A stretch of 64,000 nucleotides of DNA from Nocardia sp. NBC_00416 (GTDB taxonomy: Bacteria > Actinomycetota > Actinomycetes > Mycobacteriales > Mycobacteriaceae). The stretch's first letter is position 1. Each line of letters opens with the position of its first letter. Below, piece by piece: positions 1-64,000 of the stretch. Position numbers and translations under genes: made by a program. The notes beneath the pieces were generated by a model that searched no databases, was not told where the DNA came from, and saw only the letters and a list, made by a program, of their open reading frames with translations. The stretch is taken from contig NZ_CP107932.1 in the NCBI RefSeq assembly GCF_036032445.1, forward strand, positions 7,256,501 to 7,320,500, written 5' to 3'.

Positions 1-108
1 TCGCCGCGCCGCACCCGGCCATTTACTCTTGTTCAGCATCGGTGAGACATCGCCTGGGGGAATCCTGCAGGCAGTAACTCGCGTCTCCCCAGAAAGGATT
101 CGAGCCAG

Positions 109-927
109 ATGACGGTACTCGACTCGATTCTCGACGGGGTCCGCTCGGATGTAGCCGCTCGGGAAGCGGTGCTGGACTTCCCCGCGGTGAAGGCAGCGGC
201 CGCCGCCGCAGTGCCTCCGCTCGATGCGAAGGCAGCGCTCCTCGAAGACGGCATCGGCGTGATCGCCGAGGTCAAGCGGGCCAGCCCCTCCAAAGGGGCA
301 CTAGCCGAGATCATCGATCCGGCCAGTCTCGCCAAGTCCTACGAGGACGGTGGCGCCCGGATCATCAGCGTGCTCACCGAGGGCAGGCGCTTCCACGGAT
401 CGCTCGACGACCTCGACGCGGTCCGCGCGACGGTGACCATTCCGGTGCTGCGCAAGGATTTCGTGGTCGGTCCCTACCAGATCCACGAGGCCCGCGCGCA
501 CGGCGCCGACGTGATCCTGCTGATCGTGGCCGCGCTGGAGCAGGACACGCTGGCCTCGCTCATCGATCGCACCGAATCGCTCGGGATGACCGCGCTGGTC
601 GAGGTGCACACCGAGGAAGAGGCCGATCGCGCCCTCACCGCGGGCGCGTCGGTGATCGGGGTCAACGCCCGCAACCTCAAGACGCTCGAGGTCGACCGGG
701 ACTGCTTCTCCAGGATCGCCCCCGGCCTACCCACCGAAGTGGTCCGGATCGCCGAATCCGGGGTCCGCGGGACGGCCGATCTGCTCGCTTACGCCGGCGC
801 CGGCGCCGACGCGGTACTGGTGGGCGAAGGGCTGGTCACCAGTGGCGACCCGCGCGCGGCGGTTTCCGAGCTGGTCACCGCGGGCACGCACCCGTCCTGC
901 CCGAAACCGGCCCGGCGGGGACGATGA
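109..927 (+). CDS. trpC: Indole-3-glycerol-phosphate synthase
   Basis: TrpC (272 aa) closes the indole ring of 1-(2-carboxyphenylamino)-1-deoxyribulose-5-phosphate in cytoplasmic tryptophan synthesis. The (beta/alpha)8-barrel signatures are clear: [13 protein letters not shown] near residue 50, [12 protein letters not shown] near 108, [10 protein letters not shown] near 183 and IAESGVRG near 211. Length equals the mycobacterial enzyme. The ATG follows a purine-rich AGAAAGGA segment (91-98). The stop overlaps the trpB start by 4 nt (ATGA), so translation is coupled. No trpD or trpE is in view upstream. Confidence 0.97.
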
Positions 928-2219
928 TGGCGTCGGCCGGGCCGTCGTCCACCAGCGTCCCGTTGCCCGCCGCCAGCCGGGGGGTGGCGCAGCGCAGCGA
1001 ACACGAGCCCGATGAGGGCGGCCATTTCGGCGTCTACGGCGGCCGGCATGTGCCCGAGGCGCTGATGGCGGTGATCGAGGAGGTCACGGCCGAGTACGAC
1101 AAGGCTCGCCTGGACCCGGACTTCCTGGCCGAGCTCGATCGGCTGCAGCGTGACTACACCGGTCGCCCGTCACCGGTCTTCGAATGCGTCAATCTGGCCG
1201 AGCAGGCCGGGGGCGCGCGGATTCTGCTCAAACGGGAGGATCTGAACCACACCGGCTCGCACAAGATCAACAATGTGCTGGGCCAGGCACTGCTCGCCAA
1301 GCGGATGGGCAAGACCCGGGTCATCGCGGAAACGGGAGCCGGCCAGCACGGTGTCGCGACCGCCACCGCGTGCGCGCTGCTCGGCTTGCAGTGCATCGTC
1401 TATATGGGCGCGGTGGATACCGCGCGGCAGGCGTTGAACGTGGCCCGGATGCGACTGTTGGGCGCCGAGGTCATCTCGGTGACCCTGGGTTCGCAGACGC
1501 TCAAGGACGCGATCAACGAGGCGCTGCGCGATTGGGTCACCCACGCCGACGACACCTACTACTGCTTCGGCACCGCCGCCGGCCCGCATCCGTTCCCGGT
1601 GATGGTCCGCGATTTCCAGCGGGTCGTCGGGCTGGAGGCTCGCGCGCAGGTGCAGTCCCTGACCGGGCGGCTGCCGGATGCGGTCGCCGCCTGCGTGGGC
1701 GGCGGCTCCAATGCCATCGGCATCTTCCACGCCTTCATCGACGATCCCGGGGTCCGGTTGGTCGGGTACGAGGCCGCCGGCGACGGTGTGGACACCGGAC
1801 GGCATGCCGCCACCTTCGCCGGTGGGTCGCCGGGCGCGTTTCAGGGCGCCTACTCGTATCTGCTGCAGGACGAGGACGGGCAGACCATCGACTCGCATTC
1901 CATCTCCGCCGGACTCGACTACCCCGGCGTCGGCCCCGAGCACGCATTCCTGCGGGATACCGGCCGTGCCCAGTACCTGCCGATCACCGATACCGCCGCG
2001 ATGGACGCGCTGCTGCTGCTGAGCCGCCGCGAGGGCATCATCCCGGCCATCGAATCCGCGCACGCGGTGGCCGGGGCCATCGAACTCGGCCGCGAACTCG
2101 GCGAGGGCGCGATCATCCTGGTGAACCTGTCCGGTCGCGGCGACAAGGATATGGATACCGCCGCCCACTGGTTCGGGCTCTTCGATGATGCGGACAGCGG
2201 CAAGGAGAACGGTCAGTGA
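924..2219 (+). CDS. trpB: Tryptophan synthase beta chain
   Basis: TrpB (431 aa) condenses indole with serine using PLP and partners TrpA in the alpha2beta2 complex. The PLP lysine lies in HTGSHKINN (K114), followed by AETGAGQHG near residue 137 and the phosphate-binding GGGSNAIG near 257. The first 30 residues are a low-complexity Ser/Ala/Pro extension typical of actinobacterial TrpB. Two in-frame ATG codons lie side by side at 924 and 927; the first overlaps the trpC stop. The end overlaps the trpA GTG start by 4 nt. Confidence 0.97.
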
Positions 2220-3016
2220 GTTCCGATTCGCGGCTCGGCGCCACGTTCGCCGCCTGCCGGGCCGAGGGGCGCGCCGCGCTCATCGGTTACCTTCCCGCCG
2301 GATACCCCGACCTCGACAGTTCCCGTCAGGTCGTGCGGGCGATGGTCGAATCCGGTTGCGATATCGTCGAAGTCGGCGTCGCCTACTCCGATCCGGTGAT
2401 GGACGGGCCCACCATCCAGGCCGCGGCCGAGCAGGCGCTGCGCGGCGGGGTGCGGGTACGGAACGTGTTCTCCGTGGTCGAGGCCGTCACCGACGCCGGG
2501 GCGCAAGCCGTGGTGATGAGCTACTGGAATCCGGTGCTCAAATACGGCGTGGATCGTTTCGCCCGGGACCTTTCCGCGGCCGGTGGCGCCGGCATCATCA
2601 CCCCGAATCTCATCCCGGAGGAAGCGGGCGACTGGTTCGCGGCGTCGGATGCGCACGCTCTGGACCGGATCTTCCTGGTCGCCCCCTCGTCCACCGAGGA
2701 GCGCCTGGCCAGCACGATCGACGCCAGCTCCGGGTTCGTCTACGCCGCGTCCACCATGGGCGTCACCGGAGCCCGTGACGCGGTGTCGAGCATGGCGCCC
2801 GCGCTGTGCGCCCGGATCCGCGAGCACAGCGATATTCCGATCGGAGTCGGGCTCGGGGTGCGCTCCGGAGCGCAGGCGGCCGAGATCGCCGGTTACGCAG
2901 ACGGCGTGATCGTCGGCTCCGCACTCGTATCGGCCGCTGGTACGGGCCTGGACGCGGTCCGCGTGCTGACCCGGGAGCTGGCCGAGGGCGTCCGCACCGC
3001 CGCCGTCGCATCCTGA
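2216..3016 (+). CDS. trpA: Tryptophan synthase alpha chain
   Basis: TrpA (266 aa) cleaves indole-3-glycerol phosphate and channels indole to TrpB. The catalytic Glu and Asp are in [16 protein letters not shown] near residues 49-64. GVTGAR and GVGLGVRSG are the phosphate-binding loops. The GTG start overlaps the trpB stop (GTGA), making trpC-trpB-trpA one tightly coupled unit. A separate promoter for lgt lies directly after the stop, so the trp operon probably ends here. Confidence 0.97.
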
Positions 3017-3050
3017 CCCGCCCGGAATGACACACGGGTGGAGCCCGGGC

Positions 3051-3087
3051 TTGCCCTGACAACCGGCTCGACTACGGTTGCCCCGTG
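3051..3087 (+). promoter_or_regulatory. Promoter of lgt, leaderless start
   Basis: TTGCCC (3051-3056), a 16-nt spacer and TACGGT (3073-3078) form a sigma-70-type promoter. The GTG of lgt begins 7 nt after the -10 box, so the mRNA is predicted to start at the start codon. Inferred from sequence only. Confidence 0.6.
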
Positions 3088-4416
3088 ACCGTTCTCGCCG
3101 CACCGGAAACCGTCCTGCCCGCCGGCACCCCCGGCGGCGCCGTGCCGCACGCTGCCGAGCTGCTGGCCTATCTGCCCAGTCCGCCGCAGGGCGTCTGGGA
3201 GATCGGGCCGTTCCCGCTGCGCGCGTACGCGGTCTGCATCATCATCGGCATCATCGTCGCCATCTGGTGGGGCGAGAAACGCTGGCAGGCCCGCGGCGGC
3301 GAAGCGGGCACCGTACTGGACGTCGCGGTCTTCGCGGTCCCGTTCGGTCTCATCGGCGGCCGTCTCTACCACGTCGCCACGGACTGGCAGAAGTACTTCG
3401 GCGCCGACGGCAACCCGATGGACGCGCTGAAGATCTACCAGGGCGGTCTCGGGATCTGGGGTGCGGTGTTCTTCGGCGCCGTCGGCGCCTGGATCGCCTG
3501 CCGTATCTACAAGATTCCGTTGCCCGCGCTCGGCGACGCCGTGGCGCCGGCGATTCTGCTCGCCCAGGCCATCGGCCGGCTCGGCAATTACTTCAACCAG
3601 GAACTCTACGGCCGGGAGACCGATCTGCCGTGGGGTCTCGAGATCTATCTGCGGTTCGACGAGTCCGGCCGACTCGACATGATGAACGGTGTGTCCTCCG
3701 GCGAGGTGCATTCGATCGTGCACCCCACGTTCCTCTACGAACTGATATGGAACGTGCTCGTGGTGGTGGCGCTGGTGCTGATCGACCGCCGCTTCCGGAT
3801 CGGCCACGGCCGGCTGTTCGCGCTGTACGTCGCGGGCTACTGCTTCGGCCGCTTCTTCGTCGAACTCATGCGTGACGACGAGGCCACCCATCTCGCCGGC
3901 ATCCGGATCAATTCGTTCACCTCCGGCCTGGTGTTCCTCGCGGCGATCGCCTACGTCCTGTTCGCGACGAAGGGCCGGGAGACTCCCGCCCAACTGAGCC
4001 CCGACGCGGGTCCCCGCCCCTGGCCCTGGCAGATCGGCGCACTGCGTACGGCGGGTGCGGCCGGGGGTGCGACCGATTCCGTTGTCGCCGCGGACGAGAC
4101 GCCTGGTGAGGGCGCGGACGGCCCCGCCGAGCCGGAGTCGGCGACGGAGACCTCGGGTGAGCCGGCGGAGTCGGAGGGCGCCGAGGAGAAGGCGGAGTCC
4201 GACGAACCGGCTGCGGCTTCGGACTCGGCGGCTTCGGACTCGGCGGGATCGGAGTCGGCGGGCGCGGACTTGGCAAGTGCGGAGTCGGCGGGCGCGGAGT
4301 CGGAGTCGGAGTCGGCCGGGTCGGGGTCGGCGGTGACCGCCACCGAATCATCCGATGATTCGGTCGCGGACCGGAACGGCGACACCGCCGAATCCGGCGC
4401 TGCGCGAAGCAAATAG
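3085..4416 (+). CDS. lgt: Prolipoprotein diacylglyceryl transferase with acidic tail
   Basis: Lgt (443 aa) is an inner-membrane enzyme moving diacylglycerol from phosphatidylglycerol to the lipobox cysteine of prelipoproteins. The family signature is visible as GGRLYHV near residue 91 and AIGRLGNYFNQELYG near 165-180, with several hydrophobic spans over residues 45-300. After about residue 305 comes a ~135-residue Ala/Ser/Glu/Asp-rich low-complexity tail, as in mycobacterial Lgt. Substrates in this window include the lipoproteins at 10571 and 21340. No Shine-Dalgarno is seen; the GTG fits a leaderless mRNA. Confidence 0.96.
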   Translation: MTVLAAPETVLPAGTPGGAVPHAAELLAYLPSPPQGVWEIGPFPLRAYAVCIIIGIIVAIWWGEKRWQARGGEAGTVLDVAVFAVPFGLIGGRLYHVATDWQKYFGADGNPMDALKIYQGGLGIWGAVFFGAVGAWIACRIYKIPLPALGDAVAPAILLAQAIGRLGNYFNQELYGRETDLPWGLEIYLRFDESGRLDMMNGVSSGEVHSIVHPTFLYELIWNVLVVVALVLIDRRFRIGHGRLFALYVAGYCFGRFFVELMRDDEATHLAGIRINSFTSGLVFLAAIAYVLFATKGRETPAQLSPDAGPRPWPWQIGALRTAGAAGGATDSVVAADETPGEGADGPAEPESATETSGEPAESEGAEEKAESDEPAAASDSAASDSAGSESAGADLASAESAGAESESESAGSGSAVTATESSDDSVADRNGDTAESGAARSK

Positions 4417-4419
4417 GAC

Positions 4420-4452
4420 GCTGCCAGGCGGCCCGGGAGGCCGTCTGGCAGC
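4420..4452 (+). terminator. Hairpin terminator after lgt
   Basis: A 14-bp stem (4420-4433 with 4439-4452, one G-T wobble) and a 5-nt loop follow the lgt stop by 3 nt. There is no long T tract, as is usual for actinobacterial terminators. Confidence 0.65.
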
Positions 4453-4519
4453 ATCTTGTCGGAGGGGAGGCGACAACCGGTTGTCCTCCGCTGCCGGGGG
4501 TACTACCCAAGGAGGAACG

Positions 4520-5077
4520 ATGACCGATCCGTACCAGCAGGGCGGACCGCAGTACGGCGCACCCGGGCCCGGCCCGGATCTGAGCAAATCGCCCGGCGCG
4601 CCGGGCTATCCGTCGCAGCCGCAGCCGCAGCCCTACCAGTCCCAGCCGTATCCGTCGCAGCCGCAGCCCTATCCGGGCCAGCCGGGTCCGCAGTACGGTC
4701 AGCCGCAGGGTTACGGTCAGCCGCCGCCCGGGTACGGTCAGCCGCCGCCCGGGTACGGTCAGCCGCCGCCCGGGTACGGCCCGCCGATGGGGCCGGGCGG
4801 ATACAACCCGATGGATCCCGAAGCACCCTATGGCCGCGATATCAACGGCGTGCCGTACTCGGACAAGCAGAAACTGACCGCCGGTCTGCTGCAGATCTTC
4901 CTGGGTTCGTTCGGCGCCGGCCGGTTCTACATCGGTGATACCGGTATCGCCGTGGCTCAGATCGCGGCCACCTGGCTCACCTGTGGGCTCGGCGGTATCT
5001 GGCCGCTGATCGACGGCATCATGATGCTCACCGGCAGTGTGCAGGACACCCAGGGGCGTCCGCTGCGCGAGAACTGA
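4520..5077 (+). CDS. TM2-domain membrane protein with Pro/Gln/Gly/Tyr-rich N-terminus
   Basis: The 185-residue product has an N-terminal ~95 residues rich in P, Q, G and Y, including three perfect GYGQPPP heptads. A TM2 domain follows (residues ~115-175) with the GxFGAGRFYIGD motif and two hydrophobic segments. A strong GGAGG (4511-4515) sits 4 nt before the ATG, which decides the start. It occupies the position of the TM2-type gene after lgt in M. tuberculosis (Rv1615 region). Function unknown; TM2 proteins are small two-helix membrane proteins. Flanked by hairpins on both sides, so probably monocistronic. Confidence 0.85.
   Translation: MTDPYQQGGPQYGAPGPGPDLSKSPGAPGYPSQPQPQPYQSQPYPSQPQPYPGQPGPQYGQPQGYGQPPPGYGQPPPGYGQPPPGYGPPMGPGGYNPMDPEAPYGRDINGVPYSDKQKLTAGLLQIFLGSFGAGRFYIGDTGIAVAQIAATWLTCGLGGIWPLIDGIMMLTGSVQDTQGRPLREN
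4712..4780 (+). repeat. 21-bp tandem repeat coding GYGQPPP
   Basis: Three perfect copies of a 21-bp unit beginning TACGGTCAGCCG (4712-4774) plus 6 bases of a fourth. Each copy adds one heptad in the TM2 protein's N-terminal tail and keeps the frame. Confidence 0.9.
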
Positions 5078-5093
5078 CCAGCCACGTACAGGT

Positions 5094-5120
5094 CGGACCC
5101 CCGGTGCCGCCGGGGGTCCG
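5094..5120 (+). terminator. Hairpin terminator after TM2 gene
   Basis: Perfect 11-bp stem (5094-5104 with 5110-5120) with a 5-nt loop, 17 nt after the stop codon. No T tract. Confidence 0.65.
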
Positions 5121-5320
5121 ATGCGTTCCGGGGGCAGGATCACCGGCCCCCACCTGCCCCGGAACACCGCTGGGCCACGATCGTATCGGCGCGCGGAATT
5201 CATCGTCGGGTAACAGCGCGATCAACCAGGTGGATCACCATGATTCACGCAGGTGTCCATTCTCGCGTTCCGGAGACGCCCGGCCCGCGGGCCGGGCGGG
5301 ACGGGACATCCCGGCAGGAT

Positions 5321-5336
5321 TAGGCTTCGACACGTG
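5321..5336 (+). promoter_or_regulatory. -10 box of pyk, leaderless start
   Basis: TAGGCT (5321-5326) ends 7 nt before GTG 5334. There is no Shine-Dalgarno, so a leaderless transcript starting at the GTG is likely. No convincing -35 box was seen. Confidence 0.5.
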
Positions 5337-6752
5337 ATGCGACGGACGAAGATTGTGTGCACCCTCGGCCCGGCCACTGCCACCGAGGAACGTATTCGAG
5401 AGCTCGTCGAGAGTGGGATGGATGTCGCGCGGCTCAACTTCAGCCACGGCGAGCACTCCGACCACGCCGAAAACTACAAGAAGGTGCGGCAGGCCTGCGA
5501 CGACCTCAGCCGCGCCGTCGGCATACTCGCCGACCTGCAGGGCCCCAAGATCCGGCTGGGCCGCTTCGCCGAGGAACGGACCGTCTGGGCGACCGGTGAG
5601 ACCGTTCGAATCACGGTCGACGATATCGTCGGCAGCCACGATCGGGTCTCCACCACCTACAAGCAGCTCGCCGCCGACGCCAAATCGGGCGATCGGCTGC
5701 TGGTCGACGACGGCAAGGTCGGCCTGGAAGTGATCCGCGTCGAGGGCAACGACGTGGTGTGCGAGGTCACCGAGGGCGGGCCGGTCAGCAACAACAAGGG
5801 TGTTTCGCTGCCGGGTATGGACGTTTCGGTCCCCGCGCTCTCCGAGAAGGACATCGAAGACCTGGAATTCGCCCTCAACCTGGGCGTGGACTTCATCGCG
5901 CTGTCGTTCGTGCGTTCGCCGTCCGATATCGAACTGGTGCACGAGGTGATGGATCGGGTCGGCCGGCGGGTGCCGGTGATCGGCAAACTGGAGAAGCCGG
6001 AGGCCATCGACAACCTCGAGGCCATCGTGCTGGCTTTCGACGCGGTGATGGTGGCCCGCGGCGACCTCGGTGTGGAGCTGCCGCTCGAGCAGGTGCCGAT
6101 CGTGCAGAAGCGGGCGATCCAGATGGCGCGGGAGAACGCCAAGCCGGTGATCGTCGCCACCCAGATGCTCGAATCGATGATCGAGAACTCCCGGCCCACC
6201 CGTGCGGAGGCCTCGGACGTGGCGAACGCCGTGCTCGACGGCGCCGACGCGGTGATGCTGTCCGGGGAGACCTCGGTCGGCAAGTATCCGATCGAGACGG
6301 TGCGCACCATGGCCCGCATCGTGCACGCGGTGGAAACCGAATCCACCAGCGTCCCACCGCTGACGCATACGCCGCGTACCAAGCGCGGCGTCATCTCCTA
6401 CGCGGCGCGCGATATCGGCGAGCGTCTCAACGCCAAGGCGCTGGTCGCGTTCACCCAGTCCGGTGACACGGTGCGCCGCCTGGCGCGGTTGCACACCCCG
6501 CTGCCGCTGCTGGCGTTCACCCCGCTGCCCGAGGTGCGCAGCCAGCTCGCGCTGACCTGGGGTACCGAAACGTTCATCGTGCCCACCGTGGACAGCACCG
6601 ACGCGATGATCCAGCAGGTCGATCAGGCGCTGCTGAGCATGAACCGCTACACCAAGGGCGACCTGGTGGTCATCGTGGCGGGCTCCCCGCCCGGTACCGT
6701 CGGCTCGACGAACCTGATCCATGTGCACCGCATCGGCGAGGAGGACCACTGA
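5334..6752 (+). CDS. pyk: Pyruvate kinase
   Basis: Pyruvate kinase (472 aa) makes pyruvate and ATP from PEP and ADP at the end of glycolysis. It begins RRTKIVCTLGPAT and has ADLQGPKIRLGRF near residue 73, the active-site stretch IGKLEKPEAIDNL near 215, MVARGDLGVELP near 238 and MLSGETSVGKYP near 307. No extra C-terminal PEP-utiliser domain. GTG 5334 and ATG 5337 are adjacent and in frame; 5334 is chosen because it lies 7 nt from the -10 box and gives the family's usual length. Confidence 0.96.
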   Translation: MMRRTKIVCTLGPATATEERIRELVESGMDVARLNFSHGEHSDHAENYKKVRQACDDLSRAVGILADLQGPKIRLGRFAEERTVWATGETVRITVDDIVGSHDRVSTTYKQLAADAKSGDRLLVDDGKVGLEVIRVEGNDVVCEVTEGGPVSNNKGVSLPGMDVSVPALSEKDIEDLEFALNLGVDFIALSFVRSPSDIELVHEVMDRVGRRVPVIGKLEKPEAIDNLEAIVLAFDAVMVARGDLGVELPLEQVPIVQKRAIQMARENAKPVIVATQMLESMIENSRPTRAEASDVANAVLDGADAVMLSGETSVGKYPIETVRTMARIVHAVETESTSVPPLTHTPRTKRGVISYAARDIGERLNAKALVAFTQSGDTVRRLARLHTPLPLLAFTPLPEVRSQLALTWGTETFIVPTVDSTDAMIQQVDQALLSMNRYTKGDLVVIVAGSPPGTVGSTNLIHVHRIGEEDH

Positions 6753-6778
6753 ATGCCCGAGGACCGCGGAGTCACGGG

Positions 6779-7672
6779 GTGAGCGCGCCGGTGGACGATA
6801 CCGCGGCCGGCGAGCGCAACGATCTCGACACCCTGCTCGGGCTGCTGGATCTCGAGGAGATATCCGCGGACGTCTTCCTCGGACATCATCCGGAGAAGGT
6901 GGCCAGCCGGACGTTCGGCGGGCAACTGGTGGCGCAGGCGCTCGTCGCGGCGGGCCGCACCGCCGGGCAGCGCCCCATCCATGCCCTCAACGCCCATTTC
7001 GTGCGGGGCGGCGATGTGAAGAAGCCGATCGAATTCCATGTCGAGCGGCATCGTGACGGTCGCGCCTTCGCCAATCGCACCGTCACCGCCATCCAGGACG
7101 GCCTGGAACTGTTCGTCATGCTGGCCTCCTTCCAGGAATGGGGGAAGGGCCTCGAGCATGCGCACGCGCGGCCGGAGGTGCCCGACCCGGAGACGCTGCC
7201 CCGGATCCAGGAGAGTTTCGCCGGATTCGAGGACAAACTCGAGATGTTCGTCAATGCTCCGCATCCGATCGATATGCGGTATACGAACGATCCGTCCTGG
7301 ATCATGAAGGGGACCGGCGAGAAGCTCAACCACAACCGGGTGTGGATGCGCGCCGACGGTGAGCTGCCGGACGACCCGCTGATCCATGTCGCGGCACTGA
7401 GCTACTCCTCCGACACCACCGTGCTGGATTCGATCATCACCACGCACGGCTTGTCCTGGGGGCTTGACCGGATCGTCGCCGCGACGGTGAACCATTCCAT
7501 CTGGTTCCACCGGCCGTTCCGATTCGACGAGTGGGCCCTGTACGCGACCGAGTCTCCGGTCGCCGCCGGGTCGCGCGGGCTGGCCACGGGTCGCTTCTAC
7601 TCCCGCGCGGGTGAGCTGCTCGCCACCACCGTGCAGGAAGGCGTGATCCGGCACTTCCCGGCCCGCCGCTGA
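6779..7672 (+). CDS. tesB: Acyl-CoA thioesterase II
   Basis: TesB (297 aa) hydrolyses acyl-CoA thioesters with a double hot-dog fold. TFGGQLVAQALVAA near residue 42 and HALNAHFVRGG near 68 are characteristic. The aspartate of the Asp-Gln-Thr triad type active site probably lies in SSDTTVLDSI near residue 214, and the family-typical NHSIWFHRPFRFDEW is near 239-253. It starts 26 nt after pyk, as in mycobacteria (pykA-tesB1), so cotranscription is likely. Confidence 0.94.
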   Translation: MSAPVDDTAAGERNDLDTLLGLLDLEEISADVFLGHHPEKVASRTFGGQLVAQALVAAGRTAGQRPIHALNAHFVRGGDVKKPIEFHVERHRDGRAFANRTVTAIQDGLELFVMLASFQEWGKGLEHAHARPEVPDPETLPRIQESFAGFEDKLEMFVNAPHPIDMRYTNDPSWIMKGTGEKLNHNRVWMRADGELPDDPLIHVAALSYSSDTTVLDSIITTHGLSWGLDRIVAATVNHSIWFHRPFRFDEWALYATESPVAAGSRGLATGRFYSRAGELLATTVQEGVIRHFPARR

Positions 7673-7690
7673 GCGAGGCCGGTCGGGCAG

Positions 7691-7750
7691 TGCTCGATTA
7701 GGAGCCTTCGCTGCTCGATTAGGAGCCTTCGCTGCTCGATAAGGAGCCGC
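7691..7750. repeat. 21-bp direct repeat, nearly 3 copies
   Basis: Two perfect copies of a 21-bp unit (TGCTCGATTAGGAGCCTTCGC region, 7691-7711 and 7712-7732) and a third diverged, truncated copy to 7750. They lie between the convergent tesB and the gene at 7778. Each unit carries an AGGAGC element. Confidence 0.85.
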
Positions 7751-7777
7751 TGCCCGGTCAGAGCCCGAGCTGCCGGA

Positions 7778-8185
7778 TCAGAGTCGTTCCGACAGCTTCG
7801 GCTCCATCTCGACATCTGTGCGCTGTTCGGCGCTGAACGTGAAGGGAGCGCCGGGGCGCAGCGTGTCCAGACCCCGGAGTAGCCGGCGCTCCAGCGCGTC
7901 GATATAGCCGTCGGTGAGCTCGGCAGGATCCCCGACGAGACTCAACGCGATCTCGAAGGTCGCGTGCCCGTCCGGTTCCGCACCCGGATTTCCGGCGCGC
8001 CAGCGGCTGTCCAACGCGCGGTGCCGGGAATCGTCTTCGGCGACGGGCAGGGTGAAACGCCACGCGCAGACGTCACCGTCGCCCAACTGTTCGGCGAGTT
8101 CAGCTCTGACGGTATCGACCAGACCTTCCAGGATTTCCGGTGTCACATAAACATGAAGCGAAACATCCGAAATGCGTTTCGGCAT
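7778..8185 (-). CDS. Conserved hypothetical protein, 135 aa
   Basis: I do not recognise the family. The product is acidic, soluble-looking, with no signal peptide or membrane helix. It starts MPKRISDVSLHVYV and has alternating beta-like (WRFTLPVAED) and helical stretches. An AGGA element about 7 nt upstream supports ATG 8185 rather than upstream in-frame codons. It is convergent with tesB across the 21-bp repeats. Third-position G/C usage is typical of the neighbours, so it is probably a native gene. Confidence 0.7.
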   Translation of the reverse strand: MPKRISDVSLHVYVTPEILEGLVDTVRAELAEQLGDGDVCAWRFTLPVAEDDSRHRALDSRWRAGNPGAEPDGHATFEIALSLVGDPAELTDGYIDALERRLLRGLDTLRPGAPFTFSAEQRTDVEMEPKLSERL

Positions 8186-8431
8186 GCCTGATTCCTGTCG
8201 TGTGTCGAACCTGCAACGGAAGTGGATTCTCGAATCTGTGTACCGGGTCGCGAGTGTAGTGCCCGCAACACGAAAAGTCAGGGCACGGGTCGGTATTCGA
8301 CGCGCCCGCAGGTGCGAGCCGTCGGCGCGGATACTCCCTGCGCACCGCGCCCTCACTGCCGTTCGAGGGTCCGCGCCGCATCGGTTGGCGCGCGCCGCGC
8401 GCCGGTCAGGCGGATATTCGGACGCGCGGCG

Positions 8432-9061
8432 TCACGCGTACCAGCCGGTGTGCTGGGCCGCGACCAGTGGAGACAACCGGGTCGATGACCTGCCCGGCCG
8501 GACTATCAGCGGTGGTCGTCCCCGGTGCTGGTCCCCGGGCGTGGCGGTGGGTGCCAGAGCCACCAACAGCGGCACCAGGGCATCGGCGATCTTGTCGCCG
8601 ACCTCGCAGTAGGCCTGGGCGGACAGGCCCACCGGGTCGGCGATGTTCTCCCGCCCCACCCGGGACAGATCGTGGCGCGAGCGATGCAGGTCGGCGACGG
8701 TGCGGGCGCCGGTGATCCGCGCGATCCGGTGGGCCTCCAGCAATGTGAAGGCGCGCGCGGCCGAACCGGCGGCCAGTTCGGTCGCCTCGTCACGGATGTT
8801 CTCGGTCATGGTGAGTACCAGATCCGCGCGATCGATATGCTCGGGTCGGAGTTTGCGAGCACGAAAACCACTGGGATCCCCACCGAGTCCGATAATGGCC
8901 TCGGCCGCCCGCGGTTCCACCGGAAAACCGACCAGGGCCCGGGTACCGGCGCTCTCGGCGGTGACCCCGGCGAGCCGGTATTCGACCGCGATGGAGCGGG
9001 TGAGCCGTTCGGCGAGTACCGACCGGCACACATTTCCATTGCAGACGAACAGGATGTGCAT
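8432..9061 (-). CDS. Low-molecular-weight protein-tyrosine phosphatase family
   Basis: The 209-aa product begins MHILFVCNGNVCRS, the CX5R phosphatase loop with Cys7 and Arg13 at the N-terminus. IADPVG near residue 158 supplies the late catalytic Asp expected in the family. About 45 residues follow the catalytic domain and are low complexity. The family dephosphorylates phosphotyrosine, or reduces arsenate in the related ArsC branch; substrate here is unknown. A TACCGT -10 box (9068-9073) ends 6 nt before the ATG on this strand, suggesting a leaderless mRNA. Confidence 0.88.
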   Translation of the reverse strand: MHILFVCNGNVCRSVLAERLTRSIAVEYRLAGVTAESAGTRALVGFPVEPRAAEAIIGLGGDPSGFRARKLRPEHIDRADLVLTMTENIRDEATELAAGSAARAFTLLEAHRIARITGARTVADLHRSRHDLSRVGRENIADPVGLSAQAYCEVGDKIADALVPLLVALAPTATPGDQHRGRPPLIVRPGRSSTRLSPLVAAQHTGWYA

Positions 9062-9457
9062 ATCGCTACGGTAATTCGCGCGAAAGCGGCCGAGCGGCGC
9101 TGTCCGTGCAATATCACAGCGGTCTGGTGATGAATTCATCTGCGTGCAGCATGCCGTATACGAATAGATCCTGGATTTATTCCTCGGTAAACACATTGTT
9201 TCGGTGACGCCCGTACCCATCTCCCCATCTCGGGATCGGGCGCCGGCCGGTACCCCGTACATCCGTGCCTTCTCCGGCGCCGGGATCACCGCTGAAGCAG
9301 CTCGCCGATCGCGGGGGAGTTCGCTTCAGGCGGCTGATCGTCACGGCATCGTTCGTGGACCACTTGGATGCGGGAACGAAGAGAGGGGCCGTCGGCGGGT
9401 GGCCTGTCACGGACTGTGAGGGGGAGTCGGGCCGGATCCGGAAATGCCGTCCGACCT
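9062..9457. other. Gene-free stretch upstream of the phosphatase gene
   Basis: No supported gene. The segment 9126-9210 is clearly A/T-richer than its surroundings. The only signal seen is the minus-strand -10 box TACCGT at 9068-9073 for the phosphatase gene. The tRNA-Leu ends at 9458. Confidence 0.5.
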
Positions 9458-9544
9458 TGGTGCCGAGTGTGGGACTCGAACCCACACGTCCTTCCGGACA
9501 ACGGTTTTTGAGACCGTCGCGTCTGCCAGTTCCGCCAACTCGGC
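9458..9544 (-). tRNA. tRNA-Leu (anticodon CAA)
   Basis: Class II tRNA with acceptor stem GCCGAGT/ACTCGGC, discriminator A, an encoded CCA end (9458-9460) and T arm GTGGGTTCGAGTCCCAC. Anticodon stem ACGGT/ACCGT encloses the loop CTCAAAA, so the anticodon is CAA and reads UUG. A long variable arm (GTCCGGAAGGAC) confirms Leu. Confidence 0.96.
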
Positions 9545-9763
9545 GCACCGGGTGCACATGTTATCCGCTCACCGGCCGGATCACCGAATCGCGGGTCACG
9601 GAATCTGGGGAGACCCACGTTACGCAGGGTATATGCACCTTCGATCTGGGTGAAAGGTAGTCTCTACACCACCCGATCGCGTGACGGCGGATCGACGGCC
9701 GTGGATCGGCCGGATCCGCCGTCGCCGTATCGGGACGAGGCATCGGAACCAGAGGGGTCGTAT

Positions 9764-10360
9764 ATGAGCACTAGTGCGGACGCCGGGGCGAAACGCGTGG
9801 TCGTCGCCGAGGACGAGGCGTTGATCCGGATGGACCTGGTCGAGATGCTGACCGAAGAGGGATACCAGGTCGTGGGTGAGGCCGGGGACGGTCAGCAGGC
9901 GGTCGACCTGGCCGTGGAGCACCGTCCGGACCTGGTGATCATGGATGTGAAGATGCCGCGCCGGGACGGGATCGACGCCGCCGCCGAGATCGCCTCGAAA
10001 CGTGTTGCGCCGGTGGTGATCCTCACCGCGTTCAGCCAGCGTGACCTGGTGGAGCGGGCCCGTGACGCCGGCGCGATGGCCTATCTGGTCAAACCGTTCA
10101 CCAAATCCGATCTGGTGCCGGCCATCGAACTGGCGGCCAGCCGCTTCCACGAGATCACCGCGCTGGAGAGCGAGGTCGCGAGCCTTTCCGATCGGCTGGA
10201 GACCCGCAAACTCGTCGAACGGGCCAAAGGGGTGCTGATGCAGACCCAGGGGCTGAGCGAGCCGCAGGCGTTCAAATGGATCCAGCGCACCGCGATGGAC
10301 CGCCGGACCACCATGAAAGCGGTCGCCGAGGTCGTTCTGGAGAACCTCGCGCCGCAATGA
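9764..10360 (+). CDS. pdtaR: Response regulator with ANTAR RNA-binding output domain
   Basis: The 198-aa protein has a receiver domain (residues ~10-125) with phosphoacceptor Asp61 in LVIMDVKMP, Thr89 and Lys111. A coiled linker leads to a C-terminal ANTAR domain (~140-195) with RAKGVLMQTQGLSEPQAF. ANTAR domains bind dual hexaloop RNA hairpins and cause antitermination. It corresponds to PdtaR (Rv1626), whose kinase PdtaS is unlinked in mycobacteria; no kinase is present here. ATG 9764 is chosen because AGAGGGG precedes it. Confidence 0.93.
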   Translation: MSTSADAGAKRVVVAEDEALIRMDLVEMLTEEGYQVVGEAGDGQQAVDLAVEHRPDLVIMDVKMPRRDGIDAAAEIASKRVAPVVILTAFSQRDLVERARDAGAMAYLVKPFTKSDLVPAIELAASRFHEITALESEVASLSDRLETRKLVERAKGVLMQTQGLSEPQAFKWIQRTAMDRRTTMKAVAEVVLENLAPQ

Positions 10361-10570
10361 GTCCGGGTCCGCCCGCGGCCCCTACCGCACGTCGACTCCC
10401 ACGCACGAGGATTTAACGCTCCCGCAACACAAGTCGGAAAAGAACTGGTGACGACATCATCGGAGATGATCCGAATGTGACGCGGGATCAACATGCCGGA
10501 GTTATGTTTCTCCCGAGCCGGCGTGGCCGGCTTCCTCGGCCGAGGTTGATGAGGAACATAGGGGTAGATC

Positions 10571-11818
10571 GTGCTTGGTTCGACATGGCTGTCGGGTACG
10601 CCCCGGCGCGGACGCACGGTACGCGGGTTACTGAGTGTCGGCGCGGCAGCCGCATTGGTCCTGACCGGATGCGGTGACAAGACCGCGAACGATCCGGAGA
10701 CACCCGGCGGCGGTGGACTGTCCATCCAACCGCTGATGCAGATCGACGCGGCGGGCAAGGAAGTGCCGGCCGCCGATACCGCCGCCGCCGCGGATCCGGC
10801 GGGTAAGGGTTCGGCCACCTGTCCGCCGACCACCACCGTCGCCATGGCCGGCGCGCTGACCGGCCCGGACGCGGCATTGGGCATCAATATGGTCAACGGT
10901 GTGAAGCTGGCGCTGGATCAGCACAACAAGGCGAACAAGGGCTGCCAGATCCAGCTGAAGGAGTTCGATACCGAGGGCGATCCGCAGAAGGCCAGCCAGG
11001 TGATCCCGCAGATCGTCAACGATCCGTCGGTCCTCGGCCTGGTCGGTCCCGGTTTCTCCGGCGAGACCAAGGCCACGGGCCAGATCCTCAGCGACGCCGG
11101 CCTGGTCGCGGTCACCTCCTCGGCCACCAATGCCACGCTCACCGAGAACGGCTGGAAGACCTTCTTCCGCGGCCTGGCCAACGACGACGTGCAGGGCCCG
11201 TCGGTGGCGAAATACCTGGTCGACAACGCGGGCTACAAGAAGGTCTGCGTGATCCAGGACAACACCGATTACGGTGTCGGCCTGGCCGCGAGTATCACCA
11301 CGGGGCTCGGCGCCGCGGCCGATCCCGCGTGCGCCGCCAGTATCAAAAAGGGTGACAAGGACTTCTCCGCCACGGTCACCAAGATCTCCCAGGCGCAACC
11401 GGACGCGATCTTCTACTCCGGCTACTACGCCGAGGCCGCTCCGCTGGTGCAGCAGTTGCGCTCGGGTGGCGTGGACGCCACCTTCGTCTCCGCCGACGGC
11501 ACCAACGATCCGCAGTTCGTCTCCCAGGCCGGCGGCTCGTCGGAAGGCGCGGTGCTGTCCTGCCCGTGCGGTCCGGCGCCCGGTGAGTTCGCCCAGGCCT
11601 ACGAAGAACTGAACGGCCAGGCGCCGGGCGTGTACTCGGTAGAGGCCTACGATCTGGCCACCATCCTCGCGGCCGGTATCGACGCCGGGAAACTCACCCG
11701 CCCGGACCTGCTGGAATTCGTGCGCGGATACAGCGGGGACGGCCTGGCCCGGCACTACCAGTGGAACGCGAACGGGGAGCTTTCCTCCGCATTGATCTGG
11801 GTCTACGAGGTCGGATAA
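10571..11818 (+). CDS. Branched-chain amino-acid ABC transporter substrate-binding lipoprotein
   Basis: A periplasmic-binding-protein-like lipoprotein (415 aa). The signal peptide ends in the lipobox LTGC with Cys34. The mature protein has the type-1 leucine-binding fold: VAMAGALTGPDAALGINMVNG near 97 and later GLVGPGFSGETKATGQ. It should capture branched-chain amino acids or related ligands for the permeases downstream; the precise ligand cannot be read from sequence. GTG 10571 has AGGGG 6-10 nt upstream. First gene of a five-gene liv-type operon ending at 16148. Confidence 0.92.
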   Translation: MLGSTWLSGTPRRGRTVRGLLSVGAAAALVLTGCGDKTANDPETPGGGGLSIQPLMQIDAAGKEVPAADTAAAADPAGKGSATCPPTTTVAMAGALTGPDAALGINMVNGVKLALDQHNKANKGCQIQLKEFDTEGDPQKASQVIPQIVNDPSVLGLVGPGFSGETKATGQILSDAGLVAVTSSATNATLTENGWKTFFRGLANDDVQGPSVAKYLVDNAGYKKVCVIQDNTDYGVGLAASITTGLGAAADPACAASIKKGDKDFSATVTKISQAQPDAIFYSGYYAEAAPLVQQLRSGGVDATFVSADGTNDPQFVSQAGGSSEGAVLSCPCGPAPGEFAQAYEELNGQAPGVYSVEAYDLATILAAGIDAGKLTRPDLLEFVRGYSGDGLARHYQWNANGELSSALIWVYEVG

Positions 11819-11912
11819 CGCGTGTGTGAGCGGTACGCGCACCGGATTCGCCGGGAGCGCGTACCGCTCGCTGCGCGGGTGCGGGTCCGATGATGATGAG
11901 GGCGGATTACGA

Positions 11913-12947
11913 ATGACAGCATCCTTGCCGGCCGCGGTTGTGCTGGCGCAGGGATCGATCGATTTCAACTATGAGGGCGTGATCGATCAGTTCTGGCGGC
12001 TGACGGTCGACGGTTTGTCCTACGGTGCGATCTATGCGTTGGTCGCGGTGGGATACACCCTGGTCTACGGTGTGCTCCGGCTGATCAACTTCGCGCATTC
12101 CGAGGTATTCATGCTCGGCATGTTCGGGCAGTACGTCGGCCTGATGCTGCTGGGTTTCGCGCCGAGCGGCAATGTGTACACGGAGGGCATCGCCCTCACA
12201 GTCACCTATATGGGTCTGGCGATGCTCTTCGGGATGGTGGTTTCCGGAGCGGCCGCGGTCGGCTTGGAAAGGGTGGCCTACCGGCCGCTGCGCCGACGCG
12301 GCGCCAGACCGCTGACCTTCCTGATCACCGCCATCGGCATGTCCTTCGTGCTGCAGGAATTCGTGCACTTTGTGCTGCCGAAACTCTGGCCGGATCTGGG
12401 CGGCACCAATGCCCAGCAGCCGATCATGCTGGTCGAACCGACAGTGCAGTTCAGCATCGGCGGCGCCGACGTCACCAATGTGACGCTGGTGATCGTCGTG
12501 TCGGCCGTCGTCCTGGCCGCCCTGGCCGAACTGGTCATCAATCGGACCCGGTTCGGTCGCGGTATCCGGGCTGTGGCCCAGGATCCCGATACCGCCACCC
12601 TCATGGGGGTCTCGCGGGAGCGGGTCATCATGCTGACCTTCCTCATCGGCGGGCTGCTGGCCGGCGCCGCGGCCATGCTGTACGTGATGAAGATTCCCAA
12701 CGCCATCATCTTCTCCGGCGGTTTCGTGCTCGGGATCAAAGCGTTCAGCGCCGCCGTGCTCGGCGGTATCGGCAACTTGCGCGGCGCGCTGCTCGGCGGA
12801 CTGCTGCTCGGCCTGGTGGAGAGCTACGGCCAGATGCTGTTCGGCACCGAATGGCGCGATGTGGTGGCGTTCGTGGTGTTGGTGCTGGTGCTGTTCTTCC
12901 GGCCGACCGGCATTCTCGGCGAAAGCCTCGGGAGGGCCCGCACATGA
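11913..12947 (+). CDS. livH: Branched-chain amino-acid ABC transporter permease (LivH type)
   Basis: Integral membrane permease (344 aa) with about eight hydrophobic spans. GLSYGAIYALVAVGYTLVYG near residue 38 and INFAHSEVFMLG are typical of LivH. The EAA-like cytoplasmic loop appears as AVAQDPDTATLMGV near 215. ATG 11913 is preferred to upstream GTG 11826 because the upstream stretch is not LivH-like. Its stop overlaps the next gene by 4 nt. Confidence 0.93.
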   Translation: MTASLPAAVVLAQGSIDFNYEGVIDQFWRLTVDGLSYGAIYALVAVGYTLVYGVLRLINFAHSEVFMLGMFGQYVGLMLLGFAPSGNVYTEGIALTVTYMGLAMLFGMVVSGAAAVGLERVAYRPLRRRGARPLTFLITAIGMSFVLQEFVHFVLPKLWPDLGGTNAQQPIMLVEPTVQFSIGGADVTNVTLVIVVSAVVLAALAELVINRTRFGRGIRAVAQDPDTATLMGVSRERVIMLTFLIGGLLAGAAAMLYVMKIPNAIIFSGGFVLGIKAFSAAVLGGIGNLRGALLGGLLLGLVESYGQMLFGTEWRDVVAFVVLVLVLFFRPTGILGESLGRART

Positions 12948-14350
12948 GCACAGTGACCATGCGGAAGCCCGCGGGCCACGGCTTGGGTGATGAGATCCGC
13001 GCCTGGTGGGCGGGGCTGAGCCGGCCCGCGCAATGGGCGGTCGGGGTGCCCGCTATTGCGGTGCTGGCCCTGCTGCCGCTGTTCCCGCCGCCGCTGCTGG
13101 ACACCCCGGGCACCAGTTTCGGCGGCGTGATGGCGCAGTTCGCCATGTACGCCTTGATCGCCATCGGTCTCAATGTCGTGGTCGGTCAAGCCGGTCTGCT
13201 GGACCTCGGCTACGTGGGCTTCTATGCCGTCGGCGCCTACACCGTCGGTTTGCTGACGAGCCCGAACAGTCCGTGGAACCAGACCGACGGTGGCCTGCTG
13301 GACCCGGAGTGGGCGTGGTTGGCGTGTGTACCGCTGGCGATTCTGGTGACCGCCGTCTCGGGGTTGATCCTCGGTTCGCCGACCCTGCGACTGCGCGGCG
13401 ACTATCTGGCCATCGTGACCCTCGGCTTCGGTGAGATCGTGCGCCTGCTCGCCGACAACCTGGGTGAACTCACCAACGGCAGTCTCGGACTGTCCGGCAT
13501 CGCCTATCCTCGCTTCGGCGAATCCGAGACCCATCCCAACGGTGTCTTCTCCGCCGGCAATGTCGGTGCCCCGGACAGTTCGAATCTGTTCGACCGCGCC
13601 AATTCCGGTACCTGGTGGTATTGGGTGGGCATGTTCGCCGTGATCGTGGTGTTGCTGCTGGTCGGCAATCTGGAGCGCAGCCGGGTCGGCCGGGCGTGGG
13701 TGGCGATCCGCGAGGACGAGGACGCCGCCGAGATCATGGGGGTGCCCACGTTCAAGTTCAAACTGTGGGCGTTCATGATCGGCGCCGGTATCGGCGGGCT
13801 GTCCGGCGCCCTGTTCGCGGGCCAGGTGCAGTTCATCAACCCGACCGGGTTCAACATCATCAACTCGATGCTGTTCCTGTGCGCGGTGGTGATCGGCGGC
13901 CAGGGCAACAAACTCGGGGTGATCGTCGGGGCCTTCCTCGTGGTGTACCTGCCGAACCGGCTGATGTCGGTGGAGATCACCGACGACGAGTCCACCGGCT
14001 ACCTCTTGCTCGCGATCGCGGTCGTGCTGGTCGCGGTGCTGCTGATCGGATGGCGGGTCCGGGCCCGTGCGCTGACGGGACCGCTGCGCTGGGTGTATCT
14101 GGCGGTGACCGTCCTGGCGGCGGTGTACGCCGTACTGCTGCTGAGCAGTGTGCTCATGTTCTACGACGGCGGTGCGCGCAGCCTCGGCGACCTGAAGTAT
14201 CTCTATTTCGGCATCGCACTGGTGGTGATGATGATCCTGCGACCCCAGGGCCTGTTCCCGGTCCGGCAGAAACTGCTCGCCTACGGCCGGCAGATCGCCC
14301 GGGCCGTCCGCCGCCCGGGCAAGGGCGCCGCCGCGGAGGTGACGTCGTGA
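12944..14350 (+). CDS. livM: Branched-chain amino-acid ABC transporter permease (LivM type)
   Basis: Second permease (468 aa) with about ten hydrophobic spans. IAIGLNVVVGQAGLLDLGY near residue 68 and AIREDEDAAEIMGV near 255 are LivM signatures. It forms the membrane channel with LivH. ATGA overlap with livH and GTGA overlap with livG show translational coupling. Confidence 0.93.
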   Translation: MSTVTMRKPAGHGLGDEIRAWWAGLSRPAQWAVGVPAIAVLALLPLFPPPLLDTPGTSFGGVMAQFAMYALIAIGLNVVVGQAGLLDLGYVGFYAVGAYTVGLLTSPNSPWNQTDGGLLDPEWAWLACVPLAILVTAVSGLILGSPTLRLRGDYLAIVTLGFGEIVRLLADNLGELTNGSLGLSGIAYPRFGESETHPNGVFSAGNVGAPDSSNLFDRANSGTWWYWVGMFAVIVVLLLVGNLERSRVGRAWVAIREDEDAAEIMGVPTFKFKLWAFMIGAGIGGLSGALFAGQVQFINPTGFNIINSMLFLCAVVIGGQGNKLGVIVGAFLVVYLPNRLMSVEITDDESTGYLLLAIAVVLVAVLLIGWRVRARALTGPLRWVYLAVTVLAAVYAVLLLSSVLMFYDGGARSLGDLKYLYFGIALVVMMILRPQGLFPVRQKLLAYGRQIARAVRRPGKGAAAEVTS

Positions 14351-15390
14351 CCGGACCGAACGCGGGCGACGCCCTGTTCGACAACGAGGATCTGGCTGCC
14401 GGATACGCGGCCGAGCGTAAGGCCGAGTCGGCGGGCGAAGTGGATGTGACCGCCGTCGACCCGGCGCTGGCCGACGCGGCGACGGTCGCCGAGGTGGTCG
14501 CCGCGCACCGGGAGATCCGCACCGAGGTCGGGGAGCCGCTGCTGCGCACCGAGAACCTCACCGTGAAGTTCGGCGGGCTCACCGCCCTGGACGCGGTGAG
14601 CTTCGAGATCAGGCGCGGGGAGATCCTCGGTCTCATCGGACCCAACGGCGCGGGCAAGACGACCTGTTTCAACGCGATCACCGGCGTGTACCGGCCCGCG
14701 GCAGGCACGGTGTACTTCGACGGCAGACCGCTCACCAAGACCAAACGGAACGCGATCACCCGGCTGGGTATCGCCCGGACCTTTCAGAACGTCCGGTTGT
14801 TCGGTGAGATGACCGCACTGGAGAACGTGGTGGTGGGCACCGACGCGCGGCACCGGACGTCCGTGCCGGGCGCGTTGCTGCGGACACGCCGGCATCGCTG
14901 GGAGGAGCGTGACGCCATCGAAAGGGGGATGGCGCTACTGGAATTCGTCGGTATCGCGCCGCGCGCGGTGGAGAAGGCGCGCAACCTCTCCTACGGCGAT
15001 CAGCGCCGTCTGGAGATCGCCCGCGCGCTCGCGACCGAACCGAAGCTGCTGTGCCTCGACGAGCCGGCCGCCGGGTTCAATCCGAGCGAGAAGTCCGCGC
15101 TGATGGACCTGATCCGCAAGATCCGTGACGACGGGTTCACCGTCCTGCTGATCGAGCACGATATGCGGCTGGTGATGGGGGTGACCGATCGGATCGTCGT
15201 GCTGGAGTTCGGTCGCAAGATCGCCGACGGCCTGCCCGCGCAGATCCGCACCGATCCCGCCGTGATCGCCGCCTATCTGGGGGTGCCCGACGACGAGCTG
15301 ACCTCCGCGGACGTTTCGGCGTCCACCGCGGCGCTGCGTGCGGAACAGGACACGGCGCGCGACGCCGGCGACGGATCGGAGGACCGGTGA
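14347..15390 (+). CDS. livG: Branched-chain amino-acid ABC transporter ATPase (LivG type) with N-terminal extension
   Basis: ATPase (347 aa). Walker A is GPNGAGKTT near residue 98, the ABC signature is a LivG-type variant (NLSYGDQRRLEIARAL near 217) and Walker B is LLCLDEPAAGFNP near 235. The first ~60 residues are an acidic Ala/Glu/Val-rich extension before the canonical domain, longer than usual for LivG. GTG 14347 overlaps the livM stop, which supports keeping the extension. Confidence 0.92.
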   Translation: MTGPNAGDALFDNEDLAAGYAAERKAESAGEVDVTAVDPALADAATVAEVVAAHREIRTEVGEPLLRTENLTVKFGGLTALDAVSFEIRRGEILGLIGPNGAGKTTCFNAITGVYRPAAGTVYFDGRPLTKTKRNAITRLGIARTFQNVRLFGEMTALENVVVGTDARHRTSVPGALLRTRRHRWEERDAIERGMALLEFVGIAPRAVEKARNLSYGDQRRLEIARALATEPKLLCLDEPAAGFNPSEKSALMDLIRKIRDDGFTVLLIEHDMRLVMGVTDRIVVLEFGRKIADGLPAQIRTDPAVIAAYLGVPDDELTSADVSASTAALRAEQDTARDAGDGSEDR

Positions 15391-16148
15391 TGACCGGATC
15401 GCGGAACCAGGTCGGCACGGCGGGCGCCGAGCCCTTGCTGGAGGTGACCGATATGGTCGTGGGATACGGCAGAATCGAGGCGCTGCACGGTGTTTCGATC
15501 CGGGTGGCGCAGGGGGAGCTGGTGACTCTGCTGGGCGCGAACGGGGCCGGTAAAACCACCACCATGCGCGCCCTGTCGGGACTGTTGCCGCTGACTCGCG
15601 GGCGCATCCTGTTCGACGGCAGGGATATCAGCCGGTTGCCGGCGCACCAGCGGGTGATCGCCGGCCTGGTACAGGCGCCCGAGGGGCGGGGCGTCTTTCC
15701 GGGGATGACCGTCGAGGAAAACCTGGAGATGGGCTGCTACGCCCGGCCTTTCAAGAAGAAGACCGAACACGCCGCCGCGCTGGACCGGGTCTTCGAGTTG
15801 TTTCCGCGCTTGCGGGAGCGGCGCAAACAGGTCGGGGGCACGCTGTCCGGCGGCGAACAGCAGATGCTCGCCATCGGCCGCGCACTCATGGCCCGCCCGC
15901 GGCTGCTGCTCCTGGACGAGCCGTCCATGGGGTTGGCGCCGATGGTGATCCAGCAGATCTTCCGGATCATCGCCGAGATCAATGCCGGCGGGACCACCGT
16001 GCTGCTGGTGGAACAGAACGCCCGCCAGGCGCTGGCCCGCAGCGACCGGGCCTACATCCTGGAGACCGGGGCGGTCGTCAAAACCGGGCCCGGACGTGAG
16101 CTGCTGGACGATCCCGCGGTGCAGGCCGCCTATCTGGGCGTCGGCTGA
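15390..16148 (+). CDS. livF: Branched-chain amino-acid ABC transporter ATPase (LivF type)
   Basis: ATPase (252 aa) with Walker A GANGAGKTTTMRALSG near 49, LivF signature QAPEGRGVFPGMTVEENLEMG near 92, LSGGEQQMLAIGRAL near 152 and Walker B LLLLDEPSMGLAP near 172. GGAGGA at 15378-15383 favours ATG 15390 over the adjacent GTG 15387. Last gene of the liv-type operon; polA follows 46 nt later under its own promoter. Confidence 0.92.
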   Translation: MTGSRNQVGTAGAEPLLEVTDMVVGYGRIEALHGVSIRVAQGELVTLLGANGAGKTTTMRALSGLLPLTRGRILFDGRDISRLPAHQRVIAGLVQAPEGRGVFPGMTVEENLEMGCYARPFKKKTEHAAALDRVFELFPRLRERRKQVGGTLSGGEQQMLAIGRALMARPRLLLLDEPSMGLAPMVIQQIFRIIAEINAGGTTVLLVEQNARQALARSDRAYILETGAVVKTGPGRELLDDPAVQAAYLGVG

Positions 16149-16163
16149 GGTCGGCGGAGACGG

Positions 16164-16186
16164 GTGTCGGTGGGGGTCCCTAGACT
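16164..16186 (+). promoter_or_regulatory. DNA-damage (RecA-independent) promoter of polA
   Basis: GTGTCGGTG (16164-16172), exactly 8 nt, then TAGACT (16181-16186). This matches the mycobacterial RecA-NDp pattern TTGTCRGTG-N8-TANNNT at all but the first base. The polA GTG lies 8 nt past the -10 box, so the mRNA is probably leaderless. The same pattern occurs before uvrB and uvrA. Confidence 0.7.
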
Positions 16187-16194
16187 CTCGGGGT

Positions 16195-18933
16195 GTGACC
16201 CCACCGACCACTGCGCAGCCGACGACCACCGCCGATACTTCCGATTCCTCGGGGGAACGGCCGACGCTGCTGCTACTGGACGGGCATTCGCTGGCCTACC
16301 GCGCTTTCTACGCACTGCCCGCGGAGAACTTCCAGACGGTCACCGGTCAGACCACCAACGCGGTGTACGGGTTCACCGCCATGCTCATCAACCTGCTGCG
16401 CGACGAGAAGCCCACCCATGTCGCGGCGGCCTTCGACGTATCCCGGCAGACTTTCCGGGTCGACGCGTTTCCGGAGTACAAGGCGAACCGGTCCGCGACA
16501 CCCGATGAATTCCGCGGGCAGGTCGAGCTCACCAAGGAGGTCCTGGGCGCGCTCGGCATCCCGGTGATGGCGATCGAGGGATATGAGGCCGACGACATCA
16601 TCGCCACCCTCACCACCCAGGCCGCCCCGCAGGGCTATCGGGTGCTCATCGTCACCGGCGACCGTGATGCGATCCAGCTGGTCGGTGACGACGTGACGGT
16701 GCTGTATCCGCGCAAGGGCGTCTCCGAGCTCACCCGGTTCACGCCCGAGGAGGTCGAGAAGAAATACGGCCTCACACCCACCCAGTACCCCGACTACGCC
16801 GCGTTGCGGGGCGACCCGAGCGACAATCTCCCCGGAATTCCCGGCGTGGGCGAGAAGACCGCCGCCAAATGGATCCGCGAATACGGTGACCTGAACACCC
16901 TGGTCGACAAGGTGGACGAGGTCCGCGGCAAGGTCGGCGACGCGCTGCGCGCCAATCTGAGCAGTGTGGTGCTCAACCGGCAGCTCACCGAGATGGTGCG
17001 GGAAGTCCCGCTGCCCTACACCCCCGACCAGCTGGCACAGGGGGCCTGGAACCGCGAGCGGATCCATCAGCTGTTCGACGATCTGGAATTCCGGGTGCTG
17101 CGCGACCGGCTCTTCGAGACCCTGGCCCCGCCCACCGTCGAGGCCGAATCGGGTTTCGAGATCAGCGGGCAGACGCTGGAACCGGGCAGTGTCGCGGATT
17201 GGCTCGCCGAACACGCGAAAGGCGGTGCCCGGCACGGGATTTCCCTGGCGGGTAACGGGGTGCCCGCCGCCGGAGACGTGCGTGCCCTCGCCATCGCGGC
17301 GGCGGACGGGGAGTCCGGCTATATCGACGTCACCGCTCTCACGGCGGACGACGATGCGGCGCTCGGCGCCTGGCTCGCCGACCCGACCCGCGGCAAGGCG
17401 CTGCACGAGGCCAAGAGCGCCCTGCACGCGCTGCGCGGTCGCGGCTGGAGGCTGGCCGGCCTCACCAGCGATACCGCGCTCGCGGCCTATCTGGTCCGGC
17501 CCGGCCAGCGCAGCTTCAACCTCGACGACCTGTCCCTGCGCTACCTGCACCGCGAACTGCGCACCGAAACCGAAGCGGCGCCGCAACTGTCACTGCTGGA
17601 CGCCGAAGACGCGGTCGACGCGGAACTCGCGCAGAACGAAATGCTGCGCGCCCGCGCCGTCGCCGATCTGGCCGATGCGCTGGACGCGGAGCTCGCGAAG
17701 ATCGAATCCACGCCACTGCTCGACGAGATGGAACTGCCACTGCTCGGCGTACTCGCCGAACTCGAGGACGCCGGAATCGCGGTCGACACCGATCAGCTCG
17801 GCCAATTGCAACGTCAGTTCGCCGATAAGGTCGCCGAGGCCGCGAACGCCGCCTACGACGTGATCGGCAAACAGATCAATCTGGGTTCCCCCAAACAGCT
17901 GCAGGTGGTCCTGTTCGACGAACTCGATATGCCGAAGACCAAACGCACCAAAACCGGTTACACGACCGACGCCGACGCGCTGGAATCGCTCTACGAGAAG
18001 ACCGAGCACCCGTTCCTACAGCATCTGCTCGCGCACCGGGACGCCACCCGCCTCAAGGTCACCGTCGACGGTCTCTTGAAAGCCGTCGCCGACGACGGCC
18101 GGATCCACACCACCTTCAACCAGACCATCGCGGCCACCGGCCGGCTGTCGTCCACCGAACCCAACCTGCAGAACATCCCCATCCGCACCGATACCGGCCG
18201 GATGATCCGCGATACGTTCGTGGTGGGCGCGGGCTACGAATCGCTGATGACCGCCGACTACAGCCAGATCGAGATGCGGATCATGGCGCATCTGTCCGGC
18301 GACGAAGGCCTGATCGAAGCGTTCAACTCCGGCGAGGACCTGCACAGCTTCGTCGCCTCCAAAGCCTTCGACATCCCGATCTCGGAGGTCACCCCCGAAC
18401 TGCGGCGGCGGATCAAGGCGATGTCCTACGGACTGGCCTACGGGCTGAGCTCCTACGGCCTGTCCGCGCAGCTCAAGATCAGCACGCAGGAGGCGAAGGA
18501 GCAGATGGACATCTACTTCGCCCGGTTCGGCGGAATCCGCGACTATCTGCACGCCGTCGTGGAGCAGGCCCGCAAGGTCGGCTACACGCAGACCCTCTTC
18601 GGTCGCCGCCGCTACCTGCCCGACTTGGACCACAGCAACCGTCAGCGCCGCGAAGCCGCCGAACGGATGGCCCTCAATGCCCCGATCCAGGGCACGGCCG
18701 CCGATATCATCAAGGTCGCGATGATCAACGTGCACACCGCGCTCACCGAGACCGAACTCCGCTCCCGGATGCTGCTGCAGATCCACGACGAATTGGTCTT
18801 CGAGGTCGCGCCCGGCGAACAGGAACCGCTGCGGGAACTCGCGCTGGACAAGATGTCCTCGGCCATCGAACTCTCTGTACCGCTGAGTGTTTCGGTGGGC
18901 GTGGGCCGCAGTTGGGACTCGGCGGCCCACTGA
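16195..18933 (+). CDS. polA: DNA polymerase I
   Basis: PolA (912 aa) fills gaps in excision repair and removes Okazaki primers. Residues ~20-310 are the 5'-3' exonuclease (LLLLDGHSLAYRAFY, GYEADDIIATL, VTGDRDAIQLV, GDPSDNLPGIPGVGEKTA). The middle 3'-5' exonuclease-like region lacks the metal-binding acidic residues (HEAKSALHAL replaces the usual pattern), so proofreading is unlikely. The polymerase domain has motif A DYSQIEMRIMAHLSGDE, motif B RRIKAMSYGLAYG and motif C QIHDELVFEV. GTG 16195 is chosen from the promoter position. Confidence 0.96.
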   Translation: MTPPTTAQPTTTADTSDSSGERPTLLLLDGHSLAYRAFYALPAENFQTVTGQTTNAVYGFTAMLINLLRDEKPTHVAAAFDVSRQTFRVDAFPEYKANRSATPDEFRGQVELTKEVLGALGIPVMAIEGYEADDIIATLTTQAAPQGYRVLIVTGDRDAIQLVGDDVTVLYPRKGVSELTRFTPEEVEKKYGLTPTQYPDYAALRGDPSDNLPGIPGVGEKTAAKWIREYGDLNTLVDKVDEVRGKVGDALRANLSSVVLNRQLTEMVREVPLPYTPDQLAQGAWNRERIHQLFDDLEFRVLRDRLFETLAPPTVEAESGFEISGQTLEPGSVADWLAEHAKGGARHGISLAGNGVPAAGDVRALAIAAADGESGYIDVTALTADDDAALGAWLADPTRGKALHEAKSALHALRGRGWRLAGLTSDTALAAYLVRPGQRSFNLDDLSLRYLHRELRTETEAAPQLSLLDAEDAVDAELAQNEMLRARAVADLADALDAELAKIESTPLLDEMELPLLGVLAELEDAGIAVDTDQLGQLQRQFADKVAEAANAAYDVIGKQINLGSPKQLQVVLFDELDMPKTKRTKTGYTTDADALESLYEKTEHPFLQHLLAHRDATRLKVTVDGLLKAVADDGRIHTTFNQTIAATGRLSSTEPNLQNIPIRTDTGRMIRDTFVVGAGYESLMTADYSQIEMRIMAHLSGDEGLIEAFNSGEDLHSFVASKAFDIPISEVTPELRRRIKAMSYGLAYGLSSYGLSAQLKISTQEAKEQMDIYFARFGGIRDYLHAVVEQARKVGYTQTLFGRRRYLPDLDHSNRQRREAAERMALNAPIQGTAADIIKVAMINVHTALTETELRSRMLLQIHDELVFEVAPGEQEPLRELALDKMSSAIELSVPLSVSVGVGRSWDSAAH

Positions 18934-19335
18934 ACCGGGTCGTCGCCGCGGTGTAGCGGTCGGAAACAGCGGCGAGTCCGGTATCGGTCGGCAATGGTTG
19001 TCGGCACGCGGGCCGGGACGACACCACACACGGCGATTCCCACATTCGCGCTGCGCGGCCGGGTCGACCGGTCGCGCGGGGCGCATACGAGCCGAGCCCG
19101 TGTCCCGAGTACCGACCGAGCCGGGATGCCGGCGTCCCAGTCTTCGCGACTGGGCCTACCCTTCCAACCCCGGCACCTCCTCGGACCTTTCGGTGCCGGT
19201 AAACCCTCGGCACGGTGCGAGGAAGCGGTGGTTCGAGTCTGGTTCGTCACGGAACAACTGCGCGAAGATCAGGTTGCGCGCCGGTGACCAGCGAGAATAC
19301 TACTCGGCGGTAGAAGAAACGGCCCGCGAATGTGG
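18934..19335. other. Gene-free stretch after polA with two hairpins
   Basis: No supported gene in 402 bp. Two perfect inverted repeats stand close together: 19136-19154 (7-bp stem CCCAGTC/GACTGGG, loop TTCGC) and 19170-19199 (8-bp stem CCGGCACC/GGTGCCGG, 14-nt loop). They could be the 3' end of the polA mRNA or a small RNA. No clear T tract follows. Confidence 0.4.
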
Positions 19336-19371
19336 TTGCCAACTGCCGGATGAGTCTTTATTGTCGGTTCC
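19336..19371 (+). promoter_or_regulatory. Promoter of the Leu/Val attenuator leader
   Basis: TTGCCA (19336-19341), a 17-nt spacer and TATTGT (19359-19364) form a good sigma-70 promoter. The leader peptide GTG begins 7 nt after the -10 box, so translation should start at the first base of the RNA. Confidence 0.7.
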
Positions 19372-19506
19372 GTGCAAATCCTTGCCGACGGCCTGCGCGC
19401 CGCACCGATGGTCGCTGATCGCGACGGTGCGGCGCCTCTCCCGCGTACCGCGGGGTCGCCTCGTCGGCTACTTGCCGTAGTAGTAACCCGCCGTAGCGGG
19501 GTCTGA
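19372..19506 (+). CDS. Branched-chain amino-acid attenuator leader peptide (44 aa)
   Basis: Short ORF of 44 codons ending in RRLLAVVVTRRSGV. The cluster CTA-CTT-GCC-GTA-GTA-GTA (19468-19485) puts two Leu and three Val codons, several of them rare in this genome (CTA, CTT, GTA), just before a hairpin and a terminator. The pattern closely resembles the ilvBNC leader peptide of Corynebacterium, which contains LVVVTARR. Ribosome stalling here when Leu or Val is short would favour read-through into the gene at 19596. Seen directly: the codons and structure. Inferred: the stalling. Confidence 0.75.
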   Translation: MQILADGLRAAPMVADRDGAAPLPRTAGSPRRLLAVVVTRRSGV

Positions 19507-19545
19507 TTCGGACCGGCCCCCTCGCTGCGGGCCCCCTTTTTCTTT
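19397..19545 (+). promoter_or_regulatory. Transcription attenuator (pause hairpin, antiterminator, terminator)
   Basis: Hairpin 1 at 19397-19435 has a perfect 11-bp stem (GCGCCGCACCG/CGGTGCGGCGC) inside the leader ORF. A 5-bp hairpin CCCGC-CGTA-GCGGG (19487-19500) follows the Val codons. AGCGGGG (19495-19501) can pair instead with CCCC..CGCT (19518-19526). The terminator is GGCCC (19515-19519) with GGGCC (19529-19533), followed by CCCTTTTTCTTT. Mutually exclusive pairing is as expected for an amino-acid attenuator. Confidence 0.7.
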
Positions 19546-19595
19546 CGACTTTTGCTGGTCCCCCCAACCTGCCGACCTTCTCTGGGAAGACCTAC

Positions 19596-20042
19596 GTGCT
19601 GATGACCACACTGATTCTGGAAAACGACACCCTGACCACGGCCGCCCCTCGTAGTCTGCGCACCGAGTGCGCGGAATTGAGCGCGGCGCAATTCCACGAC
19701 CGATACGGCGAATGCGACGGTCCGATCCGGCTCGCGGGCTGGTCGTCCACCGGCGCGCGCGACGGCGCGTTCGTCGCCACCCTCCAATTCGCGGGCTGGT
19801 CCCGCTCGGTCGTGGCGGCGGGTAGTCCGATCGCCGCCATGACCTCTGCCCTCTACGAGTCGGGCTACCCCGTCGAGATCCTGCGGTTCCATCAGCGACG
19901 GACTCCGGCGGGAACCGCGACCTTCGTGCAATGTGAGTGCGACGGCCGTCGCGGTTGGGGCGCCGCCCTCGCCGCGGACGGGGCGGAGTCGTCGGTGCGG
20001 GCGATGATCGCGAGCGTCAACCGCCTCGGCGCCCTGCGCTGA
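19596..20042 (+). CDS. Stand-alone LeuA (2-isopropylmalate synthase) regulatory-domain protein
   Basis: The 148-aa product looks like the C-terminal allosteric, leucine-binding domain of LeuA with no catalytic TIM barrel. Family-like features in order are ELSAAQFHDRYGECDGPIRL (residues ~27-46), GSPIAAMTSALYESGYPVEI (~76-95) and the closing GWGAALAADGAESSVRAMI (~124-142), which aligns with the WGVGID..TASLRAIVSAVNR end of LeuA. It may bind Leu or Val, or modulate a full LeuA by heterodimer formation; neither is shown. GTG 19596 has GGGAAGA 5 nt upstream; ATG 19602 is a close alternative. It lies directly behind the Leu/Val attenuator. Confidence 0.78.
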   Translation: MLMTTLILENDTLTTAAPRSLRTECAELSAAQFHDRYGECDGPIRLAGWSSTGARDGAFVATLQFAGWSRSVVAAGSPIAAMTSALYESGYPVEILRFHQRRTPAGTATFVQCECDGRRGWGAALAADGAESSVRAMIASVNRLGALR

Positions 20043-20070
20043 CGGCCGGGCGGCCGGACCGGAACGCGGA

Positions 20071-20120
20071 ACGACGGCGAGCTCTACACCATCCCCGGAA
20101 AGTGTGGAGCCCGCCGTCGT
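20071..20120. terminator. Bidirectional hairpin between LeuA-domain gene and thioredoxin gene
   Basis: A ~19-bp stem (20071-20090 with 20101-20120) with one mismatch and a G-T wobble, 10-nt loop. It lies between two convergent genes and can serve both. Confidence 0.65.
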
Positions 20121-20129
20121 CCACCGATT

Positions 20130-20513
20130 CTATTCGGCCACTTCGCCGTTGGCCGACTGTTGTTCGGCGAGTTGTTTGCGGACCTCGTCCATATCGAGCT
20201 CCTTGACCTGGGACACCAGATCTTCGAGCGCCGCGGGCGGCAGCGCTCCCGGCTGCGCGAAGACGAGTACGCCTTCGCGGAAGGCCATGATGGTCGGGAT
20301 GGACTGGATATTGGCGGCCGCGGCCAGGCCCTGTTCGGCCTCGGTATCGACCTTGCCGTGCACGACGTCGGGATGCTTGTCCGACGACGCGTCGTAGGTC
20401 GGGGCGAAACTGCGGCACGGTCCGCACCAGGAAGCCCAGAAGTCGACGAGTACCACGTCGTTGCTGGTGACTACATCATCGAAATTCTGCTGCGTCAGCG
20501 TCTGGGTGGCCAT
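20130..20513 (-). CDS. Thioredoxin
   Basis: Thioredoxin (127 aa) with the redox motif WCGPC (Cys30, Cys33), SIPTIMAF with the cis-proline, and a short charged C-terminal extension rich in Glu/Gln. It reduces cytoplasmic protein disulfides. GAGAGGA a few nt upstream fixes ATG 20513. No thioredoxin reductase is nearby, so it is probably a second, accessory thioredoxin. Confidence 0.93.
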   Translation of the reverse strand: MATQTLTQQNFDDVVTSNDVVLVDFWASWCGPCRSFAPTYDASSDKHPDVVHGKVDTEAEQGLAAAANIQSIPTIMAFREGVLVFAQPGALPPAALEDLVSQVKELDMDEVRKQLAEQQSANGEVAE

Positions 20514-20637
20514 GACGTCCTCTCGTGGTCGGTTTCAGGCTGTAACGCCGGCCCCGGCCGCGGTGTTCCACGGCGGTGTCGTACGCCACCGGGTTTCCAC
20601 CCTACGTGTCGTGACCGGGCGATGTGGCCGGCTCCGG

Positions 20638-21171
20638 TCAGCTGTGTTCGGCGACCGCCCACGCCCGGCGCTGGTCGCCGTCCCAGCGCCGGATGCCCAC
20701 CACGGTCGCGGTGATATCCCGGTCGGCGGCGACCGCCGCCACTGCCTCGCCGATCCGTTGCGGGAGGATCCGGCGGGCCAGGGTGATATGCGGCATCCAG
20801 TGGTTCGGCCGCAGGTTGGCCGGGATGTCGGGGCACGGCTCCACCACCTGGTACACCCGCCGATGCCATGCCAGCAGCTGTTCCGAGGGCACCACCGCCC
20901 GCACCAGGATCGGCCGGCGGGCCCCGAACACCAGGACTCCCCCGACGCGCACCGGAAACGGACGGAAGGGCAAGCGGTCCAGGTCCTGTTCGATCCGCGG
21001 CCAGATCTGTCGTGCTACCGCGACGGTGATATGCGGCCGGTGGCTTTCGGTGTCACTGTCGCGCCTGCCCTGCCCGAGTCCGGGCAGGCCCGCTTCGGCG
21101 AGCAGTTCCCACTCGCGCCGGATACGCCGTTCCGCCGCGTCGTCGAGCAGTAATTCCACCGACTGCACCAT
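20638..21171 (-). CDS. 2'-5' RNA ligase / 2H phosphoesterase family protein
   Basis: The 177-aa protein carries the two HxT motifs of the 2H family: PHITV at residues ~46-50 and PHITL at ~128-131. Members hydrolyse or make 2',5' or 2',3'-cyclic phosphodiester bonds in RNA. The true substrate is not evident. ATG 21171 begins MVQSVELLLDDAAE; longer in-frame readings upstream are not family-like and run antisense to the next gene. Confidence 0.87.
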   Translation of the reverse strand: MVQSVELLLDDAAERRIRREWELLAEAGLPGLGQGRRDSDTESHRPHITVAVARQIWPRIEQDLDRLPFRPFPVRVGGVLVFGARRPILVRAVVPSEQLLAWHRRVYQVVEPCPDIPANLRPNHWMPHITLARRILPQRIGEAVAAVAADRDITATVVGIRRWDGDQRRAWAVAEHS

Positions 21172-21259
21172 GATCTGCAGACGGTAGCGGGTCGGGCGCC
21201 GCGTGATCGAAGGATGGTCCGGACCCGCGCCGCGCCGGATCAAACTTGGGTTACACGCA

Positions 21260-21288
21260 GTGCCCCGCGCGTGGCGGTCGCCTAGTGT
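21260..21288 (+). promoter_or_regulatory. Promoter of the polar amino-acid ABC operon
   Basis: GTGCCC (21260-21265), 17-nt spacer, TAGTGT (21283-21288). Predicted start of transcription near 21295, about 45 nt before the start codon. Confidence 0.45.
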
Positions 21289-21339
21289 GCCTGACAACGT
21301 CGACGATGGGGCGAGGTCCACGATTCTCGCGAGCGGCAG

Positions 21340-22245
21340 GTGGTGGCGGTGGCTGATCGATCCGGTACCCGGGTGCGGCGGATGCTGTGCGGGCTGGCGG
21401 GCGCGGTGCTGGTCGCCGGATGCGTGACCAATATCGAAGACACGGGGCCGGTTCCGCCGAAAGTGGCGGTGCGGACCGTGGACGCGCTCGCCGCGCGGGT
21501 GCCACCCGATGTCGCGGCCGCCGGTGAGGTGGTGGTCGGGGTCAATGTGCCGTATCAACCGAACGAGTACCGCGACCGGCACGGTGCGATCGTGGGTTTC
21601 GATATCGATCTGATGGACGCGGTCACCGCGGTGCTCGGAATCCGCGCCCGCTACACGGAATCGGCGTTCGAGAAGATCATTCCCGCGGTGCAGGCCGGGA
21701 CCAACGACATCGGGATGTCCTCGATCACCGATTCGGTGGAACGGGAGGAACAGGTGGATTTCGTCACCTATTTCAGTGCCGGGGTCCAGTGGGCCCAGCG
21801 CACCGGCCACCCTGTCGATCCGGAGAACGCCTGCGGCAGAAGGGTCGCTGTGCAGGCGACCACGGTGGAGCACATCGAAGAGGTCCCGGCCAAGAGCGAA
21901 CGCTGCGTCGCGGCGGGGAAGGACCCGATCATCATCGACGCGTTCGACGAACAGAGTGCGGTCACCAACGCGCTGGTACTCGGGCAGGTCGACGCGATGT
22001 CGGCGGATTCCCCGGTGGCCGCCTACGCCATCAAACGGACCGACGGCAAGATCGAACCGGCCGGGCCGGTGTTCGATTCGGCCCCGTACGGATGGGCCGT
22101 CCCGAAGGGTTCGCCGTTGGGGCCCGTGCTGCGCGACGCGGTGCAGTACCTGATGGACAACGGGCAGTACCGGAAGATCACCGAGAACTGGGGCGTCCAG
22201 GCGGGTGCCCTGCGCACTTCCGTGATCAACGGCGCGAGGAGTTGA
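21340..22245 (+). CDS. Polar amino-acid ABC transporter substrate-binding lipoprotein
   Basis: Family-3 solute-binding lipoprotein (301 aa). Signal peptide with lipobox VAGC (Cys28), then a type-2 binding fold with GFDIDLMDAVTAVLGI near 85 and NDIGMSSITDSVERE near 120. Glutamate, glutamine or similar polar amino acids are the likely ligands by family. Three GTG codons in frame (21340, 21343, 21349) make the exact start uncertain. Operon with the permease and ATPase that follow. Confidence 0.9.
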   Translation: MVAVADRSGTRVRRMLCGLAGAVLVAGCVTNIEDTGPVPPKVAVRTVDALAARVPPDVAAAGEVVVGVNVPYQPNEYRDRHGAIVGFDIDLMDAVTAVLGIRARYTESAFEKIIPAVQAGTNDIGMSSITDSVEREEQVDFVTYFSAGVQWAQRTGHPVDPENACGRRVAVQATTVEHIEEVPAKSERCVAAGKDPIIIDAFDEQSAVTNALVLGQVDAMSADSPVAAYAIKRTDGKIEPAGPVFDSAPYGWAVPKGSPLGPVLRDAVQYLMDNGQYRKITENWGVQAGALRTSVINGARS

Positions 22246-22249
22246 CGCG

Positions 22250-23182
22250 ATGACCGCCGATTCGAATGTGACCGCCGGTGCGGCGTCCGAGCCGAAGCCG
22301 ATCGAGGCGATACCGCTGCGCCATCCGGGGCGGTGGGCGTCGGCGGTGGTCATCCTGGCGCTGGCCGGCCTGTTCGTCTACGGCGCCGCCACCAACCCCG
22401 CCTACCACTGGGACGTGTACTGGCGGTACCTGCGGGATTCCCGCATCGCCGCGGGCGCCGTGGTCACCTTGGAACTCACTGTGCTCGCGATGGTGATCGC
22501 CGTCGTGCTGGGCACGCTGCTGGCAGTGATGCGTTTATCGCCGAACCCGGTGTTGCGGGCGACGGCGTGGGTGTACCTCTGGGTGTTCCGCGGCACCCCG
22601 GTGTATGTGCAACTGGTGTTCTGGGGGCTGGTCCCGTCGCTGTACCAGAACGTCGCGTTCGGTGTGCCGTTCGGTCCGCGCCTGCTCGAGGTCGATGTCC
22701 AGAGCTTGCAGGCCGGGTTCGCGTTCGCGGTGATCGGGCTGGGACTCAATGAGGCCGCGTACATGGCCGAGATCGTGCGCGCCGGGATCAGCTCGGTCGG
22801 GGAAGGCCAGCGCGAGGCCTCGACGGCGCTCGGTATGTCCTGGTCGCAGACCATGCGCCGGACAGTGCTGCCGCAGGCCATGCGGGTGATCATCCCGCCG
22901 ACCGGCAACAACCTCATCAGCATGCTGAAGACCACATCGCTGGTCACCGCGATCCCGTTGAGCACCGATCTGTTCGGCCGGGCCCGCGATATCTACGGAG
23001 TGAACTTCCTGCCGATCCCGTTGCTGCTGGTCACCGCGACCTGGTATCTGGCGATCACCAGCGTGCTGATGGTCGGCCAGTACTACCTGGAGAAATACTA
23101 TTCGCGCGGGATATCCCGGCAGTTGACCGCGAAACAGCTCCAGGAACTGGCAGACGCGCAGGGGAAGGCACGGTCGAAATGA
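22250..23182 (+). CDS. Polar amino-acid ABC transporter permease
   Basis: HisM/GlnP-type permease (310 aa) with about five hydrophobic spans after a short cytoplasmic N-terminus. [14 protein letters not shown] near 116 and the EAA loop [23 protein letters not shown] near 187-209 are typical. The starting ATG is 4 nt after the lipoprotein gene, and the stop overlaps the ATPase gene by 4 nt. Confidence 0.93.
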
Positions 23183-23955
23183 GTGCGACGAGTGCGGAGC
23201 CGATGGTTCGCGCGGACCGGGTCTGCAAGAGTTTCGGGGCGCTGCGGGTGCTCAACGGGATCTCGCTGGAAGTCCGGCGCGGGCAGGTGCTGTGTCTGAT
23301 CGGGCCGTCGGGCTCGGGAAAATCCACCTTCCTGCGCTGTATCAACCATCTGGAACAGGTCGACGCGGGCCGGTTGTACGTGGACGGTGAACTGGTCGGC
23401 TACCGCGAGAAGGGTGGCAGGCTCTACGAGCTGCACCCCGGAGAGGCCGCGCGGCAGCGGCGCGAGATCGGCATGGTGTTCCAGCATTTCAATCTGTTCC
23501 CGCATCGCACTGTGCTCGCCAACATCATCGAGGCGCCCACCCAGGTCAAGCGAGTCCGCAAGGCCGTCGCGGTGTCCAGGGCGAGGGAACTGCTGGATCG
23601 GGTCGGGCTGGCGGACAAGGCCACGGCCTATCCGGCGCAGTTGTCCGGTGGCCAGCAGCAGCGCGTGGCGATCGCCCGCGCGCTCGCGATGGACCCGAAA
23701 TTGATGCTGTTCGACGAGCCCACCTCCGCGCTGGATCCGGAACTGGTCGGCGAAGTGCTCACGGTGATGCGCGAACTCGCCGATTCCGGGATGACGATGG
23801 TCGTGGTCACCCACGAGATGGGTTTCGCACGCGAGGTCGCCGACCAGTTGGTGTTCATGGACGGAGGAGTGGTGGTGGAGGCCGGGCCGCCCGGTGATCT
23901 GCTGGCGGCCCCGGAACACGAGCGCACCAAGGCTTTTCTTTCCCGCCTGCTGTAG
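23179..23955 (+). CDS. Polar amino-acid ABC transporter ATPase
   Basis: GlnQ/HisP-like ATPase (258 aa): Walker [14 protein letters not shown] near 39, Q-loop FQHFNLFPH near 99, signature [17 protein letters not shown] near 155 and Walker [14 protein letters not shown] near 175. It energises the permease encoded just upstream. ATGA overlap shows coupling. Confidence 0.94.
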
Positions 23956-24093
23956 GCGCGCGGCCCGCGTGAGTGGGAACTGGCCCGGTGCGCGACGGTG
24001 GTGAGTGGTCGCCGAAGGTTCATAACTGCCGTTCATCGTCGTCAGAAGAACCAACTGTTTCACTTATGGCCGCGGCTGCGGAATCGTCGAGCC

Positions 24094-25491
24094 ATGGGAG
24101 AAATCGCAGTTGGGAGGACCGAGCCTGCCGCCGCGGCGGCCGCCGACGCACTCGCCGCGTCCGCGGTACCGGTCTTCGGCCCGGGCGAGGACGGGTACAA
24201 CGCCGAGGTCGACGGGTTCCAGACCGCGTACCGGCACCGCCCGGCGCTGGTGGTGGCCGCGCGGCACGCGCAGGATGTGCGGGCAACCGTCGAGGTCGCC
24301 GCCCGGCACGATCTGCCCGTGGCGGTACAGGCCACCGGCCACGGGCTCTCGGTCGCCACCGAGAGCGGCCTGCTGATCAGTACCCGGCGCCTGATCGGTA
24401 TCGATATCGATCCGGCGACCGCGAGCGTACGGATCGGCGCCGGGGTACGGGCCGGTGCACTGATCGAGGCGGCGGCACGGCACGAGCTCGCGCCGCCGAC
24501 CGGTTCGTCGCCGTCGGTGGGCGTGGTCGGATACGTGCTCGGCGGCGGAGTCGGGCTGCTGGCCCGGACATTCGGCTACGCCGCCGAGCACGTCCGCGCG
24601 ATCGAACTCGTCACCGCCGACGGCGCGGTGCGCCGGCTGCGGCCCGGTGACGAACTCTTCGGCGCCGTGCTGGGCAGCGGTGGCAATTTCGGTGTCGTGA
24701 CGGCACTGGAACTGGGTCTGCTTCCGGTCACCGCGGTGTACGGGGGCCAGCTCGTCTTCGACACCGGCCTGGTCCCGCACGCACTCGAAGTGTGGCGCGA
24801 GTGGAGCGCGACCGCGCCCGATACGGTCACCTCGACCGTCGCCATGCTGGCCTTCCCGGATATCCCGCCGGTCCCGGCTCCGCTGCGCGGCCGTTTCGCC
24901 GCATCGATCCGGATCGCCGCGGTGGGCGACGCCGCCGCGGGTGCGGAAGCGGTCGCGCCGCTGCGGGCGATCGGTGCGGCGCTGCGGGACGATCTTCGGA
25001 GCATGCTCTACAGCGACTCGCACACTATCCACTCCGACCCGGATCATCCGCACGCCTACGCGGCGACCAACGCCCTGCTCGACGAATTCACGCCGGAGGC
25101 GCTCAGGGCGCTGCTCGCGGTGGCCGGACCCGATTCCGGGTTCGGCGGCGTGATCGATATCCGGCAACTCGGGGGCGCGTTGCGCGATCGCCGGCAGGCC
25201 GGTCTCGCGGTGGATCACCGTTCGGCCGGTTACGTGGTCCGGGTGATCACCATGCCGGAAGCCGGTGACGAACCGGACGCGCCACCCGGCGAGGTGGTGC
25301 GGGCGGCGCTGGCGCCGTGGACCGTCGGCCACAACCTGGGGTTCCTGTACGGCGCGGGGTACGCGGCCGGAGAAGCGCAGACCAGGGCCGGGTATCACGC
25401 CGACACCTACGACCGGCTCGCCGCGCTGAAGGCGAAGTACGACCCGCACAACATGTTCCGCTTCAACCGCAATATCCGACCGGCGGAGTGA
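24094..25491 (+). CDS. FAD-dependent oxidase, berberine-bridge (BBE) family
   Basis: The 465-aa protein has an FAD-binding type 4 domain (residues ~40-210) with VQATGHGLS, where the His is in the position used for covalent FAD attachment in this family, and SVGVVGYVLGGGVG. It closes with a BBE motif near the C-terminus (KAKYDPHNMFRFNRNI). Family members oxidise sugars, alkaloids or polyketides; the substrate here is unknown. ATG 24094 is chosen because upstream sequence is not family-like; no good Shine-Dalgarno is visible. Confidence 0.9.
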   Translation: MGEIAVGRTEPAAAAAADALAASAVPVFGPGEDGYNAEVDGFQTAYRHRPALVVAARHAQDVRATVEVAARHDLPVAVQATGHGLSVATESGLLISTRRLIGIDIDPATASVRIGAGVRAGALIEAAARHELAPPTGSSPSVGVVGYVLGGGVGLLARTFGYAAEHVRAIELVTADGAVRRLRPGDELFGAVLGSGGNFGVVTALELGLLPVTAVYGGQLVFDTGLVPHALEVWREWSATAPDTVTSTVAMLAFPDIPPVPAPLRGRFAASIRIAAVGDAAAGAEAVAPLRAIGAALRDDLRSMLYSDSHTIHSDPDHPHAYAATNALLDEFTPEALRALLAVAGPDSGFGGVIDIRQLGGALRDRRQAGLAVDHRSAGYVVRVITMPEAGDEPDAPPGEVVRAALAPWTVGHNLGFLYGAGYAAGEAQTRAGYHADTYDRLAALKAKYDPHNMFRFNRNIRPAE

Positions 25492-25532
25492 CCGCGGCCG
25501 GCCGGCGATGTCCCGAAGTCGTCGGTCGGGGC

Positions 25533-26618
25533 TCACCAGCGATGGACGCGGGCGGTGACATGCTCGGTGAATTCGCTGGTCGATGCGAGGCCGCCGAGAT
25601 CCGCGGTGGCGATACCGGCCTCATAGGTGGCGGCCACCGCCCGCTCGATCCGGTCGGCCGCGCGCGCGAGCACCGGCTCGCCGCGCCGGGTCGCCAGCCA
25701 GCGCAGCAGCATGGCCGACGAATGGTGCAGTGCCACGGGGTTGGCGCGGTTGTGGCCGGCCAGATCGGGGGCGGCGCCGTGCACCGCCTGCGCCATGGCC
25801 CGCGTCTCGGAGCAGTTCAGGGACGCGGCGGTGCCCAGTGAACCGGCGAGCTGAGCGGCGAGATCGGAGAGGATGTCGCCGAACAGGTTCTCGGTGACCA
25901 GGACATCGAAATCGCCGGGGGAGCGGACCAGGTGGGCAGCGGCCGCGTCGACGTGTTCGTCGTTCACCCGCACCTGCGGATACCCCCGCGCGACCTCGTA
26001 GCACGTATCGCGGAAGAGCCCCATCGTCAGCGGCAGCACATTCGCTTTGTGCACGATCGTCACCTGCCCGCGCCGGGCGGTGGCCAGCCGGAACGCCTCG
26101 TGCGCGATCCGTTCGGAGGCCGCGCGGGTCACCAGTCCGACCGAGAGCGCGATATCGGGGGTGGGGCAGAATTCGCCGGACCCCACCGCCATGTTCCGGT
26201 CGGCGTAGAAGCCTTCGCTGTTCTCGCGCACGATCACCAGATCGATTCCGGGCGCGACCGCGGCGATCCCCGGAATCGCGTGCACCGGGCGAATATTGGC
26301 GTGCAGGGCGAAATGCCGCCGGATCGCGCCCCCGGGCGCGACGCGGTGTTGCGGGGGATAGGAGGCGTTGTCGTGCGGGCCGAGGATCCATCCGTCAGTG
26401 TCGCGCAGTCCGGTGAGGGTGACTTCCGGTAGCGCCGAACCGAATTCGTCGATCGCCTGCCGGCCCATCGGCAGGGGGACCCAGTCCACCGGCGCCGCGT
26501 CCGCCGCGGCCAGTGCCTCGTCCACCACTCGTCGGGCCGATCCGACCACCTCGGGCCCGATGCCGTCGCCATCGATGAGTCCGAGCCGCAGCGGCCGCCC
26601 TGGCTTCGTCTGATCCAT
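25533..26618 (-). CDS. Isopropylmalate/tartrate dehydrogenase-family protein
   Basis: NAD(P)-dependent beta-decarboxylating dehydrogenase family (361 aa). Landmarks are GDGIGPEVV near 18, IVRENSEGFYADR near 148, VTIVHKANVLPLT near 190 and LVTENLFGDILSDL near 240. Family members act on isocitrate, 3-isopropylmalate, tartrate or D-malate. No leuCD neighbour exists, and the tartrate/D-malate-like layout makes a role in leucine synthesis unlikely. Divergent from the SPFH gene across a 160-bp region holding two palindromes. Confidence 0.85.
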   Translation of the reverse strand: MDQTKPGRPLRLGLIDGDGIGPEVVGSARRVVDEALAAADAAPVDWVPLPMGRQAIDEFGSALPEVTLTGLRDTDGWILGPHDNASYPPQHRVAPGGAIRRHFALHANIRPVHAIPGIAAVAPGIDLVIVRENSEGFYADRNMAVGSGEFCPTPDIALSVGLVTRAASERIAHEAFRLATARRGQVTIVHKANVLPLTMGLFRDTCYEVARGYPQVRVNDEHVDAAAAHLVRSPGDFDVLVTENLFGDILSDLAAQLAGSLGTAASLNCSETRAMAQAVHGAAPDLAGHNRANPVALHHSSAMLLRWLATRRGEPVLARAADRIERAVAATYEAGIATADLGGLASTSEFTEHVTARVHRW

Positions 26619-26681
26619 CCGGCCATGGTCGCAGGACCGGGCGGCGGGATCCGCCGACGGGCCGGTTCCACCCCCGGTCGG

Positions 26682-26709
26682 CCGATATTCGGGCCGGCCC
26701 GAATATCGG
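26682..26709. promoter_or_regulatory. 28-bp perfect palindrome between divergent genes
   Basis: The left arm CCGATATTCGGGCC (26682-26695) is followed directly by its exact reverse complement (26696-26709), with no spacer. It lies 63 bp upstream of the dehydrogenase start and 70 bp upstream of the SPFH start. With no loop it is more likely a protein-binding site than an RNA hairpin. Confidence 0.6.
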
Positions 26710-26718
26710 GTCGCTGCC

Positions 26719-26774
26719 TTGTCGGCCCGGCCGCCGCGTTGCTATCGTAGTGATATCACTTTGATAGAGGGAGG
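26719..26774 (+). promoter_or_regulatory. SPFH operon promoter, operator palindrome and RBS
   Basis: TTGTCG (26719-26724), 18-nt spacer, TATCGT (26743-26748). A 24-bp imperfect palindrome (26743-26766, 22 of 24 positions symmetric) with perfect core AGTGATATCACT (26749-26760) covers the -10 box and start site. GAGGGAGG (26767-26774) is the ribosome-binding site. Confidence 0.6.
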
Positions 26775-26779
26775 ATGTC

Positions 26780-27664
26780 ATGACTTTCCGGAATGCCGTT
26801 CGGGTCAACGGCTTCGTGGTTCTGCTGATCTGGCTCGTGCTCACCATTGCCCTGGCGGCGGTGGCAGTGGCGGGATTCGCGGCCGTCGCGCAGCAGCGGA
26901 ACGCCCCCGCGCTCGCCGGGGCGATCGTCGCCTGTGTGCTGGGGGCGGGGCTGCTGTTGGGGATCACGGGCCTGACCGTGGTGAACCCGAACGAGGCCAA
27001 AGTCGTCCAGTTCTTCGGCCGCTACGTCGGCTCGGTGAGCGATCCCGGTTTCTTCTCGGTACTGCCGCTGACCGATCGCCGCAGCATCTCGTTGCGGGTC
27101 CGCAACTTCGAAACCCAGAAGCTCAAGGTCAACGACGCCGACGGTAACCCGGTGGAGATCGCGGCGGTCGTGGTCTACAAAGTGGTCGACAGCTTCAAGG
27201 CCGCCTTCGCCGTTGACGACTACGAGGAATACGTGGAAACCCAGTCCGAGGCCGCGGTCCGGCACCTGGCCACCACCCACCCCTACGACGCGCACGACGC
27301 CGACCGCACCAGCCTGCGCGACGGCGCCGAGGTCGCCGAGGAACTCACGGTGGAGCTGCGGGAACGTACCGATACCGCGGGTATCGAGGTCATCGAGGCA
27401 CGGATCACCCACCTCGCCTACGCGCCGGAGATCGCCCAGGCGATGCTGGTCCGGCAGCAGGCCGCGCAGGTGGTGGCCGCGCGGACGCAGATCGTCGAGG
27501 GAGCGGTGGGCATGGTCGGGCTGGCACTGGAGCGGCTCACCGCCCAGGGCATGGTGGAGCTGGACGAGGAACGCAAGGCCAACATGGTGTCGAACCTGCT
27601 CGTGGTGCTGTGCGGTGACCGGCCGACCCAGCCGGTGGTCAATACGGGATCCCTGTACAACTGA
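26780..27664 (+). CDS. SPFH/Band 7 domain membrane protein
   Basis: The 294-aa protein has two N-terminal hydrophobic segments (residues ~8-30 and ~40-62) and then an SPFH domain (~65-255) starting VVNPNEAKVVQFFGRYVG. Flotillin/stomatin-like proteins oligomerise at membranes and organise microdomains. The ATG follows a strong GAGGGAGG site. Its stop overlaps the start of a small ribbon-helix-helix gene (TGATG). Substrate or partner is unknown. Confidence 0.88.
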   Translation: MTFRNAVRVNGFVVLLIWLVLTIALAAVAVAGFAAVAQQRNAPALAGAIVACVLGAGLLLGITGLTVVNPNEAKVVQFFGRYVGSVSDPGFFSVLPLTDRRSISLRVRNFETQKLKVNDADGNPVEIAAVVVYKVVDSFKAAFAVDDYEEYVETQSEAAVRHLATTHPYDAHDADRTSLRDGAEVAEELTVELRERTDTAGIEVIEARITHLAYAPEIAQAMLVRQQAAQVVAARTQIVEGAVGMVGLALERLTAQGMVELDEERKANMVSNLLVVLCGDRPTQPVVNTGSLYN

Positions 27665-27831
27665 TGGTCGAGCGTAAGAAGGTCCTGCTCCGGCTCGACC
27701 CGGCGGTCTACGACGCGGTCGCGAAATGGGCCGCTGACGATCTGCGCAGTGTCAACGCTCAGATCGAGTTCGCCATCCGGCGCGCGCTCGAACAAGCCGG
27801 GCGGCCGCCGCGGCCGCCGCGCGGCGAATAA
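27664..27831 (+). CDS. Arc-type ribbon-helix-helix DNA-binding protein, 55 aa
   Basis: A 55-codon gene starting MVERKKVLLRLDPAVYDAV. The pattern of a basic beta strand (KKVLLRL), a first helix (PAVYDAVAKWAADD) and a second helix (VNAQIEFAIRRALEQAG) is that of Arc/MetJ repressors, followed by a Pro/Arg tail. The ATG overlaps the SPFH stop by 1 nt. By position it is a likely autorepressor acting on the 24-bp palindrome over the operon promoter; that link is inferred. Confidence 0.75.
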   Translation: MVERKKVLLRLDPAVYDAVAKWAADDLRSVNAQIEFAIRRALEQAGRPPRPPRGE

Positions 27832-27842
27832 CGCCACCCTTG

Positions 27843-27877
27843 GGCCCCGAACTCACGCTGCGGCACGGTTCGGGGCC
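27843..27877 (+). terminator. Hairpin terminator after the SPFH-RHH operon
   Basis: Perfect 10-bp stem GGCCCCGAAC/GTTCGGGGCC (27843-27852 with 27868-27877), 15-nt loop, 11 nt after the RHH stop. Confidence 0.55.
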
Positions 27878-27999
27878 GAAGGCATGGGGATCCTCGCCTG
27901 CTGTACCGCGCCTGCGCTGGCACCGGGCTGGATCCTTCCGGTCATATCGGAAATATGGGCAGATCCACACGCGGAGGGAATGCGCTCGCCCGGATGACC

Positions 28000-28890
28000 T
28001 CAGTGCTGTAGATACCGCGCGGAATCGGGCAGCCGCGGCTTATGGCTTACGAAAATCGCGGTCCCGGGAAAGAGCTGTCCCCGCAACGGGCTCCATTGGC
28101 CCCATTCGCGGTCCAGCCATTCCGGCCAATCGGGCTCGACGATATCGTCGAGAACCAATCCCGCCGATACTATTTCCCGGACTCTGTCACCGATGGTGCG
28201 ATGGTGCTCTACATAGGTGCACCGGCCCGCGCTGTCGATTTCGGTGTACGGCGTGCGGTCGAAATAGGGGATCACCGCTTCGAGGCCGTCTGGGCCGGGA
28301 TCGTCGCGGAATATCCAGCGCATCGGATGGTTCACCGCGAACACCCAGCGGCCACCCGGTCGCAGCACCCGGGCGATCTCGCGCATGACCAGCGCGGAGT
28401 CGGCGACGAACGGCACCGCGCCGAAGGCCGAACAGGCCGCGTCGAACGATTCGTCCGCGAACGGAAGGGCCTCCGCGCCGGCCTGGACCAACGGCACCCG
28501 GGGCCCGCCCCGGTCCATGGCGGCAAGCCCCCGTGACAGCATTCCCCTCGAGATGTCCAGTCCCACCGGCCGAGCGCCCTGCCCGGCCAGCCAGCGGGCG
28601 CACGGCGCCGAACCGCAGCCGACCTCGAGGATTCGTTTCCCGGTGATCTCGCCGAGGAAGCGCATATCGCCCTCGTGCAGGCCTTCCGGGCACCACACGA
28701 ATTCGCCGCCGACGCTGTCGGCGCCCAGGAATTCCCCGTGCGTATCGTGGTACTGGCCGGCGTCGGCATCCCACCAGCGCCGGTTCGCGCGTTCGCTCTC
28801 GCTCGATCCGACCCGCAAACGCGCCGCGCCCGCGGTGCCCAGTAGTTCGGTGGCCTGAGCGTGGCGATCTTGAACGAGGTCGTCGGACAC
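28000..28890 (-). CDS. SAM-dependent methyltransferase (class I)
   Basis: A 296-aa class I methyltransferase: motif I LEVGCGSAPCARWLAGQG near 87, acidic residue in PVGLDIS near 110, and LPFADESFDAACSAFGAVPF near 143, the Methyltransf_11 pattern. Substrate is unknown. GTG 28890 is chosen because TAGGCT (28898-28903 on this strand) ends 7 nt upstream, giving a leaderless start; the longer reading frame upstream runs into the rpsA promoter. Confidence 0.88.
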   Translation of the reverse strand: MSDDLVQDRHAQATELLGTAGAARLRVGSSESERANRRWWDADAGQYHDTHGEFLGADSVGGEFVWCPEGLHEGDMRFLGEITGKRILEVGCGSAPCARWLAGQGARPVGLDISRGMLSRGLAAMDRGGPRVPLVQAGAEALPFADESFDAACSAFGAVPFVADSALVMREIARVLRPGGRWVFAVNHPMRWIFRDDPGPDGLEAVIPYFDRTPYTEIDSAGRCTYVEHHRTIGDRVREIVSAGLVLDDIVEPDWPEWLDREWGQWSPLRGQLFPGTAIFVSHKPRLPDSARYLQH

Positions 28891-28897
28891 GAACCGA

Positions 28898-28955
28898 AGC
28901 CTATAGTTCCGCTGCGGGGGGTCGTTTGCCCGCCCGGTTCCGGGTCGCGTACGCT
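28898..28955. promoter_or_regulatory. Divergent promoters of methyltransferase gene and rpsA
   Basis: Minus strand: TAGGCT at 28898-28903. Plus strand: TTGCCC (28926-28931), 18-nt spacer, TACGCT (28950-28955), giving rpsA a 5' untranslated region of about 95 nt. Confidence 0.5.
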
Positions 28956-29057
28956 GAACGCGCAAGTGATCACACCTGGAGCAGCTGGGTGTATCGCAGC
29001 GTACCGAAAGTCTCAATGTCCGCAACCGATCACAATCCGTCCGGAGCAAACCGCCAC

Positions 29058-30524
29058 ATGCCCACCACCGTCACCTCGCCGCAGGTAGCCGTTAACGACA
29101 TCGGCTCTGCGGAGGATTTCCTCGCCGCCATCGACGCCACGATCAAGTACTTCAACGACGGCGATATCGTCGAAGGAACCATCGTCAAAGTCGACCGCGA
29201 CGAGGTCCTGCTCGACATCGGTTACAAAACCGAAGGCGTCATTCCGTCTCGCGAGCTCTCCATCAAACACGATGTCGACCCGAACGAGGTCGTTTCCGTG
29301 GGCGATGAGGTGGAGGCTCTTGTCCTCACCAAGGAGGACAAAGAGGGTCGCTTGATCCTGTCCAAGAAGCGGGCGCAGTACGAGCGCGCCTGGGGCACGA
29401 TCGAGGAGCTCAAGGAGAAGGACGAGGCCGTTCGCGGCACTGTGATCGAGGTCGTCAAGGGCGGTCTGATCCTCGACATCGGGCTGCGCGGCTTCCTGCC
29501 CGCGTCGCTGGTCGAGATGCGCCGCGTCCGCGATCTGCAGCCGTACGTCGGCAAGGAGATCGAGGCCAAGATCATCGAGCTCGACAAGAACCGCAACAAC
29601 GTGGTTCTGTCGCGCCGGGCCTGGCTGGAGCAGACCCAGTCCGAGGTGCGCAGCGAATTCCTGCACCAGCTGCAGAAGGGCCAGGTCCGCAAGGGTGTGG
29701 TCTCCTCCATCGTCAACTTCGGCGCCTTCGTCGACCTCGGCGGTGTCGACGGTCTGGTGCACGTCTCCGAACTGTCCTGGAAGCACATCGATCACCCGTC
29801 CGAGGTGGTCGAGGTGGGCAACGAGGTCACCGTCGAGGTCCTCGACGTCGATCTGGACCGCGAGCGGGTCTCGCTGTCGCTGAAGGCCACCCAGGAAGAT
29901 CCGTGGCGCCAGTTCGCCCGCACCCACGCCATCGGCCAGATCGTGCCGGGCAAGGTCACCAAGCTGGTGCCGTTCGGCGCGTTCGTCCGCGTCGAAGAGG
30001 GCATCGAGGGCCTGGTGCACATCTCCGAGCTCGCCGAGCGCCATGTCGAGGTCCCGGACCAGGTCGTGGTCGTCGGCGACGACGCGATGGTCAAGGTCAT
30101 CGATATCGACCTGGAGCGTCGCCGGATCTCGTTGAGCCTCAAGCAGGCCAACGAGGACTACAGCGCGGAGTTCGATCCGTCGAAGTACGGCATGGCCGAC
30201 AGCTACGACGAGCAGGGCAACTACATCTTCCCCGAGGGCTTCGACGCCGAGACCAACGAATGGCTCGACGGCTTCGACAAGCAGCGCGAAGAGTGGGAAG
30301 GCCGTTACGCCGAGGCGGAGCGCCGGCACAAGATGCACACCGCGCAGATGGAGAAGATGGCAGCCGACGCCGCGGCCGAGGCTGTCAACGGCACCGGTGC
30401 GTCGAACTACTCCTCCGAGAGCGGCGCGCAATCGCCCTCCAGCCCGCCGGAGTCGGGTGGCGGTTCGCTGGCCAGCGACGCCCAGCTCGCGGCCCTGCGG
30501 GAGAAGCTCTCCGGTAACGCCTGA
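29058..30524 (+). CDS. rpsA: Ribosomal protein S1
   Basis: RpsA (488 aa) binds mRNA on the 30S subunit and assists initiation. Four S1 RNA-binding repeats cover residues ~33-360 (GDIVEGTIVKVDRDEVLLDIGYK; later KGVVSSIVNFGAFVDLGGVDGLVH and PGKVTKLVPFGAFVRVEEGIEGLVH). The C-terminal tail ends SDAQLAALREKLSGNA, the conserved mycobacterial-type end. ATG 29058 gives the same N-terminus (TVTSPQVAVNDIG) as the M. tuberculosis protein. A GGAG lies about 11 nt upstream. Confidence 0.97.
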   Translation: MPTTVTSPQVAVNDIGSAEDFLAAIDATIKYFNDGDIVEGTIVKVDRDEVLLDIGYKTEGVIPSRELSIKHDVDPNEVVSVGDEVEALVLTKEDKEGRLILSKKRAQYERAWGTIEELKEKDEAVRGTVIEVVKGGLILDIGLRGFLPASLVEMRRVRDLQPYVGKEIEAKIIELDKNRNNVVLSRRAWLEQTQSEVRSEFLHQLQKGQVRKGVVSSIVNFGAFVDLGGVDGLVHVSELSWKHIDHPSEVVEVGNEVTVEVLDVDLDRERVSLSLKATQEDPWRQFARTHAIGQIVPGKVTKLVPFGAFVRVEEGIEGLVHISELAERHVEVPDQVVVVGDDAMVKVIDIDLERRRISLSLKQANEDYSAEFDPSKYGMADSYDEQGNYIFPEGFDAETNEWLDGFDKQREEWEGRYAEAERRHKMHTAQMEKMAADAAAEAVNGTGASNYSSESGAQSPSSPPESGGGSLASDAQLAALREKLSGNA

Positions 30525-30553
30525 GGCGTTCCGGTAGCGAAGTAGCAGAACAG

Positions 30554-30585
30554 AAGACCCCGGTCCTGATGGACCGGGGTCTTTT
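30554..30585. terminator. Strong terminator after rpsA
   Basis: 13-bp perfect stem AAGACCCCGGTCC/GGACCGGGGTCTT with TGAT loop and TT following. Classical intrinsic terminator; it also faces the convergent gene ending at 30589. Confidence 0.88.
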
Positions 30586-30588
30586 GCG

Positions 30589-31266
30589 TCAGTACCCGAC
30601 GGTGAACCGGCGCTGGATGTGCCGCGGCGTCCGGACCTCGTCGAGCAGCGCCACCGCCACATCCTCGGCGGAGATATCGCGGCCGCCGGTATCGAGCAGT
30701 TGATCGCCTCCTACCCGGAAACGGCCGGTGCGCTCGCCGGGGTCGATCCGGCCCGACGACGGGCTCAGATAGGTCCAGAGCCGGTTCGAGGTGCGATAGA
30801 CATCGAGCGCGTCCCGCAGTGCGGATACGACCCGGTGGTACTCCCGGGGAACGCCGAGGTTGCGGGGCAGATTGTCGGCGAAATCCGGTTCGTCCACCAG
30901 TTGGCGTCCGGGCGCTATCTCGAGGCTGCCCGCGCCGCCGACGACGAGGACCCGGGTTTCCGGATGCCGGGCCAGCGCCGCCACCATCGCTGACGCGCCC
31001 ACCACGAAGTCCTCGGCTCGTGCGATCGTATCGTCGATTCCGTGCCCGGCGTTGACGGCGCTGATCACCACATCCAGACCCGCGATCCCCGTCGAGATGC
31101 TGTCCGCGTCGCGCCAATCGGCCACCTGCCAGGCCACCTCGCCCCGGTCGTCCGGGATCCGGGACTCACTGGTGGTGAATCCCCGCACGGTATGGCCGCG
31201 GCGTATCGCCTCGACGGCCACCCGCGAGCCGATGACGCCCGTGGCGCCGAAAACTCCGATATGCAT
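30589..31266 (-). CDS. NAD(P)-binding (atypical SDR / NmrA-like) protein
   Basis: The 225-aa protein starts MHIGVFGATGVIGSR, a Rossmann glycine-rich loop of the atypical SDR NAD(P)H-binding family, and has VLVVGGAGSLE near 105. The catalytic Tyr-Lys pair of classical SDRs is not evident. AGGAG 6 nt before ATG 31266 sets the start. Divergent from, and probably repressed by, the TetR at 31356; its promoter contains the TetR-type operator. Confidence 0.83.
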   Translation of the reverse strand: MHIGVFGATGVIGSRVAVEAIRRGHTVRGFTTSESRIPDDRGEVAWQVADWRDADSISTGIAGLDVVISAVNAGHGIDDTIARAEDFVVGASAMVAALARHPETRVLVVGGAGSLEIAPGRQLVDEPDFADNLPRNLGVPREYHRVVSALRDALDVYRTSNRLWTYLSPSSGRIDPGERTGRFRVGGDQLLDTGGRDISAEDVAVALLDEVRTPRHIQRRFTVGY

Positions 31267-31325
31267 GACCACTCCTGGGTACGTGCCGTGCATTTACTAC
31301 ACGGCGTTCAGAAACTTCACGGTGA

Positions 31326-31353
31326 ATCTTATCCGCACTCTGTAGAGTGTCAA
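31326..31353. promoter_or_regulatory. Shared divergent promoter with 14-bp TetR-type operator
   Basis: Minus-strand promoter TTGACA (31348-31353)-N16-TAAGAT (31326-31331) for the NAD(P)-binding gene. The palindrome CACTCT-GT-AGAGTG (31336-31349) fills its spacer and also covers the plus-strand -10 box TAGAGT (31343-31348) of the tetR gene. Confidence 0.65.
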
Positions 31354-31355
31354 CC

Positions 31356-32072
31356 GTGGCCGAGGTTGTGATGAGTCGCCGGGAACGTCTGCGGGTGGAA
31401 ACGGCGCAGGAGATCAAAGCGACCGCGCTGCGGCTCCTCGCCCAGGGCGGACCCGACGCGATCGCGTTGCGGGCGATCGCCCGGGAGATGGGGATGACCG
31501 CGGGCGCCGTCTACGGGTATTACGCGACTCGCGACGAACTGATCTCGACCCTGATCGCCGATGTCTACACAGCCGTGGTCGATCGCCTCGAGGCGGCACG
31601 GGACGCGGTCTCCGCGGACGACCCCGGCGCCCGGATCGTCGCTTGGGGTGAAGCGGTGCGCGAATGGGCAGTGGAACGCCCGGCGGAATTCCGGCTCATC
31701 TACGGTGATCCGGTTCCCGGTTACCGGCCGCCCCCGGGCGGTCCCGCCGTCGAGGCGGAACTGCGGGCCTGCACCGGTTTGGTCGGTCTGGCGGCGGCAG
31801 TGTGGCCGCGGCGGTCGGACCGGGCGGAGGACTCCGGCTTCGAATGGACCGATTTCGCTCCGGAGCTCGTCGCGCACGTCCGGTCGGATTTCCCGGACCT
31901 GCCGCCCGCCGGACTCGCGCTCGCACTGCGGATGTGGGGTCGAATGCACGGCCTGGTCGCGCTCGAGGTGTACGGCCATCTACGGCCGCAATCGGCTGAT
32001 CCGGCGAAACTGTTCCGCGCGGAAATGCATGATGTGATCCGTGAACTGGGGTTTCGGCCGCCTGTGGGGTGA
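31356..32072 (+). CDS. TetR-family transcriptional regulator
   Basis: A 238-aa TetR regulator with N-terminal HTH (ALRAIAREMGMTAGAVYGYYATRDEL near residues 38-63) and a large C-terminal ligand domain of the WHG/TetR_C type. GTG 31356 lies 7 nt after the -10 box, so a leaderless start is preferred over in-frame GTG 31347, which overlaps the -10 box. The operator overlapping both promoters suggests autorepression plus control of the adjacent NAD(P)-binding gene. Confidence 0.88.
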   Translation: MAEVVMSRRERLRVETAQEIKATALRLLAQGGPDAIALRAIAREMGMTAGAVYGYYATRDELISTLIADVYTAVVDRLEAARDAVSADDPGARIVAWGEAVREWAVERPAEFRLIYGDPVPGYRPPPGGPAVEAELRACTGLVGLAAAVWPRRSDRAEDSGFEWTDFAPELVAHVRSDFPDLPPAGLALALRMWGRMHGLVALEVYGHLRPQSADPAKLFRAEMHDVIRELGFRPPVG

Positions 32073-32143
32073 ACAGTATTCCCGCGTGGCGGGTTCGGCG
32101 GACGGGAGGCCGCCGGACGGGTATACGGCTCGGCGGCCGCGGA

Positions 32144-32183
32144 GACAACAGTGGCCCGGTCCGGAGACCGGGCCACCGTTGTC
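32144..32183. terminator. Bidirectional hairpin terminator
   Basis: 18-bp stem with one A-C mismatch (32144-32161 with 32166-32183), CGGA loop. It sits between the tetR stop and the stop of the small minus-strand gene at 32193. Confidence 0.7.
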
Positions 32184-32192
32184 CGTCGCGCA

Positions 32193-32405
32193 CTAACCTG
32201 CCGGGACCGGGACCCAGCGCGGCCAGACAATCGACGGACGCGGGCGATGAGCGGCGAGACTATGGCGGGAAGCGACCGTGTAGGTGCTGAGCCAGGAGCG
32301 GCGACTCTTCGCCAGGAATGCCGCGACGGCCGGAATCGCGAGACAGTGCACACGACCCGCCGATCCCAGCCGGTGCCGGCCTGTGCGGTAGTGCCTGATG
32401 CGCAT
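32193..32405 (-). CDS. Small Arg-rich hypothetical protein, 70 aa
   Basis: Unrecognised 70-residue cationic protein (about 15 Arg, several His and Trp), beginning MRIRHYRTGRHRLG, with a short hydrophobic stretch CLAIPAVAAFLA near residues 21-32. Support: AAAGGA 6 nt before the ATG, a large hairpin 9 nt after the stop, and G/C-rich third positions. A TAGTCT-like -10 box lies about 70 nt upstream. Could be a small membrane-associated or nucleic-acid-binding protein; function unknown. It may still be a chance ORF. Confidence 0.5.
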   Translation of the reverse strand: MRIRHYRTGRHRLGSAGRVHCLAIPAVAAFLAKSRRSWLSTYTVASRHSLAAHRPRPSIVWPRWVPVPAG

Positions 32406-32589
32406 GCTCGTTCCTTTGCTATCCGTGACAGAAGCTGTGAATCGGTGCCTGCACTCAGGCCGAAGACTAGCCCAGAAACTGGCGTAATCAGGACATTTGT
32501 GCCGTTCGACCTCACCTGGGCGTGTCGAGAGGGTATGGCGCGAGTAGCCTCGCCGCCGGTTCGGCGTACTCGGATGCGAGACTGGGCGA

Positions 32590-33762
32590 ATGTTACGAAT
32601 CGGCCTCACCGGCGGTATGGGCGCGGGCAAATCGACGGTCGCGCGGGCCCTCGTGGCGCGCGGCGCGGTGCTCATCGACTCCGATGTCATCGCCCGGGAA
32701 GTAGTCGCGCCCGGAACCCCCGGGCTCGCCGCTCTGGTCGAGGCGTTCGGCGAGGATATCCTGGCTGCCGACGGCAGCCTCGATCGTCCGGCCCTGGCGG
32801 CCAGGGCATTTCGCGACGACGAATCCCGCGCGACGCTGAACTCCATCACTCATCCGCGGGTGGGGCAGCGCACCGCCGAACTGCTGGCGGCGGCCGCGCC
32901 GGATGCCATCGTGGTCCAGGATGTCCCGCTGCTGGTGGAAAACCATATGGCGCCTTTTGTGAACCTGGTGCTCGTGGTGGACGTCGCCGCCGAGACCAGG
33001 ATCCGGCGGCTCGTCGAGTTCCGTGGTGTACCCGAGGACGACGCGCGGGCGCGGATCGCCGCGCAGGCCACCGACGAGCAGCGGTACGCGGCCGCGGATG
33101 TGCTGCTGGACAACAACGGTCCCACCGGAGTGGTCGAGGAAACCGTGGCCCGGCTCTGGGACGAGCGGCTGGTGCCGTTCGAGGCGAACCTGCGCGGAGC
33201 TGTCGCCGTACGTCCGCACCCGCGGGTAGTGGAGCCGGTCTCGGCGTGGGCGGCCCAGGCCGAGCGGTTGATCGCCAGACTGCACGTGGTGTGCGGCGCC
33301 GCGGCACAGCGGATCGATCACGTCGGACCGACCGCGGTGCCGGGCATGCCCGGGCGCGATCTGCTCGACCTCCAGATCACCGTGGCCGACCTGTCCGCGG
33401 CCGATGACATCCGGGACGCGCTGGCGGCGGCCGGTTTCCCGGTGGTGGTGGGCGCGGGGGCCGCCGAGACGATCGCCGTTCCGGGCGATGAGCACGTCGG
33501 TGCCGCGGGCGGGTCGGAGCGTGTGCACGGCAGCGCCGATCCGGGGCGTCCCGCCACCGTGTACGTGCGCGCCGCGGGGACGCCCGCGCAACAGTTCGCG
33601 CTGGAGTTCCGTGATCGGCTGCGCGCGGATGCGCGGGTTCGTGCCGACTACGCCGAGGTGCTGCGCGAGGCCGCGGCGCAGGCGGCCGGGTTCGCCGGGG
33701 ACGCGGCGGAGAACGCCTACCGGGCAGTGGTGCGCGACTGGATCGGTTCGGCTGGTCGCTGA
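32590..33762 (+). CDS. coaE: Dephospho-CoA kinase fused to GrpB/UPF0157 domain
   Basis: CoaE catalyses the last step of coenzyme A synthesis. Residues 1-~200 are the kinase (P-loop [12 protein letters not shown] at 5-16; [13 protein letters not shown] near 107). Residues ~215-390 are a GrpB/UPF0157 nucleotidyltransferase-like domain ([22 protein letters not shown] near 240). The same fusion occurs in mycobacterial CoaE. ATG 32590 is 6 nt after GAGACT, a weak -10-like hexamer, so it may be leaderless. Position after rpsA is conserved apart from the inserted genes. Confidence 0.95.
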
Positions 33763-33890
33763 AGTGCCGCGTGCCTGATCCGGCCGTGTCTCCGGACGAA
33801 TCGAGTCGGCCGCCGGCTCGGACCGGCGAGTTTTCATACCGGCCAGGTGAATTCGGGATCGGTCTCGCACTCGCGCCGCCGCTGGTCGGG

Positions 33891-33927
33891 CGGCACGGGT
33901 CTCGGGCGAAGGCGCGGACCCGTGCCG
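33891..33927. terminator. Hairpin between coaE and convergent SDR gene
   Basis: Perfect 11-bp stem CGGCACGGGTC/GACCCGTGCCG (33891-33901 with 33917-33927), 15-nt loop, no T tract. Confidence 0.6.
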
Positions 33928-33958
33928 GTTGTCCGGGCACGGGCCGTCGCCGGTGTAC

Positions 33959-34747
33959 TCAGCTGGTCTTCACGGTGCCGCCGTCGATCACATAGTCGGC
34001 GCCCAGGATATTGGCCGCTTTCTCGGAGGCCAGGAATGCCACCAGCGCGGCCACCTCCTCGGGCTCGGTGATCCGTCCCGAACTGATGCCGAACTCCTGC
34101 GGGACGGCGGCAAGGAACTCCTCGTGCCCGATGCCGCCGGCGGCGGCGACCTTTGCGCCGAAGCTGTCGGCTCCGCGCCACAGCGAACTGCCGACCACGC
34201 CGGGTGACACGGTGTTCACCCGGACGCCCTGCGGACCGAACTCTTCGCTCAGGCGTTTGCTCAGCGCCGTCAGCGCCGCCTTCGCCTCGCTGTAACCGGC
34301 GGGTCCCACTGCGGGAAGACGCGAGTTGATCGAGGAGATGTTGATGATCGCGCCGCGCCGCTCGCGGATGCTCGGCAACGCGGCCCGGGTGCTCCACACG
34401 GCACTGAACAGGTTGAGGTCGAACAGCTTCCGCCACTGCTGATCCTCGATATCGAGGAAGCCGCCCAGGGTCAGTTCGTCGGCGTCGCCGCCGCCGACGT
34501 TGTTGACCAGTATGTCGATTCCGCCCATATCGGATAATGCGGCCTCCACCACCGCGGTGGCCCCCTCGGGCGTACTCAGATCCGCGGAGACGGTGGTGTC
34601 AGCGACCGCCTTCAGTTCCGGGGTGATGGTTCGGGCCGCGCCCAGTACCCGCACGCCTTCGGCGGACAGTGCCTGGGCGACTGCCAGACCGATACCCCGG
34701 CCGGCTCCGGTGACCACGGCGGTCTTTCCGGTCAATTCGAGATCCAT
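33959..34747 (-). CDS. Short-chain dehydrogenase/reductase
   Basis: Classical SDR (262 aa) with cofactor motif TGAGRGIG near 14, NNVGG near 83, catalytic Ser in INISSINS near 135 and YSEAK (Tyr-x-x-x-Lys) near 151. Substrate unknown. AGAAAGG about 8 nt upstream fixes ATG 34747. It lies downstream of, and in the same direction as, the TetR at 34818, with a copy of that regulator's putative operator in its promoter. Confidence 0.9.
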   Translation of the reverse strand: MDLELTGKTAVVTGAGRGIGLAVAQALSAEGVRVLGAARTITPELKAVADTTVSADLSTPEGATAVVEAALSDMGGIDILVNNVGGGDADELTLGGFLDIEDQQWRKLFDLNLFSAVWSTRAALPSIRERRGAIINISSINSRLPAVGPAGYSEAKAALTALSKRLSEEFGPQGVRVNTVSPGVVGSSLWRGADSFGAKVAAAGGIGHEEFLAAVPQEFGISSGRITEPEEVAALVAFLASEKAANILGADYVIDGGTVKTS

Positions 34748-34760
34748 GGTTGAACCTTTC

Positions 34761-34776
34761 TTGAACTGTAGGTCAA
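34761..34776 (-). promoter_or_regulatory. TetR-type operator, copy 2 (SDR promoter)
   Basis: TTGAACT-GT-AGGTCAA, an inverted repeat with one mismatch to the operator upstream of the tetR gene (TTGACCT-GA-AGGTCAA). It overlaps a minus-strand TACAGT -10-like box (34765-34770). Confidence 0.6.
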
Positions 34777-34817
34777 AAATGTGGGCATGAGGAAGCGCCG
34801 TGCGAATGATCGAACGG

Positions 34818-35393
34818 TCAGAGAGTTGTCAGGGCGGTGTCGATGATGCGGTGCAGGCCGGGCCGGTCGTAGGTCTTGGCCATCACCCGCAGTCCTGCGA
34901 TGGTGTTCATCAGGAACTCCGCGTATGTCCGCGGATCCGTCCCGGCGTCGATATCTCCGTCGCGCCGCCCTGTGGCAATCCGCTCCTCGAGGGCGCCGGC
35001 GACGTGATCCTGCATGATCTGCACCGCCCGGGTGATTTCCGGGTCATCCGTTCCGAACTCGGTCGCGGTGTTCACGGCCAGGCATCCGCGCCGCTGCGGA
35101 TGTGCGAGATCGGTGTCCACGAGGTGGCGCAGGAAAGCGCCGATGCGCTCCCGTGTGGTTCCGGGCCGGGCGAGGAATTCCTCGGCGCGGGCCTGTCCGA
35201 GTTCGTCGTATCGGGTGAGTGCCCGCTGGAACAGTTGTCGTTTGCTGCCGAAGCTGTGGTAAAGGCTGCCCTTGCCGATTCCGGTTGCCTCGGCGAGGGC
35301 AGCCGGTGAGGTGTTGGCGTAGCCGTGGGTCCAGAACGCCTCCATCGCCCGGTCCACGACCGTGTCCGGTTCGAAGTTGCGTGGTCTTCCCAT
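34818..35393 (-). CDS. TetR-family transcriptional regulator
   Basis: A 191-aa TetR regulator with HTH residues ~23-50 (SPAALAEATGIGKGSLYHSFGSKRQL), resembling the AcrR/NemR-like branch that often controls an adjacent oxidoreductase. On its strand TAGAGT ends 7 nt before the ATG (leaderless). Its likely operator lies at 35415-35430, and a second copy precedes the SDR gene. Confidence 0.9.
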   Translation of the reverse strand: MGRPRNFEPDTVVDRAMEAFWTHGYANTSPAALAEATGIGKGSLYHSFGSKRQLFQRALTRYDELGQARAEEFLARPGTTRERIGAFLRHLVDTDLAHPQRRGCLAVNTATEFGTDDPEITRAVQIMQDHVAGALEERIATGRRDGDIDAGTDPRTYAEFLMNTIAGLRVMAKTYDRPGLHRIIDTALTTL

Positions 35394-35414
35394 GGCGAGG
35401 ACTCTATCCAGTTG

Positions 35415-35430
35415 TTGACCTGAAGGTCAA
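35415..35430 (-). promoter_or_regulatory. TetR-type operator, copy 1 (autoregulation)
   Basis: Perfect inverted repeat TTGACCT-GA-AGGTCAA. On the minus strand it contains TTGACC, which serves as the -35 box 18 nt before TAGAGT of the tetR gene, so binding should block its transcription. Confidence 0.65.
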
Positions 35431-35440
35431 TAAATTGCGC

Positions 35441-35965
35441 TCATTGCCAGGTCAAGGACATGCCGAGGGACGCCGTCCACGCCTGGAAATCGTATTCGTG
35501 GGCGGCGATGCCGTCGATTGCCCGGGTGGCCGTGGCCACCGCTTTCTCGGCGGCGGCCGCGTCGAGAAGGCCGGCCGCATGAGCCGCCAGGAGCTCGTCG
35601 ACATCCAGCAGCAGAGTCTCCCGTCCCGTCCGTACGACCAGGTCCAGATAATGATCGACCGAACGCCATTTCTTCGGTCCGACCTCGCCGAATTCACCGA
35701 TATCGACGTAATAGTCCTGGTCGCGCATATGGGCGGGATGGAAATGGAAGACCGTTGCGCGCAGATCGAGTGCGGGCAACAGCCAGGATTCCAGGTAGTG
35801 GAACTGTGGATGGTCGGCGGTGCGCGCCATGTACAGCCCCCAGGGTTCGAGATGGTAGCGCTCCACGTCGCGGACGAAGCCTTTCGGATCGGTGTTCGTC
35901 AGTTCCGCGATATCGAAGTACTCCACCTTGGGCCGGTGAACGTCCACGCTGGTTGCCTCTGTCAC
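35441..35965 (-). CDS. DUF402 domain protein
   Basis: A 174-aa DUF402 (FomD-like) protein, matching the gene next to uvrB in M. tuberculosis (Rv1632c). Family enzymes hydrolyse nucleoside diphosphates or their phosphonate derivatives. FHFHPAHMRDQDYYVDIGEFG near residues 73-93 and RSVDHYLDLVVRTGRETLLLDVDELL near 101-126 carry the metal-binding acidic residues. GTG 35965 lies 8 nt after TAGCTT (35974-35979, minus strand), consistent with a leaderless mRNA. Confidence 0.85.
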   Translation of the reverse strand: MTEATSVDVHRPKVEYFDIAELTNTDPKGFVRDVERYHLEPWGLYMARTADHPQFHYLESWLLPALDLRATVFHFHPAHMRDQDYYVDIGEFGEVGPKKWRSVDHYLDLVVRTGRETLLLDVDELLAAHAAGLLDAAAAEKAVATATRAIDGIAAHEYDFQAWTASLGMSLTWQ

Positions 35966-36053
35966 AGCTGCTGAAGCTACCGCAGCACGGTGCCCGCCGC
36001 GGCTCGGTATCCGCGCCCGGTGAGCTGCGGCGGCATGCGAGGAGGGCGGAATC

Positions 36054-36076
36054 GTGTCGGTGCCGGCGCTTATTCT
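36054..36076 (+). promoter_or_regulatory. DNA-damage (RecA-independent) promoter of uvrB
   Basis: GTGTCGGTG (36054-36062), exactly 8 nt, TATTCT (36071-36076). Same pattern as before polA and uvrA. ATG of uvrB is 6 nt after the -10 box, so the mRNA is probably leaderless. Confidence 0.7.
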
Positions 36077-36082
36077 TGGGGT

Positions 36083-38275
<2,193 letters not shown>

Positions 38276-38304
38276 ACGGTTCCGGCGCGCGGCCCACGGC
38301 GCGG

Positions 38305-38775
38305 TCAGCCCTGGGTGGCCATCCACTCGCTCACGCGCCGCTCGGCCTCCTCGCGGGTTACGTCCTCCACCTTGGTCATCACGACCCAGCGGTGACCGAA
38401 CGGGTCCAGCAGCGCTGCGTACCGGTCACCGGTGACGAAGGTGGCCGGATCCTCGGCGACCTTCGCGCCGTGTTCGCGGGCACGTGCGATCACGCCGTCG
38501 ACATCCGGGCAATAGTGCACGAGAGAGGTGTGCACCCAGTCACCGGTCGGCGCCAGGACGTTCTGGTCCGGCACCGGGCCGCCCAGTTGGAGGGTGGAAT
38601 CGCCGATCTTCAGTTCGGCGTGGGCGGGCTGTCCGTCGGGCATATCGTTGCGGGAGACCACCTCGGCGCCGAACACCGCGGAGTAGAAGTCGATCGCGGC
38701 ATTGCCGTCGCCGACCGCGATGAAGCAGGTGATCGAGTGGTAGCCGGCGGGGATGGGATTCACTGTTTCGCTCAT
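38305..38775 (-). CDS. VOC (glyoxalase/bleomycin-resistance superfamily) protein
   Basis: A 156-aa PhnB-like VOC protein with two beta-alpha-beta-beta-beta modules: GYHSITCFIAVGDGNAAIDFY near 11-31 and VIARAREHGAKVAEDP near 95, ending DPFGHRWVV near 124. Metal-dependent lyases and binding proteins share the fold; no substrate can be named. ATG 38775 follows a GAGGA at short spacing. Convergent with uvrB, divergent from the AraC gene 404 bp away. Confidence 0.85.
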   Translation of the reverse strand: MSETVNPIPAGYHSITCFIAVGDGNAAIDFYSAVFGAEVVSRNDMPDGQPAHAELKIGDSTLQLGGPVPDQNVLAPTGDWVHTSLVHYCPDVDGVIARAREHGAKVAEDPATFVTGDRYAALLDPFGHRWVVMTKVEDVTREEAERRVSEWMATQG

Positions 38776-39179
38776 ATCCTCGACTCTGCCGGGGCGGGCG
38801 GCCGAGATCTTGTAAGAAAGCGACAGCCCGCGGCGCCGGGAGATCGGGCCGGTCGGGCACGCGGGTCGGCCTTCGGCGCCCGTGCCGGCGGTGCACGCCG
38901 GGTGTGGCCCCGACCCGGCGACGGTTGCGGTTGCGCCGGGCGCTGCGCCGATGCCGAGCCGGTCGGTGGGCGCGCCCGGCCACGAGAACATTGTGGCCGG
39001 GCCGGCGTGGCCGGACGGGTGATCGAGGCTCAGGCCGGATCGCCCGACCCGATGCGCCCTGCCACGGGGCCCGCCGCGCCACGGCTCGCCGCGGCCGTAG
39101 CGGCGCCCGTCCCATCGGAACCTGGGCACGCGAAATCGAGGCGTCCGGCGACCGTTCGCCGTAACCCGTGTGGTCGGCC
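38776..39179. other. Gene-free stretch between VOC and AraC genes
   Basis: No supported gene; open frames here look like G+C-rich shadow. An inverted repeat CCCGGCCAC/GTGGCCGGG with 9-nt loop lies at 38975-39001. TACAAG-like minus-strand promoter elements occur just upstream of the VOC gene (38805-38815). Confidence 0.4.
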
Positions 39180-40058
39180 ATGACCGACCGAGCGGAGGTG
39201 GGAAGCGGGGTGCCCGCGCCCGGTGACCGCAAGGCGATCCTGCACCCGCACGAACAGGAACGCTATCGGAGCTTGAACCGGCTCCCGGCCGACGGCCGGG
39301 TCGCCGCGTACGTCGAGTGGTACTGGTCGGTGCGCTGGGATATGCGCGGCCGCGCCCCTTACTTCGCCGAGGTCCTCCCGTACCCGTGTGTGCACCTGAC
39401 CTTCGAACAGGACGGTGACCGGCGCGGGGGTTTCGTCAACGGTGTCTGCACCAGGAAATTCGTTCGCGAACTCAGCGGTAGCGGGGAAACCTTCGGGGTG
39501 CGATTCCGGCCCGGTGGATTCGGGGCCTTCACCGGCCTCGATGTCGGAGCATTCCGGGATCGCGCGGTCCCCTTGGCGGAGGTGATGCCCGATATCGGCG
39601 ACCTGGTCGACCGGGTGCTGGCCGAACCCACCGACCCCGGCCGCCGGCGTGTGGTGGAGGACCATCTCGCGACCCGCCCGCACCCCGACGACCCCAATTT
39701 CCGGCTCGTCTCGCGTATCGCCGCCGCGATGTCCGACGATCCGGAGCTGACCAGGGTCGACCAGGTCACCGAGCGGTTCGGGGTACCGGTGCGGACTTTG
39801 CAGCGTCTCTTTCGCCGCTATATCGGTGCGGGTCCGAAATGGGTGCTGCGGCGATATCGATTACAGGACGGGGCGGACCTGCTGGCCCGCGGTCGCACCG
39901 CGGATCTCGCCGCGCTCGCGGCCGAACTCGGGTATTTCGATCAGGCGCATTTCACTCGTGAGTTCACCGCCGAAGTCGGAATGGCTCCGCTGGAATATGC
40001 CAAGAATTCGTTACGCTCGCGCGATGAGGTGACCTCGAAGGTGCTGCCTGCCTCATAA
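39180..40058 (+). CDS. AraC-family transcriptional regulator
   Basis: A 292-aa AraC regulator. The N-terminal ~150 residues are a DUF6597-like sensing domain (VEWYWSVRWDMRG near 45; VRFRPGGFGAFTG near 108). The C-terminal double HTH has VDQVTERFGVPVRTLQRLFRRYIG near 190 and LAALAAELGYFDQAHFTREF near 243. Frequent neighbours of such regulators are VOC proteins, as here, so it may control the divergent gene. No Shine-Dalgarno was seen before ATG 39180. Confidence 0.85.
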   Translation: MTDRAEVGSGVPAPGDRKAILHPHEQERYRSLNRLPADGRVAAYVEWYWSVRWDMRGRAPYFAEVLPYPCVHLTFEQDGDRRGGFVNGVCTRKFVRELSGSGETFGVRFRPGGFGAFTGLDVGAFRDRAVPLAEVMPDIGDLVDRVLAEPTDPGRRRVVEDHLATRPHPDDPNFRLVSRIAAAMSDDPELTRVDQVTERFGVPVRTLQRLFRRYIGAGPKWVLRRYRLQDGADLLARGRTADLAALAAELGYFDQAHFTREFTAEVGMAPLEYAKNSLRSRDEVTSKVLPAS

Positions 40059-40114
40059 TCGATGTGAACATCTCACGTAGGCGGTACCTGTCGGCGACAG
40101 ATGAGGAGCTGAAC

Positions 40115-40528
40115 ATGGATGTCGTGGTGTTGATCGGCCGGGTGATGTTCGTCATTCTCTTCCTGAGCTCGGCACTGGGGCATTTCACCCAGACCAAGGC
40201 CATGGCCGGTTACGCGCAGGCCAAGGGCGTACCCATGCCGGAGATGGCGGTGCGGGCCTCGGGGCTGCTCATGCTGCTGGGCAGTATCAGCATTCTGTTC
40301 GGGATCTGGGCCGACCTGGGCGCACTGCTGCTGTTGATCATGCTGGTTCCGACCATGATCATGATGCACGCTTTCTGGAAGGAAACCGACGCCGAGGCCA
40401 CCCAGATGGAGACCATCCAGTTCAACAAGGATCTCGCGCTGGCCGGCGCCTGCGTCATGCTTTTCGCGTTTTTCGCGCACACCGATGAATTGGGCCTGAC
40501 GATAACGGGTCCGCTGTTCTCGCTCTGA
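40115..40528 (+). CDS. DoxX-family membrane protein
   Basis: A 137-aa membrane protein with four hydrophobic spans and the DoxX pattern (GRVMFVILFLSSALGHF near the N-terminus; ASGLLMLLGSISILFGIWADLGALL in the middle). Family members sit in the membrane and take part in oxidative-stress or sulfur metabolism complexes in some species. GAGGAG 6 nt before ATG 40115 fixes the start. A long hairpin closes the unit. Confidence 0.85.
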   Translation: MDVVVLIGRVMFVILFLSSALGHFTQTKAMAGYAQAKGVPMPEMAVRASGLLMLLGSISILFGIWADLGALLLLIMLVPTMIMMHAFWKETDAEATQMETIQFNKDLALAGACVMLFAFFAHTDELGLTITGPLFSL

Positions 40529-40541
40529 CCGTCGGCGTAAT

Positions 40542-40584
40542 AGTGCCCGGCGCCCCGCCACGTACCGGCGGGGCGCCGGGCACT
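40542..40584 (+). terminator. 18-bp perfect hairpin after DoxX gene
   Basis: AGTGCCCGGCGCCCCGCC (40542-40559) pairs perfectly with 40567-40584 across a 7-nt loop. No T tract follows. Confidence 0.75.
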
Positions 40585-40624
40585 GTGAGGAAAATCCCAC
40601 GGGCTCAACAGTGTTCGTATTCCT

Positions 40625-40782
40625 TGTGATCGCTCACAGGTTTGCGCCCGACTGAGCGAGAATCACCAGGTAGACACGGCCGTCTATCGGTCGGCCCGGC
40701 GAAATGTGAAACACCACCGCTGCCACCGACGTATGTGATGTACAACGAATCCGGATATTCCGGCGTTCGATACGGCTATGGT
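40625..40782 (+). promoter_or_regulatory. Upstream region of usp: two inverted repeats and a -10 box
   Basis: TGTGA-TCGC-TCACA (40625-40638) resembles a CRP site but with a 4-nt rather than 6-nt spacer. CCGGA-TAT-TCCGG (40751-40763) lies where a -35 box would be for TATGGT (40777-40782). The leader to the usp start would be about 77 nt. The rest of 40585-40865 shows no gene. Confidence 0.4.
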
Positions 40783-40865
40783 CTACGCAGTCGCTGCACC
40801 GTTGCCCGACTTTCCACGAGCTTCCGGCGCAGCCGCGTTTATACCCCGCACAGTTGGAGGAGAGA

Positions 40866-41318
40866 ATGACCGCCTACCGGACCATTGTCGTCGGTACCGA
40901 CGGCTCGGACTCGTCGTACGTCGCAGTGGAGAAGGCCGCCTCACTGGCCGGCGCCGCGGGTTCGACGCTGATCGTGGCCTGCGCCTACTACCCGACCGAC
41001 GACCGTGACGTCGCCGCCGCGAGCGATATGCTCAAGGACGAGGCGTACCAGGTTCGTGGTTCGGCGCCCACCAACGAGATTCTGCGCGTCGCGCGGGACC
41101 GGGCGACCGCCGCGGGCGCGAAGGAGATCGTCGAAAAGGCGATCGTGGGCGAGCCGGTCGAATCCCTGCTGAATCTGATCCGGGAAACCCAGGCGGATCT
41201 GCTCGTCGTCGGCAACCGCGGCTTGAACACCCTGGCCGGGCGGTTGCTGGGCTCGGTGCCCTCGGACGTGGCGCGCAAATCCAAATCCGACGTCCTGATC
41301 GTGCACACCGTGCGCTGA
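40866..41318 (+). CDS. Universal stress protein, TB15.3 type
   Basis: A 150-aa UspA-fold protein closely matching the mycobacterial TB15.3 (Rv1636) pattern: TIVVGTDGSDSS near residue 6, IVGEPVESLLNL near 98 and the nucleotide loop VVGNRGLNTLAGRLLGSVP near 118. Rv1636-type proteins bind cAMP and ATP. GGAGGAG immediately upstream sets ATG 40866. Located between uvrB and uvrA as in mycobacteria. Confidence 0.92.
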   Translation: MTAYRTIVVGTDGSDSSYVAVEKAASLAGAAGSTLIVACAYYPTDDRDVAAASDMLKDEAYQVRGSAPTNEILRVARDRATAAGAKEIVEKAIVGEPVESLLNLIRETQADLLVVGNRGLNTLAGRLLGSVPSDVARKSKSDVLIVHTVR

Positions 41319-41330
41319 TTTCGTCCCGCG

Positions 41331-41382
41331 ATACGCCCTCGCCCCGCCCAGGACAACAGATCCGGGCGGGGCGAGGGCGTAT
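41331..41382. terminator. 19-bp perfect hairpin between usp and HelD-type gene
   Basis: ATACGCCCTCGCCCCGCCC (41331-41349) pairs perfectly with 41364-41382 across a 14-nt loop. Lies between convergent genes and may serve both. Confidence 0.78.
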
Positions 41383-41404
41383 TGCTGATACGGTCCCGGC
41401 CGGG

Positions 41405-43735
41405 TCAGTCGGTCAGTCGGCTCAGCTCCGGAGGCAGATCCTCGCTGTGCACCACGGTGAGCCGCTGAGTGGCCCGGGTCAGGGCGACGTACAGATCGTT
41501 GTGGCCCCGGGGCGATTCGGCGATCACCGTATGCGGTTCCACCAGATACACCGCGTCGAACTCCAGGCCTTTGGCTTCGGTCACCGTCAGCACTCGCACG
41601 GATTCGCTTGCCAGACCCGATAATCCGTCGAGCTGCCCGGCCGGCGCCAGTACCGCGGCGGTTCCGGGCCCCCGCTCCTCGGCGAGCAGCCCGGCCAGAG
41701 TCGCCTCGACCTGCGCAGCCGGCACCCGATGCGCACGCGGCAGGTGCCCGGAATCACGGACCGAGCGCGGCACCCGGGCGTCGGGATCGATGGCGGCGAG
41801 CACATCCGCCGCCACCGCCATGATCTCCGACGGGGTGCGATAGTTCACGGTCAGTTCCGTGCGCTTCCAGCGCCGCGCCACGTACGGCTCCAGCATCTGT
41901 GACCACGAGCGCGCGCCCGCCGGATCGCCGGTCTGCGCGATATCGCCGACGACGGTGATCCATCGGTTCGGAATTCGCCGCATCACCATGCGCCAGGCCA
42001 TCTCCGACAGTTCCTGCGCCTCGTCCACGATCACATGGCCGTAGGTCCAGGTCCGGTCGCCCGCGGCACGTTCGGCGGTGGTCTGCCGGTTGCGCACCTG
42101 CTGGCGTTCGGCGAGCTGGCTCGCGTCGATGAGGTCGTAGGCCATGAGGATCTCGGGGTCCAGTTCGTCCTCGATGTCCTGCGGAGCCGAACCGGTCAGG
42201 ATGTCCAGGGCGTCCTGGGCTTCGGCGAGCTGGGCGCGCCAGCGTCGCCGGGCGCGTTCGCGTTCCTCGGCGTCGTCGGTGCCCAGCAGCTCGGCCAGTT
42301 CGTCCAGCAGCGGTGCGTCGGCGGGGCTGAACTCGCCGGTGCCGGTGCGCACGAGCTCCGCGCGGTCGGCGGGATCGAGCAGTTTGCCGGCGGCGCGCTC
42401 CAGGCGTCGCGGGTCGGCGAACAGCTCGCCGAGCACCTGCTGCGGGGTGAGCAACGGCCACAGCTCGGCGAGGACGCGCTGGACCTTGGGGTCGGCGCGC
42501 AGTTCGTCGCTGATCTCGGACAGATCGGCCGCGCTGAGCAGGCTGCGGCCGTTGCCGGCCGGATCCGCGCCCATGGTGTGCGCCAGCTGGTCGGTGAGGG
42601 CTTCGATCACCATCGACGCGAAGATCGGGCGGGCCAGATTGTGCGCCCGGCGCGAGGAACGGGCCCGGCCGCGCGCGCGGGTGACGATCTTGCGGTCCAC
42701 GGTGACCGGGTAGCCGTCGAAACTCAGCATGATCGGCTCGTCGGGCACCTGCTGCCGGTCGCGCACGGCGTTCTTCAGAATGTCCAGCACACTCGTGGAG
42801 CCCTTGATCTCCCCGGCGCGCAGCGAATCCGACCGGGTGGCCTTCACTCCCGGGTAGAGGTCGCCGATGGTGGACAGCAGGACACCGGTTTCACCGAGCG
42901 AGGGCAGCACCTGACCGATGTAGTCGAGGAAAGTGGCGTTGGGGCCGATGATCAGCACGCCGCTCTTGGCCAGCTGTTGCCGGTAGGTGTAGAGCAGATA
43001 CGCGGCGCGGTGCAGGGCCACGGCGGTCTTACCGGTGCCCGGCCCGCCCTGCACCACGAGCACGCTCTTGTGCTCGGCCCGGATGATCGCGTCCTGTTCG
43101 CTCTGGATCGTCTCCACGATGTCGGACATCTGCCCGGTGCGCGCGGCGTTCAGCGCCGCCAGCAGCGCGCTCTCACTACCGACCCCGCCCTCCGACGCGG
43201 TGGCCCCGGCCTGCCGCGCCACCTCCAGATCGAGGTACTCGTCATTGACCGCGGTGACCCGGCGGTTGCGTGAGCGGATGTGGCGGCGGCGCAGCACTCC
43301 GTCCGGCGCGGCGGTGGTGGCCAGGTAGAACGGCCGGGCCAGCGGTGCACGCCAGTCCAACAGCAGCGGTTCGTAGTCGTTGTCCTCGTCGAGGATGCCC
43401 AGGCGGCCGATGTACCGCTGCTCGGCGTTGCTGTCGTCGTCGGCCAGATCGATCCGGCCGAAGCACAGGCCGTGTTCGGCGGCATCGTATTTGGCCAGGT
43501 CCTCGGTGTAGAGCTGGGTGAACGATTCGCGTTCGGTGCGGGCCTGCGGAGTCCCGCCGGTTTCCAGCAGCACGGTGCGCAGCCGTTTATCGGCGTAGGC
43601 GCGCATACCGTCGAGCCGCTCGTACAACACCGACAGATACGCCTGCTCGTGATCGAGGTCCCGTGTCGCCGTGTCCGGGGGCGCCTCGTCGGGGGCCAGG
43701 GCGGTGGGGCGTTCCTCGGTGCGGTTATCGGGCAA
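41405..43735 (-). CDS. HelD-type RNA-polymerase-associated SF1 ATPase
   Basis: A 776-aa UvrD-like ATPase of the HelD class: a coiled-coil N-terminal arm (residues ~20-70), Walker A GGPGTGKTAVALHRAAYLL near 225, Walker B VDEAQELSEMAWRMV near 545, and C-terminal motifs VNYRTPSEI, TVTEAKGLEFDAVYLV and LYVALTRA. Actinobacterial HelD/HelR proteins enter stalled RNA polymerase and free it from DNA; HelR members protect against rifampicin. Which subclass this is cannot be settled here. Start TTG 43735 is chosen because AAGGAG lies 7 nt upstream and no ATG/GTG fits; it gives the family's usual length. Confidence 0.87.
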   Translation of the reverse strand: MPDNRTEERPTALAPDEAPPDTATRDLDHEQAYLSVLYERLDGMRAYADKRLRTVLLETGGTPQARTERESFTQLYTEDLAKYDAAEHGLCFGRIDLADDDSNAEQRYIGRLGILDEDNDYEPLLLDWRAPLARPFYLATTAAPDGVLRRRHIRSRNRRVTAVNDEYLDLEVARQAGATASEGGVGSESALLAALNAARTGQMSDIVETIQSEQDAIIRAEHKSVLVVQGGPGTGKTAVALHRAAYLLYTYRQQLAKSGVLIIGPNATFLDYIGQVLPSLGETGVLLSTIGDLYPGVKATRSDSLRAGEIKGSTSVLDILKNAVRDRQQVPDEPIMLSFDGYPVTVDRKIVTRARGRARSSRRAHNLARPIFASMVIEALTDQLAHTMGADPAGNGRSLLSAADLSEISDELRADPKVQRVLAELWPLLTPQQVLGELFADPRRLERAAGKLLDPADRAELVRTGTGEFSPADAPLLDELAELLGTDDAEERERARRRWRAQLAEAQDALDILTGSAPQDIEDELDPEILMAYDLIDASQLAERQQVRNRQTTAERAAGDRTWTYGHVIVDEAQELSEMAWRMVMRRIPNRWITVVGDIAQTGDPAGARSWSQMLEPYVARRWKRTELTVNYRTPSEIMAVAADVLAAIDPDARVPRSVRDSGHLPRAHRVPAAQVEATLAGLLAEERGPGTAAVLAPAGQLDGLSGLASESVRVLTVTEAKGLEFDAVYLVEPHTVIAESPRGHNDLYVALTRATQRLTVVHSEDLPPELSRLTD

Positions 43736-43862
43736 GTTCTGACTCCTTCTCACCCACGGCCCGACGGGCTCGGCGGGACACGGCGGGATCGCGTGCACAG
43801 AGTTGTCGAGTCTACTGTGGGTTCGGATCGGATGGTGTTTCCGCAGGTCGTCCCAGTGCGGG

Positions 43863-45209
43863 TCAGGAGGCGTTGGTGTTGTCGCCGCGCCGTCCGCGTC
43901 CCAATGCGCCATCGCGCGGCCCCGGTGGTTTGGCCTCGTACATGGCCACATCGGCGTCGTGCAGAACCGCCTCCGGCGTGCGCGTATCGCCGGGCTCCAG
44001 GGTGGTCACGCCGATGGACGCGTTCACCGCGATCCGGTGCCCCCGGGCGACGATCGGTTCGGCCATGGCCGCGCGCAACCGGCGGACCAGCGGCTCGAGC
44101 TCCTCGTCGCCGGGCCGTCCGGCCAGCAGGACGAGAAATTCGTCACCGCCCAGGCGGCCCACCAGGTCCTCGGCGCGCAACGCGCGCTGGAGCCGATGGG
44201 CCACGATCCGCAGCACGGTGTCCCCGATGGCGTGCCCCATGGTGTCGTTGATCGATTTGAATCCGTCGAGGTCGATGAACATCACGGTGGACACCCGCTG
44301 GTGTGCGCCGCTGGCCGCGAGCGCCCCCGACAGCTGGGACAGGATCAGCGACCGGTTCGCCAGGCCGGTGAGCGGATCGTGGGTGGCCTGGTATTCCAGC
44401 TGGCGGCGGCTGGCCAAGTACTCGGTGATATCGGCGAACGAGCACACCGCCGCCGTGCCCCGCTCGTCGGGATTCAGCAGCCGGCTCGATACCGCCAGCC
44501 AGCGCCGCTGGCCGTCCGGGCGGACGATCGCGAACACGAAGGCGGTGATGGTCTCGCCGGTCGTGAGGGTTCGCGCCACCGGGTGACGGGTCCGGGGCAT
44601 GGGCCGGCCGTTGGCGTCGAGCAGTTCCAGGGGCAATTCGTTGATATCGGAGCCGACCAGCTGTGTCTGGTCGTCGATACCGAAGATCCGCCGGGCGGCG
44701 GGGTTGGCCGAGGCGATGGTCCCGTCCCGGTAGATGACCGCCACCCCTTCCTCGAGTTGCGATACCACTGTCGTGAAGTGCTGTTCGGCCCGGCGCTGGG
44801 CGCGCTCGGCGGATTTCTGTGCGCTCAGATCGTGGATGACCACCTGATAGGCCAGCCGATCGTGCCAGGCGGTGAGGACCGAGACGGTCTCCACCGGCAC
44901 CTCGCGGCCGTCCAGCGCGAGCAGGGTCATCTCGGTGGATTCGGAGGCGATACCGGTCGCGGTGAGGCCCGCTATGCGCTCGTACATGGGTTGGCGGAAG
45001 TCCGGGTGCACGAATCGGATGATGTTCTGGCCGAGGACCTCGGCGAGATTCTTGGCGCCCATGATCCGCAGGGCCGCGGGGTTGGCGTAGACGACGATGC
45101 CGCGTTCGTGGACACAGATGCCGTCCGGGGAGTGCTCGACCAGGGAGCGATACCGATGCGCGAGCTGCTCGGCGGCGGAAGCCCTGCGCTCCTCCATACC
45201 AACCCCCAT
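43863..45209 (-). CDS. Diguanylate cyclase with two PAS domains
   Basis: A 448-aa protein with PAS domains at residues ~20-135 and ~145-265 and a GGDEF domain (~275-430). The active-site loop LGGDEFLVLLAG is intact and DPLTGLANR precedes it, so cyclic-di-GMP synthesis is expected; no RxxD inhibitory site was noticed. No transmembrane segment, so sensing is cytoplasmic. ATG 45209 is used; GTG 45236 and ATG 45197 are alternatives. Divergent from the ketosynthase gene. Confidence 0.88.
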   Translation of the reverse strand: MGVGMEERRASAAEQLAHRYRSLVEHSPDGICVHERGIVVYANPAALRIMGAKNLAEVLGQNIIRFVHPDFRQPMYERIAGLTATGIASESTEMTLLALDGREVPVETVSVLTAWHDRLAYQVVIHDLSAQKSAERAQRRAEQHFTTVVSQLEEGVAVIYRDGTIASANPAARRIFGIDDQTQLVGSDINELPLELLDANGRPMPRTRHPVARTLTTGETITAFVFAIVRPDGQRRWLAVSSRLLNPDERGTAAVCSFADITEYLASRRQLEYQATHDPLTGLANRSLILSQLSGALAASGAHQRVSTVMFIDLDGFKSINDTMGHAIGDTVLRIVAHRLQRALRAEDLVGRLGGDEFLVLLAGRPGDEELEPLVRRLRAAMAEPIVARGHRIAVNASIGVTTLEPGDTRTPEAVLHDADVAMYEAKPPGPRDGALGRGRRGDNTNAS

Positions 45210-45280
45210 CGTCGGTTGACCCGGACATTCAAACACGGCGCTACGCCCGGATCCACACGCATAAAATTCTTACTTGTGGA

Positions 45281-45302
45281 CGTGATCTCTCCAATGATCA
45301 CG
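45281..45302. promoter_or_regulatory. 22-bp inverted repeat between diguanylate cyclase and ketosynthase genes
   Basis: CGTGATC-N8-GATCACG, perfect 7-bp arms. It lies in the 148-bp divergent region, downstream of a plus-strand TAAAAT -10-like box (45262-45267). Candidate operator for one or both genes. Confidence 0.5.
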
Positions 45303-45357
45303 CCACAACGTGTTTCCCGACGGTGCCGAACGGCCGGGGACCGGCGAGGGAGATGTC

Positions 45358-46545
45358 ATGACGGGCACCGGACTCAGATTCGATCTTATGTCGATTACCG
45401 GGATCGGTGCCGTGACCGGGTACGGATGGGGCCGGGAGACATTCTGGGCCGGCGTGCTGAGCGGGAGATCCGCGGCGCGGTTCGAACCCGGTTACGGACT
45501 CGATCCGGCTACCGGGGGGTGGGCGGCGCTGGTCCCCGACGGCGGCGATCCGGAGATCGGCGGCACCCGTTACGGCCGCGCGGTGTTCGCGGCGGTCGAC
45601 GAGGCGGTGACGGATGCCCGGAGCCGCGGCTGGGTGCCCGGACGACGGGTCGGGCTGGTGCACGCGGCCGTACTGGGCGATGTACGGCACTGGGGGGACT
45701 TCGCCGGGCCGGCCGGGCCCGGGTTCCGGGGCCGGGACTTCCTGCGGCTGCTGCCGTCCACGCCGATCTCGGTGGTCACCCAGGCCTTCGGTTTCACCGG
45801 TCCGGTGATGGGGGTGTCGGCGGCGTGCAGTTCGTCGAATGTGGCGATGCTGCAGGCGAGGCTGTGGTTCGCGGCCGGACTGGTGGACGATGTGGTGTGT
45901 ATCGCCTCGGACCTGCCGGCCACACCGGACCTGGTCCGGCACTTCGCGAAGCTCGGCGCCGCCGTCGTCGACGTCGAATCACTACAGGGGTGCCGGCCGT
46001 TCCAGGAGGGCAGCCGGGGGTTCAGTGTGGGGGAGGCGGCGGTGGGGTTCGTCCTCACTCGCCGGGCGGATCGTGCCTACGCGACGGTGCTCGGCGGGGC
46101 GATGAACAGTGAGGCCCATCACGTGGTTTCGGTGGAGCCGAGCCACGACCGGATCGTGGACTGCGCCCGGATGGCGCTGGCCGATGCCGGGGTCGGCCCC
46201 GGCCAGATCGACTTCTTCAACGCGCACGGCACCGGGACAGCCCAATGCGACCGGGCCGAACGTGACCTGCTGACCAGGGTGTTCGCCGATCGGCCCGCGG
46301 TGTATTCGATGAAACCGCTGGTCGGGCACTGCCAGGCGGCCTCGGGTGCGGTGGAGATCGCGGCCGCGGCCCTGGGCTACGAGCGGGGGGTGATCCCGGC
46401 TCCGCCCGCCGTCGCTCCCGCCCATCCCCGGCTGCTGGACGGCCCGTCGCGTGCGGGGTCCGGCCTCACCGCCAAACTGTCGCTCGGGATGGGCGGCAAC
46501 AACTCGATGGTTGTCCTGGGGCCGGGCTCACTCTCGCGAGCCTGA
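45358..46545 (+). CDS. Stand-alone beta-ketoacyl synthase
   Basis: A 395-aa FabF-like ketosynthase with the full Cys-His-His triad: Cys157 in AACSSSN, His in NAHGTGTA near 294 and His in KPLVGHCQAASG near 328. Such enzymes perform decarboxylative Claisen condensation of acyl chains. No acyl carrier protein, ketoreductase or acyltransferase gene is nearby, so its pathway cannot be named. GAGGGAGA 5 nt upstream fixes ATG 45358. Confidence 0.87.
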   Translation: MTGTGLRFDLMSITGIGAVTGYGWGRETFWAGVLSGRSAARFEPGYGLDPATGGWAALVPDGGDPEIGGTRYGRAVFAAVDEAVTDARSRGWVPGRRVGLVHAAVLGDVRHWGDFAGPAGPGFRGRDFLRLLPSTPISVVTQAFGFTGPVMGVSAACSSSNVAMLQARLWFAAGLVDDVVCIASDLPATPDLVRHFAKLGAAVVDVESLQGCRPFQEGSRGFSVGEAAVGFVLTRRADRAYATVLGGAMNSEAHHVVSVEPSHDRIVDCARMALADAGVGPGQIDFFNAHGTGTAQCDRAERDLLTRVFADRPAVYSMKPLVGHCQAASGAVEIAAAALGYERGVIPAPPAVAPAHPRLLDGPSRAGSGLTAKLSLGMGGNNSMVVLGPGSLSRA

Positions 46546-46572
46546 GCGGTGGGTGGCCCCCGCGCCCACCGC
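46546..46572 (+). terminator. Hairpin after ketosynthase gene
   Basis: 8-bp stem GCGGTGGG/CCCACCGC (46546-46553 with 46565-46572) starting directly after the stop codon. The following stretch to the uvrA promoter (46573-46768) has no supported gene. Confidence 0.55.
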
Positions 46573-46768
46573 CTGAGAGGTGTGGTGGGTGCCACGCCGC
46601 CCGGATATGCGCCGTTGACCTACTCTGGAGAAGTGCGGCCGTCCCGGCCCGCCCCCGCCGTGGGTCTTCGGCGGTCGCTCCGAGGGACCGCCGCAGTGCC
46701 CGGTCGGGAGGGGTGCGGCGGCCGGGTCGCGCACCGTAGTCCACTCGGTACCGGCCGTTCGGCGAAAC

Positions 46769-46791
46769 TTGTCGGTGGTCGGTTCTACCAT
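46769..46791 (+). promoter_or_regulatory. DNA-damage (RecA-independent) promoter of uvrA
   Basis: TTGTCGGTG (46769-46777), exactly 8 nt, TACCAT (46786-46791). It matches TTGTCRGTG-N8-TANNNT at every defined base. The transcript would have a leader of about 140 nt before GTG 46940, unlike the leaderless polA and uvrB. Confidence 0.78.
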
Positions 46792-46939
46792 CACCGCGGG
46801 CTCGCTCTGCGGCCCGAGTCGAACACGTCGACCGGGCGAATCGGGCCGTCCTCCGCGCTGACGCGTGTCACGGTGCGACGGTGACACAGATCGCGGCGGC
46901 AGCATCGACGACGAACGAAAACGAGAAGGGACCGACCTG

Positions 46940-49900
46940 GTGGCGGAACGCCTGACTGTGCGCGGAGCTCGGGAGCACAACCTCAAGGGGGTCGATCTCG
47001 ATCTGCCCCGCGACAGTCTCATCGTCTTCACCGGTTTGTCCGGTTCGGGAAAGTCCAGCCTGGCGTTCGACACGATCTTCGCCGAGGGGCAGCGCCGGTA
47101 CGTGGAGTCCCTGTCCGCCTACGCCCGGCAGTTCCTCGGCCAGATGGACAAACCCGATGTGGATTTCATCGAGGGACTCTCACCGGCTGTCTCGATCGAC
47201 CAGAAATCCACCAACCGCAATCCCCGCTCGACCGTCGGCACGATCACCGAAGTACACGACTACCTGCGGCTGCTGTACGCCCGCGCCGGTGTACCGCACT
47301 GCCCGGTGTGCTCGGAGCTCATCGCCAAACAGTCTCCGCAGCAGATCGTCGACCAGGTACTCGCCATGGAGCCGGGCGTCCGATTCCAAGTACTGGCGCC
47401 GGTGGTGCGCACCCGCAAAGGTGAGTTCGTCGACCTCTTCGACCAGCTCAACGCCCAGGGCTATGCCCGGGTCCGGGTGGACGGTGTCGTGTATCCGCTC
47501 ACCGATCCGCCCAAGCTCAAGAAACAGGAAAAACACGATGTCGAGGTGGTGGTGGACCGCCTCGCCGTCAAATCCACCGCGAAGCAGCGGTTGACCGATT
47601 CGGTCGAAACCGCGCTGCGGCTCGCCGACGGAATCGTTGTGCTCGATTTCGTGGACCGTGACGAGCACGCCCATGATCGGGAACGCCGTTTCTCCGAGAA
47701 GCTGGCCTGCCCCAACGGGCATCCCCTGGATATCGAGGACCTGGAGCCGCGCTCGTTCTCGTTCAACTCGCCCTACGGCGCCTGCCCGGACTGTACCGGT
47801 CTCGGCGTCCGCAAAGAGGTCGACGTCGAACTCGTGGTGCCCGATCCCGAGCTGAGCCTCGCCGACGGGGCCATCGCGCCGTGGTCGCGCGGCCAGAGCG
47901 CCGAATACTTCCTGCGGTTGCTGTCCGGCTTGGCGCAGTCGCAGGGATTCGACCTGGACACGCCGTGGCGGGAGCTGCCGCCCCGGGCCCGCAAAGCGGT
48001 GCTCGAGGGCAGCTCGGACCAGGTGCACATCGTGTACACCAACCGCTACGGCCGTCGGCGCTCCTACTACGCCGATTTCGAAGGGGTCATGCCGTTCCTG
48101 CAGCGACGGCTCGACTCCACCGAGTCCGAGCAGATGAAGGAGCACTACGAGGGCTATATGCGCGACGTCCCGTGCCCGGTGTGCAACGGGGCGCGGCTGC
48201 GTCCGGCGATTCTGGCGGTCACTCTCGCGGCGGAGTCGGAGCGGAAATCGATCGCCGAGGTCAGCGAACTCTCCATCCGCGAATGCTCGGAGTTCCTCAA
48301 CGCGTTGACGCTGGGGGAGCGGCAGGCCGCGATCGCCGGGCAGGTGCTCAAGGAGGTCCAGGCGCGGCTGGGGTTCCTGCTCGATGTGGGTCTGGACTAT
48401 CTGACCCTGTCCCGGGCGGCGGCCACGCTCTCCGGCGGCGAGGCGCAGCGAATCCGATTGGCCACCCAGATCGGTTCGGGGCTGGTCGGGGTCCTGTACG
48501 TACTGGACGAGCCGTCGATCGGCCTGCACCAGCGCGACAACCGTCGCCTGATCGAAACCCTGACCCGGCTCAAGAACCTGGGCAATACCCTGATCGTCGT
48601 CGAACACGACGAGGACACCATCCGCGCCTCGGACTGGGTGGTCGATATCGGCCCCTTCGCGGGCGAGCACGGCGGTGAGGTCGTGCACAGCGGGACCTAC
48701 GCGGATCTGCTGACCGATGAGAAATCGCTGACCGGCGCCTATCTCTCGGGCCGGGAACGGATCGAGATCCCGCTGGTGCGGCGGCCGGTGAACAAGAAGC
48801 GCCGGGTGGCCGTGGTCGGGGCGACGGAGAACAATCTGCGGGGCATCGATGTGGCGTTCCCGCTGGGCGTGCTCACCGCCGTCACCGGCGTATCCGGGTC
48901 CGGGAAGTCGACCCTGGTCAACGACATCCTGGCGACCGTCATGGCCAACAAGCTCAACGGCGCGCGCCAGGTGCCGGGCCGGCACACCCGGGTCAACGGA
49001 CTCGATCAGCTGGACAAGCTGGTGCGGGTCGACCAGTCGCCGATCGGCCGCACGCCGCGGTCCAATCCGGCCACCTATACCGGGGTGTTCGACAAGATCC
49101 GCAGCCTGTTCGCCTCCACCACCGAGGCCAAGGTGCGTGGATATCAACCCGGCCGGTTCTCGTTCAATGTGAAAGGCGGCCGCTGCGAGGCGTGTTCGGG
49201 CGACGGCACACTCAAGATCGAGATGAACTTCCTGCCGGATGTGTACGTACCGTGCGAGGTCTGCCACGGGGCGCGCTACAACCGGGAAACGCTGGAGGTG
49301 CACTACAAGGGCAAAACCATCGCCGAAGTCCTCGATATGCCGATCGAGGAGGCCGCCGAATTCTTCCAACCGGTGACCTCCATCCACCGCTATCTGGCGA
49401 CTCTGGTCGATGTCGGGCTCGGCTACGTACGGCTGGGGCAGAGCGCCACCACGCTGTCCGGCGGTGAGGCGCAACGCGTGAAACTGGCCGCCGAACTGCA
49501 GAAACGCTCCAACGGCCGGACGGTCTACATACTCGACGAACCCACCACCGGCCTGCATTTCGAGGACATCCGCAAACTCCTCGCGGTGATCAACGGCCTG
49601 GTGGACAAGGGCAATTCGGTGATCGTCATCGAACACAACCTGGACGTGATCAAGACCGCGGACTGGGTCATCGATATGGGTCCCGAGGGTGGTTCCGGCG
49701 GCGGCACCGTGGTCGGGGAGGGCACACCCGAGGACCTCGCCGCGATCCCGGCCAGCTACACCGGCCAGTTCCTGAAGGAAATCCTGGAACAGCCGGTCGC
49801 GGAGACGAACTCCCCGAAGCGGAAGTCCGGGCCGGCACGCAAGACCGCGGCGCCGGCGAAGAAGGCGGCGAAAGCCGCCGCTGCAAGCGAACCGGGCGAG

Positions 49901-49969
49901 AAGGCCGCGAAGTCTCCGGATGCCCAGAAGGCGAAACGGCTGGCCCGTAAGGCGGCCGCGCTGCGCTGA
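46940..49969 (+). CDS. uvrA: Excinuclease ABC subunit A
   Basis: UvrA (1009 aa) is the damage-sensing ABC ATPase of nucleotide excision repair. First Walker [15 protein letters not shown] near 31, zinc-module cysteines CPVC near 115 and CPDC near 278, signature [12 protein letters not shown] near 503, second Walker [14 protein letters not shown] near 651, zinc finger [14 protein letters not shown] near 750-775 and second [12 protein letters not shown] near 841. The last ~60 residues are a Lys/Ala-rich tail. GTG 46940 matches the conserved N-terminus [19 protein letters not shown]. Confidence 0.97.
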
Positions 49970-49973
49970 CCCG

Positions 49974-49997
49974 GGCCCCGGCCCGGCGGTCGGGGCC
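49974..49997. terminator. Weak hairpin after uvrA
   Basis: 7-bp stem GGCCCCG/CGGGGCC (49974-49980 with 49991-49997), 10-nt loop, directly after the uvrA stop and facing a convergent gene. Confidence 0.4.
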
Positions 49998-50135
49998 GGT
50001 TACGGACGAGCACTCCGACACGGACCGTGTCCGCTACCGATCCGCGGTAACGGGCACAGTCCGCGCCGGAGCGCGTCGAGAATCAGGATCGCCGGGATCG
50101 CCGGGAATCGTAGGTCCCCTACAGCGGGTAAGCGG

Positions 50136-50477
50136 TCAGTGGACGGGGCCCGTGTACTTCTCACCGGGCCCGGTTCCGGGTGCGTCGGGTACCGCCGAAC
50201 TCTCCCGGAACGCCCTCTGCAATGACTGGAGGCCCTCGCGCAGCGGCCCGGCGTGCGGTCCGAGATATTCCACCGACGCGGTGATCAGCCCGGCCAGCGC
50301 GGTGATGACCCGCCTGGCCTCATCCATATCCCGCTGCGGACTGTTGTCCGGGTCGGCGTCGCCGAGCCCGAGTTTCTCCGCGGCGGAACTCATCAGCATC
50401 ACGGCGGCGCGGCTGATCACCTCCACCGCGGGGATATCGGCCAGTTCGCGCACGTCGGCTTCGGGCTGTTCGGTCAT
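50136..50477 (-). CDS. DUF1844 protein
   Basis: A 113-aa DUF1844 protein. The conserved region is AAVMLMSSAAEKLGLGD near 24-40, where family members have a short hydrophobic helix, then DMDEARRVITALAGLI near 50-65. The family is regularly found beside infC in actinobacteria, as here, but its function is unknown. The tail is Pro/Gly-rich. ATG 50477 follows CTGAGG. Confidence 0.85.
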   Translation of the reverse strand: MTEQPEADVRELADIPAVEVISRAAVMLMSSAAEKLGLGDADPDNSPQRDMDEARRVITALAGLITASVEYLGPHAGPLREGLQSLQRAFRESSAVPDAPGTGPGEKYTGPVH

Positions 50478-50507
50478 GACCTCAGGTTAGAGAACCGGCC
50501 GCCCTCG

Positions 50508-51035
50508 TCACCGACCCGGTCCGGCGGCGCGCAGCATCCGCAACTGGCCGATCTCGGTCGCGTTCTTCATCAGCTCGGCATTGACCCAGGCCGCCAGGTG
50601 CGCGACCGTCAGCCCGGCCTCGACCGGCCAGGGGTAGGACGCGGCGGCGTCCAGATCCGGGTCGGTGGCGCGATCGAGCACCGCGAGCCATTGCTCGCGC
50701 AGCGCGCTCAGCCAGGTCAGGGCGGCGGCGGTAGCGCCCGGCCAGTGCACCTCGGTGCGTGCGGGGATCGTCCGGCCTTCGGCATGGGCGATCGCCGAAC
50801 TCCACCACCAGCCGATATGCCAGGTGAGCCAGGCGACCGTCGGGACCGGCACGGGATCGGGTTCGGTCTCCGCGAAGTCCGGCCGCCATCGCCCGTCGGG
50901 GCCGCGACGCACCGTCCAGGTCACTGCCGCGGGCGCCCAGTGCGTATCGTCGTCGGTCAGGGCCTGGAAATGCAGCGCGGCCAGCGACCAGACCAGGTCG
51001 AATTGCCAGCGCAGCAGGTCACGTCGGTCGCTCAC
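50508..51035 (-). CDS. DinB-superfamily protein
   Basis: A 175-aa DinB/YfiT-like four-helix protein. WLTWHIGWWWSSAIAHAEG near residues 69-87 and VAHLAAWVNAELMKN near 144-158 carry the histidines expected for metal binding. Many relatives are thiol-dependent enzymes using mycothiol in actinobacteria; the reaction here is unknown. GTG 51035 is supported by the family-like start (LLRWQFDLVWSLA). Ends 30 bp from the DUF1844 start, same strand, so cotranscription is likely. Confidence 0.82.
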   Translation of the reverse strand: MSDRRDLLRWQFDLVWSLAALHFQALTDDDTHWAPAAVTWTVRRGPDGRWRPDFAETEPDPVPVPTVAWLTWHIGWWWSSAIAHAEGRTIPARTEVHWPGATAAALTWLSALREQWLAVLDRATDPDLDAAASYPWPVEAGLTVAHLAAWVNAELMKNATEIGQLRMLRAAGPGR

Positions 51036-51126
51036 GGGCGTCGAGCCTGGCAGGCGGTCCCGCCCCCGGCAACTGATTTACGAGCCGGGCGCCGGAGCTC
51101 GATTCGGAGATCCGAACAGCAGCTGT

Positions 51127-51412
51127 TAGAATTTCGAGCGACGACCGCCCCGGTCCTGTCCGGGGCAGACAAGTGGAGCCCGACTCCCACCGTTGCCGGC
51201 GAGTGATCGCCTGGTCAGACGGTCCGGTCACCCATCCAGGTGGTGGGTTGTACGATCCCGCTCAGCCGGGATCGCGGTGCAGGCCCATGGCCTGCACGGA
51301 CCGGTCGACATCGGGCCTCGTCGCGGCGAAATACCGCAACGGGGCCTTCGTGTTGAACAAGGGGTTCATTTCGAGCGGTCGTCGGATGACACCGCTAGAC
51401 CTAGGAGGCCCC
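51127..51412 (+). promoter_or_regulatory. infC promoter -10 box and structured 5' leader
   Basis: TAGAAT (51127-51132) is the likely -10 box, giving a leader of ~270 nt. Three perfect hairpins follow: 51147-51166 (7-bp stem GCCCCGG), 51253-51274 (8-bp CGATCCCG) and 51277-51297 (9-bp GTGCAGGCC with 3-nt loop). The strong AGGAGG at 51403-51408 serves infC. Candidate cis-regulatory RNA for the infC-rpmI-rplT operon. Confidence 0.5.
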
Positions 51413-52012
<600 letters not shown>

Positions 52013-52154
52013 CAACGGCGTAGCCGTGAACACTGCGGCATCACGCCGCAACCACCGCGGCGTACGCCGCAGCGATATTGCGTCGAGCCCGCAATAACGC
52101 TGATCAGTACACCTGGTCCGCCCCTGCGCGGGCACGACACAGATTGAGGTTGCC

Positions 52155-52349
52155 ATGCCGAAGATGAAGAGCCATAGCGGCGCTTCGAAGCGTTTCAAGG
52201 TGACCGGTAAGGGCAAGCTGCGCCGTCAGCAGGCCAACCGCCGGCACCTGCTCGAGCACAAGTCCAGCCGCCGGACTCGTCGTCTGGACGGCACGGAGGC
52301 CGTCGCCCCGTCCGACGTCCGTCGTGTGAAGAAGCTGCTGGGTATCTGA
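52155..52349 (+). CDS. rpmI: Ribosomal protein L35
   Basis: A 64-residue, very basic protein beginning [20 protein letters not shown], the bL35 signature, with [17 protein letters not shown] 52155 has GAGG about 7 nt upstream. Middle gene of infC-rpmI-rplT. Confidence 0.97.
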
Positions 52350-52462
52350 TTCCCTTCCCGGGGATCGATACCGTCCGGTACCGCATACGCGACCGGACGC
52401 CGAAGAACCGACCCACTCGGGTGCGCTCACCAGGCACCCCCAAGATCGAACAGGACTGACCA

Positions 52463-52843
52463 GTGGCACGCGTCAAGAGGGCCGTCAACGCTCAGAAGAA
52501 GCGCCGTTCCATCCTCGAGGCCTCCAAGGGCTATCGCGGGCAGCGCTCGCGGCTGTACCGCAAGGCCAAGGAACAGCAGCTGCACTCGCTCACCTACGCC
52601 TACCGGGACCGCCGGGCCCGCAAGGGTGACTTCCGCAAGCTGTGGATCGCCCGGATCAATGCCGCGGCTCGCGCCAACGACATCACCTACAACCGCTTCG
52701 TGCAGGGCCTGAAGGCCGCCGGTGTGGAGGTCGATCGTAAGAACCTCGCCGAGCTGGCCGTCTCCGATCCGCAGGCGTTCGCCGGCCTGGTCGCCGTCGC
52801 CAAGGCCGCGCTGCCGGAGGACGTCAACGCCCCGGCTGCCTGA
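52463..52843 (+). CDS. rplT: Ribosomal protein L20
   Basis: bL20 (126 aa) starting [25 protein letters not shown] after a GTG start, with [16 protein letters not shown] in the globular domain. It is needed for early 50S assembly and in Firmicutes and enterics represses its own operon by binding leader RNA. A GGAC element lies upstream of GTG 52463. Closes the operon before a strong terminator. Confidence 0.97.
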
Positions 52844-52887
52844 GTCGGATACCGGCTCCCGGGCGATCCGTCCGGTCCGCTGTGCAG

Positions 52888-52918
52888 AAGGCCCCCTCCT
52901 TCGGGAGGGGGCTTTCGT
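52888..52918 (+). terminator. Terminator of infC-rpmI-rplT
   Basis: Stem of 9 perfect bp (GCCCCCTCC/GGAGGGGGC) plus three extending pairs, TTCG loop, then TTTCG. 45 nt after the rplT stop. Confidence 0.88.
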
Positions 52919-53055
52919 GCGTTCCGGACCGGGCACGGATCGGCGTATTTCGGTCGCTTACCCGGCGTCCCCGGTGTCGGGGTCCCGGCCCCGCAGGGTC
53001 GGTGCCCACCGGTCTGTACCGATATCGAGCCGAAGCTCCGGTGAGGATCGAGTGA

Positions 53056-53076
53056 AGCTTCAGTTAGGCTGAAGCT
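53056..53076 (+). promoter_or_regulatory. Operator-like inverted repeat over rhodanese promoter
   Basis: AGCTTCAG-TTAGG-CTGAAGCT, perfect 8-bp arms. The TAGGCT -10 box (53065-53070) lies inside it. A further GAAGCT occurs about 20 nt upstream. A regulator bound here would cover the -10 box; no regulator gene is adjacent. Confidence 0.55.
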
Positions 53077-53141
53077 ATCGAGGCTGCGCGAGTCGTGAAC
53101 AGCTCGAACCGACTATCGGCCGACGAAGTGAGGGCATATCC

Positions 53142-53489
53142 ATGAGCATCCGCCACTACCTCTATCGCGCACCCTCGGTTTCAGCGCCGGAGGCGATCGA
53201 CGCCGTTCGCGACGGTGCGCTGATCGTGGATGTGCGCCGGCACTTCGAATGGAACCGCACCCGCATTCCCGGCGCTGTCCACCTCCCGCTCGAACAGCTG
53301 GCGGCGGGCTGCGAAGAACTGCCGGATGATCGGCTCCTGATCACTTTCTGCACCGGCGGCCTGCGCTCCTACGGCGCCGCCAATCTACTCATCGATCACG
53401 GCTTCGAGGCCAGGAACATGTCGGGCGGACTGGTCGACTGGCGCGCCGCCGGTGGGGTGTTGGAAGCGGGCCGGCAAGAAGGCCGCTGA
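53142..53489 (+). CDS. Rhodanese-like sulfurtransferase
   Basis: A single-domain rhodanese (115 aa): LIVDVRRHFEWNRTRIPGAVHLPL near 27-50 and active-site Cys in FCTGGLRS near 70. It transfers sulfane sulfur to thiol acceptors or cyanide. GAGGG about 10 nt before ATG 53142. The stop overlaps an unused upstream portion of the next reading frame; the next gene starts 115 nt later. Confidence 0.9.
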   Translation: MSIRHYLYRAPSVSAPEAIDAVRDGALIVDVRRHFEWNRTRIPGAVHLPLEQLAAGCEELPDDRLLITFCTGGLRSYGAANLLIDHGFEARNMSGGLVDWRAAGGVLEAGRQEGR

Positions 53490-53604
53490 CCTCTCCCTGT
53501 CGGACGGGCGCCGAGCGCCTGCGTCGCGGCGAGGAGTCGGCGATCACCCCGGCTGTCGCGTGGTTAACTCGTCGCAGGGGTTTGTGCTGAGTGAGGAGTG
53601 GATC

Positions 53605-54441
53605 GTGGTGGACCGCAACGGATCGGTAGATCTCAAACAGGACCGAGCCCACAGTGCCCGCATCTACGACTACTTCCTGGGCGGTAAGGACAACTATCCG
53701 GCTGATCGGGAGGCGGCGGCGCAGATCGAGCTGGCCATTCCCTCGGTTCGGGCCGTGGCCAGGGGAAACCGTGCGTTCATGGCGCGTGCGGTGCGCCACC
53801 TGAGCGGATCGGGCGTCCGGCAGTTCCTCGATATCGGCACCGGTATCCCGACCGAACCGAATCTGCATCAGGTCGCGCAGGAATCCGCGCCCGACGCGCG
53901 GGTCGTCTACGTGGACAACGATCCGATCGTGCTCGCGCACGCACGAGCGCTACTGGTCGGAACGCCGGAGGGCGTAACACAATACGTGCAGGCCGATGTC
54001 ACCGAACCGGATCGGATCCTGGCCGATCCCGCGGTCCGGGACACCCTGGATTTCGGAAATCCGGTCGCGCTGAGCCTCATCGCGCTGTGCCATTTCGTGC
54101 CCGGTGACCGGATCTACGAGATCATCGACACATTGCTGGCGCCGTTGGCATCCGGTTCGTTCCTGGTGATGACACACCTGACCACTGATTTCGACCCGGT
54201 GATGGTGGAGGGCACGGTGCAGGCGTATCGGCAGAGCGGTATCGAGATGGAAGCCCGTACCCGCGAGGGAGTTTCGCGTTTCTTCCATGGGATGGATGTG
54301 CTCGAGCCCGGAATCGTCGCCATCGACAGCTGGTATCCCGAGGGAGCCGAAGCGCCGCCGGCCCCCAACGTCACGCAGTTGGACACCGGCGCGCCGAAGC
54401 CGCCCGCGGCGGGATATGCGGCTGTGGGGCGCAAGCGCTAG
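53605..54441 (+). CDS. DUF574 (Methyltransf_19) SAM-dependent methyltransferase
   Basis: A 278-aa actinobacteria-specific methyltransferase. Landmarks are SARIYDYFLGGKDNYPADRE near 21-40, motif I FLDIGTGIPTEPNLHQVA near 74 and VVYVDNDPIVLAHARALL near 98. Substrates are unknown for nearly all members. GTG 53605 is chosen because GAGGAG lies 6 nt upstream; the frame is open further upstream but overlaps the rhodanese gene. Confidence 0.88.
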   Translation: MVDRNGSVDLKQDRAHSARIYDYFLGGKDNYPADREAAAQIELAIPSVRAVARGNRAFMARAVRHLSGSGVRQFLDIGTGIPTEPNLHQVAQESAPDARVVYVDNDPIVLAHARALLVGTPEGVTQYVQADVTEPDRILADPAVRDTLDFGNPVALSLIALCHFVPGDRIYEIIDTLLAPLASGSFLVMTHLTTDFDPVMVEGTVQAYRQSGIEMEARTREGVSRFFHGMDVLEPGIVAIDSWYPEGAEAPPAPNVTQLDTGAPKPPAAGYAAVGRKR

Positions 54442-54573
54442 CCGAGCGAGGCCGGTCTGGTTACGCCCGGGCGTGACGGCAGCGCGCGAGAGCGGCGGCT
54501 GCTCCCACGAATTCCCATCGGTCGTTGCACAGCTCGGTCCGTGCCACGTGGCCGGCGTAATGCACCTATCGGG

Positions 54574-55020
54574 TCATCGACTCGAATCTTCCTGCGGGGG
54601 AGTGGTGTGCGCGAGGGCGCGTTCCAGCAGGTCGCCTGTCTTCCGGATATCGGTGTCCGCGATCTCGTCGAAGAAGCTCGCGGCGGCCTTCGCGAAGGCG
54701 GGAACCAGTGCGGGAGTGAGTCGGTGGCCGGCGTCGGTGAGTTCGAGAACCACTGCGCGCCGGTCGGCGGTCGCGCGGTGGCGCCGCAGGAGCCCCTTGG
54801 TTTCGAGGCGATCGACGAGTCTCGTCGTTCCCGCAGTGTCGGTCCCCAGCGCCGTGGCGAGCTGTTTCGGGCGAGTCTCGCCGTTGGCGAGGTTGACCAG
54901 CAGGGCGGCTTGCTGCGCTGTCACATCGTGCGGCGCGAGTTGCCGGTCGAGCAGTTTAGACAACCGGCGGGCGGAGTCGTGCAGCAGGGAGGCGGTCCGC
55001 AGAACGGTGGCATGTTCCAT
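54574..55020 (-). CDS. MarR-family transcriptional regulator
   Basis: A 148-aa winged-helix regulator: DVTAQQAALLVNLANGETRPKQLATALG (near 32-59), recognition helix TAGTTRLVDRLETKGLLRR and wing RATADRRAVVLELTDAG. ATG 55020 has TATCCT 6 nt upstream on its strand, fitting a leaderless mRNA, and an inverted repeat in its promoter suggests autoregulation. No obvious divergent target remains next to it. Confidence 0.87.
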   Translation of the reverse strand: MEHATVLRTASLLHDSARRLSKLLDRQLAPHDVTAQQAALLVNLANGETRPKQLATALGTDTAGTTRLVDRLETKGLLRRHRATADRRAVVLELTDAGHRLTPALVPAFAKAAASFFDEIADTDIRKTGDLLERALAHTTPPQEDSSR

Positions 55021-55034
55021 GCGAACAGGATAGA

Positions 55035-55054
55035 TGTCTAGACAGTAATTGTCT
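55035..55054 (-). promoter_or_regulatory. Putative MarR operator
   Basis: TGTCTAGACA (55035-55044) is a perfect 10-bp palindrome and AGACA-GTAAT-TGTCT (55040-55054) an overlapping inverted repeat. They lie immediately upstream of the marR-type gene's -10 box. Confidence 0.5.
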
Positions 55055-55167
55055 CTACAGCTAAATCTGCGGCCCCGACGCCACTGTCCGTTTCCCTTCG
55101 GGTGGGCCGGAGACGTCGCGTGCATCGGGTGCTCCGGGTGTGGGCGGGTTTTCGGTGGGATCGGGCG

Positions 55168-55521
55168 CTACGGTCCGGTGCCGAGGTTCGTGGCCCACCC
55201 GTCGGCCCAGGCGGTGAGTGGCTGCAGATGGTCGATCAGTTGCCGCCCCGAATCGGTGAGGACGTAACCGGTGGCGGCGCGTGCGACGATTCGCGTCCCG
55301 CCCAGTTCGTGTAGTCGCCGGGTCAGCAGGCTGGACGACATGTCGTCGCAGCGGGCGCGCAGTTCGCGGAAGGTGAGGGGATCCGGCGCACGGTGGAGCT
55401 CCCAGAGGATGCGCAGCGCCCAGCGTCGGCCGACCAGGTCGAGCAGGGCCATGATCGGGCGCCCGGTAGTCGATCCGCGGACCGGCCTTCCGGGTTCTGG
55501 CACCGAGAGGTCGCGGCTCAT
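55168..55521 (-). CDS. HxlR-family transcriptional regulator
   Basis: A 117-aa winged-helix regulator of the HxlR/QorR type: VGRRWALRILWELHRAPDPLTFRELRARC near 30-58, then SSSLLTRRLHELGG. HxlR members often sense electrophiles or redox state and control an oxidoreductase. ATG 55521 overlaps the stop of the upstream SnoaL gene (ATGA), so both are in one operon starting at the palindrome 55899-55927. A fragment of a quinone-oxidoreductase-like gene lies just beyond that palindrome. Confidence 0.86.
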   Translation of the reverse strand: MSRDLSVPEPGRPVRGSTTGRPIMALLDLVGRRWALRILWELHRAPDPLTFRELRARCDDMSSSLLTRRLHELGGTRIVARAATGYVLTDSGRQLIDHLQPLTAWADGWATNLGTGP

Positions 55522-55904
55522 GTGGATCGGATCGGGAGCGGTGACTGCTCCAGCAGCCGGCGCATCTCGCCGATCGCCGCGCGTAGTGCGGCGTAGGGCC
55601 GTAGGAACAGCGTGATGTGGGTCAACTGGCCGGTCGCGTCGTATTCCTCGTGCAGCACTCCGTTCAGTTCGTCGTCTCCGATCCGGGCCCTGAATCGGGA
55701 GAGCGTGTCGCGCTCGTCGCCCCATCGGCCGGTGCGGGCGGGTTCTTCGAGGACCTCGGCGATCAGTCCGATGATGTGCAGGGCGGCCGCGTGCCCGCGA
55801 TAGTCGGTTGCGGGGCTCGAGAACACCACATCGTGGGTGACGGTCGCGGCCAGCGCCCGAATGTTCCCGGACTGCCATGCGGTCAGAGTCGGAGACGTCA
55901 TCAT
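55518..55904 (-). CDS. SnoaL-like (NTF2-fold) protein
   Basis: A 128-aa NTF2-fold protein starting with MMTSPTLTAWQSGNIRALAATV, the usual SnoaL N-terminal helices, then HDVVFSSPATDYRGHAAALHII. These small proteins bind or isomerise hydrophobic ligands; function here is unknown. ATG 55904 lies 6 nt after TATATT on its strand (leaderless). Its start codon is inside a 29-bp palindrome. First gene of a two-gene operon with the HxlR gene. Confidence 0.83.
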   Translation of the reverse strand: MMTSPTLTAWQSGNIRALAATVTHDVVFSSPATDYRGHAAALHIIGLIAEVLEEPARTGRWGDERDTLSRFRARIGDDELNGVLHEEYDATGQLTHITLFLRPYAALRAAIGEMRRLLEQSPLPIRST

Positions 55905-55927
55905 GCCTCTAATATAGAGGCATGATG
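55899..55927 (-). promoter_or_regulatory. 29-bp palindrome over promoter and start codon of the SnoaL-HxlR operon
   Basis: Perfect 13-bp arms (55899-55911 and 55915-55927) with centre ATA. The arm reads CATCATGCCTCTA. On the minus strand it contains the TATATT -10 box and the first ATG, so a bound HxlR dimer would block its own transcription. Confidence 0.7.
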
Positions 55928-55940
55928 CCTGCCGTGTGAG

Positions 55941-56093
55941 CCGGTTGGGATCGGCGGCGGAGCGACCGTGGTGGCGTTCGCCAGCACCGGCAGCAAACTC
56001 GAGGTCGCCGAACGGAACGGCGCCGACTACACGATCAACACTCGCGGGAAGTCGGCCGATCAGGTGCGGACCGTTCTGGATAGCCTGACCGGT
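55941..56093 (+). pseudogene. Fragment of a zinc-type/quinone oxidoreductase (MDR) gene
   Basis: About 50 codons resemble the coenzyme-binding core of MDR quinone oxidoreductases: GATVVAFASTGSKLEVAERN followed by GADYTINTR and VRTVLDSLTG. The N-terminal ~150 and C-terminal ~130 residues of a normal enzyme are absent. The right end runs into the 3' end of the sigma-factor remnant. It probably was the divergent target of the HxlR gene. Confidence 0.65.
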
Positions 56094-56532
56094 TCAGCGG
56101 TGCAGGGCGGTCTCCTGGTGCACGCGGGAGAGTTTGGCGGGGTTGCGCACGGCGTAGAGCCCGGTGACGAGTCCGTCGTCGATGCGCATCGCCACGATGG
56201 TGTCGATCGCGCCGTCGACCCGGACGATCAGCGCCGGGTGACCGTTGATCTCTGCCGGTCGCAGCGACGCCGCGCCCGCGATCCTGCTCAGTACGGCCGC
56301 CACCGGGTCCGCCCCCACGACCGGCGACAGTGCCGCCCGCACCACTCCGCCCCCGTCGGTCAGCAGGACGACATCGGGTGCGAGGACGTCGAGCAGGTCC
56401 CGCAGATCACCGGTGTCGACCGCTCGCCGGAACGCTTCGAAGGCGTCGCGGGTCTGGGGCCTCGGTAGCGCGGTCGGCGCGGCTGTCTTCCGCGGTGCGG
56501 GGGGCGGGCGTGGTCTGTTGGGTGGCGGTCAT
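56094..56532 (-). pseudogene. Remnant of an ECF41 (SigJ-type) sigma factor: C-terminal NTF2-like domain, frameshifted
   Basis: ATG 56532 opens a frame that stops after ~41 codons; a shift of +1 near 56455 joins it to a frame reading RDAFEAFRRAVDTGDLRDLL, LAPDVVLLTDGGGVVRAALS, VNGxPALxV-like EINGHPALIVRVDG and closing GLYAVRNPAKL. That is the regulatory C-terminal domain of ECF41 sigma factors. The sigma-2 and sigma-4 domains are absent. Possibly a short remodelled SnoaL-like gene with a sequencing or real frameshift. Confidence 0.6.
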
Positions 56533-56587
56533 GGGACTTTCCGTTCGCTCGGCGGTGTCATCCACCAGACGCCGGACCCTGCCGTTT

Positions 56588-56594
56588 TGTCACA
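56588..56594 (+). promoter_or_regulatory. ECF41-like -35 element
   Basis: TGTCACA is identical to the -35 element described for ECF41 targets. A CGTC -10 element at the expected 16-17 nt is missing, so the promoter looks incomplete. Confidence 0.35.
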
Positions 56595-56697
56595 CCACTT
56601 CAGCAGTGATGCACATCACGTGAACGCGTTGTTATCGGGATCCGGCGGCCTTCGTCTCATGGTCGTTCGATCCAGCACCACGAATGAGGAGTACACG

Positions 56698-57330
56698 ATG
56701 GAACCCCGTTTCGACCTGACCGGTAACGAGCTCGGCGCCAAGATCGGCAAGAGGTTCGCGAACACCAGCCTGCTGATCCTGCAATCGACCTTGCCGAAGT
56801 CCACGATGGAACTGGTGGAACTGCGCGCCAGTCAGATCAACGGCTGCGGCTTCTGCGTCGACGCGCACGCGAAAGAGCTGGCGGCCGCGGGAGAACCCGC
56901 CGTCCGGATCAACCTTGCGGCGACCTGGCGTGAGTCCACTGTCTTCACCGAGGCCGAGCGGGTCGCACTCGCATTCGCCGAGGAGGGCACCCGGCTTGCC
57001 GACGCCCACACGGGTGTGTCCGATGCGACGTGGGCCGGGGTCCGCGAGCACTACGACGACGATCAGATCGCCGCGCTGGTCTATCTGGTCGCCATGATCA
57101 ACGCGGCGAACCGGCTCGGCGTGATCGTGAGGCGAATCGTTCTGAATGTCTTTGCTACGGTGTCGGTTTCGCTGGTGATCGGTTTCCAGCCGATGATCGC
57201 GGCCGCCGCCCCGGCCGGAATCCCGGTCGAGCCCGCCGCGCCGACGACCCGAATCGAAACGACGACAGCACCTTTCGACCCGATCTGCCCGCTCTGCTTC
57301 CTGCGCGAATTCCTGGAGAGCAATTCCTAG
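56698..57330 (+). CDS. Carboxymuconolactone decarboxylase/AhpD-like protein with secreted-peptide-like tail
   Basis: Residues 1-~140 form a CMD/AhpD-like domain with the redox motif CGFCVDAHAKEL (CxxC..H) near 44-55 and IAALVYLVAMINAANRLGV near its end. Instead of the usual short end there are ~65 more residues: VRR then a hydrophobic span (IVLNVFATVSVSLVIGF), AAAAP, a Pro/Thr-rich stretch and FDPICPLCFLREFLESNS. That tail looks like a small secreted protein with its own signal peptide, fused in frame. GAGGAG 6 nt upstream fixes ATG 56698. CMD genes are typical ECF41 partners. Confidence 0.8.
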   Translation: MEPRFDLTGNELGAKIGKRFANTSLLILQSTLPKSTMELVELRASQINGCGFCVDAHAKELAAAGEPAVRINLAATWRESTVFTEAERVALAFAEEGTRLADAHTGVSDATWAGVREHYDDDQIAALVYLVAMINAANRLGVIVRRIVLNVFATVSVSLVIGFQPMIAAAAPAGIPVEPAAPTTRIETTTAPFDPICPLCFLREFLESNS

Positions 57331-57478
57331 CCGTGGGCGGCTCTCACTTCGGGGCGTCCGGTGAGATGTGCGGCAGCGCGGGCGCTGGACTTCGGTGAGG
57401 TCGTCGGTGTCGTTGGCCGGCGGCCGACCGGGTCCCGTCTCCGCGAGTGCTGAGACAGGCGCGCTCTAGGATCGCCTG

Positions 57479-58306
57479 GTGCGTGACCCACGAGAACCGA
57501 TGGACTGGCGGAATGCGCGGGTGGTTTCCGCGGTGAAGCTGCACCGGAGTGCGGCGCGGAAGAAGGCGGGCAGGTTCCTCGCCGAGGGCGCCAACTCCGT
57601 CGGCGCCGCACTGGAGACCGGCCGGGTTCGCGAACTCTTCTACTCCGTCGAAGGCGCTACCCGTGAGCATGCGTTGATCGCGGGCGCGGAGGCCGGCGGC
57701 GTGCGGACCACGCTCGTCTCCGATCGGGCCGCGCAGGCGCTGGGGGAGACGGTGACGCCGCCCGGTTTGGTGGCGGTGTGCGATCTGGTCGATATGCCGT
57801 TGGACCGGGTGGTGCCGGCGGAGCCGGGCGGGGAGGGTCCGCGAATGCTCGCGGTCCCCGTCGGTATCGCCGACCCCGGGAACGCGGGCACGCTCATTCG
57901 CGTGGCCGATGCCGTGGGCGTGGACGCCGTCGTCCTCGCCGGTGACAGTGTGGATCCGCACAACGGCAAATGCGTGCGCGCCTGCGCGGGCAGTCTGTTC
58001 CACGTCCCGGTCGTGCGGGAGCGCGACACCGCCGCGGTTCTGGACCGGCTGGAATCCGCGGCGATCGCCACGGTCGCGACCGCCGCCGACGGTGAGATCG
58101 ACCTGGACGACGCCGACGAGTTGTTCACCGGGCCGGTCGCCTGGCTGTTCGGAAACGAGGCCCACGGCCTCGATCCGGAGGTGGCGCGCCGGGCCCGGCA
58201 TCGGATCCGTATCCCGATCCGGGGGCGGGCCGAAAGCCTCAATCTGGCTTCGGCGGCGGCGATCTGCCTCTACGCGAACTCGCGCGTCCGGTTCGGCCGC
58301 GACTGA
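57479..58306 (+). CDS. tsnR: SpoU/TrmH-family rRNA 2'-O-methyltransferase
   Basis: A 275-aa SPOUT methyltransferase: N-terminal substrate-binding domain (GRFLAEGANSVGAALE), then the knotted SAM-binding motifs DPGNAGTLIRVADAVGVD near 147, WLFGNEAHGL near 221 and IPIRGRAESLNLASAAAICL near 244. In this position (after rplT, before pheS) it corresponds to mycobacterial tsnR (Rv1644). The target nucleotide is not known. GTG 57479 is 6 nt after TAGGAT (57467-57472), consistent with a leaderless mRNA. Confidence 0.93.
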   Translation: MRDPREPMDWRNARVVSAVKLHRSAARKKAGRFLAEGANSVGAALETGRVRELFYSVEGATREHALIAGAEAGGVRTTLVSDRAAQALGETVTPPGLVAVCDLVDMPLDRVVPAEPGGEGPRMLAVPVGIADPGNAGTLIRVADAVGVDAVVLAGDSVDPHNGKCVRACAGSLFHVPVVRERDTAAVLDRLESAAIATVATAADGEIDLDDADELFTGPVAWLFGNEAHGLDPEVARRARHRIRIPIRGRAESLNLASAAAICLYANSRVRFGRD

Positions 58307-58316
58307 TCCGGTGCGG

Positions 58317-58883
58317 TCAGGTCCCGTTTTCGATCAGGTCCGTGAACAGTTCATCCGCCCAGTCGGCGGGGACGGCGTCCGGTCCGGCGACCTGTAGCGC
58401 CGCCATGACCGTGAGCAGCATGCCCGTCGCCAGGAACCGCCGGCAGTCGGTGACCGAGGCGCCGGTCAGTTCGCGGATCAGGCGATAGATCCGGCCGTAT
58501 CGTTCGCGGACGACCGGGCCGATCTCGGGATCGGCCGCGGCGGCGAAGGCGTGCAGGAGCACCTGGAGGAGTTCCCGGTTCGCCAGGAACCGGTCGTATG
58601 CCACGGACAGGGCGCTCATCGGGTCGTTCGTGTCCGCGCCGACGGCGGCCTCGGTGAAGAACTGCTCGATGCGATCGCAGACCTGGGCGACCGCGGCGAG
58701 GAAGAGTCGCTGTTTGGAGCCGAAGAGCCGGATGACGTACGGCTGGGAGACTCCGGCCCGGCGGGCGATCTCGTCGGTGCGGGTGGCGACGTAGCCGGAC
58801 TCGGCGAAGGCGGATACCGCCGCCGTCAACACCTGTTCGCCCCGTTCTTCGGCGGTCATCCTGGTCCTGCTCGATTCCGGCAT
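58317..58883 (-). CDS. TetR-family transcriptional regulator
   Basis: A 188-aa TetR regulator with HTH near residues 34-60 (TRTDEIARRAGVSQPYVIRLFGSKQRLF) and a C-terminal ligand domain. ACGGAG about 6 nt before the ATG. It would normally be divergent from the efflux pump at 60415, but an IS110-type element now lies between them. Confidence 0.89.
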   Translation of the reverse strand: MPESSRTRMTAEERGEQVLTAAVSAFAESGYVATRTDEIARRAGVSQPYVIRLFGSKQRLFLAAVAQVCDRIEQFFTEAAVGADTNDPMSALSVAYDRFLANRELLQVLLHAFAAAADPEIGPVVRERYGRIYRLIRELTGASVTDCRRFLATGMLLTVMAALQVAGPDAVPADWADELFTDLIENGT

Positions 58884-58998
58884 GGTTCTCCGTAAGTTGT
58901 TAGGCGGCCCGGGAGGGCCGGATGTGGCTGATGGTTCTCTGCCTTATGTGGCTTCAGAGGAGTGGCCGTCCGACCCTCCGGGGCGCCCTGACTGCTAA

Positions 58999-60311
58999 TT
59001 GAGAATTGCGCGCCATGTGCGGTCGCTGATTACGGAGATGATGGCGGGGTGTTCCCTCGGGCCGGGACTGTCGTGTTCAGAACTCGGAGGAACGAATGAA
59101 CCAACAGCGGCCCCGTGCGTGGGCTGGTGTCGATGCCGGCAAGGGCCACCATTGGGTGGCGGTGGTCGATGAGACCGGTGCGACCCTGTGGTCGAAGAAG
59201 ATCATCAACGACGAGTCGGCGATCCTGACCGCGCTCGGCGAGATCTGCGGCCTGGCCGAAGAAGTCCACTGGGCGGTGGATATCTCGGGGTCTTCCTCGG
59301 CGTTGCTGCTGGCGTTGCTCGCCGCTCACGGCCATCAGGCCGTCTATGTGCCCGGCCGGACCGTCAACCGCATGTCGGGTGCCTACCGCGGTGAAGCAAA
59401 AACCGATGCCCGCGACGCCTACGTCATCGCTGAAACCGCTCGGCACCGCAACGACTTCACCGCGATCGAGGTGCCGGCCCAGCTCGCTGCCGACCTGGCG
59501 TTGCTGACTGCCTACCGCACCGACCTGGTGGCCGATCGGGTCCGGATGATCAACCGGCTGCGGGACGTGTTGACCAGCATTTTCCCCGCTCTGGAACGGG
59601 CTTTCGACTACAACAGCCACAAGGGCGCGCTGGTCTTGCTGACCGGCTATCAGACTCCGGCCGCGATCCGACGGCGCGGCCGGACCCGGCTCACGGCCTG
59701 GCTGGCCAACCGCAGTGTCCGCGCCGCGGACACCGTTGCCGACACCGCCGTGCAAGCGGCTCAGGCCCAGCACACCACACTGCCCGGCGAGGACGCCGCC
59801 GGGCAGATCGTCGCAGACCTGGCCAAGCAGATCCTCGCCCTGGACGACCGGCTCAAGCAGCTCGACAGCCAGATCCGTGAGATATTCCACGGTCATCCGC
59901 AAGCCGCGATCATCGAGTCCCTGCCGGGAATCGGGCCGATCCTGGGTGCGGAGCTGGTTGTCGCCGCCGGTGATCTGTCCAATTACACCGATGCCGGGCA
60001 CCTGGCGTCGGCCGCCGGGCTGGTCCCGGTCCCCCGTGACTCGGGCCGGCGGACCGGCAATCTGCACCGGCCCAAACGGTACAGTCGCCGCTTGCGGCGG
60101 GTGTTCTACATGTCGGCCCAGACCAGCATCATCCGCGACGGACCCAACCGCGACTTCTACCTGAAGAAACGCGCCGAGGGATGCAAGCACGTCCAAGCCA
60201 TCATCGCCCTGGCCCGCCGACGAGTCGGTGTCCTGTGGGCACTGCTGCGCGACAACCGCGAATTCACCCCCGTCCCACCGGTCGCGCTCGCAGCTTGACT
60301 TCCTCATTGAG
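58999..60311 (+). mobile_element. IS110-family insertion sequence, ends uncertain
   Basis: IS110 elements lack inverted repeats, so ends cannot be proved here. ATTGAGA occurs at 58999-59005 and 60305-60311, bracketing the transposase gene and giving a plausible size of ~1.3 kb. The left non-coding part would then be only ~90 nt, shorter than usual for a bridge-RNA region, so the true left end may lie nearer 58900. Confidence 0.4.
59096..60298 (+). CDS. IS110-family transposase (DEDD recombinase)
   Basis: A 400-aa IS110 recombinase. The RuvC-like N-terminal domain has GVDAGKGHHWVAVVD near 9-23, WAVDISGSS near 60, and KTDARDAYVIAE near 100. The C-terminal Transposase_20 domain has ESLPGIGPILGAELVVAAG near 281 and LASAAGLVPVPRDSGRRTG near 303, carrying the catalytic Ser region. 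Members insert DNA guided by a bridge RNA from the element's end. The gene is intact. CGGAGGAA immediately precedes ATG 59096. Confidence 0.95.
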   Translation: MNQQRPRAWAGVDAGKGHHWVAVVDETGATLWSKKIINDESAILTALGEICGLAEEVHWAVDISGSSSALLLALLAAHGHQAVYVPGRTVNRMSGAYRGEAKTDARDAYVIAETARHRNDFTAIEVPAQLAADLALLTAYRTDLVADRVRMINRLRDVLTSIFPALERAFDYNSHKGALVLLTGYQTPAAIRRRGRTRLTAWLANRSVRAADTVADTAVQAAQAQHTTLPGEDAAGQIVADLAKQILALDDRLKQLDSQIREIFHGHPQAAIIESLPGIGPILGAELVVAAGDLSNYTDAGHLASAAGLVPVPRDSGRRTGNLHRPKRYSRRLRRVFYMSAQTSIIRDGPNRDFYLKKRAEGCKHVQAIIALARRRVGVLWALLRDNREFTPVPPVALAA

Positions 60312-60327
60312 ACTCCTCTGCATCCCT

Positions 60328-60395
60328 GACGTCCTTGACGTCCTTGACATGTTATCAGTCAATGCATACCGTAAGAACGACTTAGTTATCAGTCG
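60328..60395 (+). promoter_or_regulatory. Promoter and repeated operator of the MFS efflux gene
   Basis: TTGACA (60344-60349), 17-nt spacer, TACCGT (60367-60372). GTTATCAGTC occurs in the spacer (60351-60360) and again downstream of the start site (60385-60394), each part of an imperfect inverted repeat (second: CGACT-N8-AGTCG, 60378-60395). TGACGTCCT is repeated in tandem at 60328-60345. Confidence 0.6.
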
Positions 60396-60414
60396 ATTAC
60401 AACAAGGACTGGAC

Positions 60415-61863
60415 ATGACCGAAATACTGAACCCGCCCGAGACGGTCTCGTCCCCGGCGCGGTCGGCCGCCGAGACCGTCTCTCGCATCACACCGCCTCG
60501 CCGTCCGCTGGCAGCCGTGCTCGCCGCGGTCGGAATCCCGATGTTCATGGTCACGCTCGACAATCTGGTGGTCACCAACGCGCTCCCGGTGATCCGCACC
60601 GAACTGAACGCCTCGCTCAGCGACCTGCAATGGTTCGTCAACGCCTACACCCTGTCCTTCGCCGCCCTGCTGCTCACGGCCTCCGCGCTGGGCGACCGGC
60701 TGGGGCGCCGCCGCGTCTTCGTGGCCGGAATCGCCCTGTTCACGGTCGCCTCGGCCGCCTGTGCGGTCGCGAACGACCCGGGGATGCTGGTCGCCGCCCG
60801 GGTGCTGCAGGGCTTCGGCGGCGCCGCGGTGATGCCGCTGTCGCTGACCCTGCTCTCCGACGCGGTCCCGGAACGGATGCGCAGCGCGGCCATCGGCATC
60901 TGGGGCGGTATCTCGGGTCTCGGGGTCGCGGTCGGTCCGCTACTCGGCGGAGCGGTCGTGGATGGGTTGAACTGGCACTGGATCTTCTGGATCAATGTGC
61001 CGATCGGGATCCTGGTGCTGCCCCTGGTGCTCTGGACCCTGCGCGACTCACGCGGCGGTGGCGGCCGGCTCGATCCGCTCGGGCTCGTTCTCAGCTCGGC
61101 CGGGGTGCTGGCGATCGTCTGGGGCGTGGTGCACGGCGCCGACGACGGCTGGACCTCGCCCGGTGTACTGACGGCCCTGCTCGGCGGTGTGATCCTGCTG
61201 GGCGGCCTCATCGCCTGGGAACATCGGGCCGCGGCCCCCATGCTGGCGCCCCGGTTGTTCCGGGTCCGCGCCTTCAGCGTCGCCAATGTGGTGGCCTTCG
61301 CCTTCTCCATCGGCGTTTTCGGGTCGATCTTCCTGCTCGCCCAGTTCTTCCAGGTCGTGCAGGGCTACACCCCCCTCGAATCCGGGATCCGCACCATGCC
61401 GTGGACCATGGCGCCGATGGTGGTGGCGCCCCTGGCGGGCCTGGTGATCGACCGGGTCGGGGCCCGGATCCTGCTCGTGACCGGGCAGGTGCTGCTGGCG
61501 GTGGCGCTGGGCTGGATGGCGGCGATCACCACGGTCGACATCGCCTACAGCACGTTCGTCCCGCCGCTGCTGCTCGCGGGGGTAGGGATGGGGCTGACCT
61601 TCGCGCCGCTGGCGACCGTGGTGATGGCGGCGGCGCCCGAAACGTATCGGTCGGTGGCCTCGGGGACGAACAACACCGTGCGGGAGGTCGGGGTGGCCAT
61701 GGGCATCGCGGTCCTCGCCTCGGTGTTCGCCTCGTACGGCGCTTACACCGACCCGCAGAGCTACGTGGACGGACTGGTGCCGGCCGTATGGGTCGGCGCG
61801 GGAATCGTCGCGGTCGGGGCGGTGGCCGCGGCGCTGCTGCCCGGGCGGGTCCGGCACGGCTGA
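60415..61863 (+). CDS. DHA2 (14-TMS) MFS multidrug efflux transporter
   Basis: A 482-aa EmrB/QacA-like antiporter with about 14 hydrophobic spans. Signatures: DNLVVTNALPVIRTEL near 45-60 (motif D1 type), LGDRLGRRRVFVAG near 98 (motif A) and GISGLGVAVGPLLGGAVV near 165 (motif C). Proton-driven export of drugs or dyes is expected; substrates unknown. AAGGA 6 nt upstream fixes ATG 60415. Its natural regulator is probably the TetR at 58317, now separated by the IS element. Confidence 0.92.
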   Translation: MTEILNPPETVSSPARSAAETVSRITPPRRPLAAVLAAVGIPMFMVTLDNLVVTNALPVIRTELNASLSDLQWFVNAYTLSFAALLLTASALGDRLGRRRVFVAGIALFTVASAACAVANDPGMLVAARVLQGFGGAAVMPLSLTLLSDAVPERMRSAAIGIWGGISGLGVAVGPLLGGAVVDGLNWHWIFWINVPIGILVLPLVLWTLRDSRGGGGRLDPLGLVLSSAGVLAIVWGVVHGADDGWTSPGVLTALLGGVILLGGLIAWEHRAAAPMLAPRLFRVRAFSVANVVAFAFSIGVFGSIFLLAQFFQVVQGYTPLESGIRTMPWTMAPMVVAPLAGLVIDRVGARILLVTGQVLLAVALGWMAAITTVDIAYSTFVPPLLLAGVGMGLTFAPLATVVMAAAPETYRSVASGTNNTVREVGVAMGIAVLASVFASYGAYTDPQSYVDGLVPAVWVGAGIVAVGAVAAALLPGRVRHG

Positions 61864-61909
61864 ACCCGGAACGGATCGATCGGCGGCGCGCCTGCGGGCG
61901 GGCCGCCGA

Positions 61910-63199
61910 TCAGCGTTCGCGGACGGTGACCAACGCGTCGGTGCCGCTGGTGGCGGCCCGGTCCGGGAGCAGGCCGCGCTGCCCGCGCCCGGCGGTCGCG
62001 TACAGCACCACCAGTAGCAGGCTGAACCACACGTATCCGTTGCCGATGAACTGCTGCCACGCCGTCCAGTCCAGCTCCCGGCCGTCGTTACCGGGCAGGT
62101 CGCTGTGCTTCGCCAGGACGAACACCACCGCGGTCGCCACTGCCGCGGCGTACCAGCCGCGGACCTGCGACCAAGGCCGGGTGGTCGCGTACCCGATCAT
62201 CGCCAGCAGCGCCGGCGCCACCCACACCCAGTGATGCGACCAGGAGATCGGCGATACCAGCAGCGCGACCACCGCGTTGACGGCGAGCGCGATCATCGGC
62301 GGCGTTCCGGTGCGCCGGATGGCCGCCACGGCCACCGCCACCAGCGCGACGGCCGCCAGCAGCCACAGCGCCGTGGCCAGGGTGCCGGTGATCTGGAAGC
62401 GGGCCAGTACCGCCTGGATCGATTGGTTGGTCTGGAACTCCGACCCGCTCAGTCCGCCGACATTGCCGAAACCGCCGAACCAGTAACGCACCGATTCGTC
62501 CGGCATCACCGCGAAGCCGATCACCGTGGCGATCGCACCGCTGATCGCGGCGGTCGCCGCGGCCTTGTAGTCCTTGCGGATCAGGAAGAACAGGACGAAC
62601 GCCGCCGGAGTCAGCTTGATCGCCGCCGCGATACCGAGCAGAACCCCGCGTGGCCAGCGGGGATTGCGGGTCAGGCAGTCGGCCGCGACCAGGCCCATCA
62701 GCATCAGGTTGACCTGACCGAAATCCAGGGTCGCCCAGATCGGTTCCAGCAGCAACGCCAGCGGAGTCGCGGTCGCGGTCACTACCAGCGCGAGTTTGCG
62801 CTGGTCGTGGCGCGGCCAGAGCTGCCGAGCCACCAGGAACAGGGTGAGCGCCAGCGCGCCCACCGACACCACCAAATAGGTGACCACCGACGCCGCCCAG
62901 GGCAGCAGCGCGTAGATGCCCAGCGCCAGCGCCGCGAACGGCGGATAGATGAAGGGCAGGCTGATATCGGCGGCCGTTTCCGGCAGGTGTCCGTAGAGGT
63001 CGCCGCCGGAGCGCCACTCCTCGACCCCGAGCCGATAGACCTCGAGGTCGATGTACTCGCCGCTGATGGCGCGGAACGGATCGATCGGGTGCGATATACA
63101 CACCCACGTCACGATCACCGCCAGAAGCGGTAGCAGCCAGACCGCCTGCTGGCGGGCACGTCCGGCGAGCGTCTCGGTGCGGGTCAAGGCGTTCGTCAT
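61910..63199 (-). CDS. GT87 family polyprenyl-phosphate mannosyltransferase
   Basis: A 429-aa integral membrane protein with about ten hydrophobic spans and the GT-C/GT87 (DUF2029) pattern: DLEVYRLGVEEWRSGGDLYG near 50-70 with the catalytic Asp in the first loop, and FIYPPFAALAL near 81. In mycobacteria such enzymes (for example Rv2181, PimE) add mannose from polyprenyl-phosphomannose to PIM, LM or LAM outside the membrane. ATG 63199 lies 8 nt after TAAAGT on its strand, so a leaderless mRNA is likely. Confidence 0.87.
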   Translation of the reverse strand: MTNALTRTETLAGRARQQAVWLLPLLAVIVTWVCISHPIDPFRAISGEYIDLEVYRLGVEEWRSGGDLYGHLPETAADISLPFIYPPFAALALGIYALLPWAASVVTYLVVSVGALALTLFLVARQLWPRHDQRKLALVVTATATPLALLLEPIWATLDFGQVNLMLMGLVAADCLTRNPRWPRGVLLGIAAAIKLTPAAFVLFFLIRKDYKAAATAAISGAIATVIGFAVMPDESVRYWFGGFGNVGGLSGSEFQTNQSIQAVLARFQITGTLATALWLLAAVALVAVAVAAIRRTGTPPMIALAVNAVVALLVSPISWSHHWVWVAPALLAMIGYATTRPWSQVRGWYAAAVATAVVFVLAKHSDLPGNDGRELDWTAWQQFIGNGYVWFSLLLVVLYATAGRGQRGLLPDRAATSGTDALVTVRER

Positions 63200-63267
63200 C
63201 GGAGGGGACTTTACCGGTTGAAGGTGTACACGTACCGGGCAGTGATGGTCGGGGGATATCGGCGTGA

Positions 63268-64000
<733 letters not shown>

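Follow-up and report, generated by a model that had tools for sequence, protein, structure and literature searches.

ECF41 sigma factors, which are covered by the TIGR02957 (SigX4) and PRK09636 (SigJ) models, carry a SnoaL-type C-terminal extension and have as a neighbor a gene for a carboxymuconolactone decarboxylase (CMD) with a CxxC motif (Wecke et al. 2012, PMC3426412). The CMD gene is under the control of the ECF41 factor, and the consensus promoter consists of TGTCACA, a spacer of 16 ± 1 bp, and CGTC; in the divergent <ECF< >COE> order, which accounts for 15% of loci, such a promoter often stands before both genes (PMC3426412). In that work, which used B. subtilis as a host for promoter tests of Ecf41, activity was lost when the whole extension was missing, and partly truncated factors were hyperactive (PMC3426412). 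The structure of a relative of these factors, M. tuberculosis SigJ, has been solved (PDB 5xe7). The CMD proteins belong to the AhpD-like family (PF02627, TIGR00778), of which PDB 2ijc / PA0269 is an example.

We compared with these systems a divergent gene pair in the window, by which we mean the whole stretch of 64,000 nucleotides that was analyzed (G000:C1:7256501-7320500, from a 7.37-Mb genome assembled as a single contig and 100% complete). The pair shares with the described ECF41 loci the SnoaL-type C-terminal extension, the CMD neighbor with CxxC, the 16-bp spacer followed by CGTC, and the divergent order, but differs from them in that sigma2 and sigma4 are absent and neither -35 element is TGTCACA. 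We conclude, with a probability of roughly 0.87, that 55930-57330 holds the relic of a divergent ECF41-CMD module, which no longer works. From left to right, MarR, HxlR, and SnoaL genes on the minus strand are followed by an MDR fragment (+), a SnoaL/NTF2 frame (-), the 5' stub of the ECF41 gene (-), and the CMD ORF (+) (Table 1). All elements listed by an earlier, sequence-only reading of this DNA, namely, the MDR fragment, the SnoaL/NTF2 remnant, a TGTCACA sequence, and the CMD gene, were found to exist.

Table 1. Features of the ECF41-CMD locus and its flanks (positions in the window)
Feature	Position	Strand	Remarks
HxlR regulator gene	~55168-55515	-	Left flank, beside SnoaL-like gene
SnoaL-like gene, ancestral neighborhood	55518-55904	-	Adjoins TrmH in G031, G030, and G015
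Stray MDR/zinc-type dehydrogenase fragment	55951-56092	+	Weak ADH_zinc_N match; 82% DNA identity to intact MDR gene of G005 (another species of the genus)
ECF41 gene remnant	56532-56094	-	Start and first ~25 codons, then SnoaL domain to original stop
Promoter of former ECF41 gene, TGTGACA-N16-CGTC	56594-56568	-	Position-matched to ECF promoters of relatives
CMD promoter, TGTTATC-N16-CGTC	56630-56656	+	41 nt upstream of ATG; predicted ECF41-type
AhpD-like CMD gene, CGFC motif kept	56698-57129	+	C-terminal GGSYxxG tail and stop codon lost
Small secreted-protein gene	57130-57330	+	Signal peptide, FDPICPLCF motif; native neighbor of HxlR-SnoaL-TrmH in relatives
TrmH-type RNA methyltransferase gene	57479-58306	+	Ancestral right flank

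In relatives found via the CMD protein, an ECF41 factor of ~306 aa (sigma2-sigma4-SnoaL) was encoded divergently to the AhpD-like CMD gene, across the CMD promoter from it. The ECF41 protein of an intact relative exceeded the cut-offs of the sigma-70 region 2, sigma-70 region 4, SigX4, and SigJ models, and the nearest relatives of the window module were complete ECF41-CMD pairs with the same order and spacing. Among 79 loci, a sample that is biased by having been chosen for similarity and that partly comes from draft assemblies in which errors may be contained, both genes were intact in 42, and one half was broken in 13. The possibility raised beforehand that the NTF2-like gene is always short and free-standing in relatives does not agree with these 42 loci, each of which has a complete ECF41 gene and CMD gene. 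The two divergent gene remnants of the window, together with their promoters and start codons, are arranged and spaced as in dozens of intact relatives, an agreement that is more than chance.

Residues ~1-25 and ~187-306 are left of the ECF41 factor of the window, and its sigma2 and sigma4 domains are missing. The 5' stub, MTATQQTTPAPRTAEDSRADRATEA, which runs from the ATG at 56532 to ~56466 on the minus strand, corresponds to the N-terminus of the intact factor. The SnoaL/NTF2 frame is open at 56465-56097 (-), with the stop reaching 56094, and aligned only to residues ~187-306 of the intact ~306-aa protein, up to its last residue; compared with the closest intact ECF41s, it was 72-76% identical to their C-terminus. 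Against TIGR02957 SigX4, it covered positions 160-280 of 281 only (E 7e-29). The interval from ATE to the E/Q-TR motif comprises 165 codons (495 nt) in six intact relatives vs 13 nt in the window, where the stub ends with ATEA and is joined to QTRDAFEAF between about 56458 and 56471. The deletion thus amounts to ~482 bp as counted from the printed sequences, which is not a multiple of three, so that the pieces are joined out of frame. The frameshift that had been placed near 56455 therefore exists as an out-of-frame join, but it is due to this deletion and not to a single-base slip. The loss of the sigma2/sigma4 core from an ECF41 locus, as the sequence-only reading had proposed, was confirmed by the intact relatives, which have a complete sigma factor gene divergent to CMD. 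Because both domains are lost and the frame is shifted, no sigma factor can be made from this gene. When the DNA was compared with that of 150 genomes of the genus, the matches were interrupted at this join, stopping at query position 533 and resuming at ~545 or later, and no clear short repeats were seen there.

The SnoaL remnant was off at 2 of the 51 columns that are conserved in 90% of 61 intact factors, and 30 of these 61 factors equal or exceed this number. Since conserved sites of the remnant are not changed unusually often, the deletion was probably recent, although the same conservation would also fit a domain that is still in use. A working free-standing protein, e.g., a trans regulator of another ECF41, would account for the intact conserved sites, with the DGGG and NPxKL motifs included, and could complement a second, broken ECF41 gene at 2.82 Mb of this genome (2824697-2825697, L115/L128), in which sigma2-sigma4 is in frame, the linker carries an indel, and SnoaL is out of frame, giving a 191-residue product with no in-frame SnoaL domain. 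We nevertheless regard such a protein as very improbable, as the SnoaL frame has no start of its own, is out of frame with the ECF ATG, and offers its earliest possible start codon, GTG at 56345, already inside the domain. Among the 150 genomes, none had the joins of the window or a free-standing SnoaL form with them, and a comparable SnoaL remnant in G173, which adjoins an intact CMD gene, is more eroded than that of the window, as decay predicts.

The CMD protein matched PF02627 (E 8e-18) and TIGR00778 (E 2e-17) and shares with the AhpD-like family the core domain and CGFC, here at residues 50-53. The CMD part differed at 2 of 73 conserved columns. The ORF starting from the ATG at 56698 runs to 57330 as an in-frame fusion, and homology to relatives ends at ~57129. 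Unlike the family, in which the GxYxxG tail was found in 61 of 62 CMD relatives, the window CMD has had this tail exchanged in frame for 66 codons, i.e., 66 residues, of a small secreted-protein gene. In relatives, the secreted-protein gene starts at an ATG (TTG in one) of its own, preceded by a ribosome-binding site; the window has lost both of these. The previous description of a target gene left with part of its promoter applies insofar as the CMD gene is present from its ATG, but the gene has lost its tail and is fused. Tiny secreted proteins with the conserved TAPFDPICPLCF motif were observed at 57130-57330 of the window and at L101, L102, L103, and L107, and their genes adjoin HxlR-SnoaL-trmH in some relatives.

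We also compared the gene order around the pair. In G031, G030, and G015, the secreted-protein gene is followed by HxlR, SnoaL, trmH, and TetR, and ECF41-CMD is absent there; in the window, the order is HxlR-SnoaL, MDR fragment, ECF remnant, CMD, secreted-protein gene, and trmH. This synteny indicates that the ECF41-CMD pair was inserted here and that the secreted-protein gene switched sides, and the pair accordingly occupies a foreign site between the SnoaL gene and trmH. When the origin of 57331-57438 and 55042-55167 was sought, nothing matched except a 19-base end of the MarR flank. Further to the right, an IS110-like element (58892-60342; transposase at 59096-60298, +) has been inserted behind the TetR gene and separates it from the conserved gene that follows; relatives are contiguous at this point.

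Assembly errors could also produce a deletion and a fusion, and the small linker indel in the second ECF41 gene of this genome might be a sequencing slip of that kind. However, a 482-bp deletion together with a relocated gene and two foreign joins is atypical of read errors, the assembly is complete and in one contig, and other species show similar losses. This explanation for the window, whose state is known from a single genome of the species, is hardly credible. The intact form, as seen in relatives, has a divergent sigma factor gene and CMD gene, each with an ECF41-type promoter, and, according to published work, the sigma factor drives CMD; the promoter standing before the sigma gene suggests that the factor would also drive itself. 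In the lineage of the window, the pair moved to the site between the SnoaL gene and trmH, a ~482-bp deletion took sigma2 and sigma4 and shifted the frame so that no sigma factor can be made, and a second join swapped the CMD tail for the secreted-protein gene.

The MDR fragment, which the sequence-only reading had included in the locus, does not belong to it. Of 59 genomes, only 2 others contained kin of the fragment, three MDR genes in all, and a second copy was not found in its own genome. As the oxidoreductase of the module, the fragment was rejected because the MDR that adjoins the module in some relatives (G030 and, in part, G113, G031, and G015) is a different protein and is located on the other side. 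The orthologue of this module-adjoining MDR gene is intact at 2.96 Mb in the genome studied here, and no ECF41-CMD pair was present beside it in the flanking stretch compared.

ECF41-type spacing and CGTC are kept at both promoters of the window, with TGTGACA as the -35 element of the former ECF41 gene and TGTTATC as that of the CMD gene. In the genus, CMD genes, with or without a sigma neighbor, are preceded by TGTnAyn-N16-C(G/A)TC, mostly 38-57 nt before the ATG, and a separate ECF41-type promoter usually stands before the divergent ECF gene. The CMD promoter was assigned because of the conserved position and not from a genome-wide promoter scan, which gave 30 matches vs 15 for the reversed pattern and was uninformative alone. 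Its -35 element departs from the TGTTACG consensus of its class, with T as the fourth and C as the seventh base. The TGTCACA sequence pointed out earlier is present at 56588-56594 (+), but it is TGTGACA on the minus strand, i.e., the ECF promoter read on the other strand. It was rejected as the CMD promoter, as there is no CGTC at N16 on the plus strand and its position marks it as the promoter of the ECF gene itself.

The fourth base of the -35 element varied together with one residue of the sigma4 recognition helix, located at X in VRQ[IL]A-X-RAR. In a first sample of 61 ECF41 factors from Nocardia and a few others of the order, this residue was His in 31, whose own -35 elements all (31/31) have C as the fourth base, and Tyr in 30, of which 28 had T; for the remaining two, it is the CMD promoter that has T. 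In a second sample of 80 named actinobacterial loci, which partly overlaps the first by repeating some Nocardia, C was found for 68/68 His factors and T for 9/9 Tyr factors among the loci with a recognized promoter. The promoter scorer gave C and T equal acceptance, and the His/Tyr column was the only alignment column that set the two classes apart perfectly. On the tree, the Tyr proteins need about 4 changes, at least 2 of them on supported branches, and one supported clade contains Microtetraspora niveoalba (His, TGTCACA), Nonomuraea terrae (Tyr, TGTTACA), and Streptomyces buecherae (Tyr, TGTTACG). The SnoaL remnant of the window grouped with the Tyr-type ECF41s with weak support. A phylum-wide search for more Tyr-type factors gave one further Tyr protein, which had no recognizable promoter. 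In an independent-pairs test, the switches on supported branches were too few for significance, and given the few independent switches, the covariation may come from shared descent.

In solved complexes, H174 of sigmaW and F175 of sigmaE contact template-strand bases -32 and -33 (PMC6713349). In our own alignment, whose register was set by the K/R-T/S/Q-x-x-X-R spacing, Tyr168 of the G030 protein was aligned with sigmaE Phe175 and sigmaW His174, and base 4 becomes -33 when the G of TGT is placed at -35. On balance, we lean toward the view that this single sigma4 residue sets base 4 of the -35 element, such that His reads TGTCACA and Tyr reads TGTTACG/A, that it has switched at least twice, and that loss of a Tyr-type factor strands T-type promoters, such as that of the CMD gene in the window. 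Support for the relation between His/Tyr and C/T at base -33 comes from a second switch, which lies outside Nocardia, and from the solved complexes of sigmaW and sigmaE. If true, the rule would be of use in predicting the targets of ECF41 factors and in designing orthogonal switches. Three loci (L244, L248, and L250) were observed, together with the Nocardia loci, to show His/Tyr tracking C/T at base 4. Asp82 in sigma2 accompanies the Tyr class, and the -10 element of the CMD promoter is often CATC at His-type loci and CGTC at Tyr-type loci.

ECF41-like matches in the genome studied here include an intact factor at 471612 and another at 5106852. A search for another ECF41 able to drive the CMD gene, as suggested beforehand, thus led to the intact factor at 471612, but this factor is His-type and the CMD promoter is T-type. 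Regulation of the CMD gene in trans by another ECF41 of the genome would be consistent with this factor, with a CMD paralogue at 5852956 that has a TGTCACA promoter, and with the many orphan CMD genes of Nocardia (L022-L030), which have no adjacent sigma factor and keep a perfect TGTCACA-N16-CGTC, suggesting trans regulation. For the CMD gene of the window, such regulation is unlikely, since bases 4 and 7 of its TGTTATC element are T and C, respectively, the close ECF41s that the genome still has are His-type, every sampled His factor with a promoter pairs with C as the fourth base, and the gene is tail-less and fused. Because the intact close ECF41 is His-type and such factors are elsewhere paired with TGTCACA, the orphaned T-type CMD promoter would seem to be without an evident cognate factor in this genome.

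Decayed ECF41-CMD modules were also found in other Nocardia (G031, G173, G148, G156, G106, and G113). They have in common with the window that one half is broken while the other persists, whereas the window shows damage to both halves and a relocated pair. The locus represents a well-documented case of decay in a one-target regulatory module, which is ordinary gene decay. Sigma factor and target have been lost independently several times in one genus, which fits the published view of a single dispensable ECF41 target. In G031, the decay was reciprocal (L004/L063 and L033/L064), with an intact CMD gene and an ECF scrap at one locus and an intact ECF gene and a CMD scrap at another.
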